Positions 1-64,000 of a stretch of 64,000 nt of DNA are shown piece after piece. Location of the stretch: contig NZ_BSNI01000002.1 of the NCBI RefSeq assembly GCF_030159895.1, forward strand, positions 2,382,306 through 2,446,305. The letters are read 5' to 3'. A program made the position numbers and the translations under genes. How positions within the stretch are numbered: the stretch's first letter is position 1; the number at the start of each line of letters is the position of its first letter. The notes beneath the pieces were generated by a model. The model saw only the letters and a program-made list of their open reading frames with translations, was not told where the DNA came from and made no database searches. This DNA comes from Maritalea porphyrae. Lineage in GTDB: Bacteria > Pseudomonadota > Alphaproteobacteria > Rhizobiales > Devosiaceae.

Positions 1-270
1 ATCAAATTCCCATTCCGCATTGAGATGCCAAGCAAATAGAATGCGCTCGCCGGGCGTGAACTCCAACACCCTGCCCCAATCACATTCCTGTTCACCACAC
101 ACCTCATACCAACGGCCACCCAGCTTCAACTCAACAACCAAACCAGTTCGCGGTTCCTTGCAAATTGAATGCCCCATTGGCCAAAAATCATGCATCCGCT
201 TGGTGAAAAACTCAAATGCATCTATGGGCGATTTCTTTGTTTTCACATCAACGACCACAGGTTCAATCAT
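1..270 (-). CDS. SRPBCC (AHSA1/START-like) protein, 3' end cut by window edge
   Basis: The first 90 codons are present and the reading frame runs off the left edge of the window. The translated start, MIEPVVVDVKTKKSPIDAFE, and the following W-P-M-G-H and L-G-G-R-W-Y-E motifs are those of the SRPBCC superfamily (activator of Hsp90 ATPase homologue 1-like), small helix-grip proteins that bind hydrophobic ligands. Its ATG at 270 lies inside the end of the upstream ArsR gene, overlapping it by eight bases, so the two are translationally coupled. ArsR plus SRPBCC two-gene operons are common in proteobacteria and the pair usually responds to an unknown small ligand; substrate cannot be told here. 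Confidence 0.85.
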   Translation of the reverse strand, partial: MIEPVVVDVKTKKSPIDAFEFFTKRMHDFWPMGHSICKEPRTGLVVELKLGGRWYEVCGEQECDWGRVLEFTPGERILFAWHLNAEWEFD

Positions 271-601
271 CTCTTACCTCCTCATCTTTATCGGCAGCAT
301 CGGCAAAGTCCTGCATGGCTTTCGTCCAATAGACATCCAACCATTCGCGCAATTCTTGCAGCTTTTCCGGATGCGCCGCGTAGATGCGATTGCGTCCGAC
401 CTTTCTCGCGTGCACCAAACCCGCATTACCAAGCAGCTTCAAATGTTGTGACACAGCCGAACGCGACACAGGCAGTTGATCGGCAATTTCTTGCACACCG
501 CTATGTTTTTGCGCGACAATTTCAAACACAGCACGCCTTGTTGGGTCGCCCAGCGCCAACCACATCGCGTTTTCTGTATCAACTTTATATAGGTTAGTCA
601 T
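263..601 (-). CDS. ArsR-family winged-helix transcriptional regulator
   Basis: A 112-residue protein with the ArsR family core: L-G-D-P-T-R-R-A-V-F near residue 17, then E-I-A-D-Q-L-P-V-S-R-S-A-V-S-Q-H-L-K-L-L as the recognition helix, and a beta-wing around residues 63-75. No CxC metal site is visible, so it belongs to the non-metal branch that is usually paired with SRPBCC proteins. It overlaps the downstream SRPBCC gene. The chosen ATG at 601 has no Shine-Dalgarno sequence and sits within inverted repeats that look like its operator, so the transcript may be leaderless, or translation may begin at Met13. Autorepression is the likely mode. Confidence 0.88.
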   Translation of the reverse strand: MTNLYKVDTENAMWLALGDPTRRAVFEIVAQKHSGVQEIADQLPVSRSAVSQHLKLLGNAGLVHARKVGRNRIYAAHPEKLQELREWLDVYWTKAMQDFADAADKDEEVRDD

Positions 602-625
602 TACTAACCGTTAGTATATACTAAC
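592..625. promoter_or_regulatory. Nested inverted repeats, putative ArsR operator
   Basis: Three overlapping dyads are built from one half-site, GTTAGT/ACTAAC: GGTTAGT-N4-ACTAACC (592-609), ACTAAC-N1-GTTAGT (603-615) and the perfect 16-base palindrome GTTAGTATATACTAAC (610-625). They cover the first codon of the ArsR gene and the intergenic space to the rightward hydrolase gene. By family precedent this is where the ArsR dimer binds; the assignment is inferred from position. Confidence 0.7.
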
Positions 626-683
626 CTATTAAGTCAAGTACTTTGTGCTTGCATCCATTGCGCAGATTGTGCACCTAAGGCAC

Positions 684-1235
684 ATGAAAATAGCAGACGC
701 AGACATTCTTATCATTCCCGGCTATCAAGGCTCCCCAAAGGGACATTGGCAACATGGCTGGGCACAAAAAATGCCAACAGCCCAAATTGTCGAACAAGAT
801 AATTGGGACAAGCCTGACCTCCAATCTTGGGTCGAAAATGTACATCAGGCAGTACTGATGTCGACCCGGCCGGTAGTATTTGTAGGGCACTCCCTTGGGG
901 TCACCACAATCGCGCACGTCGCAGAACGCTTGACAGATAGCAAGGTTGCCGGTGCACTGCTGGTTGCTGCACCCGACCTTGATCAGAAAAAGGGCATTCC
1001 GAAGCAAATCAAAGGCTTTGCCCCGATACCGCACAACCCGCTGCCATTCCCATCATCTTTCATCGCGTCCGCAAATGATCCGTTCTGCTCGGTAGAGGCT
1101 GCCGCGGAAATGGCCAGCGCATGGGGTTCAGCATTCAATGTGCCAGGTGAATTGGGCCATGTGAACCCAGCATCCGGTTTTGGCGCTTGGCCCGAAGGGC
1201 TAATGGCATTCGCCAACTTGATGAAAAAGCTCTAA
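684..1235 (+). CDS. RBBP9/YdeN-family alpha/beta hydrolase
   Basis: A 183-residue serine hydrolase of the RBBP9/YdeN (DUF1234-like, PF06821) family. The N-terminal strand I-L-I-I-P-G-Y-Q-G-S is typical, the nucleophile elbow is G-H-S-L-G (Ser near residue 71), N-D-P-F carries the acid and G-H-V-N-P the histidine near the C-terminus. The start at 684 is preferred over the upstream in-frame codon at 645 because AAGG lies just upstream and the family begins about ten residues before the P-G-Y motif. Substrate unknown. It converges on the MFS gene, the two stop codons overlapping in CTAA. Confidence 0.85.
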   Translation: MKIADADILIIPGYQGSPKGHWQHGWAQKMPTAQIVEQDNWDKPDLQSWVENVHQAVLMSTRPVVFVGHSLGVTTIAHVAERLTDSKVAGALLVAAPDLDQKKGIPKQIKGFAPIPHNPLPFPSSFIASANDPFCSVEAAAEMASAWGSAFNVPGELGHVNPASGFGAWPEGLMAFANLMKKL

Positions 1236-2623
1236 TTGGTTTTTGCTGGCCATTCCGTGTGGTGGCCATCAATCACATATTTATGGCTATGGCGCACCGC
1301 CTCATGTTTATGCGGGTGGCGATGCGGTTCTGGCCCCTCCCACCCCTCATGCTCATGCTGGTGGTGCGGCCCATGATAGTGCAGATGATCATGGTAAAGT
1401 GCATCATGCTGATGCTCAATTTCAGCGGGATCGTCAGTTTGCCAAAGCTGCTGGGAAAGCAACATTGCAAGAATTGATGCAATCGCAAAAATTATAAAAG
1501 CTGCATTGAAACCATATACATTTGCCAACCAACCAGCGGCCGGATAGGCTAACAACCAACAGGCATGGCTCAACGTAAACTGAGCGGCAAACAATTTTGG
1601 CAAATCTTCGTCATTTGCAGAGCGACGCAACACTCGTCCTGCGGGTGTTTGCACCAATGAATACCCAATACCAAGAGCAAACCAAGCCAATAACAGCAAT
1701 TCAAATTGGCTCACATATGAAGCCAGAACCAACATCAAAGCCAACAGCCACCCACCGCGCCGCATCACAGCTTGATCACCCAAGCGATTGACCAAACGCG
1801 GCACCATCAGCGCAGCAATCAACGAGCCAAGACCAAACGCACTCATGGCGATGGCAACTTCGCTTTCACCGCCGCCAAATTGCACACGCACCAACACAAC
1901 GGTGTTCACAATAACCATCGCACCAGCCGCGGCCACAACCAAAAACATGGCTAACATGCCCATCAGCCGTGGCGTCTTGCGATATATTTTAAATCCCTGC
2001 GCAATCTTTTCGCGTGCCGACATCGCTTTGTCTTGCATATCAACAACCATCGGCATAGTCGCAGACAATACGAGACCTGCAGACACAACGAATGCTGCTG
2101 CATTCGCGACAAAGAACACGTCAAAACCGACGACCAACAATAGCGCAGCGGCGATTGTCGGGCTCAAGAGATTTTCAAGATCATATGCCAATCGCGCCAT
2201 CGATAGCGCCTTGGTATAGTCTTCTTCGTCCTCAAATATCTGCGGAATGATCGATTGAAATGTCGGGGTAAAACCAGCCGAACAAGCATTCAAGACAAAG
2301 ATCAGAATGTAGATTTGCCAGTCGGTTGTAACGAAAGGCAACAACAGTACACATGCGGCGCGCGCAACATCAAGCGCAACCAAAAGCGTTTTTCGACCCT
2401 GTGGGCGGATCAATCCGCCGACTATTGGCGCCACGAAGATAAAGGCGATCATTTTGATTGCTAGTGCGGTGCCAAGCACCAGCCCAGCGCGTTCACCAGC
2501 AATCTCGTATGCCAACAATGCCAAGGCGATGGTCGTAAGGCCCGTACCCGCCAAAGCAATAAGCTGCGCACCAAAGAGTTTGCGAAAAGTAACATTCTGA
2601 AAAATCGAACGTTTGCCGCTCAT
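1232..2623 (-). CDS. MFS exporter with histidine-rich C-terminal tail
   Basis: A 463-residue major facilitator (MFS_3/EntS-like group) with about twelve hydrophobic segments over residues 15-400, beginning I-F-Q-N-V-T-F-R-K-L-F-G-A-Q. The start at 2623 follows a GGTGGGGAT ribosome site; an upstream ATG at 2692 would add 23 residues without family support. After the last membrane segment comes a cytoplasmic tail of about 60 residues with about 17 histidines, in clusters such as HDHLHYHGPHHQHEHE and HRHPHKHEAVRHSHK. Such tails are typical of zinc, nickel or cobalt handling proteins, so metal binding or metal export is possible; drug or siderophore export is the family default. Confidence 0.85.
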   Translation of the reverse strand: MSGKRSIFQNVTFRKLFGAQLIALAGTGLTTIALALLAYEIAGERAGLVLGTALAIKMIAFIFVAPIVGGLIRPQGRKTLLVALDVARAACVLLLPFVTTDWQIYILIFVLNACSAGFTPTFQSIIPQIFEDEEDYTKALSMARLAYDLENLLSPTIAAALLLVVGFDVFFVANAAAFVVSAGLVLSATMPMVVDMQDKAMSAREKIAQGFKIYRKTPRLMGMLAMFLVVAAAGAMVIVNTVVLVRVQFGGGESEVAIAMSAFGLGSLIAALMVPRLVNRLGDQAVMRRGGWLLALMLVLASYVSQFELLLLAWFALGIGYSLVQTPAGRVLRRSANDEDLPKLFAAQFTLSHACWLLAYPAAGWLANVYGFNAAFIIFAIASILAMLLSQQLWQTDDPAEIEHQHDALYHDHLHYHGPHHQHEHEGWEGPEPHRHPHKHEAVRHSHKYVIDGHHTEWPAKTN

Positions 2624-2669
2624 ATCCCCACCACTTTTTTCTGTGATGTCAGCATAGCGCGCAATAAAA

Positions 2670-2706
2670 CGCAAAGAAAAACGGCCCCGCAAATGCAGGG
2701 CCGTTT
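2670..2706 (-). terminator. Rho-independent terminator of the DUF1476 gene
   Basis: Read leftward, a nine-base-pair stem AAACGGCCC/GGGCCGTTT with a ten-base loop is followed by TTTTTCTTT. It lies 24 bases past the stop of the DUF1476 gene and just upstream of the MFS gene, separating the two. Confidence 0.85.
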
Positions 2707-2729
2707 CAAAACTTGTAGATTTGGCCGAC

Positions 2730-3056
2730 TTAGTTGGTTGGCTTAAATGTCTCTGCGACTTCTGCGTAAAGCGATTTCATTTTGCTGCGCAAATCATCGT
2801 CTGAAATTGAAACACCTTTTGCGTCAAAATCACCACGCACTTTGCGGAAAACGTCTTCGTCGCCAGCTTCTTCAAAGTCAGAAGAGATAACTTCACCAAC
2901 GTAAGCTTCGATCTCAGAAGCAGCGCTCATGCCCAGTTGTTCTGCCGCCCACTGACCCAAAAGCTTGTTGCGGCGCGCTTCAATTTTGAATTTTGTCGCT
3001 TCGTCATGCACAAACTTTGCTTCTGCTGCCTTTTCGCGATCATCAAATCCGGACAT
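2730..3056 (-). CDS. DUF1476 protein, F1 ATPase inhibitor subunit zeta
   Basis: A 108-residue acidic, helical protein starting M-S-G-F-D-D-R-E-K-A-A-E-A-K-F, the signature of PF07345 (DUF1476). In Paracoccus and other alphaproteobacteria this family is the zeta subunit, whose N-terminal helix blocks rotation of the F1 part of ATP synthase in the hydrolysis direction. The ATG at 3056 is preceded by a GGAGACGAAC-type ribosome site and matches the family start; the in-frame extension to 3188 is not family-like. It is divergent from purC, an arrangement usual in Rhizobiales. Confidence 0.88.
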   Translation of the reverse strand: MSGFDDREKAAEAKFVHDEATKFKIEARRNKLLGQWAAEQLGMSAASEIEAYVGEVISSDFEEAGDEDVFRKVRGDFDAKGVSISDDDLRSKMKSLYAEVAETFKPTN

Positions 3057-3323
3057 ATGTTCGTCTCCGTTTATAAGGGTTGAGCCCTTTGGCCTCGTTA
3101 CCAACGAGATAGAGCTAATAGGCGAATAAATCAACGATACATTGACCATTTCCGAGGTGATTTTTACTGGTTTTGATCGAATTCGCATTGATTGGGGTCA
3201 AATTTACGTGGAACGCCAACTGTTCTCGCCTCAATCAGTGATAAATTACTTGCAATTAAACCCCAAAAAGGCGCATGAAGCGCCCAACAGCTTTTAACTG
3301 AGTTCAGAATCACGGGGAACAAG

Positions 3324-4088
3324 ATGAACCGTCGCCGCAAAATCTACGAAGGCAAAGCCAAAACCCTCTATGAAGGTCCAGAACCAGGCACGCTGGTTCA
3401 GCACTTCAAGGATGACGCAACTGCGGGCAACGGCGCCAAGCACGAGATCATCGAAGGCAAAGGCGTTCTGAATAACCGTATTTCAGAATACATCTTCACC
3501 AAGCTAAACGAATTGGGCATTCCAACCCACTTTGTTCGCCGTATGAACATGCGCGAACAGCTTATTCGCGAAGTCGAAATCATACCGCTTGAAGTTGTTG
3601 TTCGCAACATCGCGGCTGGTTCGATTTGCCCTCGTTTGGGTCTTGAAAGCGGCACTCGCCTGCCCCGCTCGATTATCGAGTTCTACTATAAAGATGACGC
3701 GCTGAACGATCCAATTGTTTCAGAAGAGCACATCACCGCTTTTGGTTGGGCGAACCCTCAAGAGCTTGATGACATCATGACTTTGGCTGTGCGCATCAAC
3801 GACTTTTTGTCTGGCCTTTTCATGGGCGCCGGCATCCAACTTGTCGATTTTAAAATCGAATGTGGTCGCCTTTATCAAGACGACACAATGCGCATTGTTT
3901 TGGCTGACGAAATCTCGCCAGACAATTGCCGGCTATGGGACGCAAAGACCCAGCAAAAGCTAGATAAAGACGTCTTCCGCCAAGGAATTGGCGATCTTGT
4001 CGACAGCTACCGCGAAGTCGCGCAGCGCCTCGGCATCCTTGTTGAATCAGAAAACGCGCTGACCACCGGCCCGCGTTTGGTAAAATAA
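3324..4088 (+). CDS. purC: Phosphoribosylaminoimidazole-succinocarboxamide synthase
   Basis: A 254-residue SAICAR synthetase, the ATP-dependent step joining aspartate to CAIR in de novo purine synthesis. It begins [16 protein letters not shown] and carries the family features [19 protein letters not shown] and L-V-D-F-K-I-E-C-G, with D-E-I-S-P-D near the C-terminus. Length is normal. GGGGAACAAG lies before the ATG. First gene of the purC-purS pair; purQ and purL follow after an unusual interruption. Confidence 0.97.
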
Positions 4089-4128
4089 CTGGCCATCGGG
4101 CCAATAGATGAATTGAATGGTACATCAA

Positions 4129-4371
4129 ATGAATGCACGTGTATTCGTCACCCTAAAAAATGGCGTTCTTGACCCTCAGGGCAAAGCAATCGAAGGCGCA
4201 CTTGATAGCCTTGGTTTTGAAGGTGTTGACGCGGTTCGCCAAGGCAAAATCTTTGATCTCAAGGTCAATGCCTCTTCAAAAGAAGAAGCAGAAGCAGAGA
4301 TTGCAAAAATGTGCGAAAAGCTTCTTGCCAATACAGTGATTGAAAACTATTCAATCGAGCTGCGCGATTAA
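4129..4371 (+). CDS. purS: Phosphoribosylformylglycinamidine synthase subunit PurS
   Basis: An 80-residue PurS, the small structural subunit that bridges PurL and PurQ in the three-part FGAM synthetase. The sequence N-A-R-V-F-V-T-L-K-N-G-V-L-D-P-Q-G-K runs along the whole family. I use the second ATG (4129) because family members begin one or two residues before the A-R-V strand; the ATG at 4117 would add M-V-H-Q. Neither has a strong ribosome site. It lies 40 bases after purC and its partner genes purQ and purL are about 1.6 kb further on. Confidence 0.93.
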   Translation: MNARVFVTLKNGVLDPQGKAIEGALDSLGFEGVDAVRQGKIFDLKVNASSKEEAEAEIAKMCEKLLANTVIENYSIELRD

Positions 4372-4468
4372 CCACGCATTCAGTTTGCGTTCAGCCAAAC
4401 TGAAATATTCCTGTTATGAATTTGAATTAAATGCTCAAGGCATCGGCTTTGGGCACGTTGGAGTTGTC

Positions 4469-4552
4469 ATGTTAAAATCTATTTCTTTGTCTCTTATGTT
4501 TTTTCTAGCAATGGGTATTTGGGTCGCCGCCTATGGGACTTTGCCCGCCTAA
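4469..4552 (+). CDS. Putative 27-residue single-span membrane peptide
   Basis: A short frame beginning M-L-K-S-I-S-L-S and continuing into one hydrophobic stretch (L-M-F-F-L-A-M-G-I-W-V-A-A) before a TAA. GGAG lies five bases upstream of the ATG, which is good spacing and better than for several larger genes here. The make-up (one lysine, then a roughly 20-residue span) is that of small bacterial membrane proteins. No homologue is recognised, and with only 84 bases chance cannot be excluded. Confidence 0.4.
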   Translation: MLKSISLSLMFFLAMGIWVAAYGTLPA

Positions 4553-4708
4553 ACCAGATTTCAGATACCAATTCGATAAAGTTTTACGCGTTAAGATTAC
4601 CCGTTAATCACACTCACCAAAACCTGCCTCTCTCACATCCTCGTGATCGCACCTATCGTTAAAATCTGGTAAATTCAATTCAACGCATATGTAATGAGGA
4701 GCGTTGAA

Positions 4709-5788
4709 ATGGATCAGACGAAACGGCTTGATTGGGTTGATGCAGCAAAAGGCATATCAATCCTGCTTGTGGTGATGCTGTACGCCACCAATGGCGCGGG
4801 CGAAGCGACAAACGGCGTTGGTGCATTTCACTATATTATTGGGTTCGCAACCCCTTTCCGCATGCCAGAGTTTTTTCTGATCTCAGGCTTGTTCCTCGCA
4901 AATGTAATCGCACGCCCTTGGGCTAAGTTTGCCGACCGGCGCGTCGTTCACTACCTCTATTTCTACCTTTTGTGGGCAGCCATCCATCTCATTTTGAAAG
5001 TTGGATTGGCATCTGCTGACCCTGTTGGAGCCGGTCAACAGTTTGTTTGGGCTTTGGTTCAACCCTATGGCGTTTTGTGGTTCATCTACGTGCTTGCTCT
5101 AACCGGCATTGCAGCAAAAGTTGTTACCGAACTTCGCATACCGCATTGGCTGACATTTGCCGGCGCTGCAGCCCTATCGATGGCGCAGTTCGATACGCCA
5201 AGCTATGCGTTTGACCAATTCGCTCGCTACTTCGTGTTCTTCTACGCAGGCTACGCGCTTGCACCAGTGATCTTCAAACTCGTTAGCCGCGCTATCGCAG
5301 CTCCTGTTATTGCAACAACTGGATTACTGGCATGGGCAGCGTTGAATGGTGCTCTGGTATTCACACCGGGCTTTGTGGCTGAGCCTGGGCATTTCACCAT
5401 GGGATTGGCAGAAAACCCATTGCTCGAGTTTGCACTCGCACTGTCAGGCTCAATTGCGCTGTGTGTTCTAGCTGGATTGCTCTCGAAGGCAAAATGGATG
5501 GGCTGGCTCACATTAATTGGCCAGCGTTCCTTGGCAATCTATGTCGCCTTCGTTATTCCACTTGGATTCTCACGTTTGGCATTGGTGAAACTCGGGCTAA
5601 TTTCTGACACCACCATGTTGAGCGCAGTGACCATGATCATTGCACTGATTGTGCCGCTTGCCGGTTATTGGGTCATTCAAAAGGTCGGATTTGGCGGCTT
5701 TTTGTTCAACAGACCGCAATGGGCAACACTGTCTCAAAACGGCAAAAAATCTGACCATTCAATCAAATATGGTGCGCCCGCAGAATAA
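4709..5788 (+). CDS. Acyltransferase 3-family integral membrane protein
   Basis: A 359-residue protein with about ten membrane segments. The start R-L-D-W-V-D-A-A-K-G-I-S-I-L-L-V-V is the opening of acyltransferase family 3 (PF01757, OpgC/OafA group), and P-F-R-M-P-E-F-F-L-I-S-G-L-F is its conserved second motif. Members move acyl groups onto exported sugars or glycans. ATG 4709 has GAGGAG seven bases upstream; the ATG at 4694 lies in that site. The gene stands alone inside the purine cluster and is followed by its own terminator, as expected of a later insertion. Confidence 0.82.
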   Translation: MDQTKRLDWVDAAKGISILLVVMLYATNGAGEATNGVGAFHYIIGFATPFRMPEFFLISGLFLANVIARPWAKFADRRVVHYLYFYLLWAAIHLILKVGLASADPVGAGQQFVWALVQPYGVLWFIYVLALTGIAAKVVTELRIPHWLTFAGAAALSMAQFDTPSYAFDQFARYFVFFYAGYALAPVIFKLVSRAIAAPVIATTGLLAWAALNGALVFTPGFVAEPGHFTMGLAENPLLEFALALSGSIALCVLAGLLSKAKWMGWLTLIGQRSLAIYVAFVIPLGFSRLALVKLGLISDTTMLSAVTMIIALIVPLAGYWVIQKVGFGGFLFNRPQWATLSQNGKKSDHSIKYGAPAE

Positions 5789-5818
5789 CCGATCAATAAA
5801 ATGTCATAAAAGCAAAAA

Positions 5819-5855
5819 AAGAGGCTCAGCACACCGCTGGGCCTCTTGCTTTTTA
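5819..5855 (+). terminator. Rho-independent terminator after the acyltransferase gene
   Basis: AAGAGGCTCAGC pairs with GCTGGGCCTCTT (one G-U pair) around a six-base loop, followed by GCTTTTTACC. It lies 30 bases after the acyltransferase stop and would block read-through into purQ. Confidence 0.8.
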
Positions 5856-5870
5856 CCTCAGTTTTCCGTC

Positions 5871-5903
5871 AAAGAAGGGCAAAAGTGGCCGTCGCCTTTT
5901 TTT
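5871..5903 (+). terminator. Second terminator-like hairpin upstream of purQ
   Basis: AAAGAAGGGC can pair with GCCTTTTTTT (two G-U pairs) around a 13-base loop, ending in a run of seven T. It sits between the first terminator and purQ, about 50 bases before the purQ ATG. It is either a backup terminator or, if a promoter lies just upstream, an attenuator for purQL; the sequence does not decide. Confidence 0.4.
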
Positions 5904-5952
5904 ACGTCATGCCACGCCCAATCCAGCACTCAACACCCAATGGGGACTGAAC

Positions 5953-6642
5953 ATGAAATCAGCTGTGATTCTCTTTCCTGGTCTGAACCGCGACCGGGAT
6001 ATGCTTGCCGCATTAGAAAAAATCACCGGACACAAGCCACATGCTATTTGGCACGGTGACGCCGAATTGCCCAAAGTCGACCTGGTGGTCGTACCTGGCG
6101 GCTTTTCCTATGGCGACTATTTGCGCGCAGGCGCCATCGCAGCACGGTCCCCAGCACTTGCCGAAGTGAAGAAGCACGCAGACGCTGGCGGTTTGACATT
6201 GGGTGTTTGCAACGGTTTTCAAATCCTCACTGAAGCGGGTCTGCTCCCCGGCGCGCTGATGCGCAATCGCGATTTGAAATTCCTATGCAAGACAATCCAT
6301 CTAAAGGCAGAAAACACAACAAGCGCATTCACCAACCAATATGCTGAAGCACCAGTGTTCCCCTGCCCGATTGCCCATCATGATGGCAACTATCAAGTTG
6401 ATCCAGACGGTTTGAAAGAATTGCAGGATAATGATCGGATTGCATTTAGATATTGCGATGCGGATGGGAACACATCGCAAGCGGCAAATCCAAACGGGTC
6501 AATCGACAATATCGCAGGCATACTCAATAAGCGCGGCAATGTGCTTGGCATGATGCCACACCCTGAAAACCTGATTGAAAAAGCGCATGGCGGCATCCAA
6601 GGCCGTTTCATCTTTGAAAGCCTTGTGAAAGCGGTGGCATAA
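5953..6642 (+). CDS. purQ: Phosphoribosylformylglycinamidine synthase subunit PurQ
   Basis: A 229-residue class I glutamine amidotransferase, the glutaminase subunit supplying ammonia to PurL. It opens [15 protein letters not shown] and has the nucleophile motif G-V-C-N-G-F-Q (Cys near residue 86) and the catalytic H-P-E-N near the C-terminus. GGGGA precedes the ATG. The purL ATG follows its stop directly, with no gap, so the two are co-translated. Confidence 0.97.
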
Positions 6643-8850
6643 ATGCTCAAGAATATCGACATCGAAATCACCAAAGACCTTATCGCTGAACACGGCATTA
6701 ATGATGAGGAATATGCAAAAATCCTCGAACTGATTGGTCGCGAACCAACCTACACCGAACTTGGCATTTTTTCTGCAATGTGGAACGAACACTGTTCCTA
6801 CAAGTCGTCAAAGATCTGGCTCAAGACTTTGCCGACCAAAGGTGACCGAGTAATCCATGGACCAGGTGAAAACGCTGGTGTTGTTGATATTGGTGACGGG
6901 CAGGCAGTTGCTTTCAAAATGGAAAGCCACAACCACCCATCCTACATTGAACCATATCAGGGCGCAGCAACCGGCGTCGGCGGTATTCTTCGCGACGTGT
7001 TCACCATGGGCGCACGCCCAATCGCTGCGATGAACGCTCTGCGCTTTGGTGCACCAGAGCACGAGAAAACCCGCCACCTTGTATCCGGCGTTGTTGAAGG
7101 TATTGGCGGCTACGGCAACTCATTCGGAGTACCCACAGTTGGCGGCGAAGTTGAATTTGACCCGCGCTACAATGGCAACATCCTGGTAAACGCGTTTGCT
7201 GCTGGTCTGTTGGACACCGACAAAATCTTCTTGTGCGCCGCAAAAGGCGTTGGTCTGCCCATCGTATATCTTGGTGCCAAAACCGGCCGTGATGGCGTTG
7301 GCGGCGCTACAATGGCTTCTGCTGAATTTGGCGATGACATTGATGAAAAGCGCCCAACCGTCCAGGTTGGTGACCCGTTCACTGAGAAATGCTTGCTAGA
7401 AGCATGCCTTGAATTGATGGCCACCGGCGCGGTGATCGCCATTCAAGACATGGGCGCAGCTGGTCTTACCTGCTCGGCTGTTGAAATGGGCGCACAAGGC
7501 AACCTTGGTGTTGAATTGAACCTCAACGATGTGCCAACGCGCGAAGAAAACATGACACCATACGAGATGATGTTGTCCGAAAGCCAAGAACGCATGTTGA
7601 TGGTTCTTGACCCCGAAAAAGAAGATATCGCCAAAGCTGTCTTTGAAAAATGGGAATTGGATTTCGCAATCGTTGGCAAAACAACCGACGATTTGCGCTT
7701 CCGCTGTATTTATGACGGCATGGAAGTGGCAAACTTGCCAATTAAAGATCTTGGCGACGAAGCACCAGAATATGATCGTCCTCGTTCTGAATATCCAGCG
7801 CCTCCGGCCCTTGGTGATATTCCAGCCGATATTGACCCTGCTGCGTCACTTATGACGCTAATTGGCAATGCCAATGGCGCATCTCGCCGCTGGGTCTGGG
7901 AACAGTATGATACGCTCATCCAAGGCAACTCGGTGCAAATCCCAGGCGGTGACGCCGGTGTGGTACGCGTTGAAGGCGCAGACGGCAAAAAGGCCCTCGC
8001 CTTTTCAGTGGACGTGACCCCGCGCTATTGTGAAGCAAATCCGCGCGAAGGTGGCAAGCAAGCAGTCGCTGAATGCTGGCGTAATCTATCGGCAGTGGGT
8101 GCCCTTCCTTTGGCTTCAACTGATAACCTCAATTTCGGCAATCCAGAAAAGCCTGAAATCATGGAACAGTTCGCCCAATCAATTTTGGGCATTGGCGATG
8201 CGTGCCGCGCACTCGACTTCCCAATCGTTTCTGGAAACGTGTCCTTGTACAACGAAACAAACGGTATTGGCATTCTGCCAACCCCTGCCATTGGCGGCGT
8301 CGGCTTGATGGCCGATTGGTCAAAAATGATGACTCAAAGCTTCAAAAACGAAGGCGATGTGATTCTTTTGATTGGCAAAAATGGCACCCATCTTGGTCAG
8401 TCTGCATTTTTGCGCGACTGCCTTGGACGGATTGAAGGTGACGCGCCAAAAGTTGACTTGGACGAAGAAGCAAAGAACGGTGCATTCGTACGCGGCTTGA
8501 TCGATGCCGAGCTGCTAACTGCATCGCATGACCTATCAGATGGTGGGCTGGCGGTTGCTTTGGCAGAAATGTCGATTGCAGGCAATTTGGGTGCGACAAT
8601 AAATGTTAGCACAGATCTACAAACTTTGTTTGGAGAAGACCAAGCGCGCTATTGCATTACAGCTAATTCTGCTAATATCGACTCAATTCTGGCGCGCGCG
8701 TCTGAGCAAAATGTCACCATCGTCCAATTGGGAACAGTTGGCGGAGACCGCTTGATGTTTGGCGATGCGTTAAGCCTGAAGGTAACAGATATGCGTGTAG
8801 CACACGAAAGCTGGTTCCCTGACTACATGACGGCGGAAGCAGCGCAGTAG
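6643..8850 (+). CDS. purL: Phosphoribosylformylglycinamidine synthase subunit PurL
   Basis: A 735-residue small-type PurL, the ATP-dependent synthetase making FGAM. Landmarks: [14 protein letters not shown] near residue 45, M-E-S-H-N-H-P-S with the [12 protein letters not shown] loop, [20 protein letters not shown] and [10 protein letters not shown] near residue 628. Its length fits the form that needs separate PurS and PurQ subunits, both present upstream. bolA follows after 35 bases. Confidence 0.97.
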
Positions 8851-8885
8851 CTGCAACGCAAAAAATCAAAGGGAAAAGGCAATTT

Positions 8886-9116
8886 ATGTCTATTGGCACC
8901 GCAGAAATTGAACGCTTGATCACCGAAGCAATCCCCGGCGCAGATGTGCATGCGGAAACTGACGATGGTCATCACTATACAGCAACTGTTGTTGCAGATG
9001 CGTTCAAAGGCAAAACCCGCGTGCAGCAGCACCAAATGGTCAATGCTGCGCTAAAAGAAGTGTTAGATAGCGGCGCGTTGCACGCCCTCGCTCTTAAAAC
9101 CAACGCACCGGAATAA
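8886..9116 (+). CDS. BolA-family protein
   Basis: A 76-residue BolA protein (PF01722). The D-G-H-H-Y block and the H-Q-M-V-N-A-A-L stretch are characteristic, the histidines being ligands of the shared [2Fe-2S] cluster in BolA-glutaredoxin heterodimers. In related genomes bolA sits directly upstream of the monothiol glutaredoxin gene; here that partner is about 2.8 kb further on, at 11889. AAAGGGAAAAGG precedes the ATG. Its stop lies in the loop of a hairpin that masks the next gene's start. Confidence 0.92.
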   Translation: MSIGTAEIERLITEAIPGADVHAETDDGHHYTATVVADAFKGKTRVQQHQMVNAALKEVLDSGALHALALKTNAPE

Positions 9117-9127
9117 TTTCGGTGCGT
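9103..9127 (+). promoter_or_regulatory. RNA hairpin masking the HAD gene start codon
   Basis: ACGCACCG (9103-9110) is perfectly complementary to CGGTGCGT (9120-9127) with a nine-base loop. The loop holds the bolA stop codon and the 3' arm holds the GTG start of the HAD gene. A ribosome finishing bolA would open the stem, so this looks like translational coupling. The C-rich bases and five T's that follow (CCTTTTTG) could also make it a weak terminator. Confidence 0.5.
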
Positions 9128-9748
9128 GCCGTCCTTTTTGATGTGGATGGCGTGCTCATCCACTCCCTATTCCATCCAGATGCCTCCCGAATTCGAAACT
9201 GGAAACAGCATCTGGAGATGGATTTTGGCATCGCCGTAGAAGACTTCAAAAAGTTCTTCCAAACCAACTATCAAGGTGTAGCCACGGGTGAACGCTCTAT
9301 CGTGGCAGCTTTGGACGAATTTCTGCCTACAATAGGCGCAGAACATGTCAACAGCCTCGACCTCTTGGAATACTGGTTTAAAAACGACACGCCGCTGAAC
9401 CGTCCCCTACTCGACGGCATAAAACAACTCCAGCGCAAAGCCGATGTGAAGCTCTATCTTGTCACCAATCAGGAACACTTGCGCGCATTCTTTTTATGGC
9501 ACGAGCTCAAGTTAAGTCACATATTTGATGACATGTTTTACTCCGCAAGATTAGGCTGCAAAAAGCCGGACCCAGCTTACTTTGAAAAGGTGACTGCGCT
9601 GCTTGGCGACCAAAGCACTGCCCCATTGTTTTTTGACGATAGCAAAGGCAATGTTGAAGCTGCGACTAATCATGGTTGGGAGGGCGTACATTTCCTCACG
9701 GAAAACGACTTCTTCAGCCACCCTTGGGTCAAAGAGCAACTAGAGTAA
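9122..9748 (+). CDS. HAD-superfamily phosphatase-like hydrolase
   Basis: A 208-residue HAD-IA hydrolase. Motif I is L-F-D-V-D-G-V-L (nucleophile Asp near residue 7), motif II is L-V-T-N-Q, motif III G-C-K-K-P-D-P and motif IV F-F-D-D-S-K-G-N, so the active site is complete. The cap between motif I and II is helical. The start is a GTG six bases past the bolA stop with no clear ribosome site, consistent with coupled translation. Substrate unknown; small phosphorylated metabolites are usual. Confidence 0.85.
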   Translation: MRAVLFDVDGVLIHSLFHPDASRIRNWKQHLEMDFGIAVEDFKKFFQTNYQGVATGERSIVAALDEFLPTIGAEHVNSLDLLEYWFKNDTPLNRPLLDGIKQLQRKADVKLYLVTNQEHLRAFFLWHELKLSHIFDDMFYSARLGCKKPDPAYFEKVTALLGDQSTAPLFFDDSKGNVEAATNHGWEGVHFLTENDFFSHPWVKEQLE

Positions 9749-9955
9749 CACGCGATCCTGAACTCCTATCCTTACCGAGGAGCTGGGACAAAAAGTGCAG
9801 AAATCGATCTGTCCACGCCGTCCGCAAGTCTGTGCTCTTTGACGTTTAGCAAAAAAAGATAGATGCTGAACCCGAGCGAGGATTCGAATCGTACTTAGAC
9901 TTTATTCAAAAAATAGCATTCTTCATTTTCCGCAAGCGAAACAGATTTGGAGAAA

Positions 9956-10816
9956 ATGACTATAAAAATTGTCCCAATTGCTGATGATCATTGGGTAAAG
10001 TTGCCCGATATTCACCGTGCCGCGATTCTTGCGGTTCCCGACAAGTTTTATGACGAAAGCACCAGGAAAAGCTGGGCAACGGGCCTTATCCCCGAGGGAT
10101 ATATTCATTCAGCAGAAGACGGAGAAGTATTCCACGTCGCGCTCGATGACAGCGAAAACCCAATAGGCTTCTGCGGTTTTCGTGGGTATGAGATCACCGC
10201 AATATTTGTAGCACCAGACCACCAGCGCAAAGGTGTTGCCACAGCCCTTTATAACAAGGCCATTGACGAATTGTTGAAAGGACGCCCGGCGCAAATCACG
10301 TTGACCACCAGCTACACCGCACTCGCTTTCTTCGAAAAGCAAGGATTTGTCACCTTGCAAGAACGGGAAGAAATCACCCGGGGCGGCGCATTTATGCCGG
10401 TTTTTGACATGAAGGCCCCAATATCCTCTCCACCACACACAGGTCGTGAAGTTGAGCTGATGCAAGCAGGCAAGAAGAACATCGCCTACTTTGAAGATAG
10501 TGACCCAATTGAACAGTTTCGGCCCCATTTAACAACAGGTGAGGTTAAACGCTTCGTTTGGCAGGATCGTGCGGATCATCTAAAGCAACAACTGCAAGAC
10601 AATGGCGAGTTGGACATCAATCCTGTTGCCCCGGTGATTTACTACCTTGCGCAGTTTGAAAACCAAAAAGACCGACTTGTAGCGCTTTTGCACAAACACA
10701 TGATTGAAGGGCAATATGACAGCGCGGAAGAGCTGGAAATGGGTGAGTTGTTAGGTTATCCAAGCTACGCGATAAAAGCCTTTTTAGAGCGCATGCGAAA
10801 TCGTCGCGAAGACTAA
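9956..10816 (+). CDS. GNAT acetyltransferase fused to unrecognised C-terminal domain (copy 1)
   Basis: A 286-residue protein. Residues 1-145 form a GNAT domain with the acetyl-CoA loop Q-R-K-G-V-A after I-F-V-A-P-D-H and the later A-L-A-F-F-E-K-Q-G-F motif. Residues 160-286 are a separate domain I do not recognise, containing I-A-Y-F-E-D-S-D-P-I-E-Q-F, a central V-I-Y-Y-L-A and a final E-M-G-E-L-L-G-Y-P-S-Y-A-I. The next gene encodes a full-length paralogue. ATG 9956 follows GGAG closely; a TTG at 9947 is less likely. Substrate unknown. Placed between bolA and grxD, which are usually neighbours. Confidence 0.8.
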   Translation: MTIKIVPIADDHWVKLPDIHRAAILAVPDKFYDESTRKSWATGLIPEGYIHSAEDGEVFHVALDDSENPIGFCGFRGYEITAIFVAPDHQRKGVATALYNKAIDELLKGRPAQITLTTSYTALAFFEKQGFVTLQEREEITRGGAFMPVFDMKAPISSPPHTGREVELMQAGKKNIAYFEDSDPIEQFRPHLTTGEVKRFVWQDRADHLKQQLQDNGELDINPVAPVIYYLAQFENQKDRLVALLHKHMIEGQYDSAEELEMGELLGYPSYAIKAFLERMRNRRED

Positions 10817-10872
10817 TTTGATATGCCGATCACTGCGCGTATCATACCACCCCCTCAAAAAGAATCGCAAAT

Positions 10873-11793
10873 ATGAAACACAGCATGAACCCTTGGGACA
10901 ATGGCTTCATCATCCGCTCTTGGGATGAGGAAGATGGCCAAGACATGGCAGCTTTGCACAGGCGCGCTATCCTTGCCACAAGCGACGAATTCTACACAAA
11001 AGAGCAACGCGAAAGCTGGGCACACGGGCTTACCGGCGAAGGCTACGCAAAAAGCGCTGCCAGCGGTGAAAACTTCATCATAGCGGTTGATGAGAATGAC
11101 AAGCCCTTCGCCTTTTGTGGTTACAAAGACAATGAGATATGCGGACTTTACGTCACCCCTGAACATCAGGGGCGCGGCATTGGCAAACGGCTTTTTTTCC
11201 GCGCCTGCATAAACATGTTTCAGAAACAACCGGAAAAAATCATAGTCAGTTCCAGCGCACCTGCAGTCCAGTTCTACGAGCATTTTGGCTATCGAGTTGA
11301 AAGAGAAGTCACGCACGATACGCGCGGCGGCGTCAAACTCAACGCCTTCGATATGACCTCGGGCGAAATCGAATACTCCGACCTCATAGGGCCACACGAA
11401 AACCGCGAACTGTCGCTAATGCTTAAAGGCAAGAAGCGCCTAGCTTGGTTTGCTGATCTGGACCCAATTGACGTGTTCGCCCCGTATGTTGAAGAAGGCG
11501 TAATTTGCAGATTTGCGTGGTATGACTACACCCGAAATTTCTATGAGCAGTTCAAAGAAAACATCCGCGAAGGCGCTGTTATTGAGGTTGCGGCCATTTA
11601 CTACCTTCCGGGTGAAGAAGCTCGGGTCGAGGAGTTCATGGAGCTAGTCGCAAAAAGGCATTCTTCGCCAGACTACAATTGGGAAAGAAAAATCGGCAAA
11701 TTGCTCGACTATTCACCACAAGCGATCGACGCATTCATTGCGCAATTGCAAACACGTGCAACAAAAGGTGAAGAGAGCATTCTCGACAATTGA
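10873..11793 (+). CDS. GNAT acetyltransferase fused to unrecognised C-terminal domain (copy 2)
   Basis: A 306-residue paralogue of the preceding protein across its whole length. The GNAT part matches in R-R-A-I-L-A, E-S-W-A-H-G-L, F-C-G-Y, the loop Q-G-R-G-I-G after Y-V-T-P-E-H, and F-Y-E-H-F-G-Y. The C-terminal part matches in [23 protein letters not shown] and [13 protein letters not shown]. Identity is moderate, so the duplication is not recent. No ribosome site is clear at 10873; Met5 (10885) is a possible alternative start. 56 bases separate the copies. Confidence 0.8.
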
Positions 11794-11888
11794 ATATTGA
11801 TCACTTAAATAGTGGACAACGAAATTCACATTTGCGGGCGGCGTACCCTTGCGTCTGCTTGATCAAAGGAACGCAAAAGGACAAAACA

Positions 11889-12224
11889 ATGAGCGACATC
11901 AACGCATTCATCGAAGAGCAAGTTAAAAACAACGACGTTTTCTTGTTCATGAAAGGCTCACCAGATTTCCCACAATGCGGGTTTTCCGGTCAAGTTGTGC
12001 AAATCTTGAACTATCTTGGTGTTGACTATGCTTCCGCCAATGTTCTTGAGAGCGACGAATTGCGCGAAGGCATTAAAACCTACACCAACTGGCCAACGAT
12101 TCCGCAACTTTACGTCAAAGGTGAGTTTGTTGGCGGTTGCGACATTATCCGCGAAATGTTCCAGGCGGGCGAATTGCAGTCGCACATGACCACGAATGGC
12201 ATCACTGTTAAAGAAGCCAGCTAA
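11889..12224 (+). CDS. grxD: Monothiol glutaredoxin, Grx4/GrxD family
   Basis: A 111-residue CGFS glutaredoxin: [17 protein letters not shown] around residue 30, then W-P-T-I-P-Q-L-Y-V and G-G-C-D-I glutathione-site motifs. These proteins bind a [2Fe-2S] cluster with glutathione, usually jointly with BolA, and act in cluster transfer and iron sensing. ATG 11889 has AAGGAC upstream; the frame is open to 11790 but the extra residues are not family-like. The stop overlaps the ATG of the YtoQ gene by one base (TAATG). Confidence 0.95.
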
Positions 12225-12685
12225 TGCGGCATTGGAACGTCTATCTATCGGGCGAAATTCATACCGATTGGCGACAAGAAATTGAGGCTGGTGCGGAAGC
12301 AGCTGGCCTTAATGTTTCGTTCTCATCACCAAACACCAATCATGCGGACAGCGATGATTGCGGTGTGGCCATTATGGGTGCCGAAGACAAGAAGTTTTGG
12401 CACGACCACAAGGGTGCAAAGCTGAACGCCATCCGCACCCGCACGCTGATAGAAGAAGCCGATTTGGTCATTGTTAGATTTGGCGACAAATACAAACAGT
12501 GGAACGCTGCATTTGATGCTGGGTTCGCAGCAGCGTCAGGCACACCTCTTGTTGTGATGCATGGTGATGATCATCAACATGCCCTCAAAGAAGTCGATGC
12601 TGCAGCGCTAGCGGTTATCGAAACACCAGCGCAAGCGGTCCAAATTCTTTCCTATGTCATCAATGGTGACATGCCAAAAGGCTAA
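12224..12685 (+). CDS. YtoQ-family protein
   Basis: A 153-residue YtoQ-family protein, related in fold to nucleoside 2-deoxyribosyltransferases. It opens W-N-V-Y-L-S-G-E-I-H-T-D-W-R and has N-T-N-H-A-D-S-D-D-C-G, D-L-V-I-V-R-F-G-D-K-Y-K-Q-W-N-A-A-F-D-A-G and P-L-V-V-M-H segments that are conserved in the family. Biochemical role is not established. Translationally coupled to grxD through the TAATG overlap. Confidence 0.88.
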   Translation: MRHWNVYLSGEIHTDWRQEIEAGAEAAGLNVSFSSPNTNHADSDDCGVAIMGAEDKKFWHDHKGAKLNAIRTRTLIEEADLVIVRFGDKYKQWNAAFDAGFAAASGTPLVVMHGDDHQHALKEVDAAALAVIETPAQAVQILSYVINGDMPKG

Positions 12686-12772
12686 TTTACACGAATACTG
12701 AATTGGCGGGCTTGCGCTCTTTGCGCCCGCCATTCACTTTCGGGGCACTCCCTCCTTAAAGTCTTTGCCCCC

Positions 12773-13987
12773 ATGCACCTCAATCCACATAAGAACAAAG
12801 TTGAGTTTATTGTCCTTATCGCTTTGATGATGGCCCTAAACGCCGTTGCGATCGACATTATGCTGCCTGCCCTGCCGATCATTGGCGACGAGCTGGGCGC
12901 AAAAAGCGACAACGACCAGCAGCTTATGCTGACGCTCTATCTTGTTGGATTCGGATTATCGCAGCTTTTCTATGGACCGCTATCGGACTCAATTGGCCGT
13001 CGACCCGTTGTCTTTATCGGCACCATTCTGTTTCTTGTGCCCGTCGCTGTTGCACCATTTTCGCCTGACTACAGCACCCTTTTGGCCTTACGCTTTTTCC
13101 AAGGGTTGGGCGCGGGAGCATCTCGGGTCATTGCCACCTCGATTGTCCGAGACAGGTTTGAAGGTCGCGCGATGGCGGAAATCATGTCATTGATCATGAT
13201 GATTTTCATGGCAATGCCCATAATCGCCCCAAGTTTGGGGCAAGTCATAATCATAGTGAGCACGTGGCATTTCACATTTTTGTTCATGGCCGCCATGGCA
13301 ATAATCACCCTATGCTGGGCCTATTTCAGACTTCCAGAGACGCTGCCACCAGACAAAAGGAAAAGCTTTTCACTTCAATCGGTTGCAACAAGCTTTTCCT
13401 TGGTGCTGAGACACAGATACGCAATTTCGCAAACGCTAGCGAACATGTTCTTGTTGGGCACTGTACTTGGATTTCTGGGCATTTCGCCATTGATCTATTT
13501 GAACATTTACGATCTTGGCGTGCTCTACCCGCTCATGATCGCATTCACTGCATCCAGCTTGGCAATTGCTTCGCTGATCAACTCAAGGCTTGTAAGGAAA
13601 TTTGGCCCCGAAAGGATAGCCATTTCGGCAACCCTTGGCTTTGCCATTCTCGCCGCTCTTTGGAGCGCAACGGCATGGCAAATCGGCATATTACCGTTGT
13701 GGATGTTTATCGCCTTTCATCAACCATTGATGTTGTGTTTTGGCTTTGCTGGAACCAACCAAATCACATGCGCTATGCAACCATTAGGCAAAGTTGCTGG
13801 AACAGCATCGTCGACCATCGGCTTTTTCCAAACAGCTGGTGGCGCTGCCGTCGGCGCGGGCATCGGCTATTTCTATGACGGCACAATATTGCCGGTCACA
13901 CTAGGATTTACGCTGTGCGGTGTGATTGCATTTACGCTAATGCTCTTGTCAAAACCAAAAGAAGTGCAGGCTGAACCCGCAAACTAA
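12773..13987 (+). CDS. Bcr/CflA-family multidrug efflux MFS (copy 1)
   Basis: A 404-residue twelve-span antiporter. Diagnostic parts are A-I-D-I-M-L-P-A-L-P in the first span, G-P-L-S-D-S-I-G-R-R-P-V after the second, and the fourth-fifth span stretch G-A-G-A-S-R-V-I-A-T-S-I-V-R-D. Family members export bicyclomycin, chloramphenicol or sulfonamides by proton antiport. A clear paralogue lies 1.2 kb downstream (15177). Convergent with the AEC gene; stop codons share CTAA. Confidence 0.9.
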   Translation: MHLNPHKNKVEFIVLIALMMALNAVAIDIMLPALPIIGDELGAKSDNDQQLMLTLYLVGFGLSQLFYGPLSDSIGRRPVVFIGTILFLVPVAVAPFSPDYSTLLALRFFQGLGAGASRVIATSIVRDRFEGRAMAEIMSLIMMIFMAMPIIAPSLGQVIIIVSTWHFTFLFMAAMAIITLCWAYFRLPETLPPDKRKSFSLQSVATSFSLVLRHRYAISQTLANMFLLGTVLGFLGISPLIYLNIYDLGVLYPLMIAFTASSLAIASLINSRLVRKFGPERIAISATLGFAILAALWSATAWQIGILPLWMFIAFHQPLMLCFGFAGTNQITCAMQPLGKVAGTASSTIGFFQTAGGAAVGAGIGYFYDGTILPVTLGFTLCGVIAFTLMLLSKPKEVQAEPAN

Positions 13988-14922
13988 GCGAAGTAAACTT
14001 CACCTACCCAAATTGCAATCGGCACCGTGAGGAACGACAATACGGTCTGCACCGTCAGCGTCGAAGCGTAAAGTTCTGCGTCACCACCCATCTTCTTTGC
14101 CAATACATACCCATTCATAGCAGCTGGCACCGACGCAAGGATCAGCATCACTTGCGCAGAGAGCCCGGAAACGCCAAAGATCAAACACAAACCTGCGGTC
14201 AAAGTTGGAATGCCGATCAAACGGCCAAGCACACCAACCCACATTTCTTTACTCGGGCTAAGCGCAGCCTTCAGGCTCAGACCAGCGCCAAGCGCCAACA
14301 AACTGAGACCCAACGCGGCCTTGCCCAACAGGTCCAACATGGTCACAGCGGGTTTCCAAATGGGAATGCCAAACAAACTGATCAACAACCCAGCAACTGC
14401 AGCCATAAAGATTGGATTCTTAAAGGCGGTCACCGCGACGTTTTTGACGCTGAAATCGCCCTTGCCATTATAAACCACCAAAACAACGATATTAATGAAT
14501 TGATTGATCGGCACCAAAACGGCAAATGAAAGCGCGATAACAGCTGCACCCGCCTCACCAAATAACTCGAGCACAATCGCAAGCGCGATAAAGCCGTGAT
14601 ATCGGCTAACTGTTTGAAATATTGTCGTATATTGAGGGTCTTTTGTTCCCCACACGGCGCGCAAAACCGCGCGTAACCCGAGCAACAAAATAGTCGTCAG
14701 AAAGACTGCCATCAACATTACAATTGTGACGGCACCAAGCTGTATTTGGCTAAAATCCGCTTTGATCAAAGTATGCGCGAGCAGCGCAGGAAACAGCACC
14801 CAAAAGCACAATTCATCAACAATTTGCCATTTATCTGCTTCGACAAAATTGCTTTTGCGTAAGCCAAAACCAATCATAACCAGCGCAAAAATTGGCAAAA
14901 TATTCTCGAATGCGGTGAGCAT
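13984..14922 (-). CDS. AEC-family (auxin efflux carrier-like) transporter
   Basis: A 312-residue protein with about ten hydrophobic spans, starting L-T-A-F-E-N-I-L-P-I-F-A-L-V-M-I-G-F-G-L-R-K, as in the PF03547 family. Bacterial members carry malonate, malate and similar organic anions or are of unknown substrate. C-terminal P-A-A-M-N-G-Y-V-L-A-K-K and T-V-L-S-F-L-T-V-P motifs are complete. It is the only leftward gene inside the efflux cluster, flanked by two related Bcr/CflA genes. Confidence 0.9.
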   Translation of the reverse strand: MLTAFENILPIFALVMIGFGLRKSNFVEADKWQIVDELCFWVLFPALLAHTLIKADFSQIQLGAVTIVMLMAVFLTTILLLGLRAVLRAVWGTKDPQYTTIFQTVSRYHGFIALAIVLELFGEAGAAVIALSFAVLVPINQFINIVVLVVYNGKGDFSVKNVAVTAFKNPIFMAAVAGLLISLFGIPIWKPAVTMLDLLGKAALGLSLLALGAGLSLKAALSPSKEMWVGVLGRLIGIPTLTAGLCLIFGVSGLSAQVMLILASVPAAMNGYVLAKKMGGDAELYASTLTVQTVLSFLTVPIAIWVGEVYFA

Positions 14923-15176
14923 GGGGCTTCCTTCAGTGACAAATGGGGCTAGGAAATTGGCAGGTTTTATATCGCTACGCCCATACTATGCGGGTGTCAA
15001 CGATAGTTCAAAATTGGTCAAACCTATTGCCAAGGCCGTTTTCGCCTGACATTATCCAACAAGACATATTGATGTGCGCCACTTACCCTAGCGGCCCTGC
15101 ACTTACCGACAGATCAATCAAGCCCAACCAACAGCCGCCAATCTTGCGGCTGCGCCGACGGTTCTCTGGAGCATAA

Positions 15177-16403
15177 ATGAAAATCGCAAAACTAGACATC
15201 ACCAACAACCGATACGAGTTCATCGCGCTAGCTGCCCTGGTCATGGCGCTCAACGCGCTGGCCATCGATATTATGCTGCCAGCCTTGCCAGACATTGGCG
15301 ATGCAATCGCGGTCGTTAGCGAGAATCATCGGCAATATGTGATCACAAGTTTTCTCATTGGCTTTGGCATCAGCCAACTGTTCTTTGGTCCGCTTTGCGA
15401 CGCCATAGGACGGCGCAAAACATTTTTCATCGGCGTAACGATTTACATTATCGCAGCGGTTCTAGGTTCAATGACTGAAAGTTTTGCAGCCATGATTACC
15501 ATGCGTGTCATTCAAGGCATCGGCGCGGGTGCAACGCGCGTCGTTGCGCTGTCCATGGTTCGAGACAGTTTCTCGGGCCGCGCGATGGCAGAGGTCATGT
15601 CGCTGATTATGATGGTCTTTATGGTTATGCCCGTTTTGGCACCAGCGTTTGGGCAGTTGATTATTATGGTCGGCCCATGGCAATGGATCTACATCGCCAT
15701 GGCCGCAATCGCGCTTGTTGCCTTAGTTTGGGTGACATTCCGTTTGCCCGAAACTCTAAAGCCAGAAAATCGCCGCGCATACCGACCAGATGTGGTGATT
15801 GACGGGTTCAGGATCGTGTTCACCAACAGATCTGCGCTAATGTACGGCTTGGCCAATATGGTGAAAATCGGCGCACTCTTTGGCTTCCTAACAGCGTCGC
15901 AACAAATCTATGGCGAACTATACGAACTTGGCGCATTGTTCCCCGTCGCATTTGGCTTCATTGCTCTAGTGATGGCCAGCGCATCTTTCGTGAACTCGCA
16001 ATTTGTGGGCAGATTTGGCATGCGTTTGCTTTCACATGCCGCCTTGCTAGGCTTTGTCGCCTTAAGCGCAGTTTGGTCGGTGCTAGCCTATTTTGATGCG
16101 CTACCCCTTTGGTTGTTCATCGCTCTGCAAGCGCCAATCATGTTCCTGTTTGGCCTAACGGGGACAAACTTTAACTCGCTGGCCATGGAGCCATTAGGCA
16201 AAGTTGCTGGCACGGCAGCTTCTGTATTTGGCTTCATGCAAACCGCAGGTGGCGCGCTGTTGGGCACGTTGATTGGCCAATCATATGACGGCACAGTGCT
16301 GCCAATCGCCCTCGGCTATCTGATTTTTGGCTCCATCAGTGTGATACTTGTTCTAATTGCCGAAAATGGCACTTTATTCCAAGCGCATCACGACCCCATC
16401 TGA
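15177..16403 (+). CDS. Bcr/CflA-family multidrug efflux MFS (copy 2)
   Basis: A 408-residue paralogue of the pump at 12773: L-V-M-A-L-N-A-L-A-I-D-I-M-L-P-A-L-P, G-P-L-C-D-A-I-G-R-R, G-A-G-A-T-R-V-V-A-L-S-M-V-R-D, M-A-E-V-M-S-L-I-M-M and M-E-P-L-G-K-V-A-G-T-A-A-S all have counterparts there. The divergence implies an old duplication with separate substrates or conditions. The next MFS follows after 88 bases and is from another subfamily. Confidence 0.9.
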   Translation: MKIAKLDITNNRYEFIALAALVMALNALAIDIMLPALPDIGDAIAVVSENHRQYVITSFLIGFGISQLFFGPLCDAIGRRKTFFIGVTIYIIAAVLGSMTESFAAMITMRVIQGIGAGATRVVALSMVRDSFSGRAMAEVMSLIMMVFMVMPVLAPAFGQLIIMVGPWQWIYIAMAAIALVALVWVTFRLPETLKPENRRAYRPDVVIDGFRIVFTNRSALMYGLANMVKIGALFGFLTASQQIYGELYELGALFPVAFGFIALVMASASFVNSQFVGRFGMRLLSHAALLGFVALSAVWSVLAYFDALPLWLFIALQAPIMFLFGLTGTNFNSLAMEPLGKVAGTAASVFGFMQTAGGALLGTLIGQSYDGTVLPIALGYLIFGSISVILVLIAENGTLFQAHHDPI

Positions 16404-16491
16404 TTTATTGATGGCTCAATTCGATAAATTGATTTGTGGCTGACGCGCCCCAGCGCTACCGTCAGCAACCGCTTTTGATAGGGTGAGAACC

Positions 16492-17718
16492 ATGACAAAC
16501 TCCAAATCCGCAGCTAGCGTAGCGCTGCCAATCATTATTGTCGCAGGCTGTTTCATCGCGATGGCTTCATTTGGGGTGCGCTCAACATTTGGGCTATTCA
16601 CCCTGCCCGTTACCGCTGAGTTTGGTTGGGGTCGCGAAGTCTACGGCCTCGCCCTAGCGATTCAAAACCTTGTATGGGGCCTCATACAGCCAGTCGCTGG
16701 CGGCATGGCAGATCGATATGGCACCGCCAAAACGCTGTCCGCGGGCGCACTGATCTATGCCGCGGGCCTGCTGTTAATGGCACTTGGTGGAACTGAAGCA
16801 AGCCTTTATCTTGGTGGTGGTGTCCTTGCTGGCATTGGCATAGGCACGGCGTCTTTCGCCGTTGTAATGGCCGCGTTTGGTCGTGCGGTGCCTGCAGAAA
16901 AACGCAGCTTTGTATTCGGTATTGCCACAGCCGCCTCGTCAGCCGGTCAGTTTGTGTTCGCTCCAATCGGGCAGCAATTCATCAATTCCTTCGGCTGGCA
17001 AACGACGCTGATTTACTTTGCCGCAGTTCTGATGCTGATCTTGCCCTTATCGTTTGCGCTGAAAGGCAAAACCGAGCATTCCGCCGAAGACACCGAAGAC
17101 CTCTCCGTTGTTGAAACGCTGCGACGGGCATTCAAGCATCGTTCTTACAATCTACTTGTTGCGGGATTTTTCGTTTGTGGCTTCCACCTTGCTTTCGTCA
17201 CGGTGCACATGCCCGCTTATTTGGTGCAGTGTGGCCTTTCGCCAGATGTTGGCAGCTGGGCGCTGGCGCTTATCGGTCTATTCAACATTGTGGGCTCGCT
17301 CGGCGCTGGCTATTTAGGCGGAAAGGTGCCAAAACAGCTATTGCTCGCTTCCATCTATCTCTCGCGCGTCGTGGTCACGGGCTTGTTCCTGCTGATTCCA
17401 GTCAGCGAAGTTTCAGCCTATTTGTTCGCCGCGTTCACCGGCTTGCTGTGGCTAGCAACGGTCCCGCCAACTGCGGCACTGGTTTCAGGCTTCTTCGGCC
17501 CGAAGTATATGGGCATGCTCTATGGCTTTGCTTTTCTATCCCACCAAGTTGGTTCGTTCTTTGGGGTGTGGCTAGGCGGCATCGTGTTCGACCGCACAGG
17601 TTCATATGACCTTGTTTGGTATCTCGGCATTCTACTCGGTCTAGCGGCCACCGCATTGCATATTCCGATTAGCGAAAAACGATCCGAACGTTTCCAAGCG
17701 GCCATGCCAGCGCAATAG
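16492..17718 (+). CDS. MFS transporter (OFA/monocarboxylate-like group)
   Basis: A 408-residue twelve-span transporter beginning with a membrane segment that contains I-A-M-A-S-F-G-V-R-S-T-F-G-L-F-T-L-P, then E-F-G-W-G-R-E-V-Y-G-L-A-L-A-I-Q-N-L and G-G-M-A-D-R-Y-G-T. This pattern fits organic-anion carriers of the OFA/MCT type rather than Bcr/CflA pumps. ATG 16492 has AGGGTGAG upstream; the GTG at 16483 lies in that site. Its stop abuts the stop of ttcA on the other strand with no gap. Confidence 0.86.
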   Translation: MTNSKSAASVALPIIIVAGCFIAMASFGVRSTFGLFTLPVTAEFGWGREVYGLALAIQNLVWGLIQPVAGGMADRYGTAKTLSAGALIYAAGLLLMALGGTEASLYLGGGVLAGIGIGTASFAVVMAAFGRAVPAEKRSFVFGIATAASSAGQFVFAPIGQQFINSFGWQTTLIYFAAVLMLILPLSFALKGKTEHSAEDTEDLSVVETLRRAFKHRSYNLLVAGFFVCGFHLAFVTVHMPAYLVQCGLSPDVGSWALALIGLFNIVGSLGAGYLGGKVPKQLLLASIYLSRVVVTGLFLLIPVSEVSAYLFAAFTGLLWLATVPPTAALVSGFFGPKYMGMLYGFAFLSHQVGSFFGVWLGGIVFDRTGSYDLVWYLGILLGLAATALHIPISEKRSERFQAAMPAQ

Positions 17719-18561
17719 TTAGATTTTTGCGGGCGTGAGCTCAGCAAAATCAAACAATTGCGCATCGAGCATGTGTGAAGGGTTGATGTTGGCCAAGGCG
17801 AGCATCATCCGGTCCTTGCGCCCTGGGTCAGCCTTTTCCATGTCCGCAAGCATTTTCTTCGTCATCACGCGCTGCAATCCGTCTTGCGAACCGCAAAGGT
17901 TGCACGGAATGATAGGAAACTGCATTGCGTCAGAGAATTTTTGCAGATCGTCCTCAGCGCAATAACTCAAAGGGCGCAACAAAGTAAGGTCACCATCATC
18001 ATTGAGAAGCTTGGGCGGCATCGCTGCCATCCGTCCACCATGGAACATATTCATCAAAAACGTTTCAAGGATATCATCTCGATGGTGTCCGAGCACAACT
18101 GATAAGCATCCTTTCTCGCGCGCAATGCGATAAAGATTGGCGCGTCGCAAACGAGAGCATAAGCCACAGTAAGTCGCGCCGGTTGGCACCTTTTCTTTCA
18201 CTATCGAATAGGTGTCACGATACTCAATATGGTGTTCAATGCCCAGTTGGTTCAAATAGTCAGGCAAAATATGCTGGGGAAAGCCCGGCTGCCCTTGATC
18301 CAAATTGCACGCCACAAGCTCAACAGGTAGCAAGCCCTGGGCTTTCAAATCCATCAGAAGTGCCAGCAAGCTGTAGGAATCTTTGCCGCCGGAAAGTGCA
18401 ACCAACCAGCGCGCACCCTCTTCCACCATTCCAAACTGGTTCAATGCCTCACGCGTTTGCCGCAGCAAGCGTTTGCGCAGTTTCTTGAATTCAACGCTCT
18501 GTGGAATATCGCGATACAGATTGGTGAATTCATCGCCAATTTGCTGCTGCGCATTTGTCAT
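17719..18561 (-). CDS. ttcA: tRNA 2-thiocytidine(32) biosynthesis protein TtcA
   Basis: A 280-residue PP-loop ATPase that thiolates cytidine 32 of certain tRNAs using a [4Fe-4S] cluster. The PP-loop S-G-G-K-D-S is at residues 57-62, the first cysteine pair C-G-L-C at 132-135 and the third cluster cysteine lies in C-N-L-C-G-S-Q; G-H-H-R-D-D-I is also conserved. Length is normal and the ATG at 18561 fits the family. Confidence 0.95.
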
Positions 18562-18644
18562 GGTTCAACACTGTCCCAATTTTTTTTGTGGGTGCAGCGA
18601 TACGTTGTTTAGTTGCTTTTGAAAAGGGGCAAGACAGCGCGTCT

Positions 18645-19022
18645 TTAGGCAACACTTTTTTGTTGCTGCTCTTTCAACTTCATGTTGCGCAGATCTTCCA
18701 GCGAACGCCAGAAAATCACATAGGTCGCAAAATCCTTGGTGAAGTTTTCGAACTCATGCACAACATCGACGCCAATTGGCACCACATCGCCTGGCTGCAT
18801 GTCATGCTTCTTGTTGCCCACCTTAAGATGGGCGCGGCCACGCATAACAATGTAAATGATGTGAACCCCGGGCGGAACCGGATACATGCCGGACTTTGGC
18901 GTATAGAGCTGAACCGACAGGGTATCACTTGCGAACGCCCGAGCGAACCAGACACCGTCAGGCCACTTTTTCGTCGGGGGACCGGGGATCCGGTCCATAA
19001 GATCATCAAATCCAATTCGCAT
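18645..19022 (-). CDS. Small cupin-domain protein
   Basis: A 125-residue single-cupin protein. The barrel runs from about residue 35 to 108, with P-P-G-V-H-I-I-Y-I-V-M-R-G-R-A-H-L-K-V-G as cupin motif 1 and M-Q-P-G-D-V-V-P-I-G-V-D-V-V-H-E-F as motif 2. Histidines are present in both motifs, so a metal could bind. No enzyme family is recognised. It ends about 80 bases from the ttcA start and may share its transcript. Confidence 0.75.
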   Translation of the reverse strand: MRIGFDDLMDRIPGPPTKKWPDGVWFARAFASDTLSVQLYTPKSGMYPVPPGVHIIYIVMRGRAHLKVGNKKHDMQPGDVVPIGVDVVHEFENFTKDFATYVIFWRSLEDLRNMKLKEQQQKSVA

Positions 19023-19302
19023 TAATATTCCCTACCACGATCAATGAGCGTTTTTTACGCCATTGTTGTCCACCAGTATGCGCATAGACATCGCTTCGAT
19101 ACGGTTAATAACAAAACTCTTATTTAAATAGAGTGAAAAAACTGGAAACAAATAGACCGCTTTTTATCTATCACGCATTTTTGAACCTCAAAAAGCCATG
19201 CATTTTCATTAACATATTAATAGATTCAGGTATTTGCTTGCGTCTTTTGGAATATGAAGGAAGGATGACACTCACAAACGAACCACAAATGGGAGGTAGC
19301 TT

Positions 19303-20526
19303 GTGTTTCGATCATTCTTTCCAATGCCAAAGGTGTTTTTTGGCTCCGCAGTCATCTGGACAGCAATCTGTTTTTTGATTTGGTTCACTGCTGGACCAGC
19401 ACTGCAAAGCGTGATCAGTCTCGATCCGCTAATAACCCCAAATGCAGGCGATGATTCAACGCCCTTTCTAACCAACCAAAAAGCATGGCTATATCAATAT
19501 GTGGTCATGGGTGTGTATCTGTTTTGCGTGCCCTGGTACTTTATCCAAAGGCACAGATGGTACTGGTGGTCGGTTGTCGGCTCAGCAACGATTATCTTGA
19601 TGCTGTTCGCAAACGTGCAGGTACAGGCATGGCTAAACGATTGGTACGGCGACTTCTTTAATCTCCTGCAAACTGCCCTTACCAGCCCAGGCAGTGTTGC
19701 CCCTGAAGACTATTGGGGGAACCTGATATTCGTAGCCTATGTTGCGGCGCCAAACATTCTTTTGATTGTGTTGATCAATTTCATAACGAGCCACTATGTC
19801 TTTCGCTGGCGTACCGCTATGAACTTCTACTACATGAATTTCTGGCCGCATCTTAGGCATATTGAAGGCGCGTCACAGCGTGTGCAGGAAGATGCAATGC
19901 GGTTCGCTGACGGAGTTGAATCGCTCGGCGTAAACTTCGTCTATGCAATGATGACACTTGCAGTTTTCCTACCTATTCTCTGGGGACTTTCCCAACAGAT
20001 CACAGCATTGCCATTGATTGGCGAAGTTCCTGGGTCCCTTGTTTGGGTCGCACTCATATCCGCATCATTTGGTACTGTCGTTCTTGCCGCCGTAGGCATC
20101 AAATTGCCGGGACTAGAGTTCAACAATCAAAAAGTTGAGGCAGCCTATCGCAAAGAACTCGTGTACGCAGAAGACCATGAAGACAGAGCGCAACCGAAAA
20201 CCATCAAAGAGTTATATGCCGACGTGCAGAAAAACTATTTCAAACTGTACTTCCACTACCTCTATTTCAACTTGGTACGCTCGACTTACAATCAGGCTTC
20301 GAACTTCATAACTCTCATCGCGTTAGGTCCATCGATTTTGGCCGGAGCGATTACACTTGGAATCTATCAACAAGTGGCAAACGCGTTTGGGCGGGTAGAA
20401 AGCTCCCTGCAATACCTTGTCGACTCTTGGCCGGCAATCATCAAGCTGATGTCCGTTTACAAGCGTTTGCGCAAATTCGAAGCCGAAATCCCAAAGGATT
20501 CGCCTCTGCCAAAATCGCCGGTTTGA
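19303..20526 (+). CDS. bacA: SbmA/BacA-family peptide transporter
   Basis: A 407-residue membrane protein, the exact size of SbmA/BacA. It opens M-F-R-S-F-F-P-M-P-K-V-F-F-G-S-A and contains the family segments W-R-T-A-M-N-F-Y-Y-M-N-F-W, I-E-G-A-S-Q-R-V-Q-E-D and F-R/Y-K-E-L-V-Y-A-E-D-H. SbmA/BacA are proton-driven importers of proline-rich peptides and related antibiotics; in rhizobia BacA is needed for chronic host infection and for very-long-chain fatty acid modification of lipid A. Start is a GTG with GGGAGG six bases before it. Confidence 0.93.
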   Translation: MFRSFFPMPKVFFGSAVIWTAICFLIWFTAGPALQSVISLDPLITPNAGDDSTPFLTNQKAWLYQYVVMGVYLFCVPWYFIQRHRWYWWSVVGSATIILMLFANVQVQAWLNDWYGDFFNLLQTALTSPGSVAPEDYWGNLIFVAYVAAPNILLIVLINFITSHYVFRWRTAMNFYYMNFWPHLRHIEGASQRVQEDAMRFADGVESLGVNFVYAMMTLAVFLPILWGLSQQITALPLIGEVPGSLVWVALISASFGTVVLAAVGIKLPGLEFNNQKVEAAYRKELVYAEDHEDRAQPKTIKELYADVQKNYFKLYFHYLYFNLVRSTYNQASNFITLIALGPSILAGAITLGIYQQVANAFGRVESSLQYLVDSWPAIIKLMSVYKRLRKFEAEIPKDSPLPKSPV

Positions 20527-20547
20527 TCCATTCAATCCCTAAACAAA

Positions 20548-20575
20548 AAGGCCGCCCATTGGGCGGCCTTAAAAT
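20548..20575. terminator. Bidirectional terminator between bacA and rpsD
   Basis: AAGGCCGCCC and GGGCGGCCTT form a perfect ten-base-pair stem with a three-base loop. A-rich bases precede it and TTAAAATCTCTT follows. It serves the convergent bacA and rpsD genes, lying 22 bases past the bacA stop and about 25 from the rpsD stop. Confidence 0.9.
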
Positions 20576-20598
20576 CTCTTGAGTTGTGCTCGTCTCGA

Positions 20599-21216
20599 TT
20601 AGCGAGAGTAGAATTCCACAACAAGGTTTGGTTCCATTTGAACCGGATATGGCACGTCTGACAAAGTCGGTACACGTGTCATAGAAACTGTTAGCTTGTC
20701 GTGGCTCACGTCCAAATAGTCTGGAACATCGCGCTCTGCCAATTGTGTTGCTTCCAACACAAGAGCGAGCTGCTTTGATTTTTCACGAACTTCAACAACA
20801 TCTCCAACTTTCAAACGGTAAGATGGGATATTGACGCGTTTGCCGTTAACAAGCACATGGCCGTGGTTCACAAACTGACGAGCAGCAAAAACTGTTGGCA
20901 CAAATTTCGCACGGTATACAACCGCATCCAAACGACGCTCCAACAAGCCGATTAGCAATTCACCTGTATCACCACGAAGACGTGTAGCTTCGCCATAAAC
21001 ACGCTTAAATGCTTTCTCGGTCATGTTGCCGTAGTAGCCTTTAAGCTTCTGCTTAGCGCGCAACTGAAGACCAAAGTCACTCAATTTGCCTTTACGACGC
21101 TGACCGTGCTGACCTGGGCCATATTCGCGACGGTTAACTGGGCTCTTAGGACGACCCCAGATGTTTTCGCCCAAACGGCGGTCAATTTTGTACTTCTGCG
21201 AATGACGTTTTGACAT
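20599..21216 (-). CDS. rpsD: 30S ribosomal protein S4
   Basis: A 205-residue S4, a primary 16S rRNA binder of the small subunit. It starts [20 protein letters not shown] and has the S4 RNA-binding domain [15 protein letters not shown] around residue 95 and [10 protein letters not shown]. It stands alone, away from the alpha operon, as in other Rhizobiales. Confidence 0.98.
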
Positions 21217-21550
21217 CGCTTTTCCTTTTTGTTTTCTCTTTAGTTACAGCGCCCTCCTTTGATTTCCTGAACCTTTGATTCAACAAACCTGACAGACTGT
21301 GCGAAAAACACATCAAACCGTTTCCGGCGGGCCAAATCGCTTTGTCCCTCATGAAAACCGACAGTCTCGGGTGCCCCTAATCACTCAAATAGAGTCATCA
21401 AGTGGCGCGGATGTACCGCTCTTCACCCCTAAAGTCAACGGTTTTCAGCCGTTTTTGACCATTTCCGCAGCAATTTCCCGGCGCAATTTTCGCACCTGCC
21501 AAATTATTTTTTGCCTTGCCCTTGCAATTTCCTGTTGCAATCCTGATTTG
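21217..21550. other. Intergenic region between divergent rpsD and GntR genes
   Basis: No gene is supported in this stretch. Close to rpsD the sequence CCTTTGATT is repeated twice (21256-21264 and 21272-21280). AACGGTTTTCAGCCGTTTTT near 21438 could form a short hairpin but is weak. It must hold the rpsD promoter reading left; I could not pick a convincing -35/-10 pair. Confidence 0.5.
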
Positions 21551-21572
21551 GTGTGTTACTACTGTAGCACAC
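21551..21572. promoter_or_regulatory. YtrA-type GntR operator
   Basis: GTGTGTTACTACTGTAGCACAC is a near-perfect inverted repeat of the form GTGTGnTAC-N4-GTAnCACAC. It ends 16 bases before the GntR start codon, where such a site would cover the promoter. GntR proteins of the YtrA subfamily bind dyads of just this type and repress their own ABC operon. Confidence 0.75.
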
Positions 21573-21588
21573 TAAATGAGTGAGACAC

Positions 21589-21945
21589 ATGAATCAATTC
21601 AATGAAACACAACCGATCTTTGTTCAAATAAGGACACGCATCATTGCCCTTATCCTGAGCAAAACAGCAGCTGAGGGTGAATCACTTCCTTCAGTTCGAC
21701 AGATCGCCATGGACCTATCAGTGAACCCACTGACGGTCACAAAGGCGTATCAGTCACTTGTTGAACTCGGTGTCGTAGAGAAACGAAGAGGGCTCGGCAT
21801 GTTCGTTGCTGAAGGCGCACGCGAAATATTGCTTAAACACGAGCGTGAGAAATTTCTCACCGAAGAATGGCCCCGAATTGTTACCCAAATCAAGGCATTA
21901 GACCTTGATATCAAAGAGTTATTGAAAGAAGAGGGCAAAAAATGA
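21589..21945 (+). CDS. GntR regulator, YtrA subfamily
   Basis: A 118-residue regulator with an N-terminal winged helix (P-I-F-V-Q-I-R-T-R-I, L-P-S-V-R-Q-I-A-M-D-L-S-V-N-P-L-T-V-T-K-A-Y) and only a short helical tail in place of a large effector domain, which is the YtrA layout. ATG 21589 has GAGTGAG upstream; the GTG at 21580 lies in that site. It overlaps the ABC ATPase gene by four bases (ATGA) and a matching operator lies just upstream, so autoregulation of the three-gene operon is likely; such operons respond to cell-wall antibiotics or peptides in Gram-positives. Confidence 0.9.
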   Translation: MNQFNETQPIFVQIRTRIIALILSKTAAEGESLPSVRQIAMDLSVNPLTVTKAYQSLVELGVVEKRRGLGMFVAEGAREILLKHEREKFLTEEWPRIVTQIKALDLDIKELLKEEGKK

Positions 21946-22826
21946 CCAACCCAACTCCCCTCGTTAAAGCCTCGGCACTACGCAAAGGGTTTGGCAAAAA
22001 GGAAATCTTGCATGGTCTGGATTTTCAAATTGAACCAGGTCGCATCGTGGGTCTTATTGGCCACAATGGTGCGGGCAAAACCACAACATTAAACGCGCTT
22101 TTGGGGCTAACCGATTGCGAAGGTGACATTACTGTATTGGGCAAAAATCCTTATGCCCAACGTGCTGCGCTGATGAATGACGTTGCGTTCATTTCTGATG
22201 TCGCCAGTCTACCCCGCTTTTTGCGCGTTCGTGAGCTCTTCGATTTGCTCGACGAGATTCACCCAAATTTCTCTAGGGAGAAGGCAAATGGATTTCTTCA
22301 CGGAACGGACATCCGCGCTGATGCAAAGATTAAAAATCTATCAAAAGGTATGGTCGCTCAGCTGCACCTTGCTGTCGTCATGGCGATCGATGCTCGGCTT
22401 CTAGTCTTAGATGAACCAACCCTTGGTTTGGACATCACCTACCGCAAACGCTTCTATAAGCGATTGCTTGAAGACTATATGAACGAAGAACGCACGCTTT
22501 TGATCACCACCCACCAGGTGGACGAAATAGAATTTATGCTGACAGATCTGATGTTTATCCGCGATGGACATCTGGTTTTGGACAGCCCAATGGAGGAAGT
22601 TGGCGAACGATACGCTCAACTTGTCGTCCATCCTGACTTTCTGGAAGACGCTAAGAAGCTCAAGCCAGTATTTGAAGAAACCAAATTTGGTCAAAACATC
22701 ATGATTTTTGACGGTGTCGACCATGAAAAACTAAGCACAATGGGCGACGTTACAATTCCCACTGTTTCCGATCTATTCGTCGCTCTAATGCAGCGCGACA
22801 CGGCTCACCAAGGAGAAATGATATGA
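21942..22826 (+). CDS. ABC transporter ATP-binding protein
   Basis: A 294-residue ABC ATPase. Walker A G-H-N-G-A-G-K-T-T is at residues 40-48, the signature is degenerate (L-S-K-G-M-V-A-Q-L instead of L-S-G-G-Q), Walker B is L-L-V-L-D-E-P-T-L-G-L-D and the switch histidine is in T-T-H-Q-V-D. The L-S-K-G-M form is usual for YtrB-like exporters. It overlaps both the regulator before it and the permease after it by four bases. Confidence 0.93.
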   Translation: MTNPTPLVKASALRKGFGKKEILHGLDFQIEPGRIVGLIGHNGAGKTTTLNALLGLTDCEGDITVLGKNPYAQRAALMNDVAFISDVASLPRFLRVRELFDLLDEIHPNFSREKANGFLHGTDIRADAKIKNLSKGMVAQLHLAVVMAIDARLLVLDEPTLGLDITYRKRFYKRLLEDYMNEERTLLITTHQVDEIEFMLTDLMFIRDGHLVLDSPMEEVGERYAQLVVHPDFLEDAKKLKPVFEETKFGQNIMIFDGVDHEKLSTMGDVTIPTVSDLFVALMQRDTAHQGEMI

Positions 22827-23719
22827 GATCTTGGGTCGCCCTCGTCAAACGAGAATTCTTAGAACACCGCGGCGCATTCTTGTATGCGCCAGCAATTATC
22901 ACGCTGGTCGTAACAACAGTACTGGCCATTGCAATTCTGATGAACCAACCAGAATTTGCGGCAGAAGCCGGTGAAATGCCTGGCAGCGTGCTGTTTTATG
23001 AAGTCACTTTCATGGCAACATTTTTGTTGTGGGCCATGTATATGCTCATTGCGCTGTTCTTCTATTTTTCCGACGCTTTCCACTCGGATCGCCGCAACAA
23101 CTCCATGTTGTTCTGGAAATCGATGCCAAAAAGCGATCTAGAAATTCTTGGATCGAAGGTCTTGTCGGGCTACACAATATTCCCACTCGCCATTGGCTTT
23201 TGGGTCATGGTAACCGGCGTTATCGCTTATGTCTTTGCGCAAGTGATTGACATGGTTGTTGTTTTCTACACAGCGCCGAGCATCATGCAATTCATCAACA
23301 GCTACATTCAAGTACTTTTGGTTGGCTCATTCTATGCACTGATCGCACTATTATGGTACGCACCAATCTTTGGCTGGGCAGCATTTTTGGGCACATTGTT
23401 CAAGCGTTGGAGCATTCCACTATTCTTCGTAATCCCGGCGCTTGCTGTTCTCCTAGAACGTGTGATCAACATCCGCGACCTTGCTTATGAAAGCCAAATA
23501 TTGCGGTTTATCCAATTCCGTTTGGAAATGGTTGGCGAAGACGATGTGTCATTCGACCCAGAAGTTTGGATCATGAGCAACACAAAAATCGATGCATGGG
23601 GCATGATCAGCTATGGCTTCACGCAGATTGATTGGCTCCACATGGTAATTGGCTGGGCAATTCTTGGTGGATTTATTTATCTCGCTAGCGAATATCGCCG
23701 TCGACTAATTGAAGCCTAG
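22823..23719 (+). CDS. ABC transporter permease (ABC-2 type)
   Basis: A 298-residue protein with six main hydrophobic segments: near residues 18-38, 65-88, 110-140, 165-195, 205-220 and 270-290. It lies last in the GntR-ATPase-permease operon, reached by an ATGA overlap with a GGAG ribosome site. The motif S-D-R-R-N-N-S-M-L-F-W-K-S-M-P after the second span is typical of ABC-2 permeases in such operons. Substrate unknown. Confidence 0.88.
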   Translation: MRSWVALVKREFLEHRGAFLYAPAIITLVVTTVLAIAILMNQPEFAAEAGEMPGSVLFYEVTFMATFLLWAMYMLIALFFYFSDAFHSDRRNNSMLFWKSMPKSDLEILGSKVLSGYTIFPLAIGFWVMVTGVIAYVFAQVIDMVVVFYTAPSIMQFINSYIQVLLVGSFYALIALLWYAPIFGWAAFLGTLFKRWSIPLFFVIPALAVLLERVINIRDLAYESQILRFIQFRLEMVGEDDVSFDPEVWIMSNTKIDAWGMISYGFTQIDWLHMVIGWAILGGFIYLASEYRRRLIEA

Positions 23720-23743
23720 TTGAACTTCAAAAAGCTCTAACGA

Positions 23744-23771
23744 AGGACGCCTACTCGGCGTCCTTTTTTTG
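23744..23771. terminator. Terminator shared by the ABC operon and trmJ
   Basis: AGGACGCC and GGCGTCCT pair around a five-base loop, followed rightward by TTTTTTTG. The stem covers the stop codon of trmJ on the other strand. Rightward termination is convincing; leftward the T run is missing. Confidence 0.85.
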
Positions 23772-24566
23772 TTTATATTTCGACTGATCACGCTTTGGGT
23801 TTGGTCGTTCATGACGCCGATCCAGCGCAGCAACCACACCGCGAAACGTCCGCACTTCTTGTACGTTCATTTTGGCGCGCGCAAACATTGCCCGCAGGTT
23901 TGCAACCATGGATGGTCGCTTGCCCGGAGTCTTGAAAAAATTCACTCGATCCAATGCTTCTTCAAGGTGCAACATCAGTCCAACCAAATCTTCGCGCGTC
24001 GCCGGCTGCTCTTCAGGTCCTTCAAATGGCAAACTGTCAGCACCATTGAAGGCGCGACGCCATTCGTAAGCAAGAACCAATACAGCCTGCGCGATATTCA
24101 GCGATGCAAATGCGGGCTCAACCGGAAGCGTCACGATTTTGTCGCACAGCGCAACCTCATCATTATTGAGGCCCCAGCGCTCACGACCAAACAGAATGCC
24201 AACCTTCTCACCGTTCTTAATCGGCGCAACCATTTCGTCAGCGGCAACGTCCGGACCAATGACAGGTTTGTACATATCCCGCGATCTAGCCGTCGTCGCG
24301 TAGCAGCGGGTTAAGTCGGCAATTGCCTCTTCTACCGTGTCAAACACCTGCACGCGATCGATTACATGGTCCGCCTTTGACGCGGCTGCCCGAGCTTTGT
24401 CGCTTGGCCAACCGTCACGTGGGTTTACAATACGCATATCCCACAAGCCAAAATTGGCCATGGCACGCGCCGCTGTACCAATATTTTCGCCAAGTTGCGG
24501 TTCACACAAAATAATCGCGGGCCCCGCTTTTAGCTCTAAGCCCTTTGTGCTGTCGGTACCTGCCAT
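23751..24566 (-). CDS. trmJ: TrmJ-like tRNA/rRNA 2'-O-methyltransferase (SPOUT)
   Basis: A 271-residue SPOUT methyltransferase. The N-terminal A-I-I-L-C-E-P-Q-L-G-E-N-I-G-T-A-A-R-A-M-A-N-F-G (in two blocks) and G-I-L-F-G-R-E-R-W-G-L-N-N-D-E and L-N-I-A-Q-A-V motifs form the trefoil-knot AdoMet site. The size and the C-terminal helical extension fit TrmJ, which methylates position 32 of tRNA. With ttcA nearby this window encodes two enzymes acting on tRNA position 32. Confidence 0.88.
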   Translation of the reverse strand: MAGTDSTKGLELKAGPAIILCEPQLGENIGTAARAMANFGLWDMRIVNPRDGWPSDKARAAASKADHVIDRVQVFDTVEEAIADLTRCYATTARSRDMYKPVIGPDVAADEMVAPIKNGEKVGILFGRERWGLNNDEVALCDKIVTLPVEPAFASLNIAQAVLVLAYEWRRAFNGADSLPFEGPEEQPATREDLVGLMLHLEEALDRVNFFKTPGKRPSMVANLRAMFARAKMNVQEVRTFRGVVAALDRRHERPNPKRDQSKYKQKKDAE

Positions 24567-24616
24567 TTATCGCTCCAATAATTGAGGGCGATGAATGGGC
24601 CAAACCGCAAAAAAGA

Positions 24617-25183
24617 TCAAGGGTGCAGTTCAAGCCATTCGCGTTGCAATATTGCGTAAATGAGCAGCTCATCCCACTCACCTTTAAAGATCGCCTGCTC
24701 TTTGAAATGCGCTTCGCGCCGCATGCCAAGCTTTTCCATTAGTCCCCATGAGGGCGCATTTGCAGCGGAGCACTTGGCCTCAATTCGATGAAGGTTTGCG
24801 GTCTTAAAGGCGGCATCCATCAGCGCAATTGCTGCCTCTTTCGCATACCCCTTGCCTTGAAAACGTGGATTGAGCACATAACCGATTTCCCCTTGCCGCG
24901 CCTCTACATCTCTAGAGAACAACAAGAATTCGCCAATCATCTCACCGGTTTCCCTAAGTTCAACATGCAAAAACAGTGGGTGCCCATCTGGGGTGAATTC
25001 CGTGAACCCAAGCCGTCGAACCATTGACTTTCGTATTTCGTCCTCGTCGCGCGGTTCATACGGCAAATAGCGACAAACTTCTGGATCGGCGCTGTACTCC
25101 ATCAAAGCCGCCACATCATCTTCACGAGCCAGACGCAAAATCAACCGGTCAGTTTCGAGCGGCAATTCAAATGGCAATTTCAT
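24617..25183 (-). CDS. GNAT acetyltransferase, RimJ/RimL type
   Basis: A 188-residue Acetyltransf_3 protein: L-E-T-D-R-L-I-L-R-L at the N-terminus, G-E-I-G-Y-V-L-N-P-R-F-Q-G-K-G-Y-A-K-E-A as the acetyl-CoA loop, and N-A-P-S-W-G-L-M-E-K-L-G-M-R-R-E at the end. These are the hallmarks of ribosomal-protein or small-molecule N-acetyltransferases of the RimJ group. ATG at 25183 is preferred to a TTG at 25198. Substrate not predictable. Confidence 0.87.
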   Translation of the reverse strand: MKLPFELPLETDRLILRLAREDDVAALMEYSADPEVCRYLPYEPRDEDEIRKSMVRRLGFTEFTPDGHPLFLHVELRETGEMIGEFLLFSRDVEARQGEIGYVLNPRFQGKGYAKEAAIALMDAAFKTANLHRIEAKCSAANAPSWGLMEKLGMRREAHFKEQAIFKGEWDELLIYAILQREWLELHP

Positions 25184-25247
25184 AAACAAACTATCCAATA
25201 TTCGTTTTTAAGTTGCATCCAAACAAAATGATCGGCAAGCTGAACAT

Positions 25248-25664
25248 ATGAATGAATTGAGTGCAACTTCATGCGCTTGCGGCGCTGTTACGGTCAAAAT
25301 TTCTGGTGAGCCACGCACAACAATGCTGTGCGCATGCAAAGACTGTCAAAAAGCCACTGGCACTGGACATAGTGCACTAGCGCTTTTCAGCGACGACCAT
25401 ATCGAAATTGAAGGCGAAACCAAGTCTTTTTCAGTTACCGCAGATAGCGGTGCCACCGTGGACCGAAAATTTTGCCCCAATTGTGGCACACCAATTTTTG
25501 GCATAAGTGGCCGCGTACCCATGCACAAGCTTTTGCCAGTCAGCATGCTGGGCGAAGACGCTCAAAACTATCAACCACGCGCAATGATATTCAATCGATC
25601 CCATTATGACTGGGACATTGTTGATCCCGAATTACCGAAATTTGAGAAATATAAAGAGAAGTAG
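25248..25664 (+). CDS. GFA-family zinc protein (CENP-V/GFA domain)
   Basis: A 138-residue GFA-domain protein (PF04828). Zinc ligands are seen as S-C-A-C-G near residue 8, C-A-C-K-D-C near residue 28 and F-C-P-N-C-G-T-P near residue 77. The family name comes from glutathione-dependent formaldehyde-activating enzyme but most members have no shown activity. First of three GFA proteins in the window; the second follows after 14 bases. Confidence 0.9.
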   Translation: MNELSATSCACGAVTVKISGEPRTTMLCACKDCQKATGTGHSALALFSDDHIEIEGETKSFSVTADSGATVDRKFCPNCGTPIFGISGRVPMHKLLPVSMLGEDAQNYQPRAMIFNRSHYDWDIVDPELPKFEKYKEK

Positions 25665-25678
25665 AAAGGTCGCACGAA

Positions 25679-26077
25679 ATGACAAAAACCGGCCAATGTC
25701 ACTGCGGTGCAGTAACGTTTGAAGTGGATGCAGAGCCGGTCCGAATGGCACAATGCCATTGCGAAGCCTGTCGCCGGCTCACAGGAACCGGCCATGTTGT
25801 ACATGCATTCTTCCGTCGCGAAGATGTCAAAATATCCGGAACCACAAAATCTCACAAATCTATATCCGATGCGGGAAATACTCGCACACGGCATTTTTGT
25901 CCTGAATGCGGTTCTAGGCTCTTTGCCGAGAACTCCAAAACCCCAGGCGCGCTTGGCGTATCAGTTGGAGCTTTTGACAATTCAGAGTGGTTTAAGCCTG
26001 AGGTTATTTTGTATTATTCGCAGCGTCCAAAATGGGACCCTGTGGACGACACTATAGAAAAACACGAGTTTATGTAG
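25679..26077 (+). CDS. GFA-family zinc protein
   Basis: A 132-residue GFA-domain protein with the ligand sets C-H-C-G near residue 8, C-H-C-E-A-C near residue 27 and F-C-P-E-C-G-S near residue 75. It is a distant relative, not a recent copy, of the protein before it. It sits in a tight rightward run: its TAG is followed at once by the ATG of the TfoX-N gene. Confidence 0.9.
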   Translation: MTKTGQCHCGAVTFEVDAEPVRMAQCHCEACRRLTGTGHVVHAFFRREDVKISGTTKSHKSISDAGNTRTRHFCPECGSRLFAENSKTPGALGVSVGAFDNSEWFKPEVILYYSQRPKWDPVDDTIEKHEFM

Positions 26078-26413
26078 ATGACTGAAGAACGCGAAGCCTT
26101 GGCAGAACGCATCCGCAGCATTATCGGTGACGATCCCAACATCACCGAAAAGAAAATGTTTGGCGGCATCGCCTTTATGCTCAATGGCAACATGCTCGTT
26201 GGTCCGCACAAAGATGGCACACTGATGGCGCGTGTAGGGCCCGACTTATACGAAGAGGCACTTTCCCGCCCTGGTGCCAGGGTCATGGACTTCACAGGCA
26301 AGACCATGAAGGGCTTCATTCATGTTCATCCCGACAAGATCACTGATGACGAAGCGCTTGCCACATGGATCGCTTTAGCAACAGAATTTGTTGGTGCCCT
26401 ACCCGCCAAATAG
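26078..26413 (+). CDS. TfoX N-terminal domain protein
   Basis: A 111-residue protein of the TfoX_N family (PF04993): K-K-M-F-G-G-I-A-F-M-L-N-G-N-M-L-V-G near residue 28 and M-D-F-T-G-K-T-M-K-G-F-I-H-V near residue 69. In gammaproteobacteria TfoX/Sxy switches on competence, but that protein has a second domain lacking here, and stand-alone TfoX_N proteins have no assigned role. No gap to the GFA gene upstream, so they form an operon. Confidence 0.88.
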   Translation: MTEEREALAERIRSIIGDDPNITEKKMFGGIAFMLNGNMLVGPHKDGTLMARVGPDLYEEALSRPGARVMDFTGKTMKGFIHVHPDKITDDEALATWIALATEFVGALPAK

Positions 26414-26489
26414 TACTGTAGTAGCGGGATAACACCCGCCCACGCATTGGATAGGTAAGATTTCTCCTCACACCAATCTTGAGGAGGAT

Positions 26490-27077
26490 ATGATGGGTGC
26501 AAAGAAAATTCTGATGATTGTTGGCGACTTTGTAGAAGACTATGAAGTTATGGTGCCCTACCAATGCTTGCTGGCAGTTGGACACGAGGTCGATGCCGTC
26601 TGTCCAGACAAAACTTCAGGCGACAGCGTTGCAACAGCAATTCATGACTTTGAAGGCGATCAAACATACACCGAAAAACCCGGCCACAGATTTGCGCTCA
26701 ACAAGACATTCGCAGACGTGAACGTTGAAAACTACGATGCGCTGGTTATCCCTGGTGGGCGTGCACCTGAATATCTGCGCCTAAATGCTGACGTGATTGC
26801 GATGGTTCAGCATTTCTCAAGTGCCAACAAACCAATTGCTGCTATTTGCCATGGGGCGCAGCTTTTGGCAGCGGCAAATGTGATCAAAGGCAAAAACGTT
26901 TCCGCCTATCCCGCATGTTCACCGGAAGTGACACTTGCCGGTGGCACTTATGCCGACATCGAAGTTACAGAAGCAGCGACGGACGGCAATCTAGTCACGG
27001 CACCTGCTTGGCCTGCCCATCCAACATGGATCGCACAGTTCCTCGCTGTTCTTGGCACTCAGATTACTCATAACTGA
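26490..27077 (+). CDS. DJ-1/PfpI-family protein
   Basis: A 195-residue class I glutamine amidotransferase-like protein. It opens [15 protein letters not shown], where the second Glu is the conserved acid, and has the nucleophile elbow A-I-C-H-G-A-Q (Cys near residue 118), as in PfpI proteases, deglycases and glyoxalase III-like proteins. GAGGAGG lies upstream of two adjacent ATGs; the second, at 26493, has the better spacing, so the product may be 194 residues. Function within the family is unsettled. Confidence 0.9.
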
Positions 27078-27148
27078 TTTGCCAACAGATGCGATTTTTG
27101 CTGAATTAGATTCTGCGCGGTTTTTCCGCGCAGAATTGGGAGGAAAAA

Positions 27149-27532
27149 ATGTGCCAACTCTTTGTCGGTGCTGATACAGGCCTTTGGGAAAACCAAACAC
27201 GGTCAATGCGCATTGATGGCATGGCCACCAGCGTGCGTTTGGAAGAGTTTTACTGGCAAGTGCTCACCGAAATCGGGGCAAGAGACGGCCTTTCTGTTGG
27301 CCAACTGGTTACACGCCTATTCTTAGAGACAACAGAAGCGGGCCACGATCCAGATAATTTTGCGTCATTCTTGCGGGTTTGCTGCGGTCGATATCTTGCA
27401 TTGCAACTCACAGGCGATATCCCAACCGACAAAGACGCGGATATAGCCTCGCTTGATGCGTCCAGCATTTTGGCGAAAGAGCGCCTCTCCCGCCAAGACG
27501 CTAAAGACCAACCGCTGAACAAAGCCAGCTAA
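27149..27532 (+). CDS. Ribbon-helix-helix (RHH_4) protein
   Basis: A 127-residue protein of the alphaproteobacterial RHH_4 family (PF13467). The first 70 residues, M-C-Q-L-F-V-G-A-D, T-R-S-M-R-I-D-G-M-A-T-S-V-R-L-E-E-F-Y-W and A-R-D-G-L-S-V-G-Q-L-V, hold the ribbon-helix-helix; the rest is acidic and variable. GGGAGG precedes the ATG. Likely a DNA-binding protein or arylsulfate-sulfotransferase-like relative as sometimes labelled; target unknown. Its stop overlaps that of the ketoacyl synthase in CTAA. Confidence 0.85.
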   Translation: MCQLFVGADTGLWENQTRSMRIDGMATSVRLEEFYWQVLTEIGARDGLSVGQLVTRLFLETTEAGHDPDNFASFLRVCCGRYLALQLTGDIPTDKDADIASLDASSILAKERLSRQDAKDQPLNKAS

Positions 27533-28812
27533 ACGGCGCTAAAGATCAACGACGCATTTACGCCGCCAAATCCAAAACCATTGGACAAGACATGTTTGAT
27601 GTCCCATTCCCTTGGCTTGTTCGCGACAAGCTCGAACTTGTCCGCTTCAGGTTCAGGGTCCTCAATGTTAAGCCCCGCTGGCACGATATTGTTGCGCAGG
27701 GCCATTATCGAATAGACCGCTTCAATTGCGCCCGCAGCGCCAAGCAAGTGCCCAACCGAGGACTTGGTTGAAGTGACCGGCAAATCCTTGCCCCGCCCCT
27801 CAAACACCGCAGATATGCCCGCGATTTCGGCTGCATCGCCCACCGGCGTCGAAGTACTGTGCGCATTAATATAACTGATATCTGACGGCGCCAGCTCTGC
27901 CATTCGCAATGCTTGACGCATCGCGCGCTGACCACCTTCACCGTCTGGCGCTGACGCCGTCAAATGAAATGCATCGCCGGAAGTTCCATAGCCGGATAGG
28001 ACTGCAAGTGGTTCTGCACCGCGCTTTTGTGCATGGCTTAATCGTTCAATCACCAATACAGCCGCACCTTCGGACAAAACGAAACCAGCATGTTTCTTAT
28101 CAAATGGGCGGGATGCGGTTTCTGGCGTATCGTTGAAGTCAGTAGCCAAGGCGCGCGCAGCCGCAAACCCACCGATAGATACGGGGTCAACACAGGCTTC
28201 CGCGCCCCCACATATCGCCACGTCCGCCTCGCCCGTCATAATGAGGCGCATGCCGTCACCAATTGCTTGAGCCGATGCCGCGCAGGCAGTGACGGGAGCA
28301 CCAATTGGTCCTTTGAGTTGGTGCAGAATTGAAATGTGACCTGCGGCCAAATTGGCCAAGAAAGAAGGCACCACAAAAGGTGACAAGCGCCTAGGGCCCC
28401 GGCTATCGATCGTGCGAGTTGCGGCGGTCATTGCAGGAAAACCGCCAACACCAGTGGCAATAATGGTGGCGCTTCGCTCTTTTTCCTGATCAGTTGCAGG
28501 CGCCCATCCAGCTTGGCTTAGTGCCTCGTTGGCAGCTGCAATGCCATATTGGATAAATAAATCCATCTTCTTGATGTCTTTTGGCGCAATGTGATCATCG
28601 GCTGCAAACCCAAACTCATCGTCTTCTTTTGTGGGCACCACACCGGCAATCTTTGCAGCAAACTCAGTTGTATCAAAACGGTTGTGGGCAACAACACCAC
28701 TTTTGCCGCCCAACAATCTATCCCAATTCACCTGAACGCCGACGCCAAGTGGGCTTACCGCGCCCATTCCTGTCACCACAATTGGGTCTTGCTTTAAATC
28801 TCTAAAATCCAT
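27529..28812 (-). CDS. Beta-ketoacyl-ACP synthase (FabF-like)
   Basis: A 427-residue condensing enzyme with the Cys-His-His set: Cys in V-T-A-C-A-A-S-A-Q (near residue 176), His in I-N-A-H-S-T-S-T-P and Lys/His in T-K-S-S-V-G-H-L-L-G-A-A-G-A-I-E. It starts D-P-I-V-V-T-G-M-G-A-V-S-P-L-G. No acyl carrier protein or other fab gene is adjacent, so this is a stand-alone KAS II-type enzyme of the sort used for specialised or very long acyl chains. Its upstream region carries two GTGTA-N2-TACAC sites that recur before the neighbouring marR gene, implying control by that regulator. Confidence 0.92.
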   Translation of the reverse strand: MDFRDLKQDPIVVTGMGAVSPLGVGVQVNWDRLLGGKSGVVAHNRFDTTEFAAKIAGVVPTKEDDEFGFAADDHIAPKDIKKMDLFIQYGIAAANEALSQAGWAPATDQEKERSATIIATGVGGFPAMTAATRTIDSRGPRRLSPFVVPSFLANLAAGHISILHQLKGPIGAPVTACAASAQAIGDGMRLIMTGEADVAICGGAEACVDPVSIGGFAAARALATDFNDTPETASRPFDKKHAGFVLSEGAAVLVIERLSHAQKRGAEPLAVLSGYGTSGDAFHLTASAPDGEGGQRAMRQALRMAELAPSDISYINAHSTSTPVGDAAEIAGISAVFEGRGKDLPVTSTKSSVGHLLGAAGAIEAVYSIMALRNNIVPAGLNIEDPEPEADKFELVANKPREWDIKHVLSNGFGFGGVNASLIFSAV

Positions 28813-28867
28813 TTGCTTTCTCTTTCAGTTCAATCTCTTTTTGTTCGCCGACAAGTCATCTAGCACC

Positions 28868-28879
28868 GTGTATTTACAC
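28868..28879. promoter_or_regulatory. MarR operator candidate 1
   Basis: GTGTATTTACAC, a GTGTA-N2-TACAC dyad, 56 bases upstream of the ketoacyl synthase start. It matches two other sites nearby. Confidence 0.65.
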
Positions 28880-28942
28880 AGCTTGGCGCGCGATATTCCC
28901 AACCCGAGGTGGTAACTAACACACTGATTTCACCCAACTTTC

Positions 28943-28954
28943 GTGTATATACAC
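28943..28954. promoter_or_regulatory. MarR operator candidate 2
   Basis: GTGTATATACAC, a perfect 12-base palindrome of the same GTGTA-N2-TACAC form, between the end of marR and the ketoacyl synthase gene and 64 bases from site 1 edge to edge. Confidence 0.65.
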
Positions 28955-28989
28955 ACCAATAGGACAAACAGATTTTGGAACAGCGAGCA

Positions 28990-29427
28990 TTATGAGCTTT
29001 CAGCGCGACTTAGTTCAGCTGTTATACGTCTAAGGACATCCAAAGCTTGATCCACTTCCTCACGCGTAACACGTTTAAACGCCATATTTTGCGCTTGACG
29101 CCAAGCGGGTGTCATATCTGTCATCAATTGCCGGCCACTGGGCGTTAATTGCACAGTACGCGCATTGCCCTTCCTTGCAGCAACAAGTTTCACCAATCCC
29201 TTTTTTTCAAGTAGTGCTAAATTGCGCGTCAAGGTAGTGCGTTCAATTGCAAGAAACTCGGCCAATGCCGAAACTGAATTGTGGTCGGTGCCCACAAGGG
29301 ATGCGAGCAATGAAAACTGCTCGGTAGAAACATCAAACTCACGCATATGCTCAGCGAAGCGACGCGTCATTACCCTTGCAGCGGCTCGCGTATTCCGCAA
29401 CAAACACTTTTCGATTTCAGATTCCAT
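28990..29427 (-). CDS. MarR-family regulator
   Basis: A 145-residue MarR protein: winged helix with S-V-S-A-L-A-E-F-L-A-I-E-R-T-T-L-T-R-N-L-A-L-L-E-K-K-G-L-V as helices 3 and 4 (read in two blocks around residues 53-80), wing A-A-R-K-G-N-A-R-T-V-Q-L-T, and dimer helices at both ends. One GTGTA-N2-TACAC palindrome lies 15 bases before its start and two more lie upstream of the ketoacyl synthase gene that follows, so it probably represses itself and that gene. FabT of streptococci is a MarR precedent for fatty acid control. Confidence 0.9.
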   Translation of the reverse strand: MESEIEKCLLRNTRAAARVMTRRFAEHMREFDVSTEQFSLLASLVGTDHNSVSALAEFLAIERTTLTRNLALLEKKGLVKLVAARKGNARTVQLTPSGRQLMTDMTPAWRQAQNMAFKRVTREEVDQALDVLRRITAELSRAESS

Positions 29428-29441
29428 GCTCCAATCACTAC

Positions 29442-29455
29442 TGTGTATCTACACA
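29442..29455. promoter_or_regulatory. MarR operator candidate 3 (marR promoter)
   Basis: TGTGTATCTACACA, a dyad with six-base arms and the same core as the two sites upstream of the ketoacyl synthase gene. It begins 15 bases before the marR start codon, a position that suits autorepression. Confidence 0.7.
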
Positions 29456-29604
29456 ATGTCAAGAAATATTGTTTCTGCACAAGCCAATGGCGCCAATTTG
29501 ACCCCAGCACTTTGCGTTTTTTGATTACAGTGCTATAGGGCAGCGGAATGCCTGTCCCCCACAAACAGGTCTCCCCGTTTAACCAACGCTATGCGGAGTA
29601 TCCC

Positions 29605-30822
29605 ATGAGCAAAATCAAGGTAACGAACCCAATCGTCGAACTCGACGGCGATGAGATGACACGTATCATCTGGCAGTTCATTAAAGACAAACTCATCCAC
29701 CCATATTTGGACGTGGACCTGCACTATTACGATCTTGGAATCGAAGCGCGCGATGCGACTGATGACCAAATCACCGTGGACGCTGCAAACGCGATCAAAA
29801 AGCACGGCGTTGGCGTAAAATGCGCAACCATCACACCTGATGAAGATCGTGTTGAAGAGTTTGGCCTGAAGCGCATGTACCGCTCACCAAACGGCACAAT
29901 CCGTAACATTCTTGGTGGCGTTATCTTCCGCGAGCCAATCATCTGCCGCAACGTACCGCGTTTGGTTCCAGGTTGGACGCAGCCGATCATCGTTGGCCGT
30001 CACGCATTCGGTGACCAATATCGCGCAACCGACTTCCGCTTCCCAGGCAAAGGCAAGCTGACAGTTAAATTCGTTGGCGAAGATGGCAAAGAAATCGAGC
30101 ACGAAGTGTTTGATGCACCAAGCTCAGGCGTTGCCATGGCAATGTACAACTTGGATGATTCAATTCGCGATTTCGCACGCGCATCAATGAACTACGCTTT
30201 GCAGCGCGGCGTGCCTTGCTACCTGTCCACAAAGAACACAATTTTGAAGGCCTATGACGGCCAGTTCAAAGACTTGTTCCAAGAAGTGTTTGATAACGAA
30301 TTTGCTGACGCATATGCAGAAAAGAAAATTTGGTACGAACACCGCTTGATCGACGACATGGTTGCATCAGCTCTTAAATGGTCTGGCGGCTATGTTTGGG
30401 CTTGTAAGAACTATGATGGCGACGTTCAGTCAGACATCGTTGCGCAGGGCTTTGGTTCATTGGGTCTAATGACTTCGGTTCTGATGTCACCAGACGGCAA
30501 AACAGTTGAATCAGAAGCAGCACACGGCACAGTGACCCGTCACTACCGTCAGCACCAAAAAGGTGAAGCAACTTCAACCAACTCAACAGCTTCAATCTTT
30601 GCTTGGACACGTGGCTTGGCTCACCGTGCGAAGCTGGACGACAATGCTGAGTTGGCAAAGTTCGCCAAAACGCTTGAAGAGACTGTGATCAACACAATCG
30701 AAAGCGGCGGCATGACAAAAGATTTGGCACTGCTTGTTGGCCCAGAGCAAGAATGGCTTTCAACAATTGGCTTCCTTGAAGCAATTGACGAAAACCTTCA
30801 AAAGGCCATGTCTGCTGGCTAG
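29605..30822 (+). CDS. icd: NADP-dependent isocitrate dehydrogenase
   Basis: A 405-residue IDH of the eukaryote-like homodimeric type: [13 protein letters not shown] at the start, [18 protein letters not shown], and [10 protein letters not shown] followed by [11 protein letters not shown]. It makes 2-oxoglutarate and NADPH in the citric acid cycle. ATG 29605 has GGAG eight bases upstream and matches the family; the frame is open to 29548. A strong terminator follows. Confidence 0.97.
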
Positions 30823-30848
30823 TCAGCTTTAATCGCTGTAAGATTTTG

Positions 30849-30880
30849 ACCGTCCGCACCTAGTGCGGGCGGTTTTTTGT
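30849..30880 (+). terminator. Rho-independent terminator after icd
   Basis: ACCGTCCGCAC pairs with GTGCGGGCGGT over eleven pairs (one G-U) with a three-base loop and is followed by six T's. Only ten bases then separate it from the ATG region of the next gene, whose ribosome site GGAGGAA begins just after the T run. Confidence 0.92.
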
Positions 30881-30890
30881 TGGAGGAACT

Positions 30891-31382
30891 ATGACTAACA
30901 TAAAGCAGTCGGGCCGTTGTTTATGCGGCGGAGTAACCTACGACGTGTCCGCACCACCAATTCACACAACGATCTGCCATTGCAAAATGTGCCAGCGCTC
31001 AACGGGTTCTGCATACCTATTGGAACCAATTTTTTACGTTGGCGACTTCAGTGTAACTGCAGGTGAGACCAAGGTTTACACGCATATTTCCGATCGCAGC
31101 GCCCTAGCGCTATATGTAAACTTCTGCGCAAATTGCGGGACAAAACTGTTCCAAACTTTTGAGCGTTTCCCAGAAGCCCTCGGGGTGTTTGGCGGCACAT
31201 TTGATGACCCCAATTGGTTTGCTCGCAACCCAGAAAACACCAGACATATATTCGTTGATTCAGCCATCAAAGGCGACATCTTGCCGGCCGATTACATGCT
31301 CTACCACCAGCACACCGCTGATGCCGCTACGGGTGAAAAGCAAGAGCCGTTTATACATAATGAGCACAAGACGGTCGAATGA
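30891..31382 (+). CDS. GFA-family zinc protein
   Basis: A 163-residue GFA-domain protein, the third here. Ligands: R-C-L-C-G-G near residue 10, C-H-C-K-M-C near residue 29 and F-C-A-N-C-G-T-K near residue 79. GGAGGAAC lies before the ATG, directly behind the icd terminator, so expression needs read-through or a promoter inside or overlapping the terminator region. Activity unknown. It converges on the ion channel gene with a four-base gap. Confidence 0.9.
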   Translation: MTNIKQSGRCLCGGVTYDVSAPPIHTTICHCKMCQRSTGSAYLLEPIFYVGDFSVTAGETKVYTHISDRSALALYVNFCANCGTKLFQTFERFPEALGVFGGTFDDPNWFARNPENTRHIFVDSAIKGDILPADYMLYHQHTADAATGEKQEPFIHNEHKTVE

Positions 31383-31386
31383 ACTA

Positions 31387-32568
31387 CTACTTTGCTTTAA
31401 GTCGCTCTTTCGCAATTTTACGGAAGTCTTCTTCCAAATGCGCATTGTGCATCAGCAAATAATTGAAGTCCTGCGCGTCAAGTTCCAGCAGGTCACACAC
31501 GGTCGCTGTTTTTGCTGAAAGCATGTTCAAGTCCTGCGCCAACAATGCTGTCTCACCAAAATGCTCGCCCGGCCCCAGCCGCAGCGACTGCCCGCCAGTT
31601 TCCACAACCACCTCGCCCGTGACGACAAAATACATCGCGTCGGTTACATCCCCTTCGCGCACAATAGTTGTGCCTTTGGGCAAATGTCGTGATTTAAGCA
31701 ACTCCATAATTTCGGCTATTTCGCCGGCATCTAGCTTTGCAAACAAATCGACTTTCGAGATCATATTCCAGGTCACAACGAAATTGCGTTGGTTTACCTC
31801 CATCGCAAAGCCATTGGAAAGAATGCCGATGGGAAGAGCAAAAACTCCAACGCCAAAAATCATGATTAGCCCCGCAAACCATCGCCCCAGTGCCGTCACA
31901 GGAACCACATCGCCATAGCCGATTGTCGTCAAGGTCGCCAACGCCCACCACATTGCAGAGGGAATGTCGCCGAAATTCTCGGGCTGCACGTTCCCCTCAA
32001 TGGCATACATCCCCGAAGCGGCAATCAGCACCAAAGCAACCAATATGAGTAGAACGCCCATCAAAGAACGCCCCTCTCGGTGCACGACACGGCCAAACAA
32101 TTGAAAAGCTGAAGAATAGCGCGCAATTCGCAGGAACCTGAGCATCGACAAAACACGTAAAATGCGCAAATCGACGGAGCTACCTGGACCAATGTAGAAT
32201 GGCAAGATTGCAATCAAGTCGACCAACGCAAGCGGCGTAAACATGTATTGGACACGTGCCCAAACCGGGTGACCATCACGGCGCAAAGGGTGTTCAACAC
32301 AGACCCACAGCCGCAGCAAATACTCTATTGAGAAGACAATAATTGACACATAAAGAATGATATCAAGCTGAACAGCATAGTCTTCTTTAAAGCCGTCCAC
32401 CGTCCCCAATACGAATGCAAATGTGTTCAGAAAAATCAGCGTTACCAACACCACATCGCTTATCAACGACGCTTTATCGCCGCCCGCTGAGGGTTCCAAA
32501 ATCTCAAACCATCTGCGCCGAAGCCGCTCCATTCTCGCTCGTTCCATGGCCATCCGCCTTTCAAACAT
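31387..32568 (-). CDS. Cyclic nucleotide-gated potassium channel (MlotiK1-like)
   Basis: A 393-residue six-span channel. Span 4 carries the arginine pattern D-L-R-I-L-R-V-L-S-M-L-R-F-L-R-I-A-R of a voltage sensor, the pore is T-L-T-T-I-G-Y-G-D-V-V-P, and residues 275-390 form a cyclic-nucleotide binding domain with F-V-V-T-G-E-V and G-P-G-E-H-F-G-E-T-A-L-L. The direct link from last span to binding domain, with little C-linker, is like MlotiK1. In the phosphate cassette G-E-T-A-L-L lacks the usual Arg-Ser/Thr pair, so ligand choice is uncertain. Starts at 32553 and 32547 are also possible. Confidence 0.9.
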   Translation of the reverse strand: MFERRMAMERARMERLRRRWFEILEPSAGGDKASLISDVVLVTLIFLNTFAFVLGTVDGFKEDYAVQLDIILYVSIIVFSIEYLLRLWVCVEHPLRRDGHPVWARVQYMFTPLALVDLIAILPFYIGPGSSVDLRILRVLSMLRFLRIARYSSAFQLFGRVVHREGRSLMGVLLILVALVLIAASGMYAIEGNVQPENFGDIPSAMWWALATLTTIGYGDVVPVTALGRWFAGLIMIFGVGVFALPIGILSNGFAMEVNQRNFVVTWNMISKVDLFAKLDAGEIAEIMELLKSRHLPKGTTIVREGDVTDAMYFVVTGEVVVETGGQSLRLGPGEHFGETALLAQDLNMLSAKTATVCDLLELDAQDFNYLLMHNAHLEEDFRKIAKERLKAK

Positions 32569-32737
32569 CAAAACGAAATTAGACCAAAACGGTAAAAAAT
32601 CTGGTTGCGAGGTTTGACTGCGGTAATTTGCCCCGCAGCATTTTCAAGGCCCGAATTGTTCATTTTTTGCACTTCCTGCCCTTTAAGGCATGCAGGCAAT
32701 GGCCATATGAGACATACATTCTTGATGGAGCCAAACA

Positions 32738-33466
32738 GTGACCCGCAAAAAACTTATTGCCACAGCATCTATTCCATTGTTTGCCCTTGGGCTTTCAACC
32801 GCATATGCCGATACAACGAAAAACTATGAGTTTTCATCATTCAACAAAGTTGAAGCGCAAGAAGGACTGAACGTTTCAGTTCAGCCAAGTGACGAATTTG
32901 TTGTCGAAGCAATTGCCGACAAGTCCGACCTTTTGGACAAGCTAGAAATCATCCAAGACGGTGACCATCTCATCATCAAGCGCAAAACTGACTGGGGAAT
33001 CACAGGCCTTCTCGATTGGATGAACAATTGGACAGACCGAGTGCAAATAAATGTGTTAATGCCAAACTTGGAGAGCGCCGAAGCTTCGACAGGCGCTGAT
33101 TTGCGCATAGGCGCCTTTAATTCCGAAAAGTTGCACCTCGAAGTTTCAACTGGTGCCGACTTGATCGTCAGCGACATAACGGCTGGGAACTTATCTGTTG
33201 ATGCAACAACTGGCGCAAACCTGACGGTAACCGGCACTTGCGACATGGTAGTCGCCGACGCTTCTTCAGGTGCAGATATTTGGGCCAAGGATCTTGTTTG
33301 TGAAGACGGTCGTGTTGAGGCCGCGAGTGGCGCAGATGTCGACGTTTCCATTTCCGAAAAAGTGAAGGCTGAAGCGTGGTCCGGCGGCACTGCCAACATC
33401 CATGGCACCCCAAAAACGACTGAAATCGAAGAAGGCTCTGGCGGCAAAGTCAACATTTTCCGTTAG
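32738..33466 (+). CDS. Secreted head-GIN domain (DUF2807) protein
   Basis: A 242-residue exported protein. A signal peptide ends near T-A-Y-A-D (about residue 24). The rest is a beta-helix of the DUF2807 auto-transporter adhesin head GIN family (PF10988), with the recurring rung A-S-T-G-A-D-L, V-S-T-G-A-D-L, A-T-T-G-A-N-L, A-S-S-G-A-D-I, A-A-S-G-A-D-V at about 20-residue spacing. Start is GTG with GGAG seven bases upstream. Role unknown; envelope-associated. Confidence 0.88.
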   Translation: MTRKKLIATASIPLFALGLSTAYADTTKNYEFSSFNKVEAQEGLNVSVQPSDEFVVEAIADKSDLLDKLEIIQDGDHLIIKRKTDWGITGLLDWMNNWTDRVQINVLMPNLESAEASTGADLRIGAFNSEKLHLEVSTGADLIVSDITAGNLSVDATTGANLTVTGTCDMVVADASSGADIWAKDLVCEDGRVEAASGADVDVSISEKVKAEAWSGGTANIHGTPKTTEIEEGSGGKVNIFR

Positions 33467-33543
33467 GCAATCGCACGAAACTAGATCGCCTCAAAGCTGA
33501 CACCTTCCAACTTTATCCACTCTGATAGAGTTGGGAGGGCGAA

Positions 33544-34518
33544 GTGAAAAAACGATACTGGATTCCTTTGACGATTGTCGGTGCAATCTGGGCGTGGAAT
33601 AGCTCACTCTTGGCCACGCCACCTCCCAAGGCACAAGCCAAGCTGCTCAGTCACCGCGGTGTCCATCAAACTTTTCATCGGCAAGACCTGACAAATCAAA
33701 CCTGTACTGCCACGCGGATCGACAACCCCAGACATGACCTAATTGAAAACACGCCGGATTCAACGCGTGCAGCATTTAACGCCGGCGCCGATGTGGTTGA
33801 AATTGACATACATCCAACCACTGACGGTCATTTCGTTGTATTCCATGATTGGACACTAGATTGCCGAACAAATGGAACCGGCGTCACACGCAAACAATCG
33901 CTCGCAGAACTTCAGTCTCTTGATATCGGCCATGGTTATACAGCTGACAACGGAGAGACATTTCCATTGCGTGGCAAATATGTGGGCGAGATGCCCGAAT
34001 TAGCGGACTTCATGCGCAAAATTCCGGGCAAGAAATTCCTCATTAATTTCAAGAGCGACGACCCTGCTGAAGGACCAGCCTTCATGCGTTTCCTCAAGGA
34101 AAACACTCAGGTCGAGAACCAAATCTTTGCAGTCTATGGAGGGGCTCGACCGACCGAACACGTTTTAGCGGCACGTCCCGGATGGCTTGGCTACACTAAA
34201 CCGCAAACAAAAAAATGTCTCATTGAGTATTTGGCAGTTGGCTGGACTGGCATTGTGCCAGAGCCGTGCAAAAACCGGCTCGTGGCCATTCCCGCAAACT
34301 ATTCCTGGGCTCTGTGGGGATGGCCCAACCGATTTCAACAACGCATGGTTGACGCGGGATCAAAAATCATACTTCTCGGGCCCATGGGATTGGATGATCC
34401 AGGGTCAACCGGTATTGACACACTAGAACAAACTTCAATGATCCCAACAGATTTTGATGGCTATGTGTGGACCAACCGCATTGAATTGATCGGCCCACAT
34501 CTAAAACGGAGCAATTAG
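33544..34518 (+). CDS. Glycerophosphodiester phosphodiesterase-family protein
   Basis: A 324-residue GDPD-family enzyme. An N-terminal hydrophobic segment (residues 5-22) suggests export or anchoring. The catalytic barrel has S-H-R-G near residue 37, then [19 protein letters not shown] and V-V-F-H-D-W-T-L, giving both catalytic histidines and the metal-binding acids. An insertion of about 25 residues with two cysteines lies between the H-R-G and E-N-T motifs, where the usual spacing is shorter. GTG start behind GGGAGGGCG. Its stop overlaps that of alaS in TTAG. Confidence 0.87.
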
Positions 34519-37172
34519 CCCGCTATTGCGGCGCGAATGGCCTCAATAGCGGCATTTGCTTTCGCACCGTCAGGGCCACCACCCTGCGCCATGTCTGGGC
34601 GACCGCCGCCACCTTTGCCGCCAACGGCTTCAACACCAACGCGCACGAAGTCCACAGCGCTGAATTTTTCCTTCAAGTCATCTGTGACGCCGACAGCAAT
34701 ACCCGCTTTTCCATCCTCAGATACACCAGCAATCGCAACAATACCTGATTTGATTTGCGCTTTGCCTTGATCAACTAGCCCACGCAATTCGCGGGTCGGG
34801 ATGCCCTCAGCAACACGACCAACAAATGAAATGCCAGCAATTTCCTCTGGTCCACTTTCACCGGATGCGCCGCCGCCCATCGCCAGTTTTTGGCGAGCTT
34901 CGCTCAGTTGCTTTTCAAGTTGCTTGCGCTCGTCGATTAGTGCCTCGACGCGAGTCGCCGCATCGCGCGGGGCAACTTTCAAGCGGTCAGCAATGGCCTT
35001 TACGGTTCTGTCTTGTTCATCCAAGTACGCACGAGCGCCATCAGCGGTAAGCGCTTCTAAGCGCCGCACACCAGATGCCACCGCACTCTCGCCAACAACT
35101 TTTACCAAACCAATTTCGCCGGTGCTGCGCACATGCGTGCCGCCACAAAGTTCCATCGAATAGGTTTTGCCAGCTTTGTCGCCCTCGAGCGCCGTGCCCA
35201 TAGATACGACGCGCACTTCCTCACCGTATTTCTCACCAAACAATGCCATTGCGCCCGCTTCCTTGGCGTCTTCAACACCCATCAAGCGCGTTTCAACTGG
35301 AGAGTTTTGCAAAATGATCGCGTTGGCCATCCGTTCAATGTTGGCAATTTCTTCGTCGCTAACAGCTTTTGTGTGCGAAAAGTCAAAACGCAAACGATCT
35401 GGTGCGACCAGAGATCCCTTTTGCGCGACATGTGCACCCAATGTTTCTCTGAGCGCTTCGTGCAGCAAGTGGGTTGCCGAGTGGTTCGCACGAATTGCAG
35501 CGCGACGTTCTCGGTCGACCTTCATATCAAGCGGCTGACCAACCTTCACAGTGCCGGCTGTTACGTTAGCCGCATGCGCAAATACCTTTCCGACATGTTT
35601 GGTAACATTGCTAATTGCAACCTGACTGCCCTCACCTTGGGCAACACCGTGGTCGCCAACTTGACCGCCACTCTCGGCGTAAAAAGGTGTTTGATTGAGT
35701 ACGATAAAACCGTCTTCACCTTCATTTAGGATGTCAACTTCCGCCCCATCCTTCACAATAGCGGTTACAACGCCTTCGGCACGTTCATGCTCATACCCGA
35801 GAAACTCCGTTGCGCCAGCTTTGTCAGCAATTGCAAACCAAATTGCTTCATTGGCCGCATCACCCGAACCGCTCCAATTTGCACGCGCTTCTGCTTTTTG
35901 CGCTTCCATTGCAGCGTCAAAGCCCTTTTGATCAACCTCAACACCACGTTGACGCAATGCATCTTGGGTCAAATCAAGTGGAAAACCATAGGTATCATAG
36001 AGTTTAAACGCCGTGCTGCCATCAAGCACATCACCTTCACTAAGGTCCGCGCTTTCTTCCTCTAGAATAGAAAGTCCACGGCTCAGTGTTTTGAGGAAAC
36101 GCTCCTCTTCCAAACGAACAGTTTCCGAAATCATCTGTTCACCATGCACAAGTTCTGGATAGGCTTGTCCCATCTCTCGAACCAATGTCGGGACAACAGA
36201 GTGAATGACGGGTTTGTCCGTGCCCAACAAAGTGGCGTGGCGCATCGCACGACGCATAATGCGGCGCAGAACATATCCACGACCTTCGTTCGATGGCAAA
36301 ACACCTTCCGCAATCAAAAATGACATTGAACGCAGGTGATCTGCAATCACGCGACGACTCTGATCGCCTTTGTCACCAATATCAGTGTTGGTTGCGTTGG
36401 CGATATCACCGATCAATTTCTTGAACATGTCGGTTTCATAATTGTCGTGCGTGCCTTGCAACAATGCTGCAAAGCGCTCCAACCCCATGCCCGTATCGAT
36501 CGAAGGATTAGGGAGATTGGTTCGCTCACCATTCGCGTGCTGTTCATATTGCATGAACACCAAATTCCAGATCTCGATAAAACGGTCGCCATCTTCTTCC
36601 GCAGATCCTGGAGGACCACCCCAAATGTGATCCCCATGGTCGTAAAATATTTCTGAGGAAGGACCACAAGGACCAGTGTCACCCATCGACCAAAAATTGT
36701 CAGAAGTTGCAATGCGAATGATCTTGTCGTCACCAATGCCAGCAATCTTTTTCCAAAGGTCATATGCCTCGTCGTCCTCGGCATAAACGGTCACCAACAG
36801 TTTCTCAATTGGAAGACCATATTCTTTGGTGATCAGGTTCCACGCCAATTCGATAGCATTTTCTTTGAAATAATCGCCAAACGAGAAATTGCCCAACATT
36901 TCAAAGAATGTGTGGTGACGCGCAGTAAAGCCTACATTATCCAAGTCATTATGCTTACCACCAGCGCGTACACATTTTTGTGCTGACGTCGCACGCGTGT
37001 AGTCACGTTTCTCTAGTCCAGTGAACACGTTTTTAAACGGCACCATGCCTGAGTTTGTGAACATCAAGGTAGGGTCATTTTGCGGCACCAAGGGACCTGA
37101 CGCGACCACCTCGTGACCATTTTTTGAGAAATAGTCGATGAATTTTGAGCGGATTTGGTTGACGCTACTCAT
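34515..37172 (-). CDS. alaS: Alanyl-tRNA synthetase
   Basis: An 885-residue class II synthetase with the full domain set: catalytic core ([28 protein letters not shown]), tRNA recognition region, editing domain with zinc motifs H-S-A-T-H-L-L-H and C-G-G-T-H, a coiled coil near residues 735-765 and the glycine-rich C-Ala domain ending [15 protein letters not shown]. Downstream of recA, as in many alphaproteobacteria. Confidence 0.98.
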
Positions 37173-37288
37173 AAAGCCTTACCGGATAGGTTGATGGCCC
37201 CAACTATGCGGAGCAATTGACATTTTTGCTGGTTTTACCTTGCGTAGTGCCCCCTGTCTAGTTGAGTGTACATATCTGCCATTTGCAC

Positions 37289-37319
37289 ACAAAAAAAGCG
37301 CCAGCAATTGCCAGCGCTT
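37289..37319 (-). terminator. Terminator after recA
   Basis: Read leftward, GAAGCGC-TGGCAATTGCTG-GCGCTT forms a six-pair stem extended past an internal bulge by GC/GC around AATT, then seven T's. It lies about 60 bases past the recA stop and separates recA from alaS. Confidence 0.75.
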
Positions 37320-37379
37320 CTTTTTATGAGCATGGAGCATTTTACGGCCAATGTGAGGATCGACCGGCAGTATCAAACC

Positions 37380-38471
37380 CTACTCAGGGTCACTTTCAAT
37401 CAACTGAGCGTCAACTTCTGTAATTGCAGGCGGCTCGATCATATTATCCGTGCTTAAGCCGGCGCTTTCCCGCACACCTGCTTCAATTTCAAAGGCAATA
37501 TGCGGATTATCTTTGAGGAATTGGCGTGAGTTCTCACGTCCCTGGCCTAAACGTTCGCTATTATATGAGAACCAAGAACCCGATTTTTCAACAATTCCAG
37601 CCTTAACGCCTAAGTCAAGCAGCTCTCCAGTTTTGGAGATACCCTCGCCATACATAATGTCAAACTCAACTTGACGGAATGGAGGTGCCAATTTGTTCTT
37701 CACCACCTTCACGCGCGTCTGGTTTCCAACGACTTCGTCACGATCTTTGATCGCACCGATGCGGCGAATATCAAGACGAACAGAGGAGTAGAACTTCAGC
37801 GCATTACCACCAGTGGTGGTTTCAGGCGAACCAAACATCACACCAATCTTCATACGAATTTGGTTGATGAAGATCACCATCGTTTTAGACCGCGAGATCG
37901 ATGCGGTCAGCTTACGCATTGCTTGGCTCATCAAGCGAGCTTGTAGGCCGGGCAATGAATCACCCATTTCGCCTTCAAGTTCAGCTTTGGGCGTCAATGC
38001 CGCAACAGAGTCGACCACCAAGAGATCAAGTGCACCGCTTCGAACAAGTGTATCGCAAATCTCCAATGCCTGCTCGCCGGTGTCCGGCTGAGAAATCAGC
38101 AAATCATCAACGCTAACACCTAGTTTGCGGGCATATACAGGGTCCAATGCATGCTCAGCATCAACAAAAGCACAAATGCCGCCAGCCTTCTGAGCTTCGG
38201 CGATGGCATGCAACGTCAACGTGGTTTTACCAGAGCTTTCAGGGCCGAAAACTTCAACAATTCTGCCACGCGGCAAACCGCCAATACCCAAAGCAATATC
38301 AAGTCCGAGTGAGCCAGTCGGAACAGACTCAACCTCAACAGCTGAGTTCTCCCCCAGCTTCATGATCGAGCCCTTACCAAAATTGCGTTCGATCTGCGAT
38401 AGTGCAGCTTCCAACGCTTTGTTCTTATCCATAGAACCCCCCTCGACCACGCGAAGTTGAGAATTAGCCAT
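37380..38471 (-). CDS. recA: Recombinase RecA
   Basis: A 363-residue RecA, the strand-exchange protein and co-protease for LexA. Walker A is G-P-E-S-S-G-K-T-T near residue 79, Walker B is [10 protein letters not shown], loop L2 is [14 protein letters not shown], and the C-terminus is acidic ([12 protein letters not shown]). The start at 38471 gives the usual rhizobial leader before [16 protein letters not shown]7-GTTC SOS-like box lies about 70 bases upstream. Confidence 0.98.
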
Positions 38472-38538
38472 TACCTTCTCCTTATTCCAAAACCAACGCC
38501 GTCATGCAATCCGTCGGGTGAATCTATTTTAAAAGTTT

Positions 38539-38553
38539 GTACTATATTTGTTC
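38539..38553 (-). promoter_or_regulatory. SOS (LexA) box of recA
   Basis: GTACTATATTTGTTC has the form GTAC-N7-GTTC, one base from the alphaproteobacterial LexA consensus GTTC-N7-GTTC, and lies 68-82 bases before the recA start. Position and form fit LexA control of recA; no lexA gene is in the window. Confidence 0.6.
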
Positions 38554-38733
38554 TCATATTCTGTTCATTTTGTCAATACGAATAAGGTATTGAAAAATAT
38601 GCAATAGTTCAATTTATTCCACATTTGTTCTCACTTTTGTCACCGACTAACAGGTATGACCCTTAACTGTGTCCCTCAACAAATGCTGCCCTCACACACG
38701 CACATTGTCTTGAAACAAACAGAATCACCTATA

Positions 38734-38755
38734 TATTAGAATGATCGTTCTAATA
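38734..38755. promoter_or_regulatory. TetR-type palindrome before the DUF418 gene
   Basis: TATTAGAATGATCGTTCTAATA is an uninterrupted palindrome with ten of eleven pairs matched, ending 19 bases before the GTG start of the membrane protein gene. Length, A/T-rich arms and the central GATC are common in TetR-family operators. No TetR gene is adjacent. Confidence 0.6.
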
Positions 38756-38774
38756 ATTATGGGCAGATATCAAA

Positions 38775-39827
38775 GTGAAACATGAGCGATTATTTGGGCT
38801 AGATTTGGCACGCTTTTTTGCGTTTTTTGGCATGGTCATTGTCAACTTCCAGATGGTAATGCGCGATCAATCCTTGCAAACACCAAACTGGCTCGAAACC
38901 ATATTGGTCCTGTTTGAAGGCAAGGCCGCAGCAACTTTTGTGGTGCTTGCCGGAATTGGCGTTGGTTTGGCCTTCCAGCGTGTTGAAACACAGGGTTTTC
39001 GCATCACCATGCTTAAACGCTCGCTGTTCTTACTGGCAATCGGCTTGGTCAACATGTCGATCTTTGAAGCAGACATAATCCACTATTACGCGTTCTACTT
39101 TGCGCTCGGCATCTGGTTTCTGCCTCTGGACAAATACCAACTCCTTTTTCTAACCGGCGGCATAGTTCTAGCGTTTCCGTTCCTAATCTTAATCAGCAAC
39201 TACGACACCGGCTGGGATTGGAATAATCTCAGCTATTCAGGGCTTTGGACGCCCGAAGGATTTTTAAGAAACCTAACGTTTAACGGCTGGCACCCAATCG
39301 TTCCATGGCTAGGCTTTTTCACTTTCGGCATTTTCTTATCCAAACTTGACCTAGCAAAGCGCGGCATTGCCATTCGTATCGCGGCCATAGGCATAGTTGG
39401 CAGTATCATCACACCAATTATCAGTGAAACGAGTATTGCTTTTGCAGCACCACTAATCGGCACGGATGCTGCCACAATTTTGGGAACATCACCTATTCCC
39501 CCCGGACCATTTTACATGCTCAACGGCATGAGTGCAGCGTCGCTTGTTGTTGGTCTTTGCCTGCTGCTGCCGCCCACCATTTATCAAAATCCAGCAATCA
39601 AAACGCTGTGTAAAACGGGTCAACAAACACTCACGCTTTACTTCGCACACATCTTAATCGGTATGGGCATAATTGAAATGATGGGTCTAATCAGTGCGAC
39701 CAGCTCGTTGGTGCCACTAAACGCCGCCGCACTTTTCGTAGCTGCTTCAATAATTTATGTGACGATGTGGAATCTGAATTTCAAACGCGGCCCACTAGAA
39801 GAATTAATGCGCCGCACCACTGGCTAA
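38775..39827 (+). CDS. DUF418-like multi-span membrane protein
   Basis: A 350-residue protein with about ten membrane spans. It opens R-L-F-G-L-D-L-A-R-F-F-A-F-F-G-M-V, the motif shared by DUF418/DUF1624 and heparan-glucosaminide acetyltransferase-like proteins, and ends with R-G-P-L-E-E-L-M-R-R-T-T-G, the DUF418 C-terminal motif. The function of the family is not established; membrane acyl transfer is suspected. The start is a GTG; no in-frame ATG lies near. A TetR-type palindrome covers its probable promoter. Confidence 0.78.
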   Translation: MKHERLFGLDLARFFAFFGMVIVNFQMVMRDQSLQTPNWLETILVLFEGKAAATFVVLAGIGVGLAFQRVETQGFRITMLKRSLFLLAIGLVNMSIFEADIIHYYAFYFALGIWFLPLDKYQLLFLTGGIVLAFPFLILISNYDTGWDWNNLSYSGLWTPEGFLRNLTFNGWHPIVPWLGFFTFGIFLSKLDLAKRGIAIRIAAIGIVGSIITPIISETSIAFAAPLIGTDAATILGTSPIPPGPFYMLNGMSAASLVVGLCLLLPPTIYQNPAIKTLCKTGQQTLTLYFAHILIGMGIIEMMGLISATSSLVPLNAAALFVAASIIYVTMWNLNFKRGPLEELMRRTTG

Positions 39828-39848
39828 ATCGAAGAAATTGGTGGGCGC

Positions 39849-42401
39849 CTATTCAGCGCCCTCCAAAACGGTTTTCACTTTCTGCGCAAGTTGCTTCAAC
39901 GAAAACGGCTTAGCCAAAAACTCGACAGAGCTATCATCCTCGAGCCCTTTGCGGATATTCTCTTCCGCATAGCCTGAAACGAAGATCACTTTAATTTCGG
40001 GGTATCTTTCACGCATATGCGTAAGCAATGTTGGCCCGTCCATTTCTGGCATCACCACATCAGAAATCAACAGCTCAATTTCGCCATCAATTTCTTCAAG
40101 CACTTCAAGCGCGTCCACCCCACTATCCGCTTCATGCACAACATAGCCTGCTGACGATAGTGCCCGAGAAGCAAATGCCCGCACACTGTCTTCGTCCTCA
40201 ACAATCAAAATGCGTTCTTGGCCAGTAAGATCACGAACCTTTGTTTGTTGCTCAATTTGTTCCGGCTTTTCTTCTTTGCGAACATAGCGTGGCAAGAATA
40301 TCTTGAAGGTAGTGCCCTGACCCAATTCGGTATCCGCGTAAATAAATCCGCCAGTTTGCTTCACAATGCCATAAACAGTCGAAAGGCCAAGTCCTGTACC
40401 TTTGCCAATATCTTTGGTTGTAAAGAATGGCTCAAATATCTTGGCAAGCACTTCCGGCGGAATGCCCGTACCGCTGTCTTCCACTTCAATCAACACATAA
40501 TCGGCCGCTGGCATGCCGCGATAGTTGAATGTCGCCGCCACGGATTCTTCAACATTGCTGGTGCGAATTTTAACACTACCGCCCTCAGGCATCGCATCAC
40601 GAGCATTCACGACCAAGTTGATAACCACTTGTTCTAGTTGAATATGGTCGGCGCGAACCGGCCAGATATTTGGCGCATGGTCGACTGACAATGTGATGCT
40701 ATCACCAATCAAGCGCTTAAACAGAACCGTCAAATCATCAACAAGCAGCGAAACTTCCAAAACCTCAAGCCGCAATGTCTGACGCCGTGAAAACGCCAAC
40801 AACTGACGCACCAAGCCAGCAGCGCGGTTGGCGTTTTGCTTGATTTCCATCGTGTCTTTGAACGAAGGGTCATTCGGTCGGAGATTGAGCAACAACAAAT
40901 CTGAAAAGCCAATAATCGCTGTTAGGATATTGTTCAAATCGTGTGCAATACCGCCCGCCAACTGACCAACGGCCTGCATCTTTTGGCTTTGAGCAAATTG
41001 CTGTTCCAGCACACGTTGCTCTGTGGTGTCCATTGCATAAACAATAACACGCTCGTCGCTATCGCCAGCGTCAGCCACGCCAGTAACGTAAAGCCGCACG
41101 CTGCGCTCTTCGTTGGCGGCCAAGACTGTATCCACAGGCTCAATAGTTGATTGATTAGACTTGGCTGTTTCAATCGCATTTATGAAGCGTGAGCTGGCTT
41201 CTGGGGCAACAAGCTCGGTAAGCGGCAATCCTTCAGTGGCTTTCTCGCCATGCTCGTTGCCAAAAGTGCGAGAGAACGGTGCGTTTGTGCGTACAATTTT
41301 GCCGCTCTCATCCAGTGCCGCAATCGCAAATGGCGTGTCGTTAAAGAACCGGCTGAACCGTACTTCTGCGTTGCGCAGTTCTTCAGAGGCATCCACGCCG
41401 GGCGCGCGGTCCAGCACAAGTGTGCGCGTTTCGCCCAAATCGCCCTCTGCCAATCGCGCAGCGCGGTGCAGCAAGCGTACAGGCAGATTTGTGCCATCAC
41501 GCTTTACCAAATCGATATCAATCACTTCTGTTTTTATCTGGCCGTCATTGCTGCCGCCAAGCAACAATCCAGACCCATCGCCCCGAACAATTTCAGACAG
41601 ACGCAACGATCCGGCATCAAATTCGGCCAAATCATAGCCAAGCCAATGTGCCAATGTGGCGTTTAAATACTGAATTTTCCCGCGGCCATCTGTCGAAAAG
41701 AAGCCTGCCGGCGCATGATCAAGATAATCGATTGCCTTTTGCAGCTCCAAGAAAATGTTCTCTTGTCGCTCACGGTCACGCGAAATGTTTTCAACGGACC
41801 AAAGCACAAGTTTCTTGCCACCAGCACCTTCAATTTCTGGCAATATTTGAACAGAAACCCGATACCAAACTGGTTGATTGGCGACGCCGTTCAGCGCATC
41901 GCCTTCGGTTAGTCGAATATCTTCCACTGCCCGTCGACCGTCGTGCGCGGCGCGTGACAACCGATAAATCGCCTCACTTGCCTCCGCAGCACTAGCAAAA
42001 AGCCGCGGCACACTCACAACCGACTTGCGGTTCAAACCAGCAATCAGCTCGCCATAGGCCGCGTTGGCGTAAATAATGCGCCCCTCGCGGTCGGCAACCA
42101 CAGCGCCATAATCAAGACTATCAACAATTGCGTTTTGCAGGGCTGGTCCGTCATCGCTATGTGCAATTTTGAAAAGACCCGCGGCCAAACCAAACAGACA
42201 AAAAACACCAATAACAGCAAGAACGCCCAACACAAGCAGAAGCATGTCCGCAGGGATTTGATCGCCAAAGATCGAATAGGCAACCGCGAGCCCAACAAAA
42301 CAGGCGGACAGCAAGATGACGCGCCAAACGCCACCGCCACCCAAACGGGAACGAGCAGCGGGTTGTGGATAGCTATCTTGGGCCAGCGGCGTCATGGACA
42401 T
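39849..42401 (-). CDS. cckA: Hybrid sensor histidine kinase CckA
   Basis: An 850-residue hybrid kinase. Two membrane spans (residues 25-45 and 52-75) are followed by PAS-type regions (about 95-460), a HisKA domain with [11 protein letters not shown] (phospho-acceptor His487), an ATPase domain (N-A-R-D-A-M, D-S-G-T-G-I, G-T-G-L-G-L-S) and a C-terminal receiver with I-S-D-V-V-M-P (Asp781) and A-K-P-F. This layout and the neighbouring flhB identify CckA, which phosphorylates CtrA and CpdR through ChpT. In Caulobacter cckA likewise follows fliQ-fliR-flhB, as I recall it. AGGGGC precedes the ATG. Confidence 0.93.
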
Positions 42402-42454
42402 TTTTTGCCCCTATTCTGTCTTGTGTCGGCGCGGCCATACTGCTGCGAAATCAC

Positions 42455-42477
42455 ACAAGAATCATGATTATTCTTGT
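42455..42477. promoter_or_regulatory. Inverted repeat upstream of cckA
   Basis: ACAAGAAT and ATTCTTGT form perfect eight-base arms around seven bases that themselves contain ATCATGAT across the joint. It lies 54-76 bases before the cckA start. Symmetry and position suggest an operator; no regulator is assigned. Without a T run it is not a terminator for flhB. Confidence 0.45.
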
Positions 42478-42597
42478 TCTCTAATCAACATCAAATGATG
42501 CGCTTGCATCAAGCAAGTTTAAGACATTATTCATCAATTCGAAGGATTGCGCAGTATTTTTGTTTGAAATAGCCGCTTTATCCCAAACTCACTTGGC

Positions 42598-43677
42598 CTA
42601 ACCCGCACTCCACGAACGTGATTTGCGCAACTGCATCACATAACCGATAACTTGGGCTACCGCCTTAAAGTGTTCCGCTGGAATTTCTTCTTCAATCTCA
42701 ACGGTTGCGTGCAAGGCGCGCGCAAGCGGTGGATTTTCAACAATTGGTATCTCGTTTTCACCGGCAATTTCACGAATTTTCAAGGCAACCGCGTCGATGC
42801 CCTTTGCTAAACAAACCGGTGCGCCCATGCCCTGTTCATATTTAAGTGCCACCGCATAATGCGTCGGGTTGGTGATAATCACACTCGCGTCAGGTACCGC
42901 AGCCATCATGCGCTTACGGCCACGCTCTGCCCTCAATTGGCGGATTTTCGCTTTGACTTTCGGATCACCTTCCATTTGCTTGTATTCGTCGCGCACTTCT
43001 TTGATGGTCATTTTTTGCTTTTCCCACCATTTGTTGCGCTGATACATAAAATCTAGGCCCGCAACGACAGTAATAACGGCCAGCGTCCCAATAATGATCT
43101 TGATGCCCATTTCCTGGAATACTGGCATTATCATCGAGGGATCGGCGGTGATGATTGTGTCTAGTCGATCTCGCTCTGGCCACATCACCAAAAACATTAT
43201 CAATGAAACGATTGTAAGCTTAGCGATACCTTTCGCGAAATTGACCAGCGCTTCACTGGAGAACAAGCGCTTCGCGCCGCTCAATGGCGAAATCTTGGAG
43301 AATTTCGGCTTGATGGGATCAAGCGACCAAACCGGGCGGTGTTGTACCAAATTTGCGGCCAAAGCGAACAAAGCCATAATGAGCAAAGGCACAATGGCAA
43401 CCAGCAATACCGTGCCTGAAAGGCCTTGCCAGAAGGCCCCAAATCCAGGGCCACCCACTTCAATTTGATCTGCGTTGAGCATGATCATCTTCAGCTGGTT
43501 CATCAGACTGGATGCGGTTATTGGCGCCATGAGTGCAAAAACGAAAGCCGTGCCAACCATCATGAACCAAGTCGTCAACTCTTGGCTTTTGGCAACATCC
43601 CCTCGTTTGTGCGCATCTTCGAGCTTTTTGTCAGAGGGGTCCTCGGTTTTCTCGGACTTATCCGGTTCGTCAGCCAC
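42598..43677 (-). CDS. flhB: Flagellar type III export protein FlhB
   Basis: A 359-residue export-gate switch protein. It starts D-E-P-D-K-S-E-K-T-E-D-P-S-D-K-K-L-E-D-A, has four membrane spans in the first 220 residues, and the self-cleavage motif N-P-T-H near residue 269 with Y-A-V-A-L-K-Y after it. The C-terminal cytoplasmic domain sets substrate specificity from hook to filament. The start is a GTG, eight bases after fliR. Last gene of the flgB-to-flhB operon. Confidence 0.97.
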   Translation of the reverse strand: MADEPDKSEKTEDPSDKKLEDAHKRGDVAKSQELTTWFMMVGTAFVFALMAPITASSLMNQLKMIMLNADQIEVGGPGFGAFWQGLSGTVLLVAIVPLLIMALFALAANLVQHRPVWSLDPIKPKFSKISPLSGAKRLFSSEALVNFAKGIAKLTIVSLIMFLVMWPERDRLDTIITADPSMIMPVFQEMGIKIIIGTLAVITVVAGLDFMYQRNKWWEKQKMTIKEVRDEYKQMEGDPKVKAKIRQLRAERGRKRMMAAVPDASVIITNPTHYAVALKYEQGMGAPVCLAKGIDAVALKIREIAGENEIPIVENPPLARALHATVEIEEEIPAEHFKAVAQVIGYVMQLRKSRSWSAG

Positions 43678-43685
43678 GCTGCCCC

Positions 43686-44447
43686 CTACCCAACCAACTT
43701 GAGCAAGAACTGCTCAATATGGTTCATATACCAGGTCATCATCATCGTAAGCAGCAACACAAAGAGTAGAAGGCCTATCGCGATGTTCGCTGGCATTGCG
43801 ATAAAGAAAACCTGCAACTGCGGCATCAAACGTGCCAGCAGACCAAGGCCGAAATAAAACACAAGACCAAAAACCAAAAACGGTGCGGCCATCTGCACGC
43901 CGACAACAAAACTGCCCGCCACAACATCAACGGCCATGTCGGCAGCATCCTTCAGATCAAATGGCGCTCCCGGGGTGAAAATCGAATAACTTTGGTAAAT
44001 CGCCGCCAACACCAAATGGTGCAAGTCGAGGGTAAAAATCAGCGTGACACCCAACACAGCAATGAAATTACCGAAAATAGCGCCCTGCACGCCGCCTTGC
44101 GTTGGATCAGACGTTTGCGCAAAGGAAAGACCTGTTTGAAAGGCAATCACAGTACCCGCCACCTGCGCCGCAGACATCAAAATGCGCGACACGCCACCGA
44201 TGATAAGACCAACACCAATCTCTGAAAGCAGCAACACAATAGCTGGGTAAAACGCTACTGCCTGCGCCGGATAGTTTTGCGAAATCAACGGATACATGAT
44301 GAAGGTGAAGACCAATGCAATTGTCAAACGCATCCGCATCGGCAAACGCTGCGAGCTGAAGCCGGGCATGAGCATGACCATTGTGCCCAATCGCGCAAAT
44401 ATCAGAATGTAGGTCATTGCGGTTTGTGGGAGCCAATCGATGCTCAT
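43686..44447 (-). CDS. fliR: Flagellar export gate protein FliR
   Basis: A 253-residue membrane protein with six hydrophobic segments, beginning D-W-L-P-Q-T-A-M-T-Y-I-L-I-F-A-R-L-G-T and with P-G-F-S-S-Q-R-L-P-M-R-M-R-L-T-I-A-L typical of FliR. With FliP and FliQ it forms the export-gate helix in the basal body. It follows fliQ with a four-base gap. Confidence 0.96.
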   Translation of the reverse strand: MSIDWLPQTAMTYILIFARLGTMVMLMPGFSSQRLPMRMRLTIALVFTFIMYPLISQNYPAQAVAFYPAIVLLLSEIGVGLIIGGVSRILMSAAQVAGTVIAFQTGLSFAQTSDPTQGGVQGAIFGNFIAVLGVTLIFTLDLHHLVLAAIYQSYSIFTPGAPFDLKDAADMAVDVVAGSFVVGVQMAAPFLVFGLVFYFGLGLLARLMPQLQVFFIAMPANIAIGLLLFVLLLTMMMTWYMNHIEQFLLKLVG

Positions 44448-44451
44448 CGCA

Positions 44452-44718
44452 CTAACCGCCAGATATGATTAGATCAGCCACACGGTTCATGTAGCCACCC
44501 ATCATCGATCCCATAAAGGGAAGCAACAAAATCATCGTTATGAAGATTGCCAAGATTTTTGGCACAAATACCAATGTCATTTCTTGGATTTGCGTGAGCG
44601 CTTGAAACAGCGCAATCACCACACCAACCACCAACCCCACAATCATGAGGGGTGAAGAAACATAGATCAGCGTCCAAATGCCATCCTGTGCAACATCGAG
44701 CACTTGTGCACCGGTCAT
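44452..44718 (-). CDS. fliQ: Flagellar export gate protein FliQ
   Basis: An 88-residue, two-span protein with the FliQ core S-S-P-L-M-I-V-G-L-V-V-G-V-V-I-A-L-F-Q-A and T-Q-I-Q-E-M-T-L-V-F-V-P-K. Member of the FliPQR gate. Between fliE and fliR in the same leftward operon. Confidence 0.96.
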   Translation of the reverse strand: MTGAQVLDVAQDGIWTLIYVSSPLMIVGLVVGVVIALFQALTQIQEMTLVFVPKILAIFITMILLLPFMGSMMGGYMNRVADLIISGG

Positions 44719-44748
44719 TTTGCGCCTCCGATCAAACTTGCGAAGCCG

Positions 44749-45075
44749 CTAAATCGGCATCCGCATAATTTCTTCATATGCGCTGATAACGCGGTCACGA
44801 ATCGTCACCATGGTTTCAAGCGCAATCTCAGTTTCTGAAATTGCGGTCACCACATCAACCACGTTGGACTTTCCATCAACAAGATCTAGTGCTTTTTGAT
44901 CGGCTTGGCGGCCCGTTTCGACCACACTACCGATAGATTCAGCAACCAACTTGCCAAAATCAGGGCCAGCGCCCATATCTCCGGCCGCCGCACCTGGCGC
45001 TGCTTTGGAGGCCTGATCGACAAGTTTGGTTGCGCTTGCGTAAGCATTTGATGCCGCAGAAAACGGTACGCTCAT
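44749..45075 (-). CDS. fliE: Flagellar hook-basal body protein FliE
   Basis: A 108-residue FliE, the adaptor joining the MS ring/export gate to the rod. The conserved C-terminal half is present: V-V-D-V-V-T-A-I-S-E-T-E-I-A-L-E-T-M and a closing R-D-R-V-I-S-A-Y-E-E-I-M-R-M-P-I. The N-terminal third is alanine-rich and variable. 86 bases separate it from flgC. Confidence 0.95.
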   Translation of the reverse strand: MSVPFSAASNAYASATKLVDQASKAAPGAAAGDMGAGPDFGKLVAESIGSVVETGRQADQKALDLVDGKSNVVDVVTAISETEIALETMVTIRDRVISAYEEIMRMPI

Positions 45076-45160
45076 TTCAATTCCCCAACTTTTACATTTG
45101 CCTTCGCCGTTTTCGTGTTCCCCAACACAAGCGCAGCAATTGGCTCTCCGTTAACGCGGT

Positions 45161-45574
45161 CTAGCCACGCAAAATATCCAACGTGCCGCCAAGCATTGCG
45201 CGGGACGTGGAAATAACATTCAAATTCGCCTCATATGTGCGCTGTGCCTCGCGCATATCCATGGTTTCAATCAAAGAGTTCACATTTGGATAGAGCACAT
45301 AGCCACGCTCGTCGGCAGCCGGGTGCCCAGGCTCATAACGACTTTGGAAATCGCTCATGTCATAGCTCACCTTGCCAATTTCAACTTGGTGCGCGGCAAG
45401 CTCGCGATTATAAACCGCCTCAAATGTAGGAATTCGGCGACGATAAGGCTCCCCGCCCGCCTCTTTTGCGGCTGAACTGGCATTGGCCATATTCTCTGCA
45501 ATAATCCGCATACGCGCAGACTGGGCATGCAACCCGGTTGCTGCGATCTTTAGAGAATTTGAAAAATCTGTCAT
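45161..45574 (-). CDS. flgC: Flagellar proximal rod protein FlgC
   Basis: A 137-residue rod protein. The N-terminus L-K-I-A-A-T-G-L-H-A-Q-S-A-R-M-R-I-I-A-E-N-M-A-N is the rod/hook signature, the middle holds G-H-P-A-A-D-E-R-G-Y-V-L-Y-P-N-V-N, and the C-terminus M-D-M-R-E-A-Q-R-T-Y-E-A-N is the matching coiled-coil end. Second gene of the flgBC-fliEQR-flhB operon. Confidence 0.96.
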   Translation of the reverse strand: MTDFSNSLKIAATGLHAQSARMRIIAENMANASSAAKEAGGEPYRRRIPTFEAVYNRELAAHQVEIGKVSYDMSDFQSRYEPGHPAADERGYVLYPNVNSLIETMDMREAQRTYEANLNVISTSRAMLGGTLDILRG

Positions 45575-45609
45575 TGCTTAACTCCTAACTGATCCCCAAC
45601 CGGCAAAAC

Positions 45610-46014
45610 CTAGACTTTGCCTAATGCTGTCCGGATCAGCTTTATTGAACGCGAATAAAGTGTCGTTGCGGCTTGGTAGTCCATTTGGTTGCCCGCAACC
45701 TTCATCATCTCGTCTTCGAGCACCACCTGGTTGCCTTCGGGCGTAATTTCAAAACTATTGAGCTTGCGCGCGCCAAATTTGCCTGCGCCCTGCCCTTCAA
45801 CCGTAAAATGCTGTGAATCAGTTGCACTGGTCGAAACATTCGACATTTGCAGCGCGTTCATCTGTTCTGAAAATGAATAAGGTTTTAGGTCTCTGCCGCG
45901 ATAGCCAGGTGTTTCAGCATTGGCAACGTTTTCAGCCAATAATGATTGGCGTGTCTGATGCCACTTCATTTTTTGACCAAGCGCCTGAAACAATGGCAAT
46001 TTAGAGATCGACAT
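45610..46014 (-). CDS. flgB: Flagellar proximal rod protein FlgB
   Basis: A 134-residue rod protein with R-Q-S-L-L-A-E-N-V-A-N-A-E-T-P-G-Y-R-G-R-D (in two blocks) near residue 20 and the family C-terminus V-A-G-N-Q-M-D-Y-Q-A-A-T-T-L-Y. It heads the leftward export/rod operon and is divergent from fliO, with a CtrA box in between. Confidence 0.95.
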   Translation of the reverse strand: MSISKLPLFQALGQKMKWHQTRQSLLAENVANAETPGYRGRDLKPYSFSEQMNALQMSNVSTSATDSQHFTVEGQGAGKFGARKLNSFEITPEGNQVVLEDEMMKVAGNQMDYQAATTLYSRSIKLIRTALGKV

Positions 46015-46059
46015 AAATTCGCTTCCACTTCTACTAGGCAGATATTGCCGCCCAATTGG

Positions 46060-46075
46060 TTAACACCTCATTAAC
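46060..46075. promoter_or_regulatory. CtrA box between flgB and fliO
   Basis: TTAACACCTCATTAAC is a perfect TTAA-N7-TTAAC, the CtrA full-site consensus. It lies 46-61 bases upstream of flgB (leftward) and about 150 upstream of fliO (rightward), in the only promoter region of both early operons. CtrA control of class II flagellar genes is established in Caulobacter and the kinase gene cckA is at the end of this cluster. Confidence 0.82.
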
Positions 46076-46226
46076 GATATCTTTCATATTGCGAAATTTA
46101 CGTGTTTTTCGGCCTTGTCCTTGCCCAATTTGCTTGTATAGCTGGGACTGTGGGAATAAATATCCGCAACAGATACGTGCTTTTTGATGGGCAAGTTTGG
46201 CACGACAAACGGGGAATGAGCGAAAA

Positions 46227-47033
46227 ATGGGCTTTATCAACGATCTATTCGGCAATGTTGACAATAATCTTTGGGTAATAGCCGGAAGCCTGGTTACAGT
46301 AGTTGTTGCAATAGTCTTGGTCGTTTGGCTTCTCAAATTTGCATTCAATGCCAGCAGAAACGGACTTGGCAACCGGGTTAAAAGGCTAGGCGTAATTTCA
46401 ACTGCGGCCGTGGACAATAAGCGTCAGCTGGTCATCATTCGTCGAGACAACAAAGAACACCTGATTATGATCGGTGGCCCAACTGACGTGGTCATTGAAA
46501 CGGGTATTGATCCCGATGAATCCGTGGTGCAAAAGACCCCAGCAAAACGAGCAAAAACGGTAACCACCCAAACCGAACAGGCCAAAGCAGAACCAAAGGT
46601 GGAGCCAATTTCCACTGAACCTAAGTCCCCAGCGCCAAAACAGCCGATTTCCACAAAACCATCTACAAATGGCACCGTTCCGTTTAATCGCGCAGCGCCA
46701 CGTATTGTCCCGGCACCTTCAAGCGAAACGAAGGAACCGGCGCCAGAATCTAACGTCACCGCGATTGAAAAACTGCGTGAACTCGGCAAGTCCAGCCCAG
46801 AAACAACCGCGTCGACACTACGCTATCCTGGTATTTTACGCCCAGTAACACGTCACAAAGGCGTGGATAGAAGCGAGTTGGATCAAAATAACGACGATGA
46901 TTTGAACGACTCAGATAAATTAGCTGCTCAGGAAGCACCCGAAATTGAGGTGGTGCAAGGAGCAGATGGTGACAAGGACGACGATGCGACCAACGACAAA
47001 AAGTCAGGTCGCAAGCCAGCAAACAGCAAATAG
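46227..47033 (+). CDS. fliO: Flagellar biosynthesis protein FliO
   Basis: A 268-residue FliO, the assembly chaperone of the FliP ring. One membrane span (residues 14-38, V-I-A-G-S-L-V-T-V-V-V-A-I-V-L-V-V-W) is followed by the FliO domain with L-G-V-I-S-T-A-A-V-D-N-K-R-Q-L-V-I-I-R-R-D and H-L-I-M-I-G-G-P-T-D-V-V-I-E-T. The remaining 170 residues are a long Pro/Ala/Lys-rich, acidic tail of low complexity, longer than in enteric FliO. The end overlaps the start of fliP by about 50 bases. Confidence 0.88.
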   Translation: MGFINDLFGNVDNNLWVIAGSLVTVVVAIVLVVWLLKFAFNASRNGLGNRVKRLGVISTAAVDNKRQLVIIRRDNKEHLIMIGGPTDVVIETGIDPDESVVQKTPAKRAKTVTTQTEQAKAEPKVEPISTEPKSPAPKQPISTKPSTNGTVPFNRAAPRIVPAPSSETKEPAPESNVTAIEKLRELGKSSPETTASTLRYPGILRPVTRHKGVDRSELDQNNDDDLNDSDKLAAQEAPEIEVVQGADGDKDDDATNDKKSGRKPANSK

Positions 47034-47811
47034 CAGCGGCAACGACATAGACTTCGTTAAGGCAACGCTATTGCGTTGTCTGAAGCTTTCTGCGGCATGT
47101 TTTGCGGTCATGTTAGTTGGCTCTCTCATCGCATTCCCAGCACTTGCACAAGACATTTCTGTCGATTTCGGCGATCAAACCACACTAACTGAGCGTGCGG
47201 TCCAGTTGATCGCCATTATCACAGTCCTATCGCTTGCGCCTTCCATTTTGGTCATGGTGACAAGTTTCACTCGCATTGTGGTGGTCTTGTCGCTTCTACG
47301 GACAGCGATTGGCCTACAGACTGCGCCACCAAACTCGGTGATGATCTCACTTGCGCTCTTCCTTACGGCCTTTGTGATGGCACCAACTTTGCAGCAATCC
47401 TATGACGCTGGCATCGCACCGCTTGTTGCAGGCGAGTTGCAATTAGAAGATGCGCTACCGCGCGCGGCCGAGCCAATTCACGAGTTCATGCGCCTTCATG
47501 TTCGCGACAAGGATGTGCAGCTATTCTTAGATCTAACGGAAACCGATATTCCAGAAAATCCGGAAGACCTTTCGCTGACCATTTTGGTGCCAGCCTTCAT
47601 GATTTCTGAACTTAGGCGGGCATTCGAGATCGGCTTCTTATTGTTCGTGCCATTCATCGTCATCGACATGGTGGTTTCATCTGTCCTTATGTCCATGGGT
47701 ATGATGATGCTGCCACCAATCGTGATTTCGTTACCGTTCAAGCTGATTTTCTTCGTATTGGTAGATGGATGGCACCTGGTCGCCGGATCGCTCATTCGAA
47801 GTTTCGGCTAG
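46984..47811 (+). CDS. fliP: Flagellar export gate protein FliP
   Basis: A 275-residue FliP. After a hydrophilic lead of about 30 residues comes a cleavable signal ending F-P-A-L-A-Q-D, then four spans with V-M-V-T-S-F-T-R-I-V-V-V-L-S-L-L-R-T-A-I-G, P-P-N-S-V-M-I-S-L-A-L-F-L-T and M-G-M-M-M-L-P-P. ATG 46984 has AAGGA five bases upstream; 46966 is an alternative with AAGGAG. Either way the gene overlaps fliO in another frame, so the two are coupled. Confidence 0.93.
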   Translation: MRPTTKSQVASQQTANSSGNDIDFVKATLLRCLKLSAACFAVMLVGSLIAFPALAQDISVDFGDQTTLTERAVQLIAIITVLSLAPSILVMVTSFTRIVVVLSLLRTAIGLQTAPPNSVMISLALFLTAFVMAPTLQQSYDAGIAPLVAGELQLEDALPRAAEPIHEFMRLHVRDKDVQLFLDLTETDIPENPEDLSLTILVPAFMISELRRAFEIGFLLFVPFIVIDMVVSSVLMSMGMMMLPPIVISLPFKLIFFVLVDGWHLVAGSLIRSFG

Positions 47812-47830
47812 CCGTTACGATGGCGAGACC

Positions 47831-50800
47831 TTAGAGCACGTCCGCCTGCGGCGCGATGGCGCCACTATCGACATATTGCGTCTTATAGGCATTGAGGAAC
47901 GAGTTTAACGAATCTACGTCCGCGATTTGGCGGGCAAGTTTTCTAAACTCCACGGTGCCATATGCAGTTTTGCTGGTAACAAATTCAAATACTGGCCATT
48001 CCGGCGTCCCCGCCATGCGGCCTGAATATTTCGCCCGCAGCCTTGTTAGGCCAATTTCATCGCCCGCCAAAGTATAAGCGACCGCCGCTTTGACCATATG
48101 GTTGCGCACGGAAGTTGAAAGCGCACCACTTGGCAAACCATCAGAATAAATCCGTTCTAACATTTCGCCAGCTTCCCGATAGCGACGGCCAGACCAATGC
48201 GCATCGACCTCCAGCAGCGCAGCATCACGCCCCTCAAGTCCGCGCAAAATATCCACTGCCAATTCGTCGCGGCCCGCATCTATAAGCGCTCTCGCCTCTA
48301 GAATCCGACGCTGGCGCTCAAGTGTTGGCACCAAATTGGCAAGTCGCGTTCGATAAAGTGTCTTCAAAGCCAAGTCGGGGCGATGGTCAGCAATTTGAAT
48401 AACCGCGAGATCTGCTGCTACTTTTGAACGTGCAACCCCCTCCAAGCGATTATCAATTTGATATTCAAGCAAGCCGCCAGCTTGTTCCAGCAGGTCGACT
48501 TTCACCAAGCGGCGCGCCAGATTGCGGATCATTTCATCGCCCTTAGCACCAACAGGCGCCAAATGGCGGAAATCATAAAACACAGCAAGCGCAGAGATTG
48601 GGTCCATCCGATCCGCTTCACCATCTAGATAGAGGTCCGCAAAGACCTGCTTTGCTTCCTCGTAAAGCGCGGTTTCATCGGGCGTGTCTTGGTATTCTGC
48701 CGCCATCAGCTCTAGAGTTTCAAATCCAGCGCGATAGTCGCCTGACCGAAATTGGAATTGTCCCATCATGTGCTGAATTTTCGCCGCCAAATGACCACCA
48801 CGCCACGTCAGGGACTGTAGCTCTAGGGTTTGCTTAGCTTTTTCAACATCCACCTTGTTGGTTTTGTCCAAAATAACCAACGTGCGATAAACAGCTTCTG
48901 CATGGGTAGGACGAATGCCCGCATTCATCACAGAACCATAGGTATCAAGCGCTTCTTCATAGCGCTCCTCTATCTCATCAATCCGACCAGAAAGAAGATC
49001 ATAGGTTGAAAGATCTTCCTGATCCAAGCGCGCAAAATCAATGGCATCCAGATAACGGACCGCCAAACTTGCATCGCTTTCCTCAACTGCTGCGCGCGCT
49101 GCAGCAAAGTAGAACTTGTTTTGCAACCAATCGGGGTAATTCTGAACAGCCTCTTCTGACAACAAAGCATCCGCGCGCGCCATATCATATTCCGCGCGCT
49201 GCACCCGTGCCATTGTACGCCACATTATCGCATCAGACGCTTCTGCAAGGCTATCCTCCAGCAGCAATTCAAGCGCATCATCCGGCCGACGGGCCAACAC
49301 GCTCGCGGCTGCTTTTGCAATTTTTGTTTTCTCAAGTAGTGCGGGGCGTTTTGTGTCCGCCAGTAAGACGTTGGTTATACCAATAGCTTCGTAGGCAAGC
49401 TGTTCGGAAAGGAAAAAGCGCGCCAGTTCAAGTCGCGTCGCTTCCAATTGAGGACCCTCTGCGTCCGCTGCCCGATTGAATATTTCTTCAAGCTTATCGC
49501 GGTAGTCCTGCGGGTTGTTCACCGAAAAACTTGTTAAATCTAAGTAGCTTATCCGGTTCTCATTCTCTTCCGTGGTCTGATTGGTTCGCCGCTCCAAACC
49601 AGAAGACAAAATCAATCCATCGTTGGAATCAATGATCACTCGGCTTTCAGCGATTTCCAAAGTTAGCTCGTGATGAAACGGTTTAACCACTAAACCGTGC
49701 ACAGCACGAAGCGCTCGAAAGTCTACATATTCCAAATCGCGAACCACCGCGCGAGATGGCGGATATGCAGTTACCACATGCAACATATCCCCGACATTCG
49801 GGTCACGGATTTTGTGCACTTTTGCAGGGCGCTGCAGATCAGCTGAAATACGCACGCGGCCCGTCGAAGTCGTCTCCTGCTCCAATGTCATGGGCTCTGT
49901 TGGCGCGATCAAGATATCGCCGAGTGACAGAACCCAAGATCGACCCTCAGAGCCCAGCGTGGCCAATCGATCAGCATTCATATTCAAACGCACAATTTGC
50001 GTTTCGCCCGCACTATCAACCTCAATATCGCTCGCAATTCCGCCCATCATGTCCATGTCAGCGGGCTTGTCGATACTCACGTGAGTATCAAAAATCATCC
50101 AAACCGCTCCGCCGCGCTTATAGACCGCAGCAGGCGTGTCCTGTTCAAATGGGAAGACTAAGCGAACAGTACCGCCGATGCGGTTGATAAAAGGCGTAAT
50201 CGACGTCTGTCGCGAGAATGCAGGCCCGCGCTCAAGTTTCTGCTCTTGCATAACTTCTGCTGGCGTCTTCTCTTCTTCCTCGGTCGTCAATTCAAGATCA
50301 TCAGGAATATTGCCTTCGACCAAATCTGCCAACGGAACGCTGATGCTTTCGTTATTTGAAAAGTCCAGATCGAGCGTGTAGCGCCGCTTTTCTTCGTTGA
50401 AAAAGCGTGGGTCCACCTCTTCGGCCAATTGAAACACGATCAACAGCCCATCGTCGGAGACAAGTTTTGAGACCCCCAAGATTTCAGGCGGCAAATCAGA
50501 TTCGATCTTGTAAAGATCAACATCAACGGGCCACTCGAACCGCAAAGACGCAGTACGATCTTCCACATTAAACTCGGCTTCTGTTTCCATCGACCAATCG
50601 AAAACGACCCTAGAAAAAGTGGGATGCCGACCTAGGCGTATCTCCATTTCGGGCTTAGATTCGCGGGCAATCTTTGCTTTGCGACGTCGTTCAGCCAGCA
50701 AAGCGGCTTGCTCGGCACGCAAGGCAAGTTCCTTCACCACTTCCTCAGGAAGCGCAGGATCCAATCCGGTCCAATCCTCTGGGATTAGGTCGATAAACAG

Positions 50801-51196
50801 CCGTTCGCCAGCCTCAATCTTGTTGATGCGATAATCTCGCTTCAATCCAAATCGCAACCCTTTGCGATCCGGGTCAAGTCGACCAACTGCAATATATTCG
50901 CTTAGATGCTCGGTGACGTCAGGGAGAGCAACTTCGATTGGCTTAGAAAACTCAAGCGACATCACGCCGCCCTGCGTCTTAAGTGTATAGGATGGCAAAT
51001 TGAGCCGGTCTTTAAAGCGGATAATTAGACGGCCATAGCCCGTTTGCCCTTGGGCAATAACTTCAACACGCTCACTTTGCACGCTCGTTTGAGCGTAAAC
51101 TGGTTGCAAAAATGCACACACCAAACCAATCGCCATCCACAATAGGATCGCGAAAGCGCGCAGATCAGCGGCTTTTGGTGCGTTTTTTACATTCAT
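47831..51196 (-). CDS. Large exported TPR-like protein at the end of the fliL-fliM operon
   Basis: A 1121-residue protein. A signal peptide (about residues 10-36) ends P-V-Y-A-Q. Residues 40-480 are beta-rich and contain about four related segments of the type F-S-R-V-V-F-D-W and L-R-F-E-W-P-V-D-V-D, reminiscent of AMIN domains that bind cell wall. From about residue 560 on the protein is all helical with TPR-like repeats. It follows a MotE-like gene in the operon, so a periplasmic role around the flagellar motor is likely; MotC of rhizobia is shorter and not clearly related. ATG 51196 chosen over TTG 51205. Confidence 0.75.
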   Translation of the reverse strand: MNVKNAPKAADLRAFAILLWMAIGLVCAFLQPVYAQTSVQSERVEVIAQGQTGYGRLIIRFKDRLNLPSYTLKTQGGVMSLEFSKPIEVALPDVTEHLSEYIAVGRLDPDRKGLRFGLKRDYRINKIEAGERLFIDLIPEDWTGLDPALPEEVVKELALRAEQAALLAERRRKAKIARESKPEMEIRLGRHPTFSRVVFDWSMETEAEFNVEDRTASLRFEWPVDVDLYKIESDLPPEILGVSKLVSDDGLLIVFQLAEEVDPRFFNEEKRRYTLDLDFSNNESISVPLADLVEGNIPDDLELTTEEEEKTPAEVMQEQKLERGPAFSRQTSITPFINRIGGTVRLVFPFEQDTPAAVYKRGGAVWMIFDTHVSIDKPADMDMMGGIASDIEVDSAGETQIVRLNMNADRLATLGSEGRSWVLSLGDILIAPTEPMTLEQETTSTGRVRISADLQRPAKVHKIRDPNVGDMLHVVTAYPPSRAVVRDLEYVDFRALRAVHGLVVKPFHHELTLEIAESRVIIDSNDGLILSSGLERRTNQTTEENENRISYLDLTSFSVNNPQDYRDKLEEIFNRAADAEGPQLEATRLELARFFLSEQLAYEAIGITNVLLADTKRPALLEKTKIAKAAASVLARRPDDALELLLEDSLAEASDAIMWRTMARVQRAEYDMARADALLSEEAVQNYPDWLQNKFYFAAARAAVEESDASLAVRYLDAIDFARLDQEDLSTYDLLSGRIDEIEERYEEALDTYGSVMNAGIRPTHAEAVYRTLVILDKTNKVDVEKAKQTLELQSLTWRGGHLAAKIQHMMGQFQFRSGDYRAGFETLELMAAEYQDTPDETALYEEAKQVFADLYLDGEADRMDPISALAVFYDFRHLAPVGAKGDEMIRNLARRLVKVDLLEQAGGLLEYQIDNRLEGVARSKVAADLAVIQIADHRPDLALKTLYRTRLANLVPTLERQRRILEARALIDAGRDELAVDILRGLEGRDAALLEVDAHWSGRRYREAGEMLERIYSDGLPSGALSTSVRNHMVKAAVAYTLAGDEIGLTRLRAKYSGRMAGTPEWPVFEFVTSKTAYGTVEFRKLARQIADVDSLNSFLNAYKTQYVDSGAIAPQADVL

Positions 51197-51275
51197 CGAC
51201 CGCAATGGGCTCCGACATTTTCACTCCATACAAATTATCGCGGTAGGCTTAACGGCGCCTTACTATTTGCCCATT

Positions 51276-52037
51276 CTACTGACCAACAATCTGCGGTAAT
51301 TCGTCATTGCTTGGACCATCAACCGTCTGACTCATGTCCGTGAGGTTGGGATTTGCCAGATTTATGGTGAGCGCTTCAGCTTTTTCAGGGTCCATTGCCG
51401 ACATAATCGTCGCCATTTTTCGTGGGTTAATGCGCTCAACCATGCGCACCAGTACAATCATATCCAAACGATCAAATATCCGAGCAGCATCTTTGGCCTT
51501 CATGTTCTCATATGTAGCCACCAACGCTTTGAACTTTTCTTCTTCTTGGCTTTCTTTGCGGTCCACCAATTCAGATATTCGCGCTTCGATTTGTTTCAGT
51601 TCATTTGCGCGCGTCTCAAGACGCAATTCAGCTGCCCTTACAATAGATTCTTGCACCGCCAACTGTTCCGCCAATGCATCAAGCTGCTTGCGCCGCTCAC
51701 TCAAACGCTCCAAAAACTCAAGTTCCGTTGGCGCCACGCCCGAGGCTTCGCTTAAGGCTTCAAGTTGTCCTTGTGTATTCAAGACCTTGGCAACAGCATC
51801 GGTTGGCCGGTTTGGATCCAGCGCCGCATTTGTCGCTTCAACAACTGGATTGGTTGCTTCCTCTTCGCCGCCTTGTTCCGTCGCCTGTTCACCTTCCGCA
51901 GCAGCTTCTGCTTCCTGCGCGATAACTTCACGGGTGCCAAAAATATAGAGGTCGCCAGTTACAAAGCCAAAAAGCTTGAACAGTAGCAGCGCGGACGCCA
52001 CGACCATCACGACCGGCAAAAGTCTCACTGAGTTCAC
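51276..52037 (-). CDS. MotE-like flagellar protein (MgtE_N-related)
   Basis: A 253-residue protein: one N-terminal membrane span (residues 7-27), an Ala/Glu-rich linker, a long coiled coil (about residues 105-185) and a C-terminal domain with A-K-D-A-A-R-I-F-D-R-L-D-M-I-V-L-V-R-M-V and I-N-P-R-K-M-A-T-I-M-S-A-M-D-P. This is the MotE layout; in Sinorhizobium MotE is a periplasmic chaperone for MotC. GTG start, overlapping the preceding gene in GTGA. Fourth gene of the fliL operon. Confidence 0.85.
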   Translation of the reverse strand: MNSVRLLPVVMVVASALLLFKLFGFVTGDLYIFGTREVIAQEAEAAAEGEQATEQGGEEEATNPVVEATNAALDPNRPTDAVAKVLNTQGQLEALSEASGVAPTELEFLERLSERRKQLDALAEQLAVQESIVRAAELRLETRANELKQIEARISELVDRKESQEEEKFKALVATYENMKAKDAARIFDRLDMIVLVRMVERINPRKMATIMSAMDPEKAEALTINLANPNLTDMSQTVDGPSNDELPQIVGQ

Positions 52038-52459
52038 GCAGCAGCTCCATCACGCCGCGAAAAGTTATCGAGCTGGTCAAGCGCGGCTTTCGCTTTAAGC
52101 GGCTTTTCCTTAGGTTGAGGCGCCGCGTTTTTCGCAGTCTGGGCAATCATGGCGATTTTACTCATCACCGAATGACCAGCATTGACGTGATGCGCAAGTT
52201 CAATCGAAAAACTCTCGGCTTCACTTAGACGCGTTTGGATCATGCCATCGCACTCAATCGCCGTTTTGCGCAATTCAGTAATTGCGCCATTCGCCTGATC
52301 GGTTGCGCGCACCAAGTCAGTAATCATGGTTTGCAGAGCGGCGCGATCATCGCGCAAACGCTTCAGCCTCACATTTAGTATGTAGCAGTAACCAATTGTA
52401 AGAATGAGCAGAACAGCGACGGCACCCTCTACGATTAGTCCAAGTGCAAAATTACCCAT
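52034..52459 (-). CDS. DUF6468/PflI-like small membrane protein of the fliLM operon
   Basis: A 141-residue protein with one span (residues 8-29) then a coiled coil (about 30-110) and a short basic, proline-containing tail. It sits two bases after fliM and overlaps motE. The type and position recall the alphaproteobacterial DUF6468 family and Caulobacter PflI, a bitopic protein for flagellar placement encoded in the flagellar cluster. That link is from memory of layout and context, not from sequence motifs. Confidence 0.65.
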   Translation of the reverse strand: MGNFALGLIVEGAVAVLLILTIGYCYILNVRLKRLRDDRAALQTMITDLVRATDQANGAITELRKTAIECDGMIQTRLSEAESFSIELAHHVNAGHSVMSKIAMIAQTAKNAAPQPKEKPLKAKAALDQLDNFSRRDGAAA

Positions 52460-52461
52460 AA

Positions 52462-53610
52462 TTAGTCATCTCCTTGCTCATCCATGGCCTCGAACACTGC
52501 CATGGTCACTTTTGGAGGGTTAAGTGGTCGCGTAACCCGCACTGAAACATTTTTCCCAATATGACCCATAATGCCCTCGGTCAGCATCACGTCGCCGCAC
52601 CGCAAAGACACCGGATCACTGGGCGAACGTTCAAACATCAACGTGTCGCCCTCTTCTAACTTCAACATGTCTGAAAGGGGGATTTCCCATTCATGCAAGA
52701 CAGCCTCAATGGAGGTATCTGCATTGAAAATTTCGGTCGCAAGGTGCCCTTCCCAGATGGGATCGCGACCAAACTTCTCACCCATGAACATTTGTAGCAA
52801 TTGCTCACGAATTGGCTCGATCGTCGCATATGGGAGTAGAATCTCGACCTTGCCGCCGCGATCATCCATATCGATGCGCAGTTCGATCAAAATCGCAGCA
52901 TTTGCCGGCCTTGCGATAGCGGCAAAGCGCGGGTTGGTCTCCATGCGTTCAATCTTGAAGTTAACCGGTGTCAACGGCTCAAAAGCCTTGTGCATGTCGT
53001 CCAAGATCAACTCGATCATGCGATTGGTCAGCGACATCTCAATTGTCGTATAAGGTCGGCCTTCAACCCGGATCGTATTGTTGCCGCGGCGTCCACCCAA
53101 AAGCACATCAATCATGGAATAGATGAGGTTACTTTCAACCGTCATCAAACCAAAGTTGTCCCACTCTTCGGCCTTGATTACCGTCAAAATCGCTGGAAGT
53201 GGAATAGAGTTCAGATAGTCGCCAAAACGAACAGACGTGATGCTGTCCAAAGACACTTCAACGTTATCAGAGGTGAAGTTGCGCAAAGACGTCGTGGTCA
53301 ACCGCACCAAGCGGTCAAACACAATCTCCAACATCGGTAGACGTTCGTAGGAAACCAGAGCCGAGTTAATGAGCGCCTGGACCCCGGAAAGGTCTCCGAT
53401 GCCCATGTCGCCACTATCAAATCCTAGAAGGTTATCAATTTCGTCTTGGTTTAGAATACGATCGACGGCAGCGCCATCTTCATCATCATCGCCACCTTCG
53501 ATCATTGCAGCCCATTCAGCAGCCGCGCCTTCGCCATCTCCGTCCGAGCTTTCCTCGTCACCAGAGATTCCAAATTCTTTTAAGAGATCGTCAGTGTCAG
53601 ATTCCGACAT
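52462..53610 (-). CDS. fliM: Flagellar motor switch protein FliM
   Basis: A 382-residue C-ring protein. An acidic N-terminus of about 55 residues leads to D-Q-D-E-I-D-N-L-L-G-F, then the CheC-like middle domain with N-S-A-L-V-S-Y-E-R-L-P-M-L-E, and a C-terminal SpoA domain with V-L-H-E-W-E-I-P-L-S-D-M-L-K-L-E-E-G-D. The usual CheY-binding peptide at the extreme N-terminus (L-S-Q-x-E-I-D) is here displaced behind the acidic stretch. No fliN or fliG follows, unlike many operons. Confidence 0.95.
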   Translation of the reverse strand: MSESDTDDLLKEFGISGDEESSDGDGEGAAAEWAAMIEGGDDDEDGAAVDRILNQDEIDNLLGFDSGDMGIGDLSGVQALINSALVSYERLPMLEIVFDRLVRLTTTSLRNFTSDNVEVSLDSITSVRFGDYLNSIPLPAILTVIKAEEWDNFGLMTVESNLIYSMIDVLLGGRRGNNTIRVEGRPYTTIEMSLTNRMIELILDDMHKAFEPLTPVNFKIERMETNPRFAAIARPANAAILIELRIDMDDRGGKVEILLPYATIEPIREQLLQMFMGEKFGRDPIWEGHLATEIFNADTSIEAVLHEWEIPLSDMLKLEEGDTLMFERSPSDPVSLRCGDVMLTEGIMGHIGKNVSVRVTRPLNPPKVTMAVFEAMDEQGDD

Positions 53611-53623
53611 GCTTCAAGCGCCC

Positions 53624-54115
53624 CTATTGCACCAATATCTCTTTGAAAACAATGCTCTCAACTTGAGTTGGGAACAGTGCCAAATTCACACGGCGGCGTA
53701 ACTCTTCCTTCAAGCGATAGATACCCGCTGACCCCTCAAGATCAGATTTGCGCAATTCGCGAAGGTAAACTTGGAAAGTATCCAGAACGCGCGGCATCAT
53801 TGCATCAACCTGCGGCACCAAGCTTTCATCGGCCAATTCAAGAGAAACAATGACTTTCAAGAAGAGCTCTTTGCTCTCCCCTTTAGAGTTCAAGTTTACT
53901 GTGATGGTCTCAAGGTCATGAAAATAGGTCTGGCGCACTTGCTCCGCCTGAACGGACGCCGCATCATCTCCACCGCCCGAAAACAAAAAGAAGTAAGCCG
54001 CACCGCCGCCGCCAAGCAACAAGATGACCGCCGCACCAATGATGATCATCATTGGGGGGCCTTTTTTCTTCTCGCCTTCTTCGCCTTCTACGTCTTCAGC
54101 CGTCTGGTCTGCCAT
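53624..54115 (-). CDS. fliL: Flagellar basal body-associated protein FliL
   Basis: A 163-residue FliL: lysine-rich cytoplasmic N-terminus (E-G-E-K-K-K-G-P-P-M), one span (residues 24-44), a Gly/Asp linker, then the stomatin-like periplasmic domain with Y-F-H-D-L-E-T-I-T-V-N-L-N and a C-terminal E-S-I-V-F-K-E-I-L-V-Q. FliL surrounds and supports stators. It heads the leftward fliL-fliM-DUF6468-motE-TPR operon. A possible CtrA half-matching box lies 73 bases upstream. Confidence 0.95.
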   Translation of the reverse strand: MADQTAEDVEGEEGEKKKGPPMMIIIGAAVILLLGGGGAAYFFLFSGGGDDAASVQAEQVRQTYFHDLETITVNLNSKGESKELFLKVIVSLELADESLVPQVDAMMPRVLDTFQVYLRELRKSDLEGSAGIYRLKEELRRRVNLALFPTQVESIVFKEILVQ

Positions 54116-54187
54116 GTTTTTGCTCTACTGGTACGGTGCACATCAATAAGGAAATTCTTTCCACATATCCACGTAACGACGAGAAGG

Positions 54188-54202
54188 TTAACGAAGTATT
54201 AC
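54188..54202 (-). promoter_or_regulatory. Possible CtrA site upstream of fliL
   Basis: On the minus strand the sequence reads GTAA-N7-TTAAC, seven of eight conserved bases of the CtrA full site, 73-87 bases before the fliL start. It is one mismatch worse than the box before flgB and could be chance in A/T-rich DNA. Confidence 0.4.
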
Positions 54203-54317
54203 CATTTCAAACTTGCTGGGCAATTTTTGCCGAGGAGTTTTTACCCCAGCACACAAAGCGCACCCTACCTAAAGCACAAACTTCAACAAAAACCTATATA
54301 TAACAATTACTTAAAAA

Positions 54318-54335
54318 CTGGCACGATCCTCGCAT
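54318..54335 (+). promoter_or_regulatory. Sigma-54 promoter of flgF
   Basis: CTGGCACGATCCTCGCAT has GG (-24) and GC (-12) separated by exactly ten bases and the full TGGCACG -24 element. It lies about 67 bases before the flgF start and is nearly identical to the site upstream of flgI. Sigma-54 with an FlbD-type activator drives these late genes in Caulobacter. Confidence 0.85.
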
Positions 54336-54401
54336 TATGTTGGACAGGCGAAAAACTTGGGGAAGTGGCTCGCTGAACAAAATTGGGGAGATTAGTGCAA
54401 A

Positions 54402-55139
54402 ATGGAAAATGCACAGCTCATAAACTTATCGCGGCAAATTGCGCTGCAACGTCAAATGGACGTTGTTGCGAACAATATGGCCAACATCAACACCGCCGGG
54501 TACAAGAACGTCGATATTCTTTTCGAAGAATACATTATGCCCACTGCGCGGCATAAAGACTTCAAGTCACTCGACCAGCCTCTGTCCTTTACGCAAGATT
54601 GGGCAACCATCGACGATTTTGCCTCAGGCTCAATCGAACTAACGGGCAATGAACTGGACATGGCCATTCAGGGCCAGGGTTTCTTTGTCGTCCAAACACC
54701 TGCTGGCGAACGATATACACGCAACGGCGCATTCCAACTCAACCAACGCGGCGAATTGGTGACGTCAGAAGGATATAATGTCCTTGCTGATGGTGGTTTT
54801 CTAACCTTTGCCCCTGAGGAAACGGGTATCATCGTGACCAAGGACGGTCGCGTTTCCTCCTCAGCCGGTGACAAAGGTATTCTGCGCGTTGCAGAGTTTG
54901 AAGACCCGCAAGCGCTAAAGCGCGAAGGCGACACCATGTTCTCCGGCGAAAACCCAATTTTCGATAATCCATCAAGCATCGTTCATATGGCCATCGAGCG
55001 CTCAAACGTTTCTGGCGTGAATGAGATGACAGAAATGATCCGCGTCACCCGCGCCTACACTTCAATGGCGAACTTGCAGCAAAAGCAAGATGAGTTGCGA
55101 CGCAATGCGATCAAGCGCCTAGGCGACCTCAACGCGTAG
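54402..55139 (+). CDS. flgF: Flagellar proximal rod protein FlgF
   Basis: A 245-residue rod protein: N-terminal L-S-R-Q-I-A-L-Q-R-Q-M-D-V-V-A-N-N-M-A-N-I (two blocks), A-I-Q-G-Q-G-F-F-V-V and Y-T-R-N-G-A-F-Q-L-N in the Dc domain, and the C-terminal V-S-G-V-N-E-M-T-E-M-I-R-V-T-R-A-Y. First gene of flgF-flgG-flgA-flgH behind a sigma-54 promoter. Confidence 0.96.
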   Translation: MENAQLINLSRQIALQRQMDVVANNMANINTAGYKNVDILFEEYIMPTARHKDFKSLDQPLSFTQDWATIDDFASGSIELTGNELDMAIQGQGFFVVQTPAGERYTRNGAFQLNQRGELVTSEGYNVLADGGFLTFAPEETGIIVTKDGRVSSSAGDKGILRVAEFEDPQALKREGDTMFSGENPIFDNPSSIVHMAIERSNVSGVNEMTEMIRVTRAYTSMANLQQKQDELRRNAIKRLGDLNA

Positions 55140-55172
55140 TTTGCGCTGTCCCAGCAAGAAGGAATTGAATAA

Positions 55173-55958
55173 ATGAAAGCTCTATACACAGCATCAACCG
55201 GGATGGCCGCTCAGGAACGCAACGTTGAGGTGATCTCAAACAACATCGCCAACATGCGGACCACTGGCTTTAAGAAGCAACGCGCTGATTTCCAGGATTT
55301 GCTCTACCAAGTTTATCGTCGCTCCGGCTCACAAACCTCAGAAGGCGGAACACAATTGCCAACGGGTGTTGAAGTTGGATCGGGCGTTAAACTCGGTGCT
55401 ACACCTCGTATCATGAGCCAAGGCAGCGTCGCACCAACACAAAAAGAACTTGATGTTGCCATTCGTGGCGAAGGCTTCTTCTCTATCACCATGCCAGATG
55501 GTCGCACGGGCTACACCCGCGATGGATCGTTTGAGCGCGACAGCCAAGGTCAACTGGTGACAATTGAAGGTTATCTGGTTCAACCTGGCATCATTATTCC
55601 CGACACGGCGCGCTCGGTATCAATTTCAGCCGACGGGCAAGTTGAAGCTTTCTTGAACCAAGATTCAAGCCCAACCGCTCTTGGCCAATTGCAGCTGTCA
55701 CGCTTCGTGAACAAGGCTGGCCTCGAAGCCGTTGGCGACAATCTATATGTCGAAACAGCGGCCAGCGGATCGCCCCAAACCGGCGCGGCCAATGCCGATG
55801 GTTTTGGCAATTTGTTGCAAGGCCACCTTGAAATGGCAAACGTGAACGCAGTGACCGAGATCGCCGATCTTATCGCTGCACAGCGAGCCTATGAAATGAA
55901 TGCGCGGGTCATCTCTGGAGCAGACGAAATGCTTCAAGCGACTTCGCAGCTTCGCTAA
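55173..55958 (+). CDS. flgG: Flagellar distal rod protein FlgG
   Basis: A 261-residue distal rod subunit, the usual length. It opens K-A-L-Y-T-A-S-T-G-M-A-A-Q-E-R-N-V-E-V, with I-S-N-N-I-A-N-M-R-T-T-G-F-K, Y-T-R-D-G-S-F-E-R and the C-terminal A-Q-R-A-Y-E-M-N-A-R-V-I-S-G-A-D-E-M. AGAAGGAA lies before the ATG. Thirteen bases before flgA. Confidence 0.97.
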   Translation: MKALYTASTGMAAQERNVEVISNNIANMRTTGFKKQRADFQDLLYQVYRRSGSQTSEGGTQLPTGVEVGSGVKLGATPRIMSQGSVAPTQKELDVAIRGEGFFSITMPDGRTGYTRDGSFERDSQGQLVTIEGYLVQPGIIIPDTARSVSISADGQVEAFLNQDSSPTALGQLQLSRFVNKAGLEAVGDNLYVETAASGSPQTGAANADGFGNLLQGHLEMANVNAVTEIADLIAAQRAYEMNARVISGADEMLQATSQLR

Positions 55959-55970
55959 GGGATAGTTAGA

Positions 55971-56927
55971 ATGTTTCGCTTCACCAAATCACTTCTAACC
56001 TCTGCGCTAATCGGTGCACTTAGCATCACTGCTGGGTTTGCAGCACCAACGCTCAAAGCCAATGTGACCGTTCACTCAAAAGTCGTCACCGTAGGCGACA
56101 TGTTTGACGATGCTGGCATGTTGGCTGAAGAAGGCTTGTTCCGCGCCCCTGCCCCAGGCACTGTTGGCGCGGTGACCCTACCGTCGATCAAATTGGCCGC
56201 ACAACGCGTTGGCATTGACAGCTTTGACGCTCAAGGCATCACGCATGTTCGTGTAGAGCGCCCAGGCATTGCAATCGACAACCAATTTCTAAGTCAGATT
56301 TTTGGCCAAGAAGCTGCTGCGCGCGGTCAATTACTTGATCACCAAGAAGCTCAGTTTGCACCGTTCGGTTCATATGAAGCGATTTATGCTGACCCTGCAG
56401 CATCAAGCCCTGCAACTTTGCTTGATTTCACATTCGAACCGCAAACGGGCCGCGTCGCTGCGCGATTGGCGCTTGCTGGGCACACCAACCCAATTCGCGT
56501 CAACGGTCGACTTGAGATTTTGGAACCAGCTGCTCACCTTGGCCGCACAATGGTAAAAGGCGAGATCATCGACATCAGTGATATTGAGTTCAAATCTGTG
56601 CCAGTTCGTTTTTCCAAAACACAGGGCGATTTGCGCCTGGAAGACCTTGTCGGCAAAAGCCTAACCCGCGCCGTTCGCGGTGGCAGCATGATCAAAATCT
56701 CCGACCTGTCCGACCCTGTTATTATCGACCGGAACGAATTGGTCACGCTGTTCTATCAACACGGCCCACTCAAACTTACTGTCAAAGGTCAGGCACTTCA
56801 CGCTGCCACCGAAGGACAGTTGGTCACCGTTCTCAATCTGATGTCAAAGAAACCTGTTCAAGGCTTTGCCGCAGCCGCTGGCACGGTGTTGATCACAAAC
56901 GATCCAACCCGCATTGCAAGCCGGTAA
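55971..56927 (+). CDS. flgA: P-ring assembly chaperone FlgA
   Basis: A 318-residue periplasmic chaperone for FlgI. A signal peptide ends at G-F-A-A-P (about residue 24). The C-terminal SAF-type domain carries L-V-G-K-S-L-T-R-A-V-R-G-G-S-M-I-K and G-P-L-K-L-T-V-K-G-Q-A-L, as in FlgA. Larger than enteric FlgA (about 220 residues) because of an extended N-terminal half, usual in alphaproteobacteria. Confidence 0.92.
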   Translation: MFRFTKSLLTSALIGALSITAGFAAPTLKANVTVHSKVVTVGDMFDDAGMLAEEGLFRAPAPGTVGAVTLPSIKLAAQRVGIDSFDAQGITHVRVERPGIAIDNQFLSQIFGQEAAARGQLLDHQEAQFAPFGSYEAIYADPAASSPATLLDFTFEPQTGRVAARLALAGHTNPIRVNGRLEILEPAAHLGRTMVKGEIIDISDIEFKSVPVRFSKTQGDLRLEDLVGKSLTRAVRGGSMIKISDLSDPVIIDRNELVTLFYQHGPLKLTVKGQALHAATEGQLVTVLNLMSKKPVQGFAAAAGTVLITNDPTRIASR

Positions 56928-56940
56928 TTAGGAGCCAATC

Positions 56941-57675
56941 ATGAAACTGTTCAAGATCATAACAATCGTCGCTCTTGGCGCTAGCTTGGCTGCCTGCACA
57001 ACTGCAAACCGCTTGGCAGGCATTGGCAAAGCACCGACGCTAACAACAATTGAAAACCCTACAGCGCAAGCGGGCTACAAGCCAGTCAACATGCCGATGC
57101 CTGCACCGGAGCGGGTTGCATACTCACCCAATTCGCTGTTCATCTCTGGCACACGCGGTTTCTTTAAAGATCAACGTGCCAGCAAAGTTGGCGATATTCT
57201 GACCGTACAGGTGACGATTTCTGACAAGGCACAATTCTCAAACAAGACCGCCCGTTCGCGCACCAGCACTAACGATGCTGGCGCAGGTGGCGTGGTTGGA
57301 TCTTTGTTCAACTCCGTTGTTCCCGGCGTTTCACCATCAACCGCAATCGAGCTGAAATCAGGTAGCGCAGACAGTGGCAATGGATCGGTTGATCGCTCAG
57401 AGACACTTGAAACTCAAGTTGCAGCGGTCGTTATTCAAGTCTTGCCAAACGGCAACTTAGTGATTGAAGGGCGCCAAGAAGTGCGCGTCAACTTTGAAGT
57501 TCGTGATCTGATTGTCGCCGGCATTGTGCGCCCAGAAGATATCGGGGCTGCAAACACAATCCCATCATCAAAGATCGCTCAGGCCCGCATATCATATGGT
57601 GGACGTGGTCAAATCACCGACGTGCAGCAACCACGATACGGCCAACAATTCATGGATGCGATCCTACCATTCTAA
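56941..57675 (+). CDS. flgH: Flagellar L-ring lipoprotein FlgH
   Basis: A 244-residue outer-membrane L-ring subunit. The lipobox L-A-A-C puts the lipidated Cys at residue 19. Family motifs: S-L-F-I-S-G-T-R-G-F-F-K-D-Q-R-A, V-G-D-I-L-T-V-Q-V-T-I and the C-terminal Y-G-G-R-G-Q-I-T-D-V-Q-Q-P-R-Y-G-Q-Q. AGGAGCC precedes the ATG. Last gene of its operon; a strong terminator follows. Confidence 0.96.
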   Translation: MKLFKIITIVALGASLAACTTANRLAGIGKAPTLTTIENPTAQAGYKPVNMPMPAPERVAYSPNSLFISGTRGFFKDQRASKVGDILTVQVTISDKAQFSNKTARSRTSTNDAGAGGVVGSLFNSVVPGVSPSTAIELKSGSADSGNGSVDRSETLETQVAAVVIQVLPNGNLVIEGRQEVRVNFEVRDLIVAGIVRPEDIGAANTIPSSKIAQARISYGGRGQITDVQQPRYGQQFMDAILPF

Positions 57676-57729
57676 TCTGACACAAGTTTTGCCAATCGAA
57701 TTTCCCCAATTTTTCGGTTGGCTCTCCCC

Positions 57730-57775
57730 AGAAGGGCGCGGCTTTCCCCAATTTGCCGCGTCCTTCTCTATTTTT
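57730..57775. terminator. Terminator after flgH
   Basis: AGAAGGGCGCGGC pairs with GCCGCGTCCTTCT over thirteen positions (one G-U) around a twelve-base loop; CTATTTTTG follows. It lies 55 bases past the flgH stop and touches the stop codon of the convergent DMT gene. Confidence 0.88.
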
Positions 57776-58736
57776 GATCTCGGCTAAGATTGAAGACGAC
57801 GACACCCAGAATGATTGCCGCACCGCCAGCCAACAAAGACAACGTCGCAGGCTCACCAAGCAAAAAAATCCCCAACCCGGTACCAACAAAAGCGATAATG
57901 GGTCCAATTTGGCTCAAATAGACAGCGCCAGCGATTTTTTGCAGCAAGAAATAGAACGCAAATCCAACGGCGAAGATCATCACCTGAACTAGCAAGACTT
58001 GCGCCATTTCTAAAGATGGCAATGCCACAATTGGTCGTCCTAGAGCCAAGGCAACTATTGCTGAAATGAAACCGGCAAAAATCAACATTAATGGCGCAAG
58101 CGCAAAAGGAGATGCCGCCTCGGGCCATGCCCAAGATCGATAAATATTGCCGATTGCCAGAAACACAGGACCTGCAAGCGCCACCAATACCCAAACAAGG
58201 GGAAAACTGCCGTCCGCTAATTTGCCCACACTAAGCGCAACTGCTCCCAAAAGAGCAATCGTCACACCGATCGCGCTTTGCCATTTGTATGTTTCTGTGC
58301 GCAGGAGAACGCTAAAGACATAGGTAAGTACCGACGCAAACGCTGTAACCAGTGCAACAAATCCAGCGCCAACATGCGGCACCGCAATAAAAAAAATGAG
58401 ATTTGGCAGTGCAAACAGAAACCCGCTGAGCAAAGAGAACCGCAATACAACAGCACGAAAATCCATTCTGTGGCCGAACAGTCGCAGACCAAACATCATT
58501 AGCAAGCCGCCAAGCGAACCAGATAGCGCTAGGAAGACAATCGGATCCCAGCCTGCAATTGCAGCAATTTTGCCGTTTACTGCTGTTGCGCCAAAAAAGC
58601 TGCCCACGATGAGCAAAAGCATCAATGGCAAAAACTTTTTGACGTCGAAGAACCCCTGCAGAACTGGAGGCACAACGAGAGGAACGCCGCCTAAGGGACT
58701 ATCCTTTGGCGACGCTGGCGTGATATGGCCAGCCAT
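57768..58736 (-). CDS. DMT-family (EamA) transporter
   Basis: A 322-residue protein with about ten spans in two EamA repeats (roughly residues 35-165 and 180-315). It opens with a Pro-rich cytoplasmic tail, then L-P-L-M-L-L-L-I-V-G-S-F-F-G-A-T and ends L-L-A-G-G-A-A-I-I-L-G-V-V-V-F-N-L. Members export amino acids or other metabolites. It is divergent from a MarR gene with tandem operator-like repeats between them, so that regulator probably controls it. Confidence 0.87.
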   Translation of the reverse strand: MAGHITPASPKDSPLGGVPLVVPPVLQGFFDVKKFLPLMLLLIVGSFFGATAVNGKIAAIAGWDPIVFLALSGSLGGLLMMFGLRLFGHRMDFRAVVLRFSLLSGFLFALPNLIFFIAVPHVGAGFVALVTAFASVLTYVFSVLLRTETYKWQSAIGVTIALLGAVALSVGKLADGSFPLVWVLVALAGPVFLAIGNIYRSWAWPEAASPFALAPLMLIFAGFISAIVALALGRPIVALPSLEMAQVLLVQVMIFAVGFAFYFLLQKIAGAVYLSQIGPIIAFVGTGLGIFLLGEPATLSLLAGGAAIILGVVVFNLSRDQK

Positions 58737-58764
58737 AGATATTCTCCATTTATCATTTGGATTG

Positions 58765-58797
58765 TATCTTTACATAAAGTATCTTAATGTCAAGATA
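58765..58797. promoter_or_regulatory. Tandem inverted repeats between DMT and MarR genes
   Basis: TATCTT-N6-AAGTAT (58765-58782, imperfect) and TATCTT-N6-AAGATA (58780-58797, perfect) share one half-site motif and are offset by 15 bases. They fill the 74-base gap between the divergent start codons, the second ending 14 bases before the MarR ATG. Probable MarR binding sites. Confidence 0.65.
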
Positions 58798-58810
58798 AAT
58801 TGAGGGATTT

Positions 58811-59299
58811 ATGGACCGCGCGCAATTCGCTGCCGATCAGTGGCAAAAAGAATGGCCTGAAATCAACAGCTTACCCATGCTCACCCTTGGACGATTGGCT
58901 GAGGTTTCTGCTCGTATCATGCAACAAAAGCTAGAACCATTCTTTGCAGAGCACGGGCTACATCCCGGTGAGTTTGATGTTTTGGCAACATTGCGCCGCA
59001 GCGGCGAGCCTTATGCCCTCACCCCGACACAACTTTATGAAGCCACGATGGTCTCGTCTGGCGGCATGACCAACCGGATCGACCGGCTGGAAAAGGCTGG
59101 ATTTGTTGAACGCCGCAAAAATCCCAACGACCGCCGCGGGGTTATTGTGGCACTAACGACAGCTGGCTTTGACAAGATTACCCAACTCATTCCAATGCAT
59201 GTGCAGAATGAGGAAAACATCCTCGCCTCGCTATCAACTGACGAATTGAAACAACTCAATAGACTGACAAAGAAACTGCTGGCAGATCTAGATAACTAG
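58811..59299 (+). CDS. MarR-family regulator
   Basis: A 162-residue MarR protein: dimer helix with L-A-E-V-S-A-R-I-M-Q-Q-K-L-E-P, then E-F-D-V-L-A-T-L-R-R, recognition region V-S-S-G-G-M-T-N-R-I-D-R-L-E-K-A-G-F-V-E-R and wing N-P-N-D-R-R-G-V-I-V-A-L-T. The S-G-G-M-T-N-R-I-D-R-L form is typical of the subgroup that controls adjacent exporters. Its stop overlaps that of the next gene on the other strand in CTAG. Confidence 0.92.
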   Translation: MDRAQFAADQWQKEWPEINSLPMLTLGRLAEVSARIMQQKLEPFFAEHGLHPGEFDVLATLRRSGEPYALTPTQLYEATMVSSGGMTNRIDRLEKAGFVERRKNPNDRRGVIVALTTAGFDKITQLIPMHVQNEENILASLSTDELKQLNRLTKKLLADLDN

Positions 59300-59616
59300 G
59301 CGTCAAACGACGAAAATGACGAGAATAACTCTGCCGACTCAGGCAAATCGCCGACCGGCACATAGTCACAAAGCTCAGCATATTCTGCCCACATTTTCTG
59401 AACATTTGGGTTTGAATGCGCTGCTTGCATCGCCGCCTCACTGACCCATTCAAAGACTTCAACAAACGTGCCGTCAGCCGTCCGCATAACGATGGACTGG
59501 CGATCCGTTGCAAGTCCTTCGTCCCGAAGACGGGGCACATGGGTTTTCATTAATGCAGCTAACTGATCATCACACCCAGGTTTTGGCTTATACCCGACAA
59601 TGACGATCCGTGACAT
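59296..59616 (-). CDS. Small ABM-like (dimeric alpha/beta barrel) protein
   Basis: A 106-residue protein with the strand-helix pattern of antibiotic biosynthesis monooxygenase/NIPSNAP-like ferredoxin folds: I-V-I-V-G-Y-K-P-K-P-G-C-D-D-Q-L near the start, F-V-E-V-F-E-W-V-S in the middle, then a helix A-A-H-S-N-P-N-V-Q-K-M-W. No catalytic residue can be named. It lies eight bases after an unrecognised 331-residue gene and is probably co-transcribed with it. Confidence 0.6.
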   Translation of the reverse strand: MSRIVIVGYKPKPGCDDQLAALMKTHVPRLRDEGLATDRQSIVMRTADGTFVEVFEWVSEAAMQAAHSNPNVQKMWAEYAELCDYVPVGDLPESAELFSSFSSFDA

Positions 59617-59624
59617 GGCAGAAC

Positions 59625-60620
59625 CTATTTCAGCACGTGCCGTTTTTGAGAAAGCTCAGCCAACAACGGATCAATGTGGGCAGAAAACTCTTCCTGTCGA
59701 GCACTTTTGATCTGCTTGAGCACCTGCATCGCATGTTCTGCGGTGAATTTCTCAAAATAGCGCCCGGCGTCCAGCCCATCTGGCCAAACATTGGACAAGC
59801 GCCGGTTGATATACTCTTCGACCATATATTGCTGGCGTTGTAATGACTGAGCAAAAGTGCCCAAGTTCCAAGCCATTTTCAGCGCGTAGAGGTCTACACC
59901 AGCCCGCTGTCCACCCGTTAAACCAAAGCGCTGCATATATTGCCGGCTTTTCGCTTCAAATCGATGCGGCGCGTAATCGTGGGTGACATCTTGCCACCCC
60001 AACCCGCGCAAAGTTGCAACCAACCCACTTGGCGTCACACGTTCTTGGAATTTCAACCCGAAACGCTCGGAATCCGCCAGAACCTTTAACACCAAATCCG
60101 AACAAGAAAGCCATTCCTTTATTTGCTTGGCGTTGCTATCGCGTGGTCCGCGACCGATCCCCAAGAAGCGACGCAGGCCATATTTCGATTCTATATACCG
60201 CCAAGCTTTGAGCATAGACTCGGCGCCAAAAGCGGTCTCAGGCATACTCAAACCTGGCGCACGAAGCACCATGAAGTCGCGATAGCGATTTTGGCTGTCA
60301 TAACAAAGGTCAATCACCGGCACAAAACGCACACCGCCAGGGTGCACCATGTCGGTGTAATAGCCTTTCACGGCACGCGGATAAGCTTCAATGGCTGTTA
60401 GCTCCGAGCCCACCAGCGCACAATGCGTGAATTTCCGCTCAGATTTAAAAGCATCTAGATCAAAAAGGTGCTGAAAAGTAACGTTTACGTTCGATTTTGG
60501 GCCATACGAGCGGTAGAACACGACGTCATATGGTTTGGAAATCGGCCAAAGGTTGGGATCTGGGCGCATGTCTGACCCTGAAGCAAAAGCTGGCTGATCA
60601 TGCAAAACTGCTTGATTCAT
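59625..60620 (-). CDS. Unrecognised 331-residue soluble protein
   Basis: I do not recognise this protein. It has no signal peptide or membrane span. Notable parts are D-V-V-F-Y-R-S-Y-G-P-K-S near residue 32, T-H-C-A-L-V-G-S-E-L-T-A-I-E-A-Y-P-R-A near residue 65, a central R-R-F-L-G-I-G-R-G-P-R-D and a helical C-terminal 100 residues rich in Gln, Arg and Glu. Two cysteines are spaced widely. ATG 60620 has TAGGG six bases upstream; a TTG at 60626 is less likely. Probably transcribed with the ABM-like gene that follows. Confidence 0.7.
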   Translation of the reverse strand: MNQAVLHDQPAFASGSDMRPDPNLWPISKPYDVVFYRSYGPKSNVNVTFQHLFDLDAFKSERKFTHCALVGSELTAIEAYPRAVKGYYTDMVHPGGVRFVPVIDLCYDSQNRYRDFMVLRAPGLSMPETAFGAESMLKAWRYIESKYGLRRFLGIGRGPRDSNAKQIKEWLSCSDLVLKVLADSERFGLKFQERVTPSGLVATLRGLGWQDVTHDYAPHRFEAKSRQYMQRFGLTGGQRAGVDLYALKMAWNLGTFAQSLQRQQYMVEEYINRRLSNVWPDGLDAGRYFEKFTAEHAMQVLKQIKSARQEEFSAHIDPLLAELSQKRHVLK

Positions 60621-60738
60621 GACCAACCCTACCCCTTTACGCCAACAGACAATTGTTAATTGCGCTCATCACACAACGAATGCATCAAAAACGCAACCAT
60701 TTTAGCACAGACCAAGTCTAGGCAAACAACGATCTAGA

Positions 60739-61194
60739 TCAATCGTCCCGATAGACTTTTTCGCGACGTTCGTGCTTTTCCTGTGCTTCAAGGCTCATTG
60801 TCGCGATTGGGCGCGCATCCAAACGGGCCAAACCAATAGGCTCACCCGTCACTTCACAATACCCATAAGAACCATCATCAACACGGGCCAAAGCAGCATC
60901 AATCTTTGAAATCAACTTGCGTTGACGGTCACGCGTACGCAACTCAAGCGCCCGGTCGCTTTCTGAAGACGCACGGTCAGCGATATCAGGATGGTTTTGA
61001 CTTTCTTCTTGCAGCGCCTCTAGAGTCTCTTTGCTCTCGCGCAGAATGTCGTCTTTCCACGCCACCAATTTCTTACGAAAATACGCAAGCTGGCGGGGAT
61101 TCATAAACTCTTCGCCTTCGGTCGGCTGATAAGTCTCGCTACTGTCGAAACTTGTCTCCTCTAGATCGACCTTACTCTCCAAATCCATTGACAC
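60739..61194 (-). CDS. dksA: DksA-family RNA polymerase-binding protein lacking the zinc cysteines
   Basis: A 151-residue DksA/TraR protein that reaches into the RNA polymerase secondary channel with ppGpp. The coiled coil spans about residues 33-105, with the tip region D-I-A-D-R-A-S. The zinc-finger region reads Y-G-Y-C-E-V-T-G-E-P-I-G then A-T-M-S-L-E-A-Q, so only one of the four usual cysteines remains; this is common in alphaproteobacteria. GTG 61194 is preferred because GGGAG is nine bases upstream; ATG 61188 would be 15 away. Confidence 0.93.
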   Translation of the reverse strand: MSMDLESKVDLEETSFDSSETYQPTEGEEFMNPRQLAYFRKKLVAWKDDILRESKETLEALQEESQNHPDIADRASSESDRALELRTRDRQRKLISKIDAALARVDDGSYGYCEVTGEPIGLARLDARPIATMSLEAQEKHERREKVYRDD

Positions 61195-61336
61195 GGCAAT
61201 TTACTCCCTAAGTCTATGCGCGACATATATAATGGCCAAGCTCACTAACGGCAAGTGAGTTTGTTGCGCAGCAGTTAAGGATTGTGTGTGACATAAATAT
61301 GAAGTTCCGAATTTTACTTTGAAAATCAGGTAACCA

Positions 61337-61753
61337 TCAGAATTTGTTGAACTTTGCTAGTTCGACTCGAACACGCAATTCAATATCATCAATCAGTGAA
61401 TCTAGTGTCGGGTCCAGGTTTCCACGCGCTTTTGTAACCAAATTGAGCATGTTGTTGAGCCGAGATTCGGAAATTTGTCCAACCAATAGATCCGTTTTGA
61501 TTTGCTCCAAACCATCCAGCAAATCATGCCCCCGCTTTATCGCCTTTTTGCGGGCAAATGTCGGATCTTCTACAGCTTGCAACGCCAACAAAGCATCAAT
61601 CCCGCCCACATCCTGACTTTGTGACGTCGCTTCGGTTTGTTTGGGAGAAGATTCTTCTTGGCGAACCGAAAATGCACCATCACCTGCCTTGCCCGCTTTT
61701 TTCGCAGACTTCTTGGCGGGGCTGTTTATCCGATTTGCATCCGTAATGCGCAT
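61337..61753 (-). CDS. fliX: Flagellar assembly regulator FliX
   Basis: A 138-residue FliX, matching the length of the Caulobacter protein. A basic, disordered N-terminus (residues 1-50, K-K-S-A-K-K-A-G-K) leads to the conserved G-G-I-D-A-L-L-A-L-Q-A-V-E-D-P, A-I-K-R-G-H-D-L-L-D-G-L-E and the C-terminal I-E-L-R-V-R-V-E-L-A-K-F. FliX couples completion of the early basal body to activation of FlbD and sigma-54 genes. It is divergent from flgI, as in Caulobacter. Confidence 0.9.
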   Translation of the reverse strand: MRITDANRINSPAKKSAKKAGKAGDGAFSVRQEESSPKQTEATSQSQDVGGIDALLALQAVEDPTFARKKAIKRGHDLLDGLEQIKTDLLVGQISESRLNNMLNLVTKARGNLDPTLDSLIDDIELRVRVELAKFNKF

Positions 61754-61927
61754 CTGTGCTCTCTTCTTTATCTGTGCCGCTCAATAATCAAATCAGGCAC
61801 TAGGCAAAATTTACCACAAATCACTTACCACTTACCAAGAATAGGCAATTTTTTCCTCTAAAATCTTATCGAACGATTTTGCTCTAAAATTACCCAACTA
61901 CTTCAATAACTTACATCAAACGCAAAT

Positions 61928-61945
61928 CTGGCACGATACTGGCAT
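61928..61945 (+). promoter_or_regulatory. Sigma-54 promoter of flgI
   Basis: CTGGCACGATACTGGCAT has GG and GC separated by exactly ten bases and shares TCTGGCACGAT-type sequence, 14 of 18 bases or better, with the flgF promoter. It lies 70 bases before the flgI start, almost the same distance as in flgF. Confidence 0.87.
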
Positions 61946-62014
61946 TATATTTGTCATCGATGGTGTGCATTGCGCTGGGGAGCGTACCAAACACCAAAGC
62001 AATTGGGGAATTTG

Positions 62015-63130
62015 ATGACTAAACTGAGCAAATTCATAGTTCTCATGATCGGCCTAGCTGGACTAGCTGCAACATTGGTTGCGCCATCCTATGCCGCCCG
62101 GATCAAAGACATTGTTGATATTGAGGGCGTCCGCGAGAACCAACTTGTTGGTTATGGCCTTGTTGTTGGTCTAAACGGCACCGGTGACGGGCTTAACAAC
62201 TCACCTTTCACCAAGCAGAGCTTACAAGCCATGCTTGAACGCATGGGCGTTAACACGCTGGGCACAAACATGCGGACCGCAAACGTCGCAGCAGTGATGG
62301 TAACAGCCAACCTGCCCGCATTTGCGTCGCAAGGCTCACGCATAGACGTAAATGTTGCCGCTTTAGGCGACTCAAAGAGCCTGCAAGGTGGTACACTACT
62401 CGTTACCCCGTTGATGGGCGCTGACGGCGAAGTCTATGCCATCGCGCAAGGCCAGGTTGCAATTAATGGCTTCCAAGCGAGTGGTGATGGCGCATCCATC
62501 GTTTCAGGCGTTCCAACCACCGGAAGAATTTCGTCAGGCGCTATTATTGAACGTGAAGTGAATTTCGCTCTCGGTTCGCGCCGTTCTGTGCGCTTGGCGC
62601 TGCGCAATCCAGATTTCACAACATCTCGCCGCATTGCGCTCGCCATCAACAATCTCATCGGCATGCCAACAGCAGTTCCAGTGGATAATGCAACGGTTGA
62701 ACTCACTCTGCCACGTGGCTTCAACGGCAACATTGTTGATCTAGTGACAGACATTGAACAGCTTGTGGTCACTCCAGACCAGACTGCAAAGATTGTAATC
62801 GACGAGAACTCTGGCATTATTGTGATGGGTCGCGAGGTTCGCGTGTCCACAGTTGCCGTCGCGCAGAGCAACCTAACCGTCACAATCACCGAGACACCAG
62901 AAGCAAATCAACCCAACCCACTCACTTTGGGTGAAACCGTTGTGCTGCCCAGAACAGAAGTTGACGTAGAACAAGTCGACAGCAAACTCGCGCTCGTTGA
63001 AGAAGGCGTCACATTGCAGGAGCTGGTCGACGGATTGAACGCGCTAGGCATTTCACCGCGAGACCTCATCGCCATATTGCAAGCGATAAAATCTGCAGGT
63101 GCGTTGCAGGCAGAAATCGAGGTCATGTAA
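62015..63130 (+). CDS. flgI: Flagellar P-ring protein FlgI
   Basis: A 371-residue P-ring subunit. A signal peptide ends P-S-Y-A-A-R (about residue 28), followed by the family start I-K-D-I-V-D-I-E-G-V-R-E-N-Q-L-V-G-Y-G-L (two blocks), G-T-G-D and the C-terminal L-Q-E-L-V-D-G-L-N-A-L-G-I-S-P-R-D. ATG 62015 follows GGGGAA and starts the signal peptide; the frame opens earlier at 61970 without family support. Its stop overlaps the next ATG (ATGTAATGG). Confidence 0.97.
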   Translation: MTKLSKFIVLMIGLAGLAATLVAPSYAARIKDIVDIEGVRENQLVGYGLVVGLNGTGDGLNNSPFTKQSLQAMLERMGVNTLGTNMRTANVAAVMVTANLPAFASQGSRIDVNVAALGDSKSLQGGTLLVTPLMGADGEVYAIAQGQVAINGFQASGDGASIVSGVPTTGRISSGAIIEREVNFALGSRRSVRLALRNPDFTTSRRIALAINNLIGMPTAVPVDNATVELTLPRGFNGNIVDLVTDIEQLVVTPDQTAKIVIDENSGIIVMGREVRVSTVAVAQSNLTVTITETPEANQPNPLTLGETVVLPRTEVDVEQVDSKLALVEEGVTLQELVDGLNALGISPRDLIAILQAIKSAGALQAEIEVM

Positions 63131-63465
63131 TGGCTTACTCTACAATTCATATACCGGTAGAACGTCCGGCCCATATGCCAGAGCAAACCTTCAATCAGCT
63201 TAAAAGCAAAGCCGTGGAACTCGAAGGTGTGTTTTTGAACACCCTGCTTTCTCAGGTTGCTTCAAGTGTCGACACAGAAGGCCCATTTGGCGGCGGATAT
63301 GGCGAAGAAACTTGGCGCGGCATGCAAGCAAGCGAATTTGCCAACAACATCGCACGCGCTGGCGGCATTGGCCTGTCAGATAGTATTTTGCGCGACCTCA
63401 TTGATACACAGGCCGCCGTTTCCCAACAATATGCAACCCCACCTGCTGGAGCTTACCAGAAATGA
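63130..63465 (+). CDS. Rod-binding protein (FlgJ N-terminal domain type)
   Basis: A 111-residue protein matching only the rod-capping half of FlgJ (PF10135): A-V-E-L-E-G-V-F-L-N-T-L-L-S-Q-V near residue 29 and G-G-Y-G-E-E-T-W-R-G-M-Q-A-S-E-F-A-N near residue 56. The muramidase half of enteric FlgJ is absent, as usual in alphaproteobacteria, where a separate hydrolase acts. It overlaps flgI by one base and the next gene by four. Confidence 0.9.
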   Translation: MAYSTIHIPVERPAHMPEQTFNQLKSKAVELEGVFLNTLLSQVASSVDTEGPFGGGYGEETWRGMQASEFANNIARAGGIGLSDSILRDLIDTQAAVSQQYATPPAGAYQK

Positions 63466-63953
63466 CCCCACAACAAATACGCGCTCAAGCACTAGCCAAC
63501 GCAAAGAAACTTCCGATGCCCGAAAACCCAGAGCAAGTCTGTGCGGATGCTGACGTTGCCCTTAGGGCTTTGGTTGATGTCACCAACAACGAAACCACGC
63601 TACTACGTGCAGGCAAACTGGTGGAAGCCAGTGAATTGGCGGCAGAAAAGGCCGAATTGGCCCAAAAATATGTCGGGCTGGCACGCTCAATCCAAGCAAA
63701 TGCGGCGGAAATCAAAAAACAAGCACCCCATTTGTTGCAAAAGCTACAGCAGGGTCAAACAGCGCTCGCTACGCAGATGGCCGAAAATCTGCGCGTGCTT
63801 GCCACCGCTAAATCTTTGACCGAAGAAATCGTATCAAGCGTTGCCAACCAACTCGGACAATCCAGCCAGACAGCAGCCTACGGGAACACCGGGCGCGGCA
63901 CAGCGGGACAAGCGGCATCAGTTAAAGGCGTTTCAATAAACACAACGCTTTAG
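63462..63953 (+). CDS. FlgN-like flagellar chaperone candidate
   Basis: A 163-residue, almost wholly helical protein, rich in Ala, Gln, Lys and Glu, with heptad-like patterns from about residue 30 to 135 and a polar Ser/Thr/Gly tail. N-N-E-T-T-L-L-R-A-G-K near residue 42 resembles FlgN-type export chaperones, and the overlap with the rod-binding gene (ATGA) ties it to the flgI operon. Caulobacter has a comparable gene (flbY) beside flgI. Assignment rests on fold and context. Confidence 0.6.
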   Translation: MTPQQIRAQALANAKKLPMPENPEQVCADADVALRALVDVTNNETTLLRAGKLVEASELAAEKAELAQKYVGLARSIQANAAEIKKQAPHLLQKLQQGQTALATQMAENLRVLATAKSLTEEIVSSVANQLGQSSQTAAYGNTGRGTAGQAASVKGVSINTTL

Positions 63954-64000
63954 TTTCAATTTGAATTAATTTACACCAATTCAAATCACCTCATCTAAAC

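Follow-up and report, generated by a model that had tools for sequence, protein, structure and literature searches.

The last gene of a flagellar motor operon in Maritalea porphyrae very probably encodes a spoke-like partner of the MotE ring (the E-ring) of the MotK, FssB, and PflA type, with MotK and CC_2058 compared by description. MotE partners of this kind are already in print, and the protein of 1121 residues described here is a further member. Our observations cover the gene and its operon, the order of the protein's domains, an AMIN fold, the spread of the family across genomes, and, in the order sample, the exclusivity of the protein with MotC per motor. Such an assignment would place the Devosiaceae motors, and those of most other Hyphomicrobiales with flagella in our sample, in the E-ring-and-spoke class of Campylobacter and spirochetes.

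The motE operon and its last gene

The window, by which we mean the whole stretch of 64,000 nucleotides analyzed (G000:C2:2382306-2446305), comes from a genome of 3.35 Mb. The gene lies on the minus strand, which the earlier note left unstated, within an open frame at 47831-51205 that has a TTG start and 1125 codons including the stop (1124 aa); an ATG at 51196 yields 1121 residues, and the gene is placed at 47831..51196, with the TTG at 51205 as an alternative start. A chance open reading frame was rejected because homologues were matched in 47 of the 61 genomes of the relatives search and 439 stretches of named genomes match the protein, so the 1121-residue gene proposed in the earlier note is real. 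The nearest named relatives are in Maritalea mobilis (64% identity) and M. myrionectae (62%), followed by Cucumibacter and Devosia; we take Maritalea to belong to the family Devosiaceae of the order Hyphomicrobiales. Searches with the protein returned zero PDB sequence matches at E 1 and zero matches in NCBIfam, and a plasmid search gave 6 weak places, 0 of them covering 80% of the query.

As had been proposed, this gene of 1121 codons closes a fliL-fliM-DUF6468-motE operon, and Pfam matches lie upstream in that order on the same strand: fliL at 53624..54115 (PF03748, E 4.7e-17), fliM at 52462..53610 (PF02154, E 1.1e-65), a DUF6468 protein at 52034..52459 (PF20072, E 8.6e-21) in the position that PMC10954123 assigns to pflI, and, at 51276..52037, MotE, an E-ring protein of the FlgY/FlbB type whose matches to MgtE_N (E 8.7e-4) and collar_FlbB (E 0.0015) are both under the cut-off. 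The other MgtE_N matches in the genome are a 513-aa frame, probably MgtE itself, a FliG-like protein of 356 aa, and a weak match over a MarR-like ORF, the FliG-like and MarR-like labels being our reading of the ORFs. On the downstream side, 19 bp separate the 3' end of the gene from the end of convergent fliP (46945..47811, plus strand; PF00813, E 4.5e-79). Unlike motC, the gene does not stand directly behind motB, which together with motA is sited on another contig (motB at G000:C1:589737); the ORF following motB has 149 aa and runs on the opposite strand. A MotC profile found no match at E 1e-3 in the whole genome, and the earlier statement that no motC-sized gene follows is borne out.

Gene order around the family is conserved. 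Among the best 80 of the 439 matching stretches of named genomes, all 67 loci that extend over 5.5 kb upstream carry fliL-fliM-pflI-motE in order on that side; motE is at most 1.5 kb upstream in 73 of the 80, five are cut by a contig end, and two (L088 and L089) have a gap of ~2 kb to motE. In L088, as read from the ORFs, a diacylglycerol-kinase-like gene and a metallophosphoesterase-like one occupy this gap. Convergent fliP is present in 61 of the 70 loci with room downstream. The same upstream order recurs in 18/18 order loci of 19-15 kb, drawn from 20 that were fetched, some of which share species with the named loci.

Domain architecture and the likeness to PflA

Two models were made, a ColabFold model of the full protein from 39 homologues (mean pLDDT 84.7, pTM 0.49) and one of residues 38-530 (pLDDT 87.6, pTM 0.45), and from these values we take the domain folds to be reliable and their mutual placement not. 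The full model consists of an N-terminal helix (residues 11-36; 51089..51166, minus strand, as for all features below), four beta domains, and 31 helices between residues 562 and 1111. The N-terminal helix goes with the sole strongly hydrophobic stretch of the protein (19-residue windows starting at residues 9-17, mean up to 2.29, with none of at least 1.6 elsewhere), and by hydropathy and inspection it looks like a signal peptide, in agreement with the prediction of the earlier note; alternatively, it may be a membrane anchor.

By hhalign, the first three beta domains are homologous repeats: domain 1 (residues 42-139; 50780..51073) aligns to domain 2 (184-279; 50360..50647) with a probability of 95%, and domain 3 (336-426; 49919..50191) aligns to domain 2 with 87% and to domain 1 with 46%, whereas the fourth beta domain (438-523; 49628..49885), taken from the model, is unrelated to these AMIN repeats (0.1%). 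Domains 1 and 3 appear in both models. The AMIN fold itself is present in domain 2, for which the match to AmiC's AMIN domain (4bin residues 34-145) has Z 12.8 and an rmsd of 2.4 A over 99 residues; a PilQ model comes second in this comparison of the beta part (Z 12.3), its rmsd of 19.3 A being due to the several domains spanned, and the row after that has Z 6.6. Foldseek with the model of residues 38-530 gave no match at E 0.001, the best being a multi-AMIN PilQ model at 0.0012, with AmiC at 0.10. Between domains 2 and 3 lies a linker that is disordered in the model (residues 282-330; 50207..50353) and variable in length, the spacing of these domains being about 57 residues here and 128-207 in the four homologues from the order in which it was measured. 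Pfam matches to the protein, namely AMIN-like (E 0.0072, in domain 2) and ARM_TT21 (E 0.0003), are both under the cut-off, and at E 0.01 AMIN-like is found in only 2 of the 39 family members and TPR_19 in 13, so that the AMIN-repeat architecture would escape Pfam alone.

The remainder of the protein is a TPR-like solenoid (residues 562-1111; 47864..49513), which has no beta strand in the model and is matched to TPR proteins by VIA-align. Its most conserved part, residues 861-985 (48242..48616; conservation 0.62 vs 0.43-0.51 elsewhere in the solenoid), is proposed as a candidate MotE-binding segment. Structure prediction, which the earlier note had named as a check, thus confirms both the AMIN-like segments and the TPR-like region described there.

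When the full model was searched with Foldseek, rank 1 of 1436 was chain K of 9hmf, the flagellar periplasmic scaffold of C. jejuni (E 1.3e-9), followed at rank 2 by a eukaryotic transport-complex protein (E 9.6e-7). The match is by local structure letters: superposition on chain K is poor, with TM 0.14/0.19 and an rmsd of 29 A, for which the length and bend of the solenoid and the alpha-carbon trace of 9hmf may account, and in the VIA-align comparison of the full model the best 50 rows are filled by TPR proteins and lack 9hmf. Chain K has 773 residues and PflA presumably 788; the first number fits the second less a start at residue 16, and we therefore read chain K as PflA. PflA is modeled from residue 16 and serves as the spoke in the C. 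jejuni motor model, with its C-terminal solenoid towards the motor axis (PMC12222027). The build of the PflA spoke family, an N-terminal beta domain and then a long TPR superhelix, is present in our full model, and the 9hmf match supports the same kind of build without amounting to proof of common descent. In the published grouping, MotE and FlgY/FlbB together make up the E-ring, while the spoke proteins comprise PflA along with MotC, MotK, and CC_2058 (PMC11870540, PMC13023049). The comparison with the Campylobacter disk made in the earlier note fits both this grouping and the best Foldseek match. Nothing turned up in favor of the comparison with vibrios made alongside it.

Co-occurrence with flagella and alternation with MotC

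At E 0.01, the family profile matches 171 of 297 genomes in the order sample and 212 of 385 in the class sample. FliP, our marker of flagellation, is found in 236 of the 385 class genomes, and at E <=1e-7 the family is present in 198/236 FliP-positive vs 7/149 FliP-negative class genomes, leaving 38 FliP-positive genomes with no family match at E 1e-7; this threshold drops seven class genomes, G651 among them, and their inclusion would raise the count to 201/236. In the phylum sample (219 genomes), the best match outside the class, at E 1.9e-6, is a single TPR stretch, and for this reason the TPR noise level of the profile was set at that value.

The MotC profile was built from S. meliloti MotC, taken from the place behind motB, and five relatives found behind motB elsewhere, a sixth being omitted, and it matches 74/297 order genomes at E 1e-3. 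FliM was found in 202/297 (198 above Pfam's cut-off). A single FliM was found in 178 genomes, of which 142 carry this family only, 35 MotC only, 0 both, and 1 neither. The genome with neither, G229, is 71% complete. Two FliM matches, which in some genomes may be one split gene, occur in 24 genomes; 21 of these have both partners and 3 (G087, G149, and G201) this family only. No FliM was found at E 1e-3 in 18 of the 74 MotC genomes and in 3 genomes with this family, and 74 genomes lack all three. Those 18 are excluded from the one-FliM count, which understates the MotC side because the low scores of MotC-type FliM cause it to be missed in 18/74; G171 and G220, both with MotC and with a family match at E of about 0.006, were dropped before the count. 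In 6/6 of the dual-system genomes examined (of 21), the MotC locus has motB-motC among Sinorhizobium-like flagellar genes in a separate cluster, and four of these (L244, L246, L247, and L249) have a visible motE between flgI and flgH, a part not shown by the other two stretches.

From the counts by FliM class together with the separate MotC clusters, we conclude that this protein and MotC alternate per motor, and the suggestion in the earlier note that the protein might substitute for MotC finds strong support in this distribution (0/178 co-occurrence with one FliM, both in 21/24 with two). The two show no recognizable sequence relation: the hhalign probability between MotC and the family is 1.2%, and none of six MotC proteins exceeds 2.0 bits with the family profile. 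Kinship with MotC is accordingly undetectable at the level of sequence, a result compatible with the common origin proposed in PMC13023049. We found no report of per-motor MotC alternation in Hyphomicrobiales, nor of three AMIN domains, in literature coverage that stops short of supplementary tables, and absence is not claimed for either. Because the dual-flagellum species hold both versions, the alternation is directly testable within one cell, and the exchange of the two proteins across related bacteria is informative.

Proposed role and relation to known motor proteins

The family also appears to reach the proteins at the MotK position of fliL-..-motE-motA-X loci, in which pflI was not recognized by BLAST. 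Such proteins from two genomes, both of the same taxonomic family, reach 58.9 and 36.9 bits with the profile of the Maritalea protein's family, through a segment of the AMIN region (174-324 and 174-297) and TPR segments in collinear order, against at most 4.1 bits for 600 shuffled decoys, a shuffling that gives no control for TPR repeats. In the genome scan, the protein of G651 has E 3.5e-7 and 6.5e-6 (single stretches), little above the TPR noise of 1.9e-6, and that of G345 has E 0.029, within it. On score, segment order, and gene position, homology of the MotK-position proteins to this family is likely, as weak relatives of the 1121-residue protein. Like the MotK/FssB group, the Maritalea protein is encoded downstream of motE in a fliL-pflI-motE operon, has an N-terminal AMIN and a C-terminal TPR part, and is exported by hydropathy prediction. 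In Sulfitobacter and Marinovum, no MotK-like gene was recognized in the feature tables shown for flagellar clusters on plasmids. Large genes at the motK place in Caulobacteraceae are described in PMC10954123, where BLAST gave no link to motK; the analysis supplies a profile for this family, whose members in Rhodobacterales and Caulobacteraceae the describers of MotK left unlinked.

We propose that Sec exports the protein to the periplasm, where the conserved C-terminal TPR region, most conserved at 861-985, would dock on the ring that MotE forms around the MS-ring, an orientation borrowed from PflA, whose C-terminal solenoid points towards the motor axis. The three AMIN domains would then reach outward to peptidoglycan, and perhaps to MotB, the AMIN end would bind peptidoglycan near the stators, and the docked protein would hold stator units in place or in an open state so that the motor turns; the protein would thereby fill the slot taken by MotC in Sinorhizobium-type motors. 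Binding to MotE, binding to peptidoglycan, the spoke arrangement, and a need for rotation are expected by analogy with MotK and FssB in other species. MotK is periplasmic, has AMIN-like and TPR-like parts, binds MotE and MotB2, and is needed for rotation, its mutant being paralyzed (PMC10954123), and deletion of fssB (CC_2058) leaves cells nonmotile, with filaments that are present but not turning (PMC7885107). We lean slightly towards a broader proposal, in which a single family that can be followed by profile from Devosiaceae as far as the MotK position in Fla2-type operons would supply most alphaproteobacterial motors with their standard partner of the MotE ring, each Hyphomicrobiales motor would have exactly one of two unrelated-looking MotE partners, this protein or MotC, as interchangeable links between E-ring and stator, and the three AMIN domains would be the protein's own peptidoglycan anchor.

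A different role at the stators is conceivable but improbable: the protein might depend on MotE as its chaperone, as MotC does in the older view, and activate stators by unlocking MotB while building no spoke or ring. Such a reading draws on the description of MotE as a chaperone of MotC, on the dependence of MotK localization on MotA2/MotB2, and on the seemingly reduced recruitment of MotE when these are missing (all PMC10954123), the last two being in keeping with factors bound to stators, as well as on suppressors of a related fssA mutant that fall in stator genes, 11/14 of them in motB (PMC7885107). However, a long solenoid with an AMIN end is the build of PflA, which is modeled as a motor spoke in C. 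jejuni, and MotE-GFP localizes in cells lacking MotK, MotA2, or MotB2 (PMC13023049), contrary to a MotE that is a chaperone only.

Two further explanations are harder still to credit. AMIN domains are known also from PilQ and AmiC, and the protein could on that ground be a general envelope protein of the peptidoglycan- or pilus-related AMIN-TPR sort that merely shares the operon, yet its co-occurrence with flagella (198/236 with FliP vs 7/149 without), its fixed place behind motE, and its alternation with MotC per motor make this very unlikely. We give equally little weight to a scaffold for flagellar assembly or positioning that would work with PflI and not with the stators: the gene adjoins that at the pflI position, and PflI positions the Caulobacter flagellum (PMC10954123), but motK and fssB mutants build filaments that stay unturned (PMC10954123, PMC7885107).

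A spoke-like MotE partner thus being preferred, the protein can be set beside four described ones. MotK of Cereibacter sphaeroides (Fla2) is likewise exported, with an AMIN-like N-terminus and a TPR-like C-terminus, and is encoded in a fliL-pflI-motE operon of a genome that lacks MotC; it differs in its length of 652 residues, in the 8 strands of its AMIN-like N-terminus, and in the motA gene that separates motE from motK (PMC10954123), whereas the Maritalea protein has 1121 residues and three AMIN domains followed by a fourth beta domain, motE immediately precedes its gene, and motAB lie elsewhere in the genome. In Caulobacter crescentus, FssB (CC_2058) is also encoded directly downstream of a motE homologue, CC_2059, and has a secretion signal, an AMIN-like start, and a TPR region, a likeness drawn from its description (PMC7885107, PMC11870540); it is known from its phenotype, nonmotile with filaments, and is required for stator-dependent surface signaling (PMC7885107). 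MotC of S. meliloti shares the slot, one per motor, as a periplasmic partner of MotE with helical repeats (PMC13023049), but it has 434 aa, is encoded behind motB, and has no detectable sequence relation to the Maritalea protein. Finally, PflA, the proximal disk spoke of C. jejuni, has the same succession of N-terminal beta domain, linker, and long TPR solenoid (PMC12222027, PDB 9HMF), whereas it is described with one N-terminal beta-sandwich and works with PflB (PMC12222027), where the protein described here has three AMIN domains and a fourth beta domain.

A MotB-like gene between motE and the proposed spoke gene

In six of the scanned loci, all from alphaproteobacterial genomes outside the Hyphomicrobiales, the interval between motE and the spoke-gene homologue is occupied by a short MotB-like gene, located at 5105-5809 in locus L195, 7303-8340 in L196, 7881-8585 in L197, 8867-9550 in L198, 8714-9490 in L199, and 10977-12020 in L202. 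The domain scan returned MotB_plug matches for these genes at E-values from 2.9e-12 to 0.0031, and an OmpA domain was detected in two of the six. Loci L201 and L203 also carry a MotB-like gene in this interval, as supported by BLAST alone. No MotB-like match was present in the 18 loci sampled from the order or in the 80 homologue loci from named genomes. The interposed gene may encode a second MotB or an additional motor component.

Family distribution and a probably mislabelled record

At a threshold of E 1e-7, no member of the spoke-protein family was found in 38 of the 236 FliP-positive genomes of the class, and two of these 38 (G345 and G651) encode a protein at the MotK position. Locus L174 (CP090106.1 704347-745108) places the main flagellar cluster on a 3.7 Mb record labelled as S. 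meliloti plasmid pSymB; we take this cluster to be chromosomal in S. meliloti, and the label of CP090106.1 is probably wrong.

Local gene order

At 46945-47831 of the window, convergent fliP and the spoke gene are separated by 19 bp at their ends, and this convergence is kept in 61 of the 70 named loci with room for it. In two Devosia loci, L088 and L089, motE and the TPR gene lie ~2 kb apart, the gap in L088 (5936-7900) being filled by two unrelated-looking genes. In the window, the pflI position is occupied by a DUF6468 gene (52034-52459), and, on the basis of this position, DUF6468 therefore probably corresponds to the PflI family.
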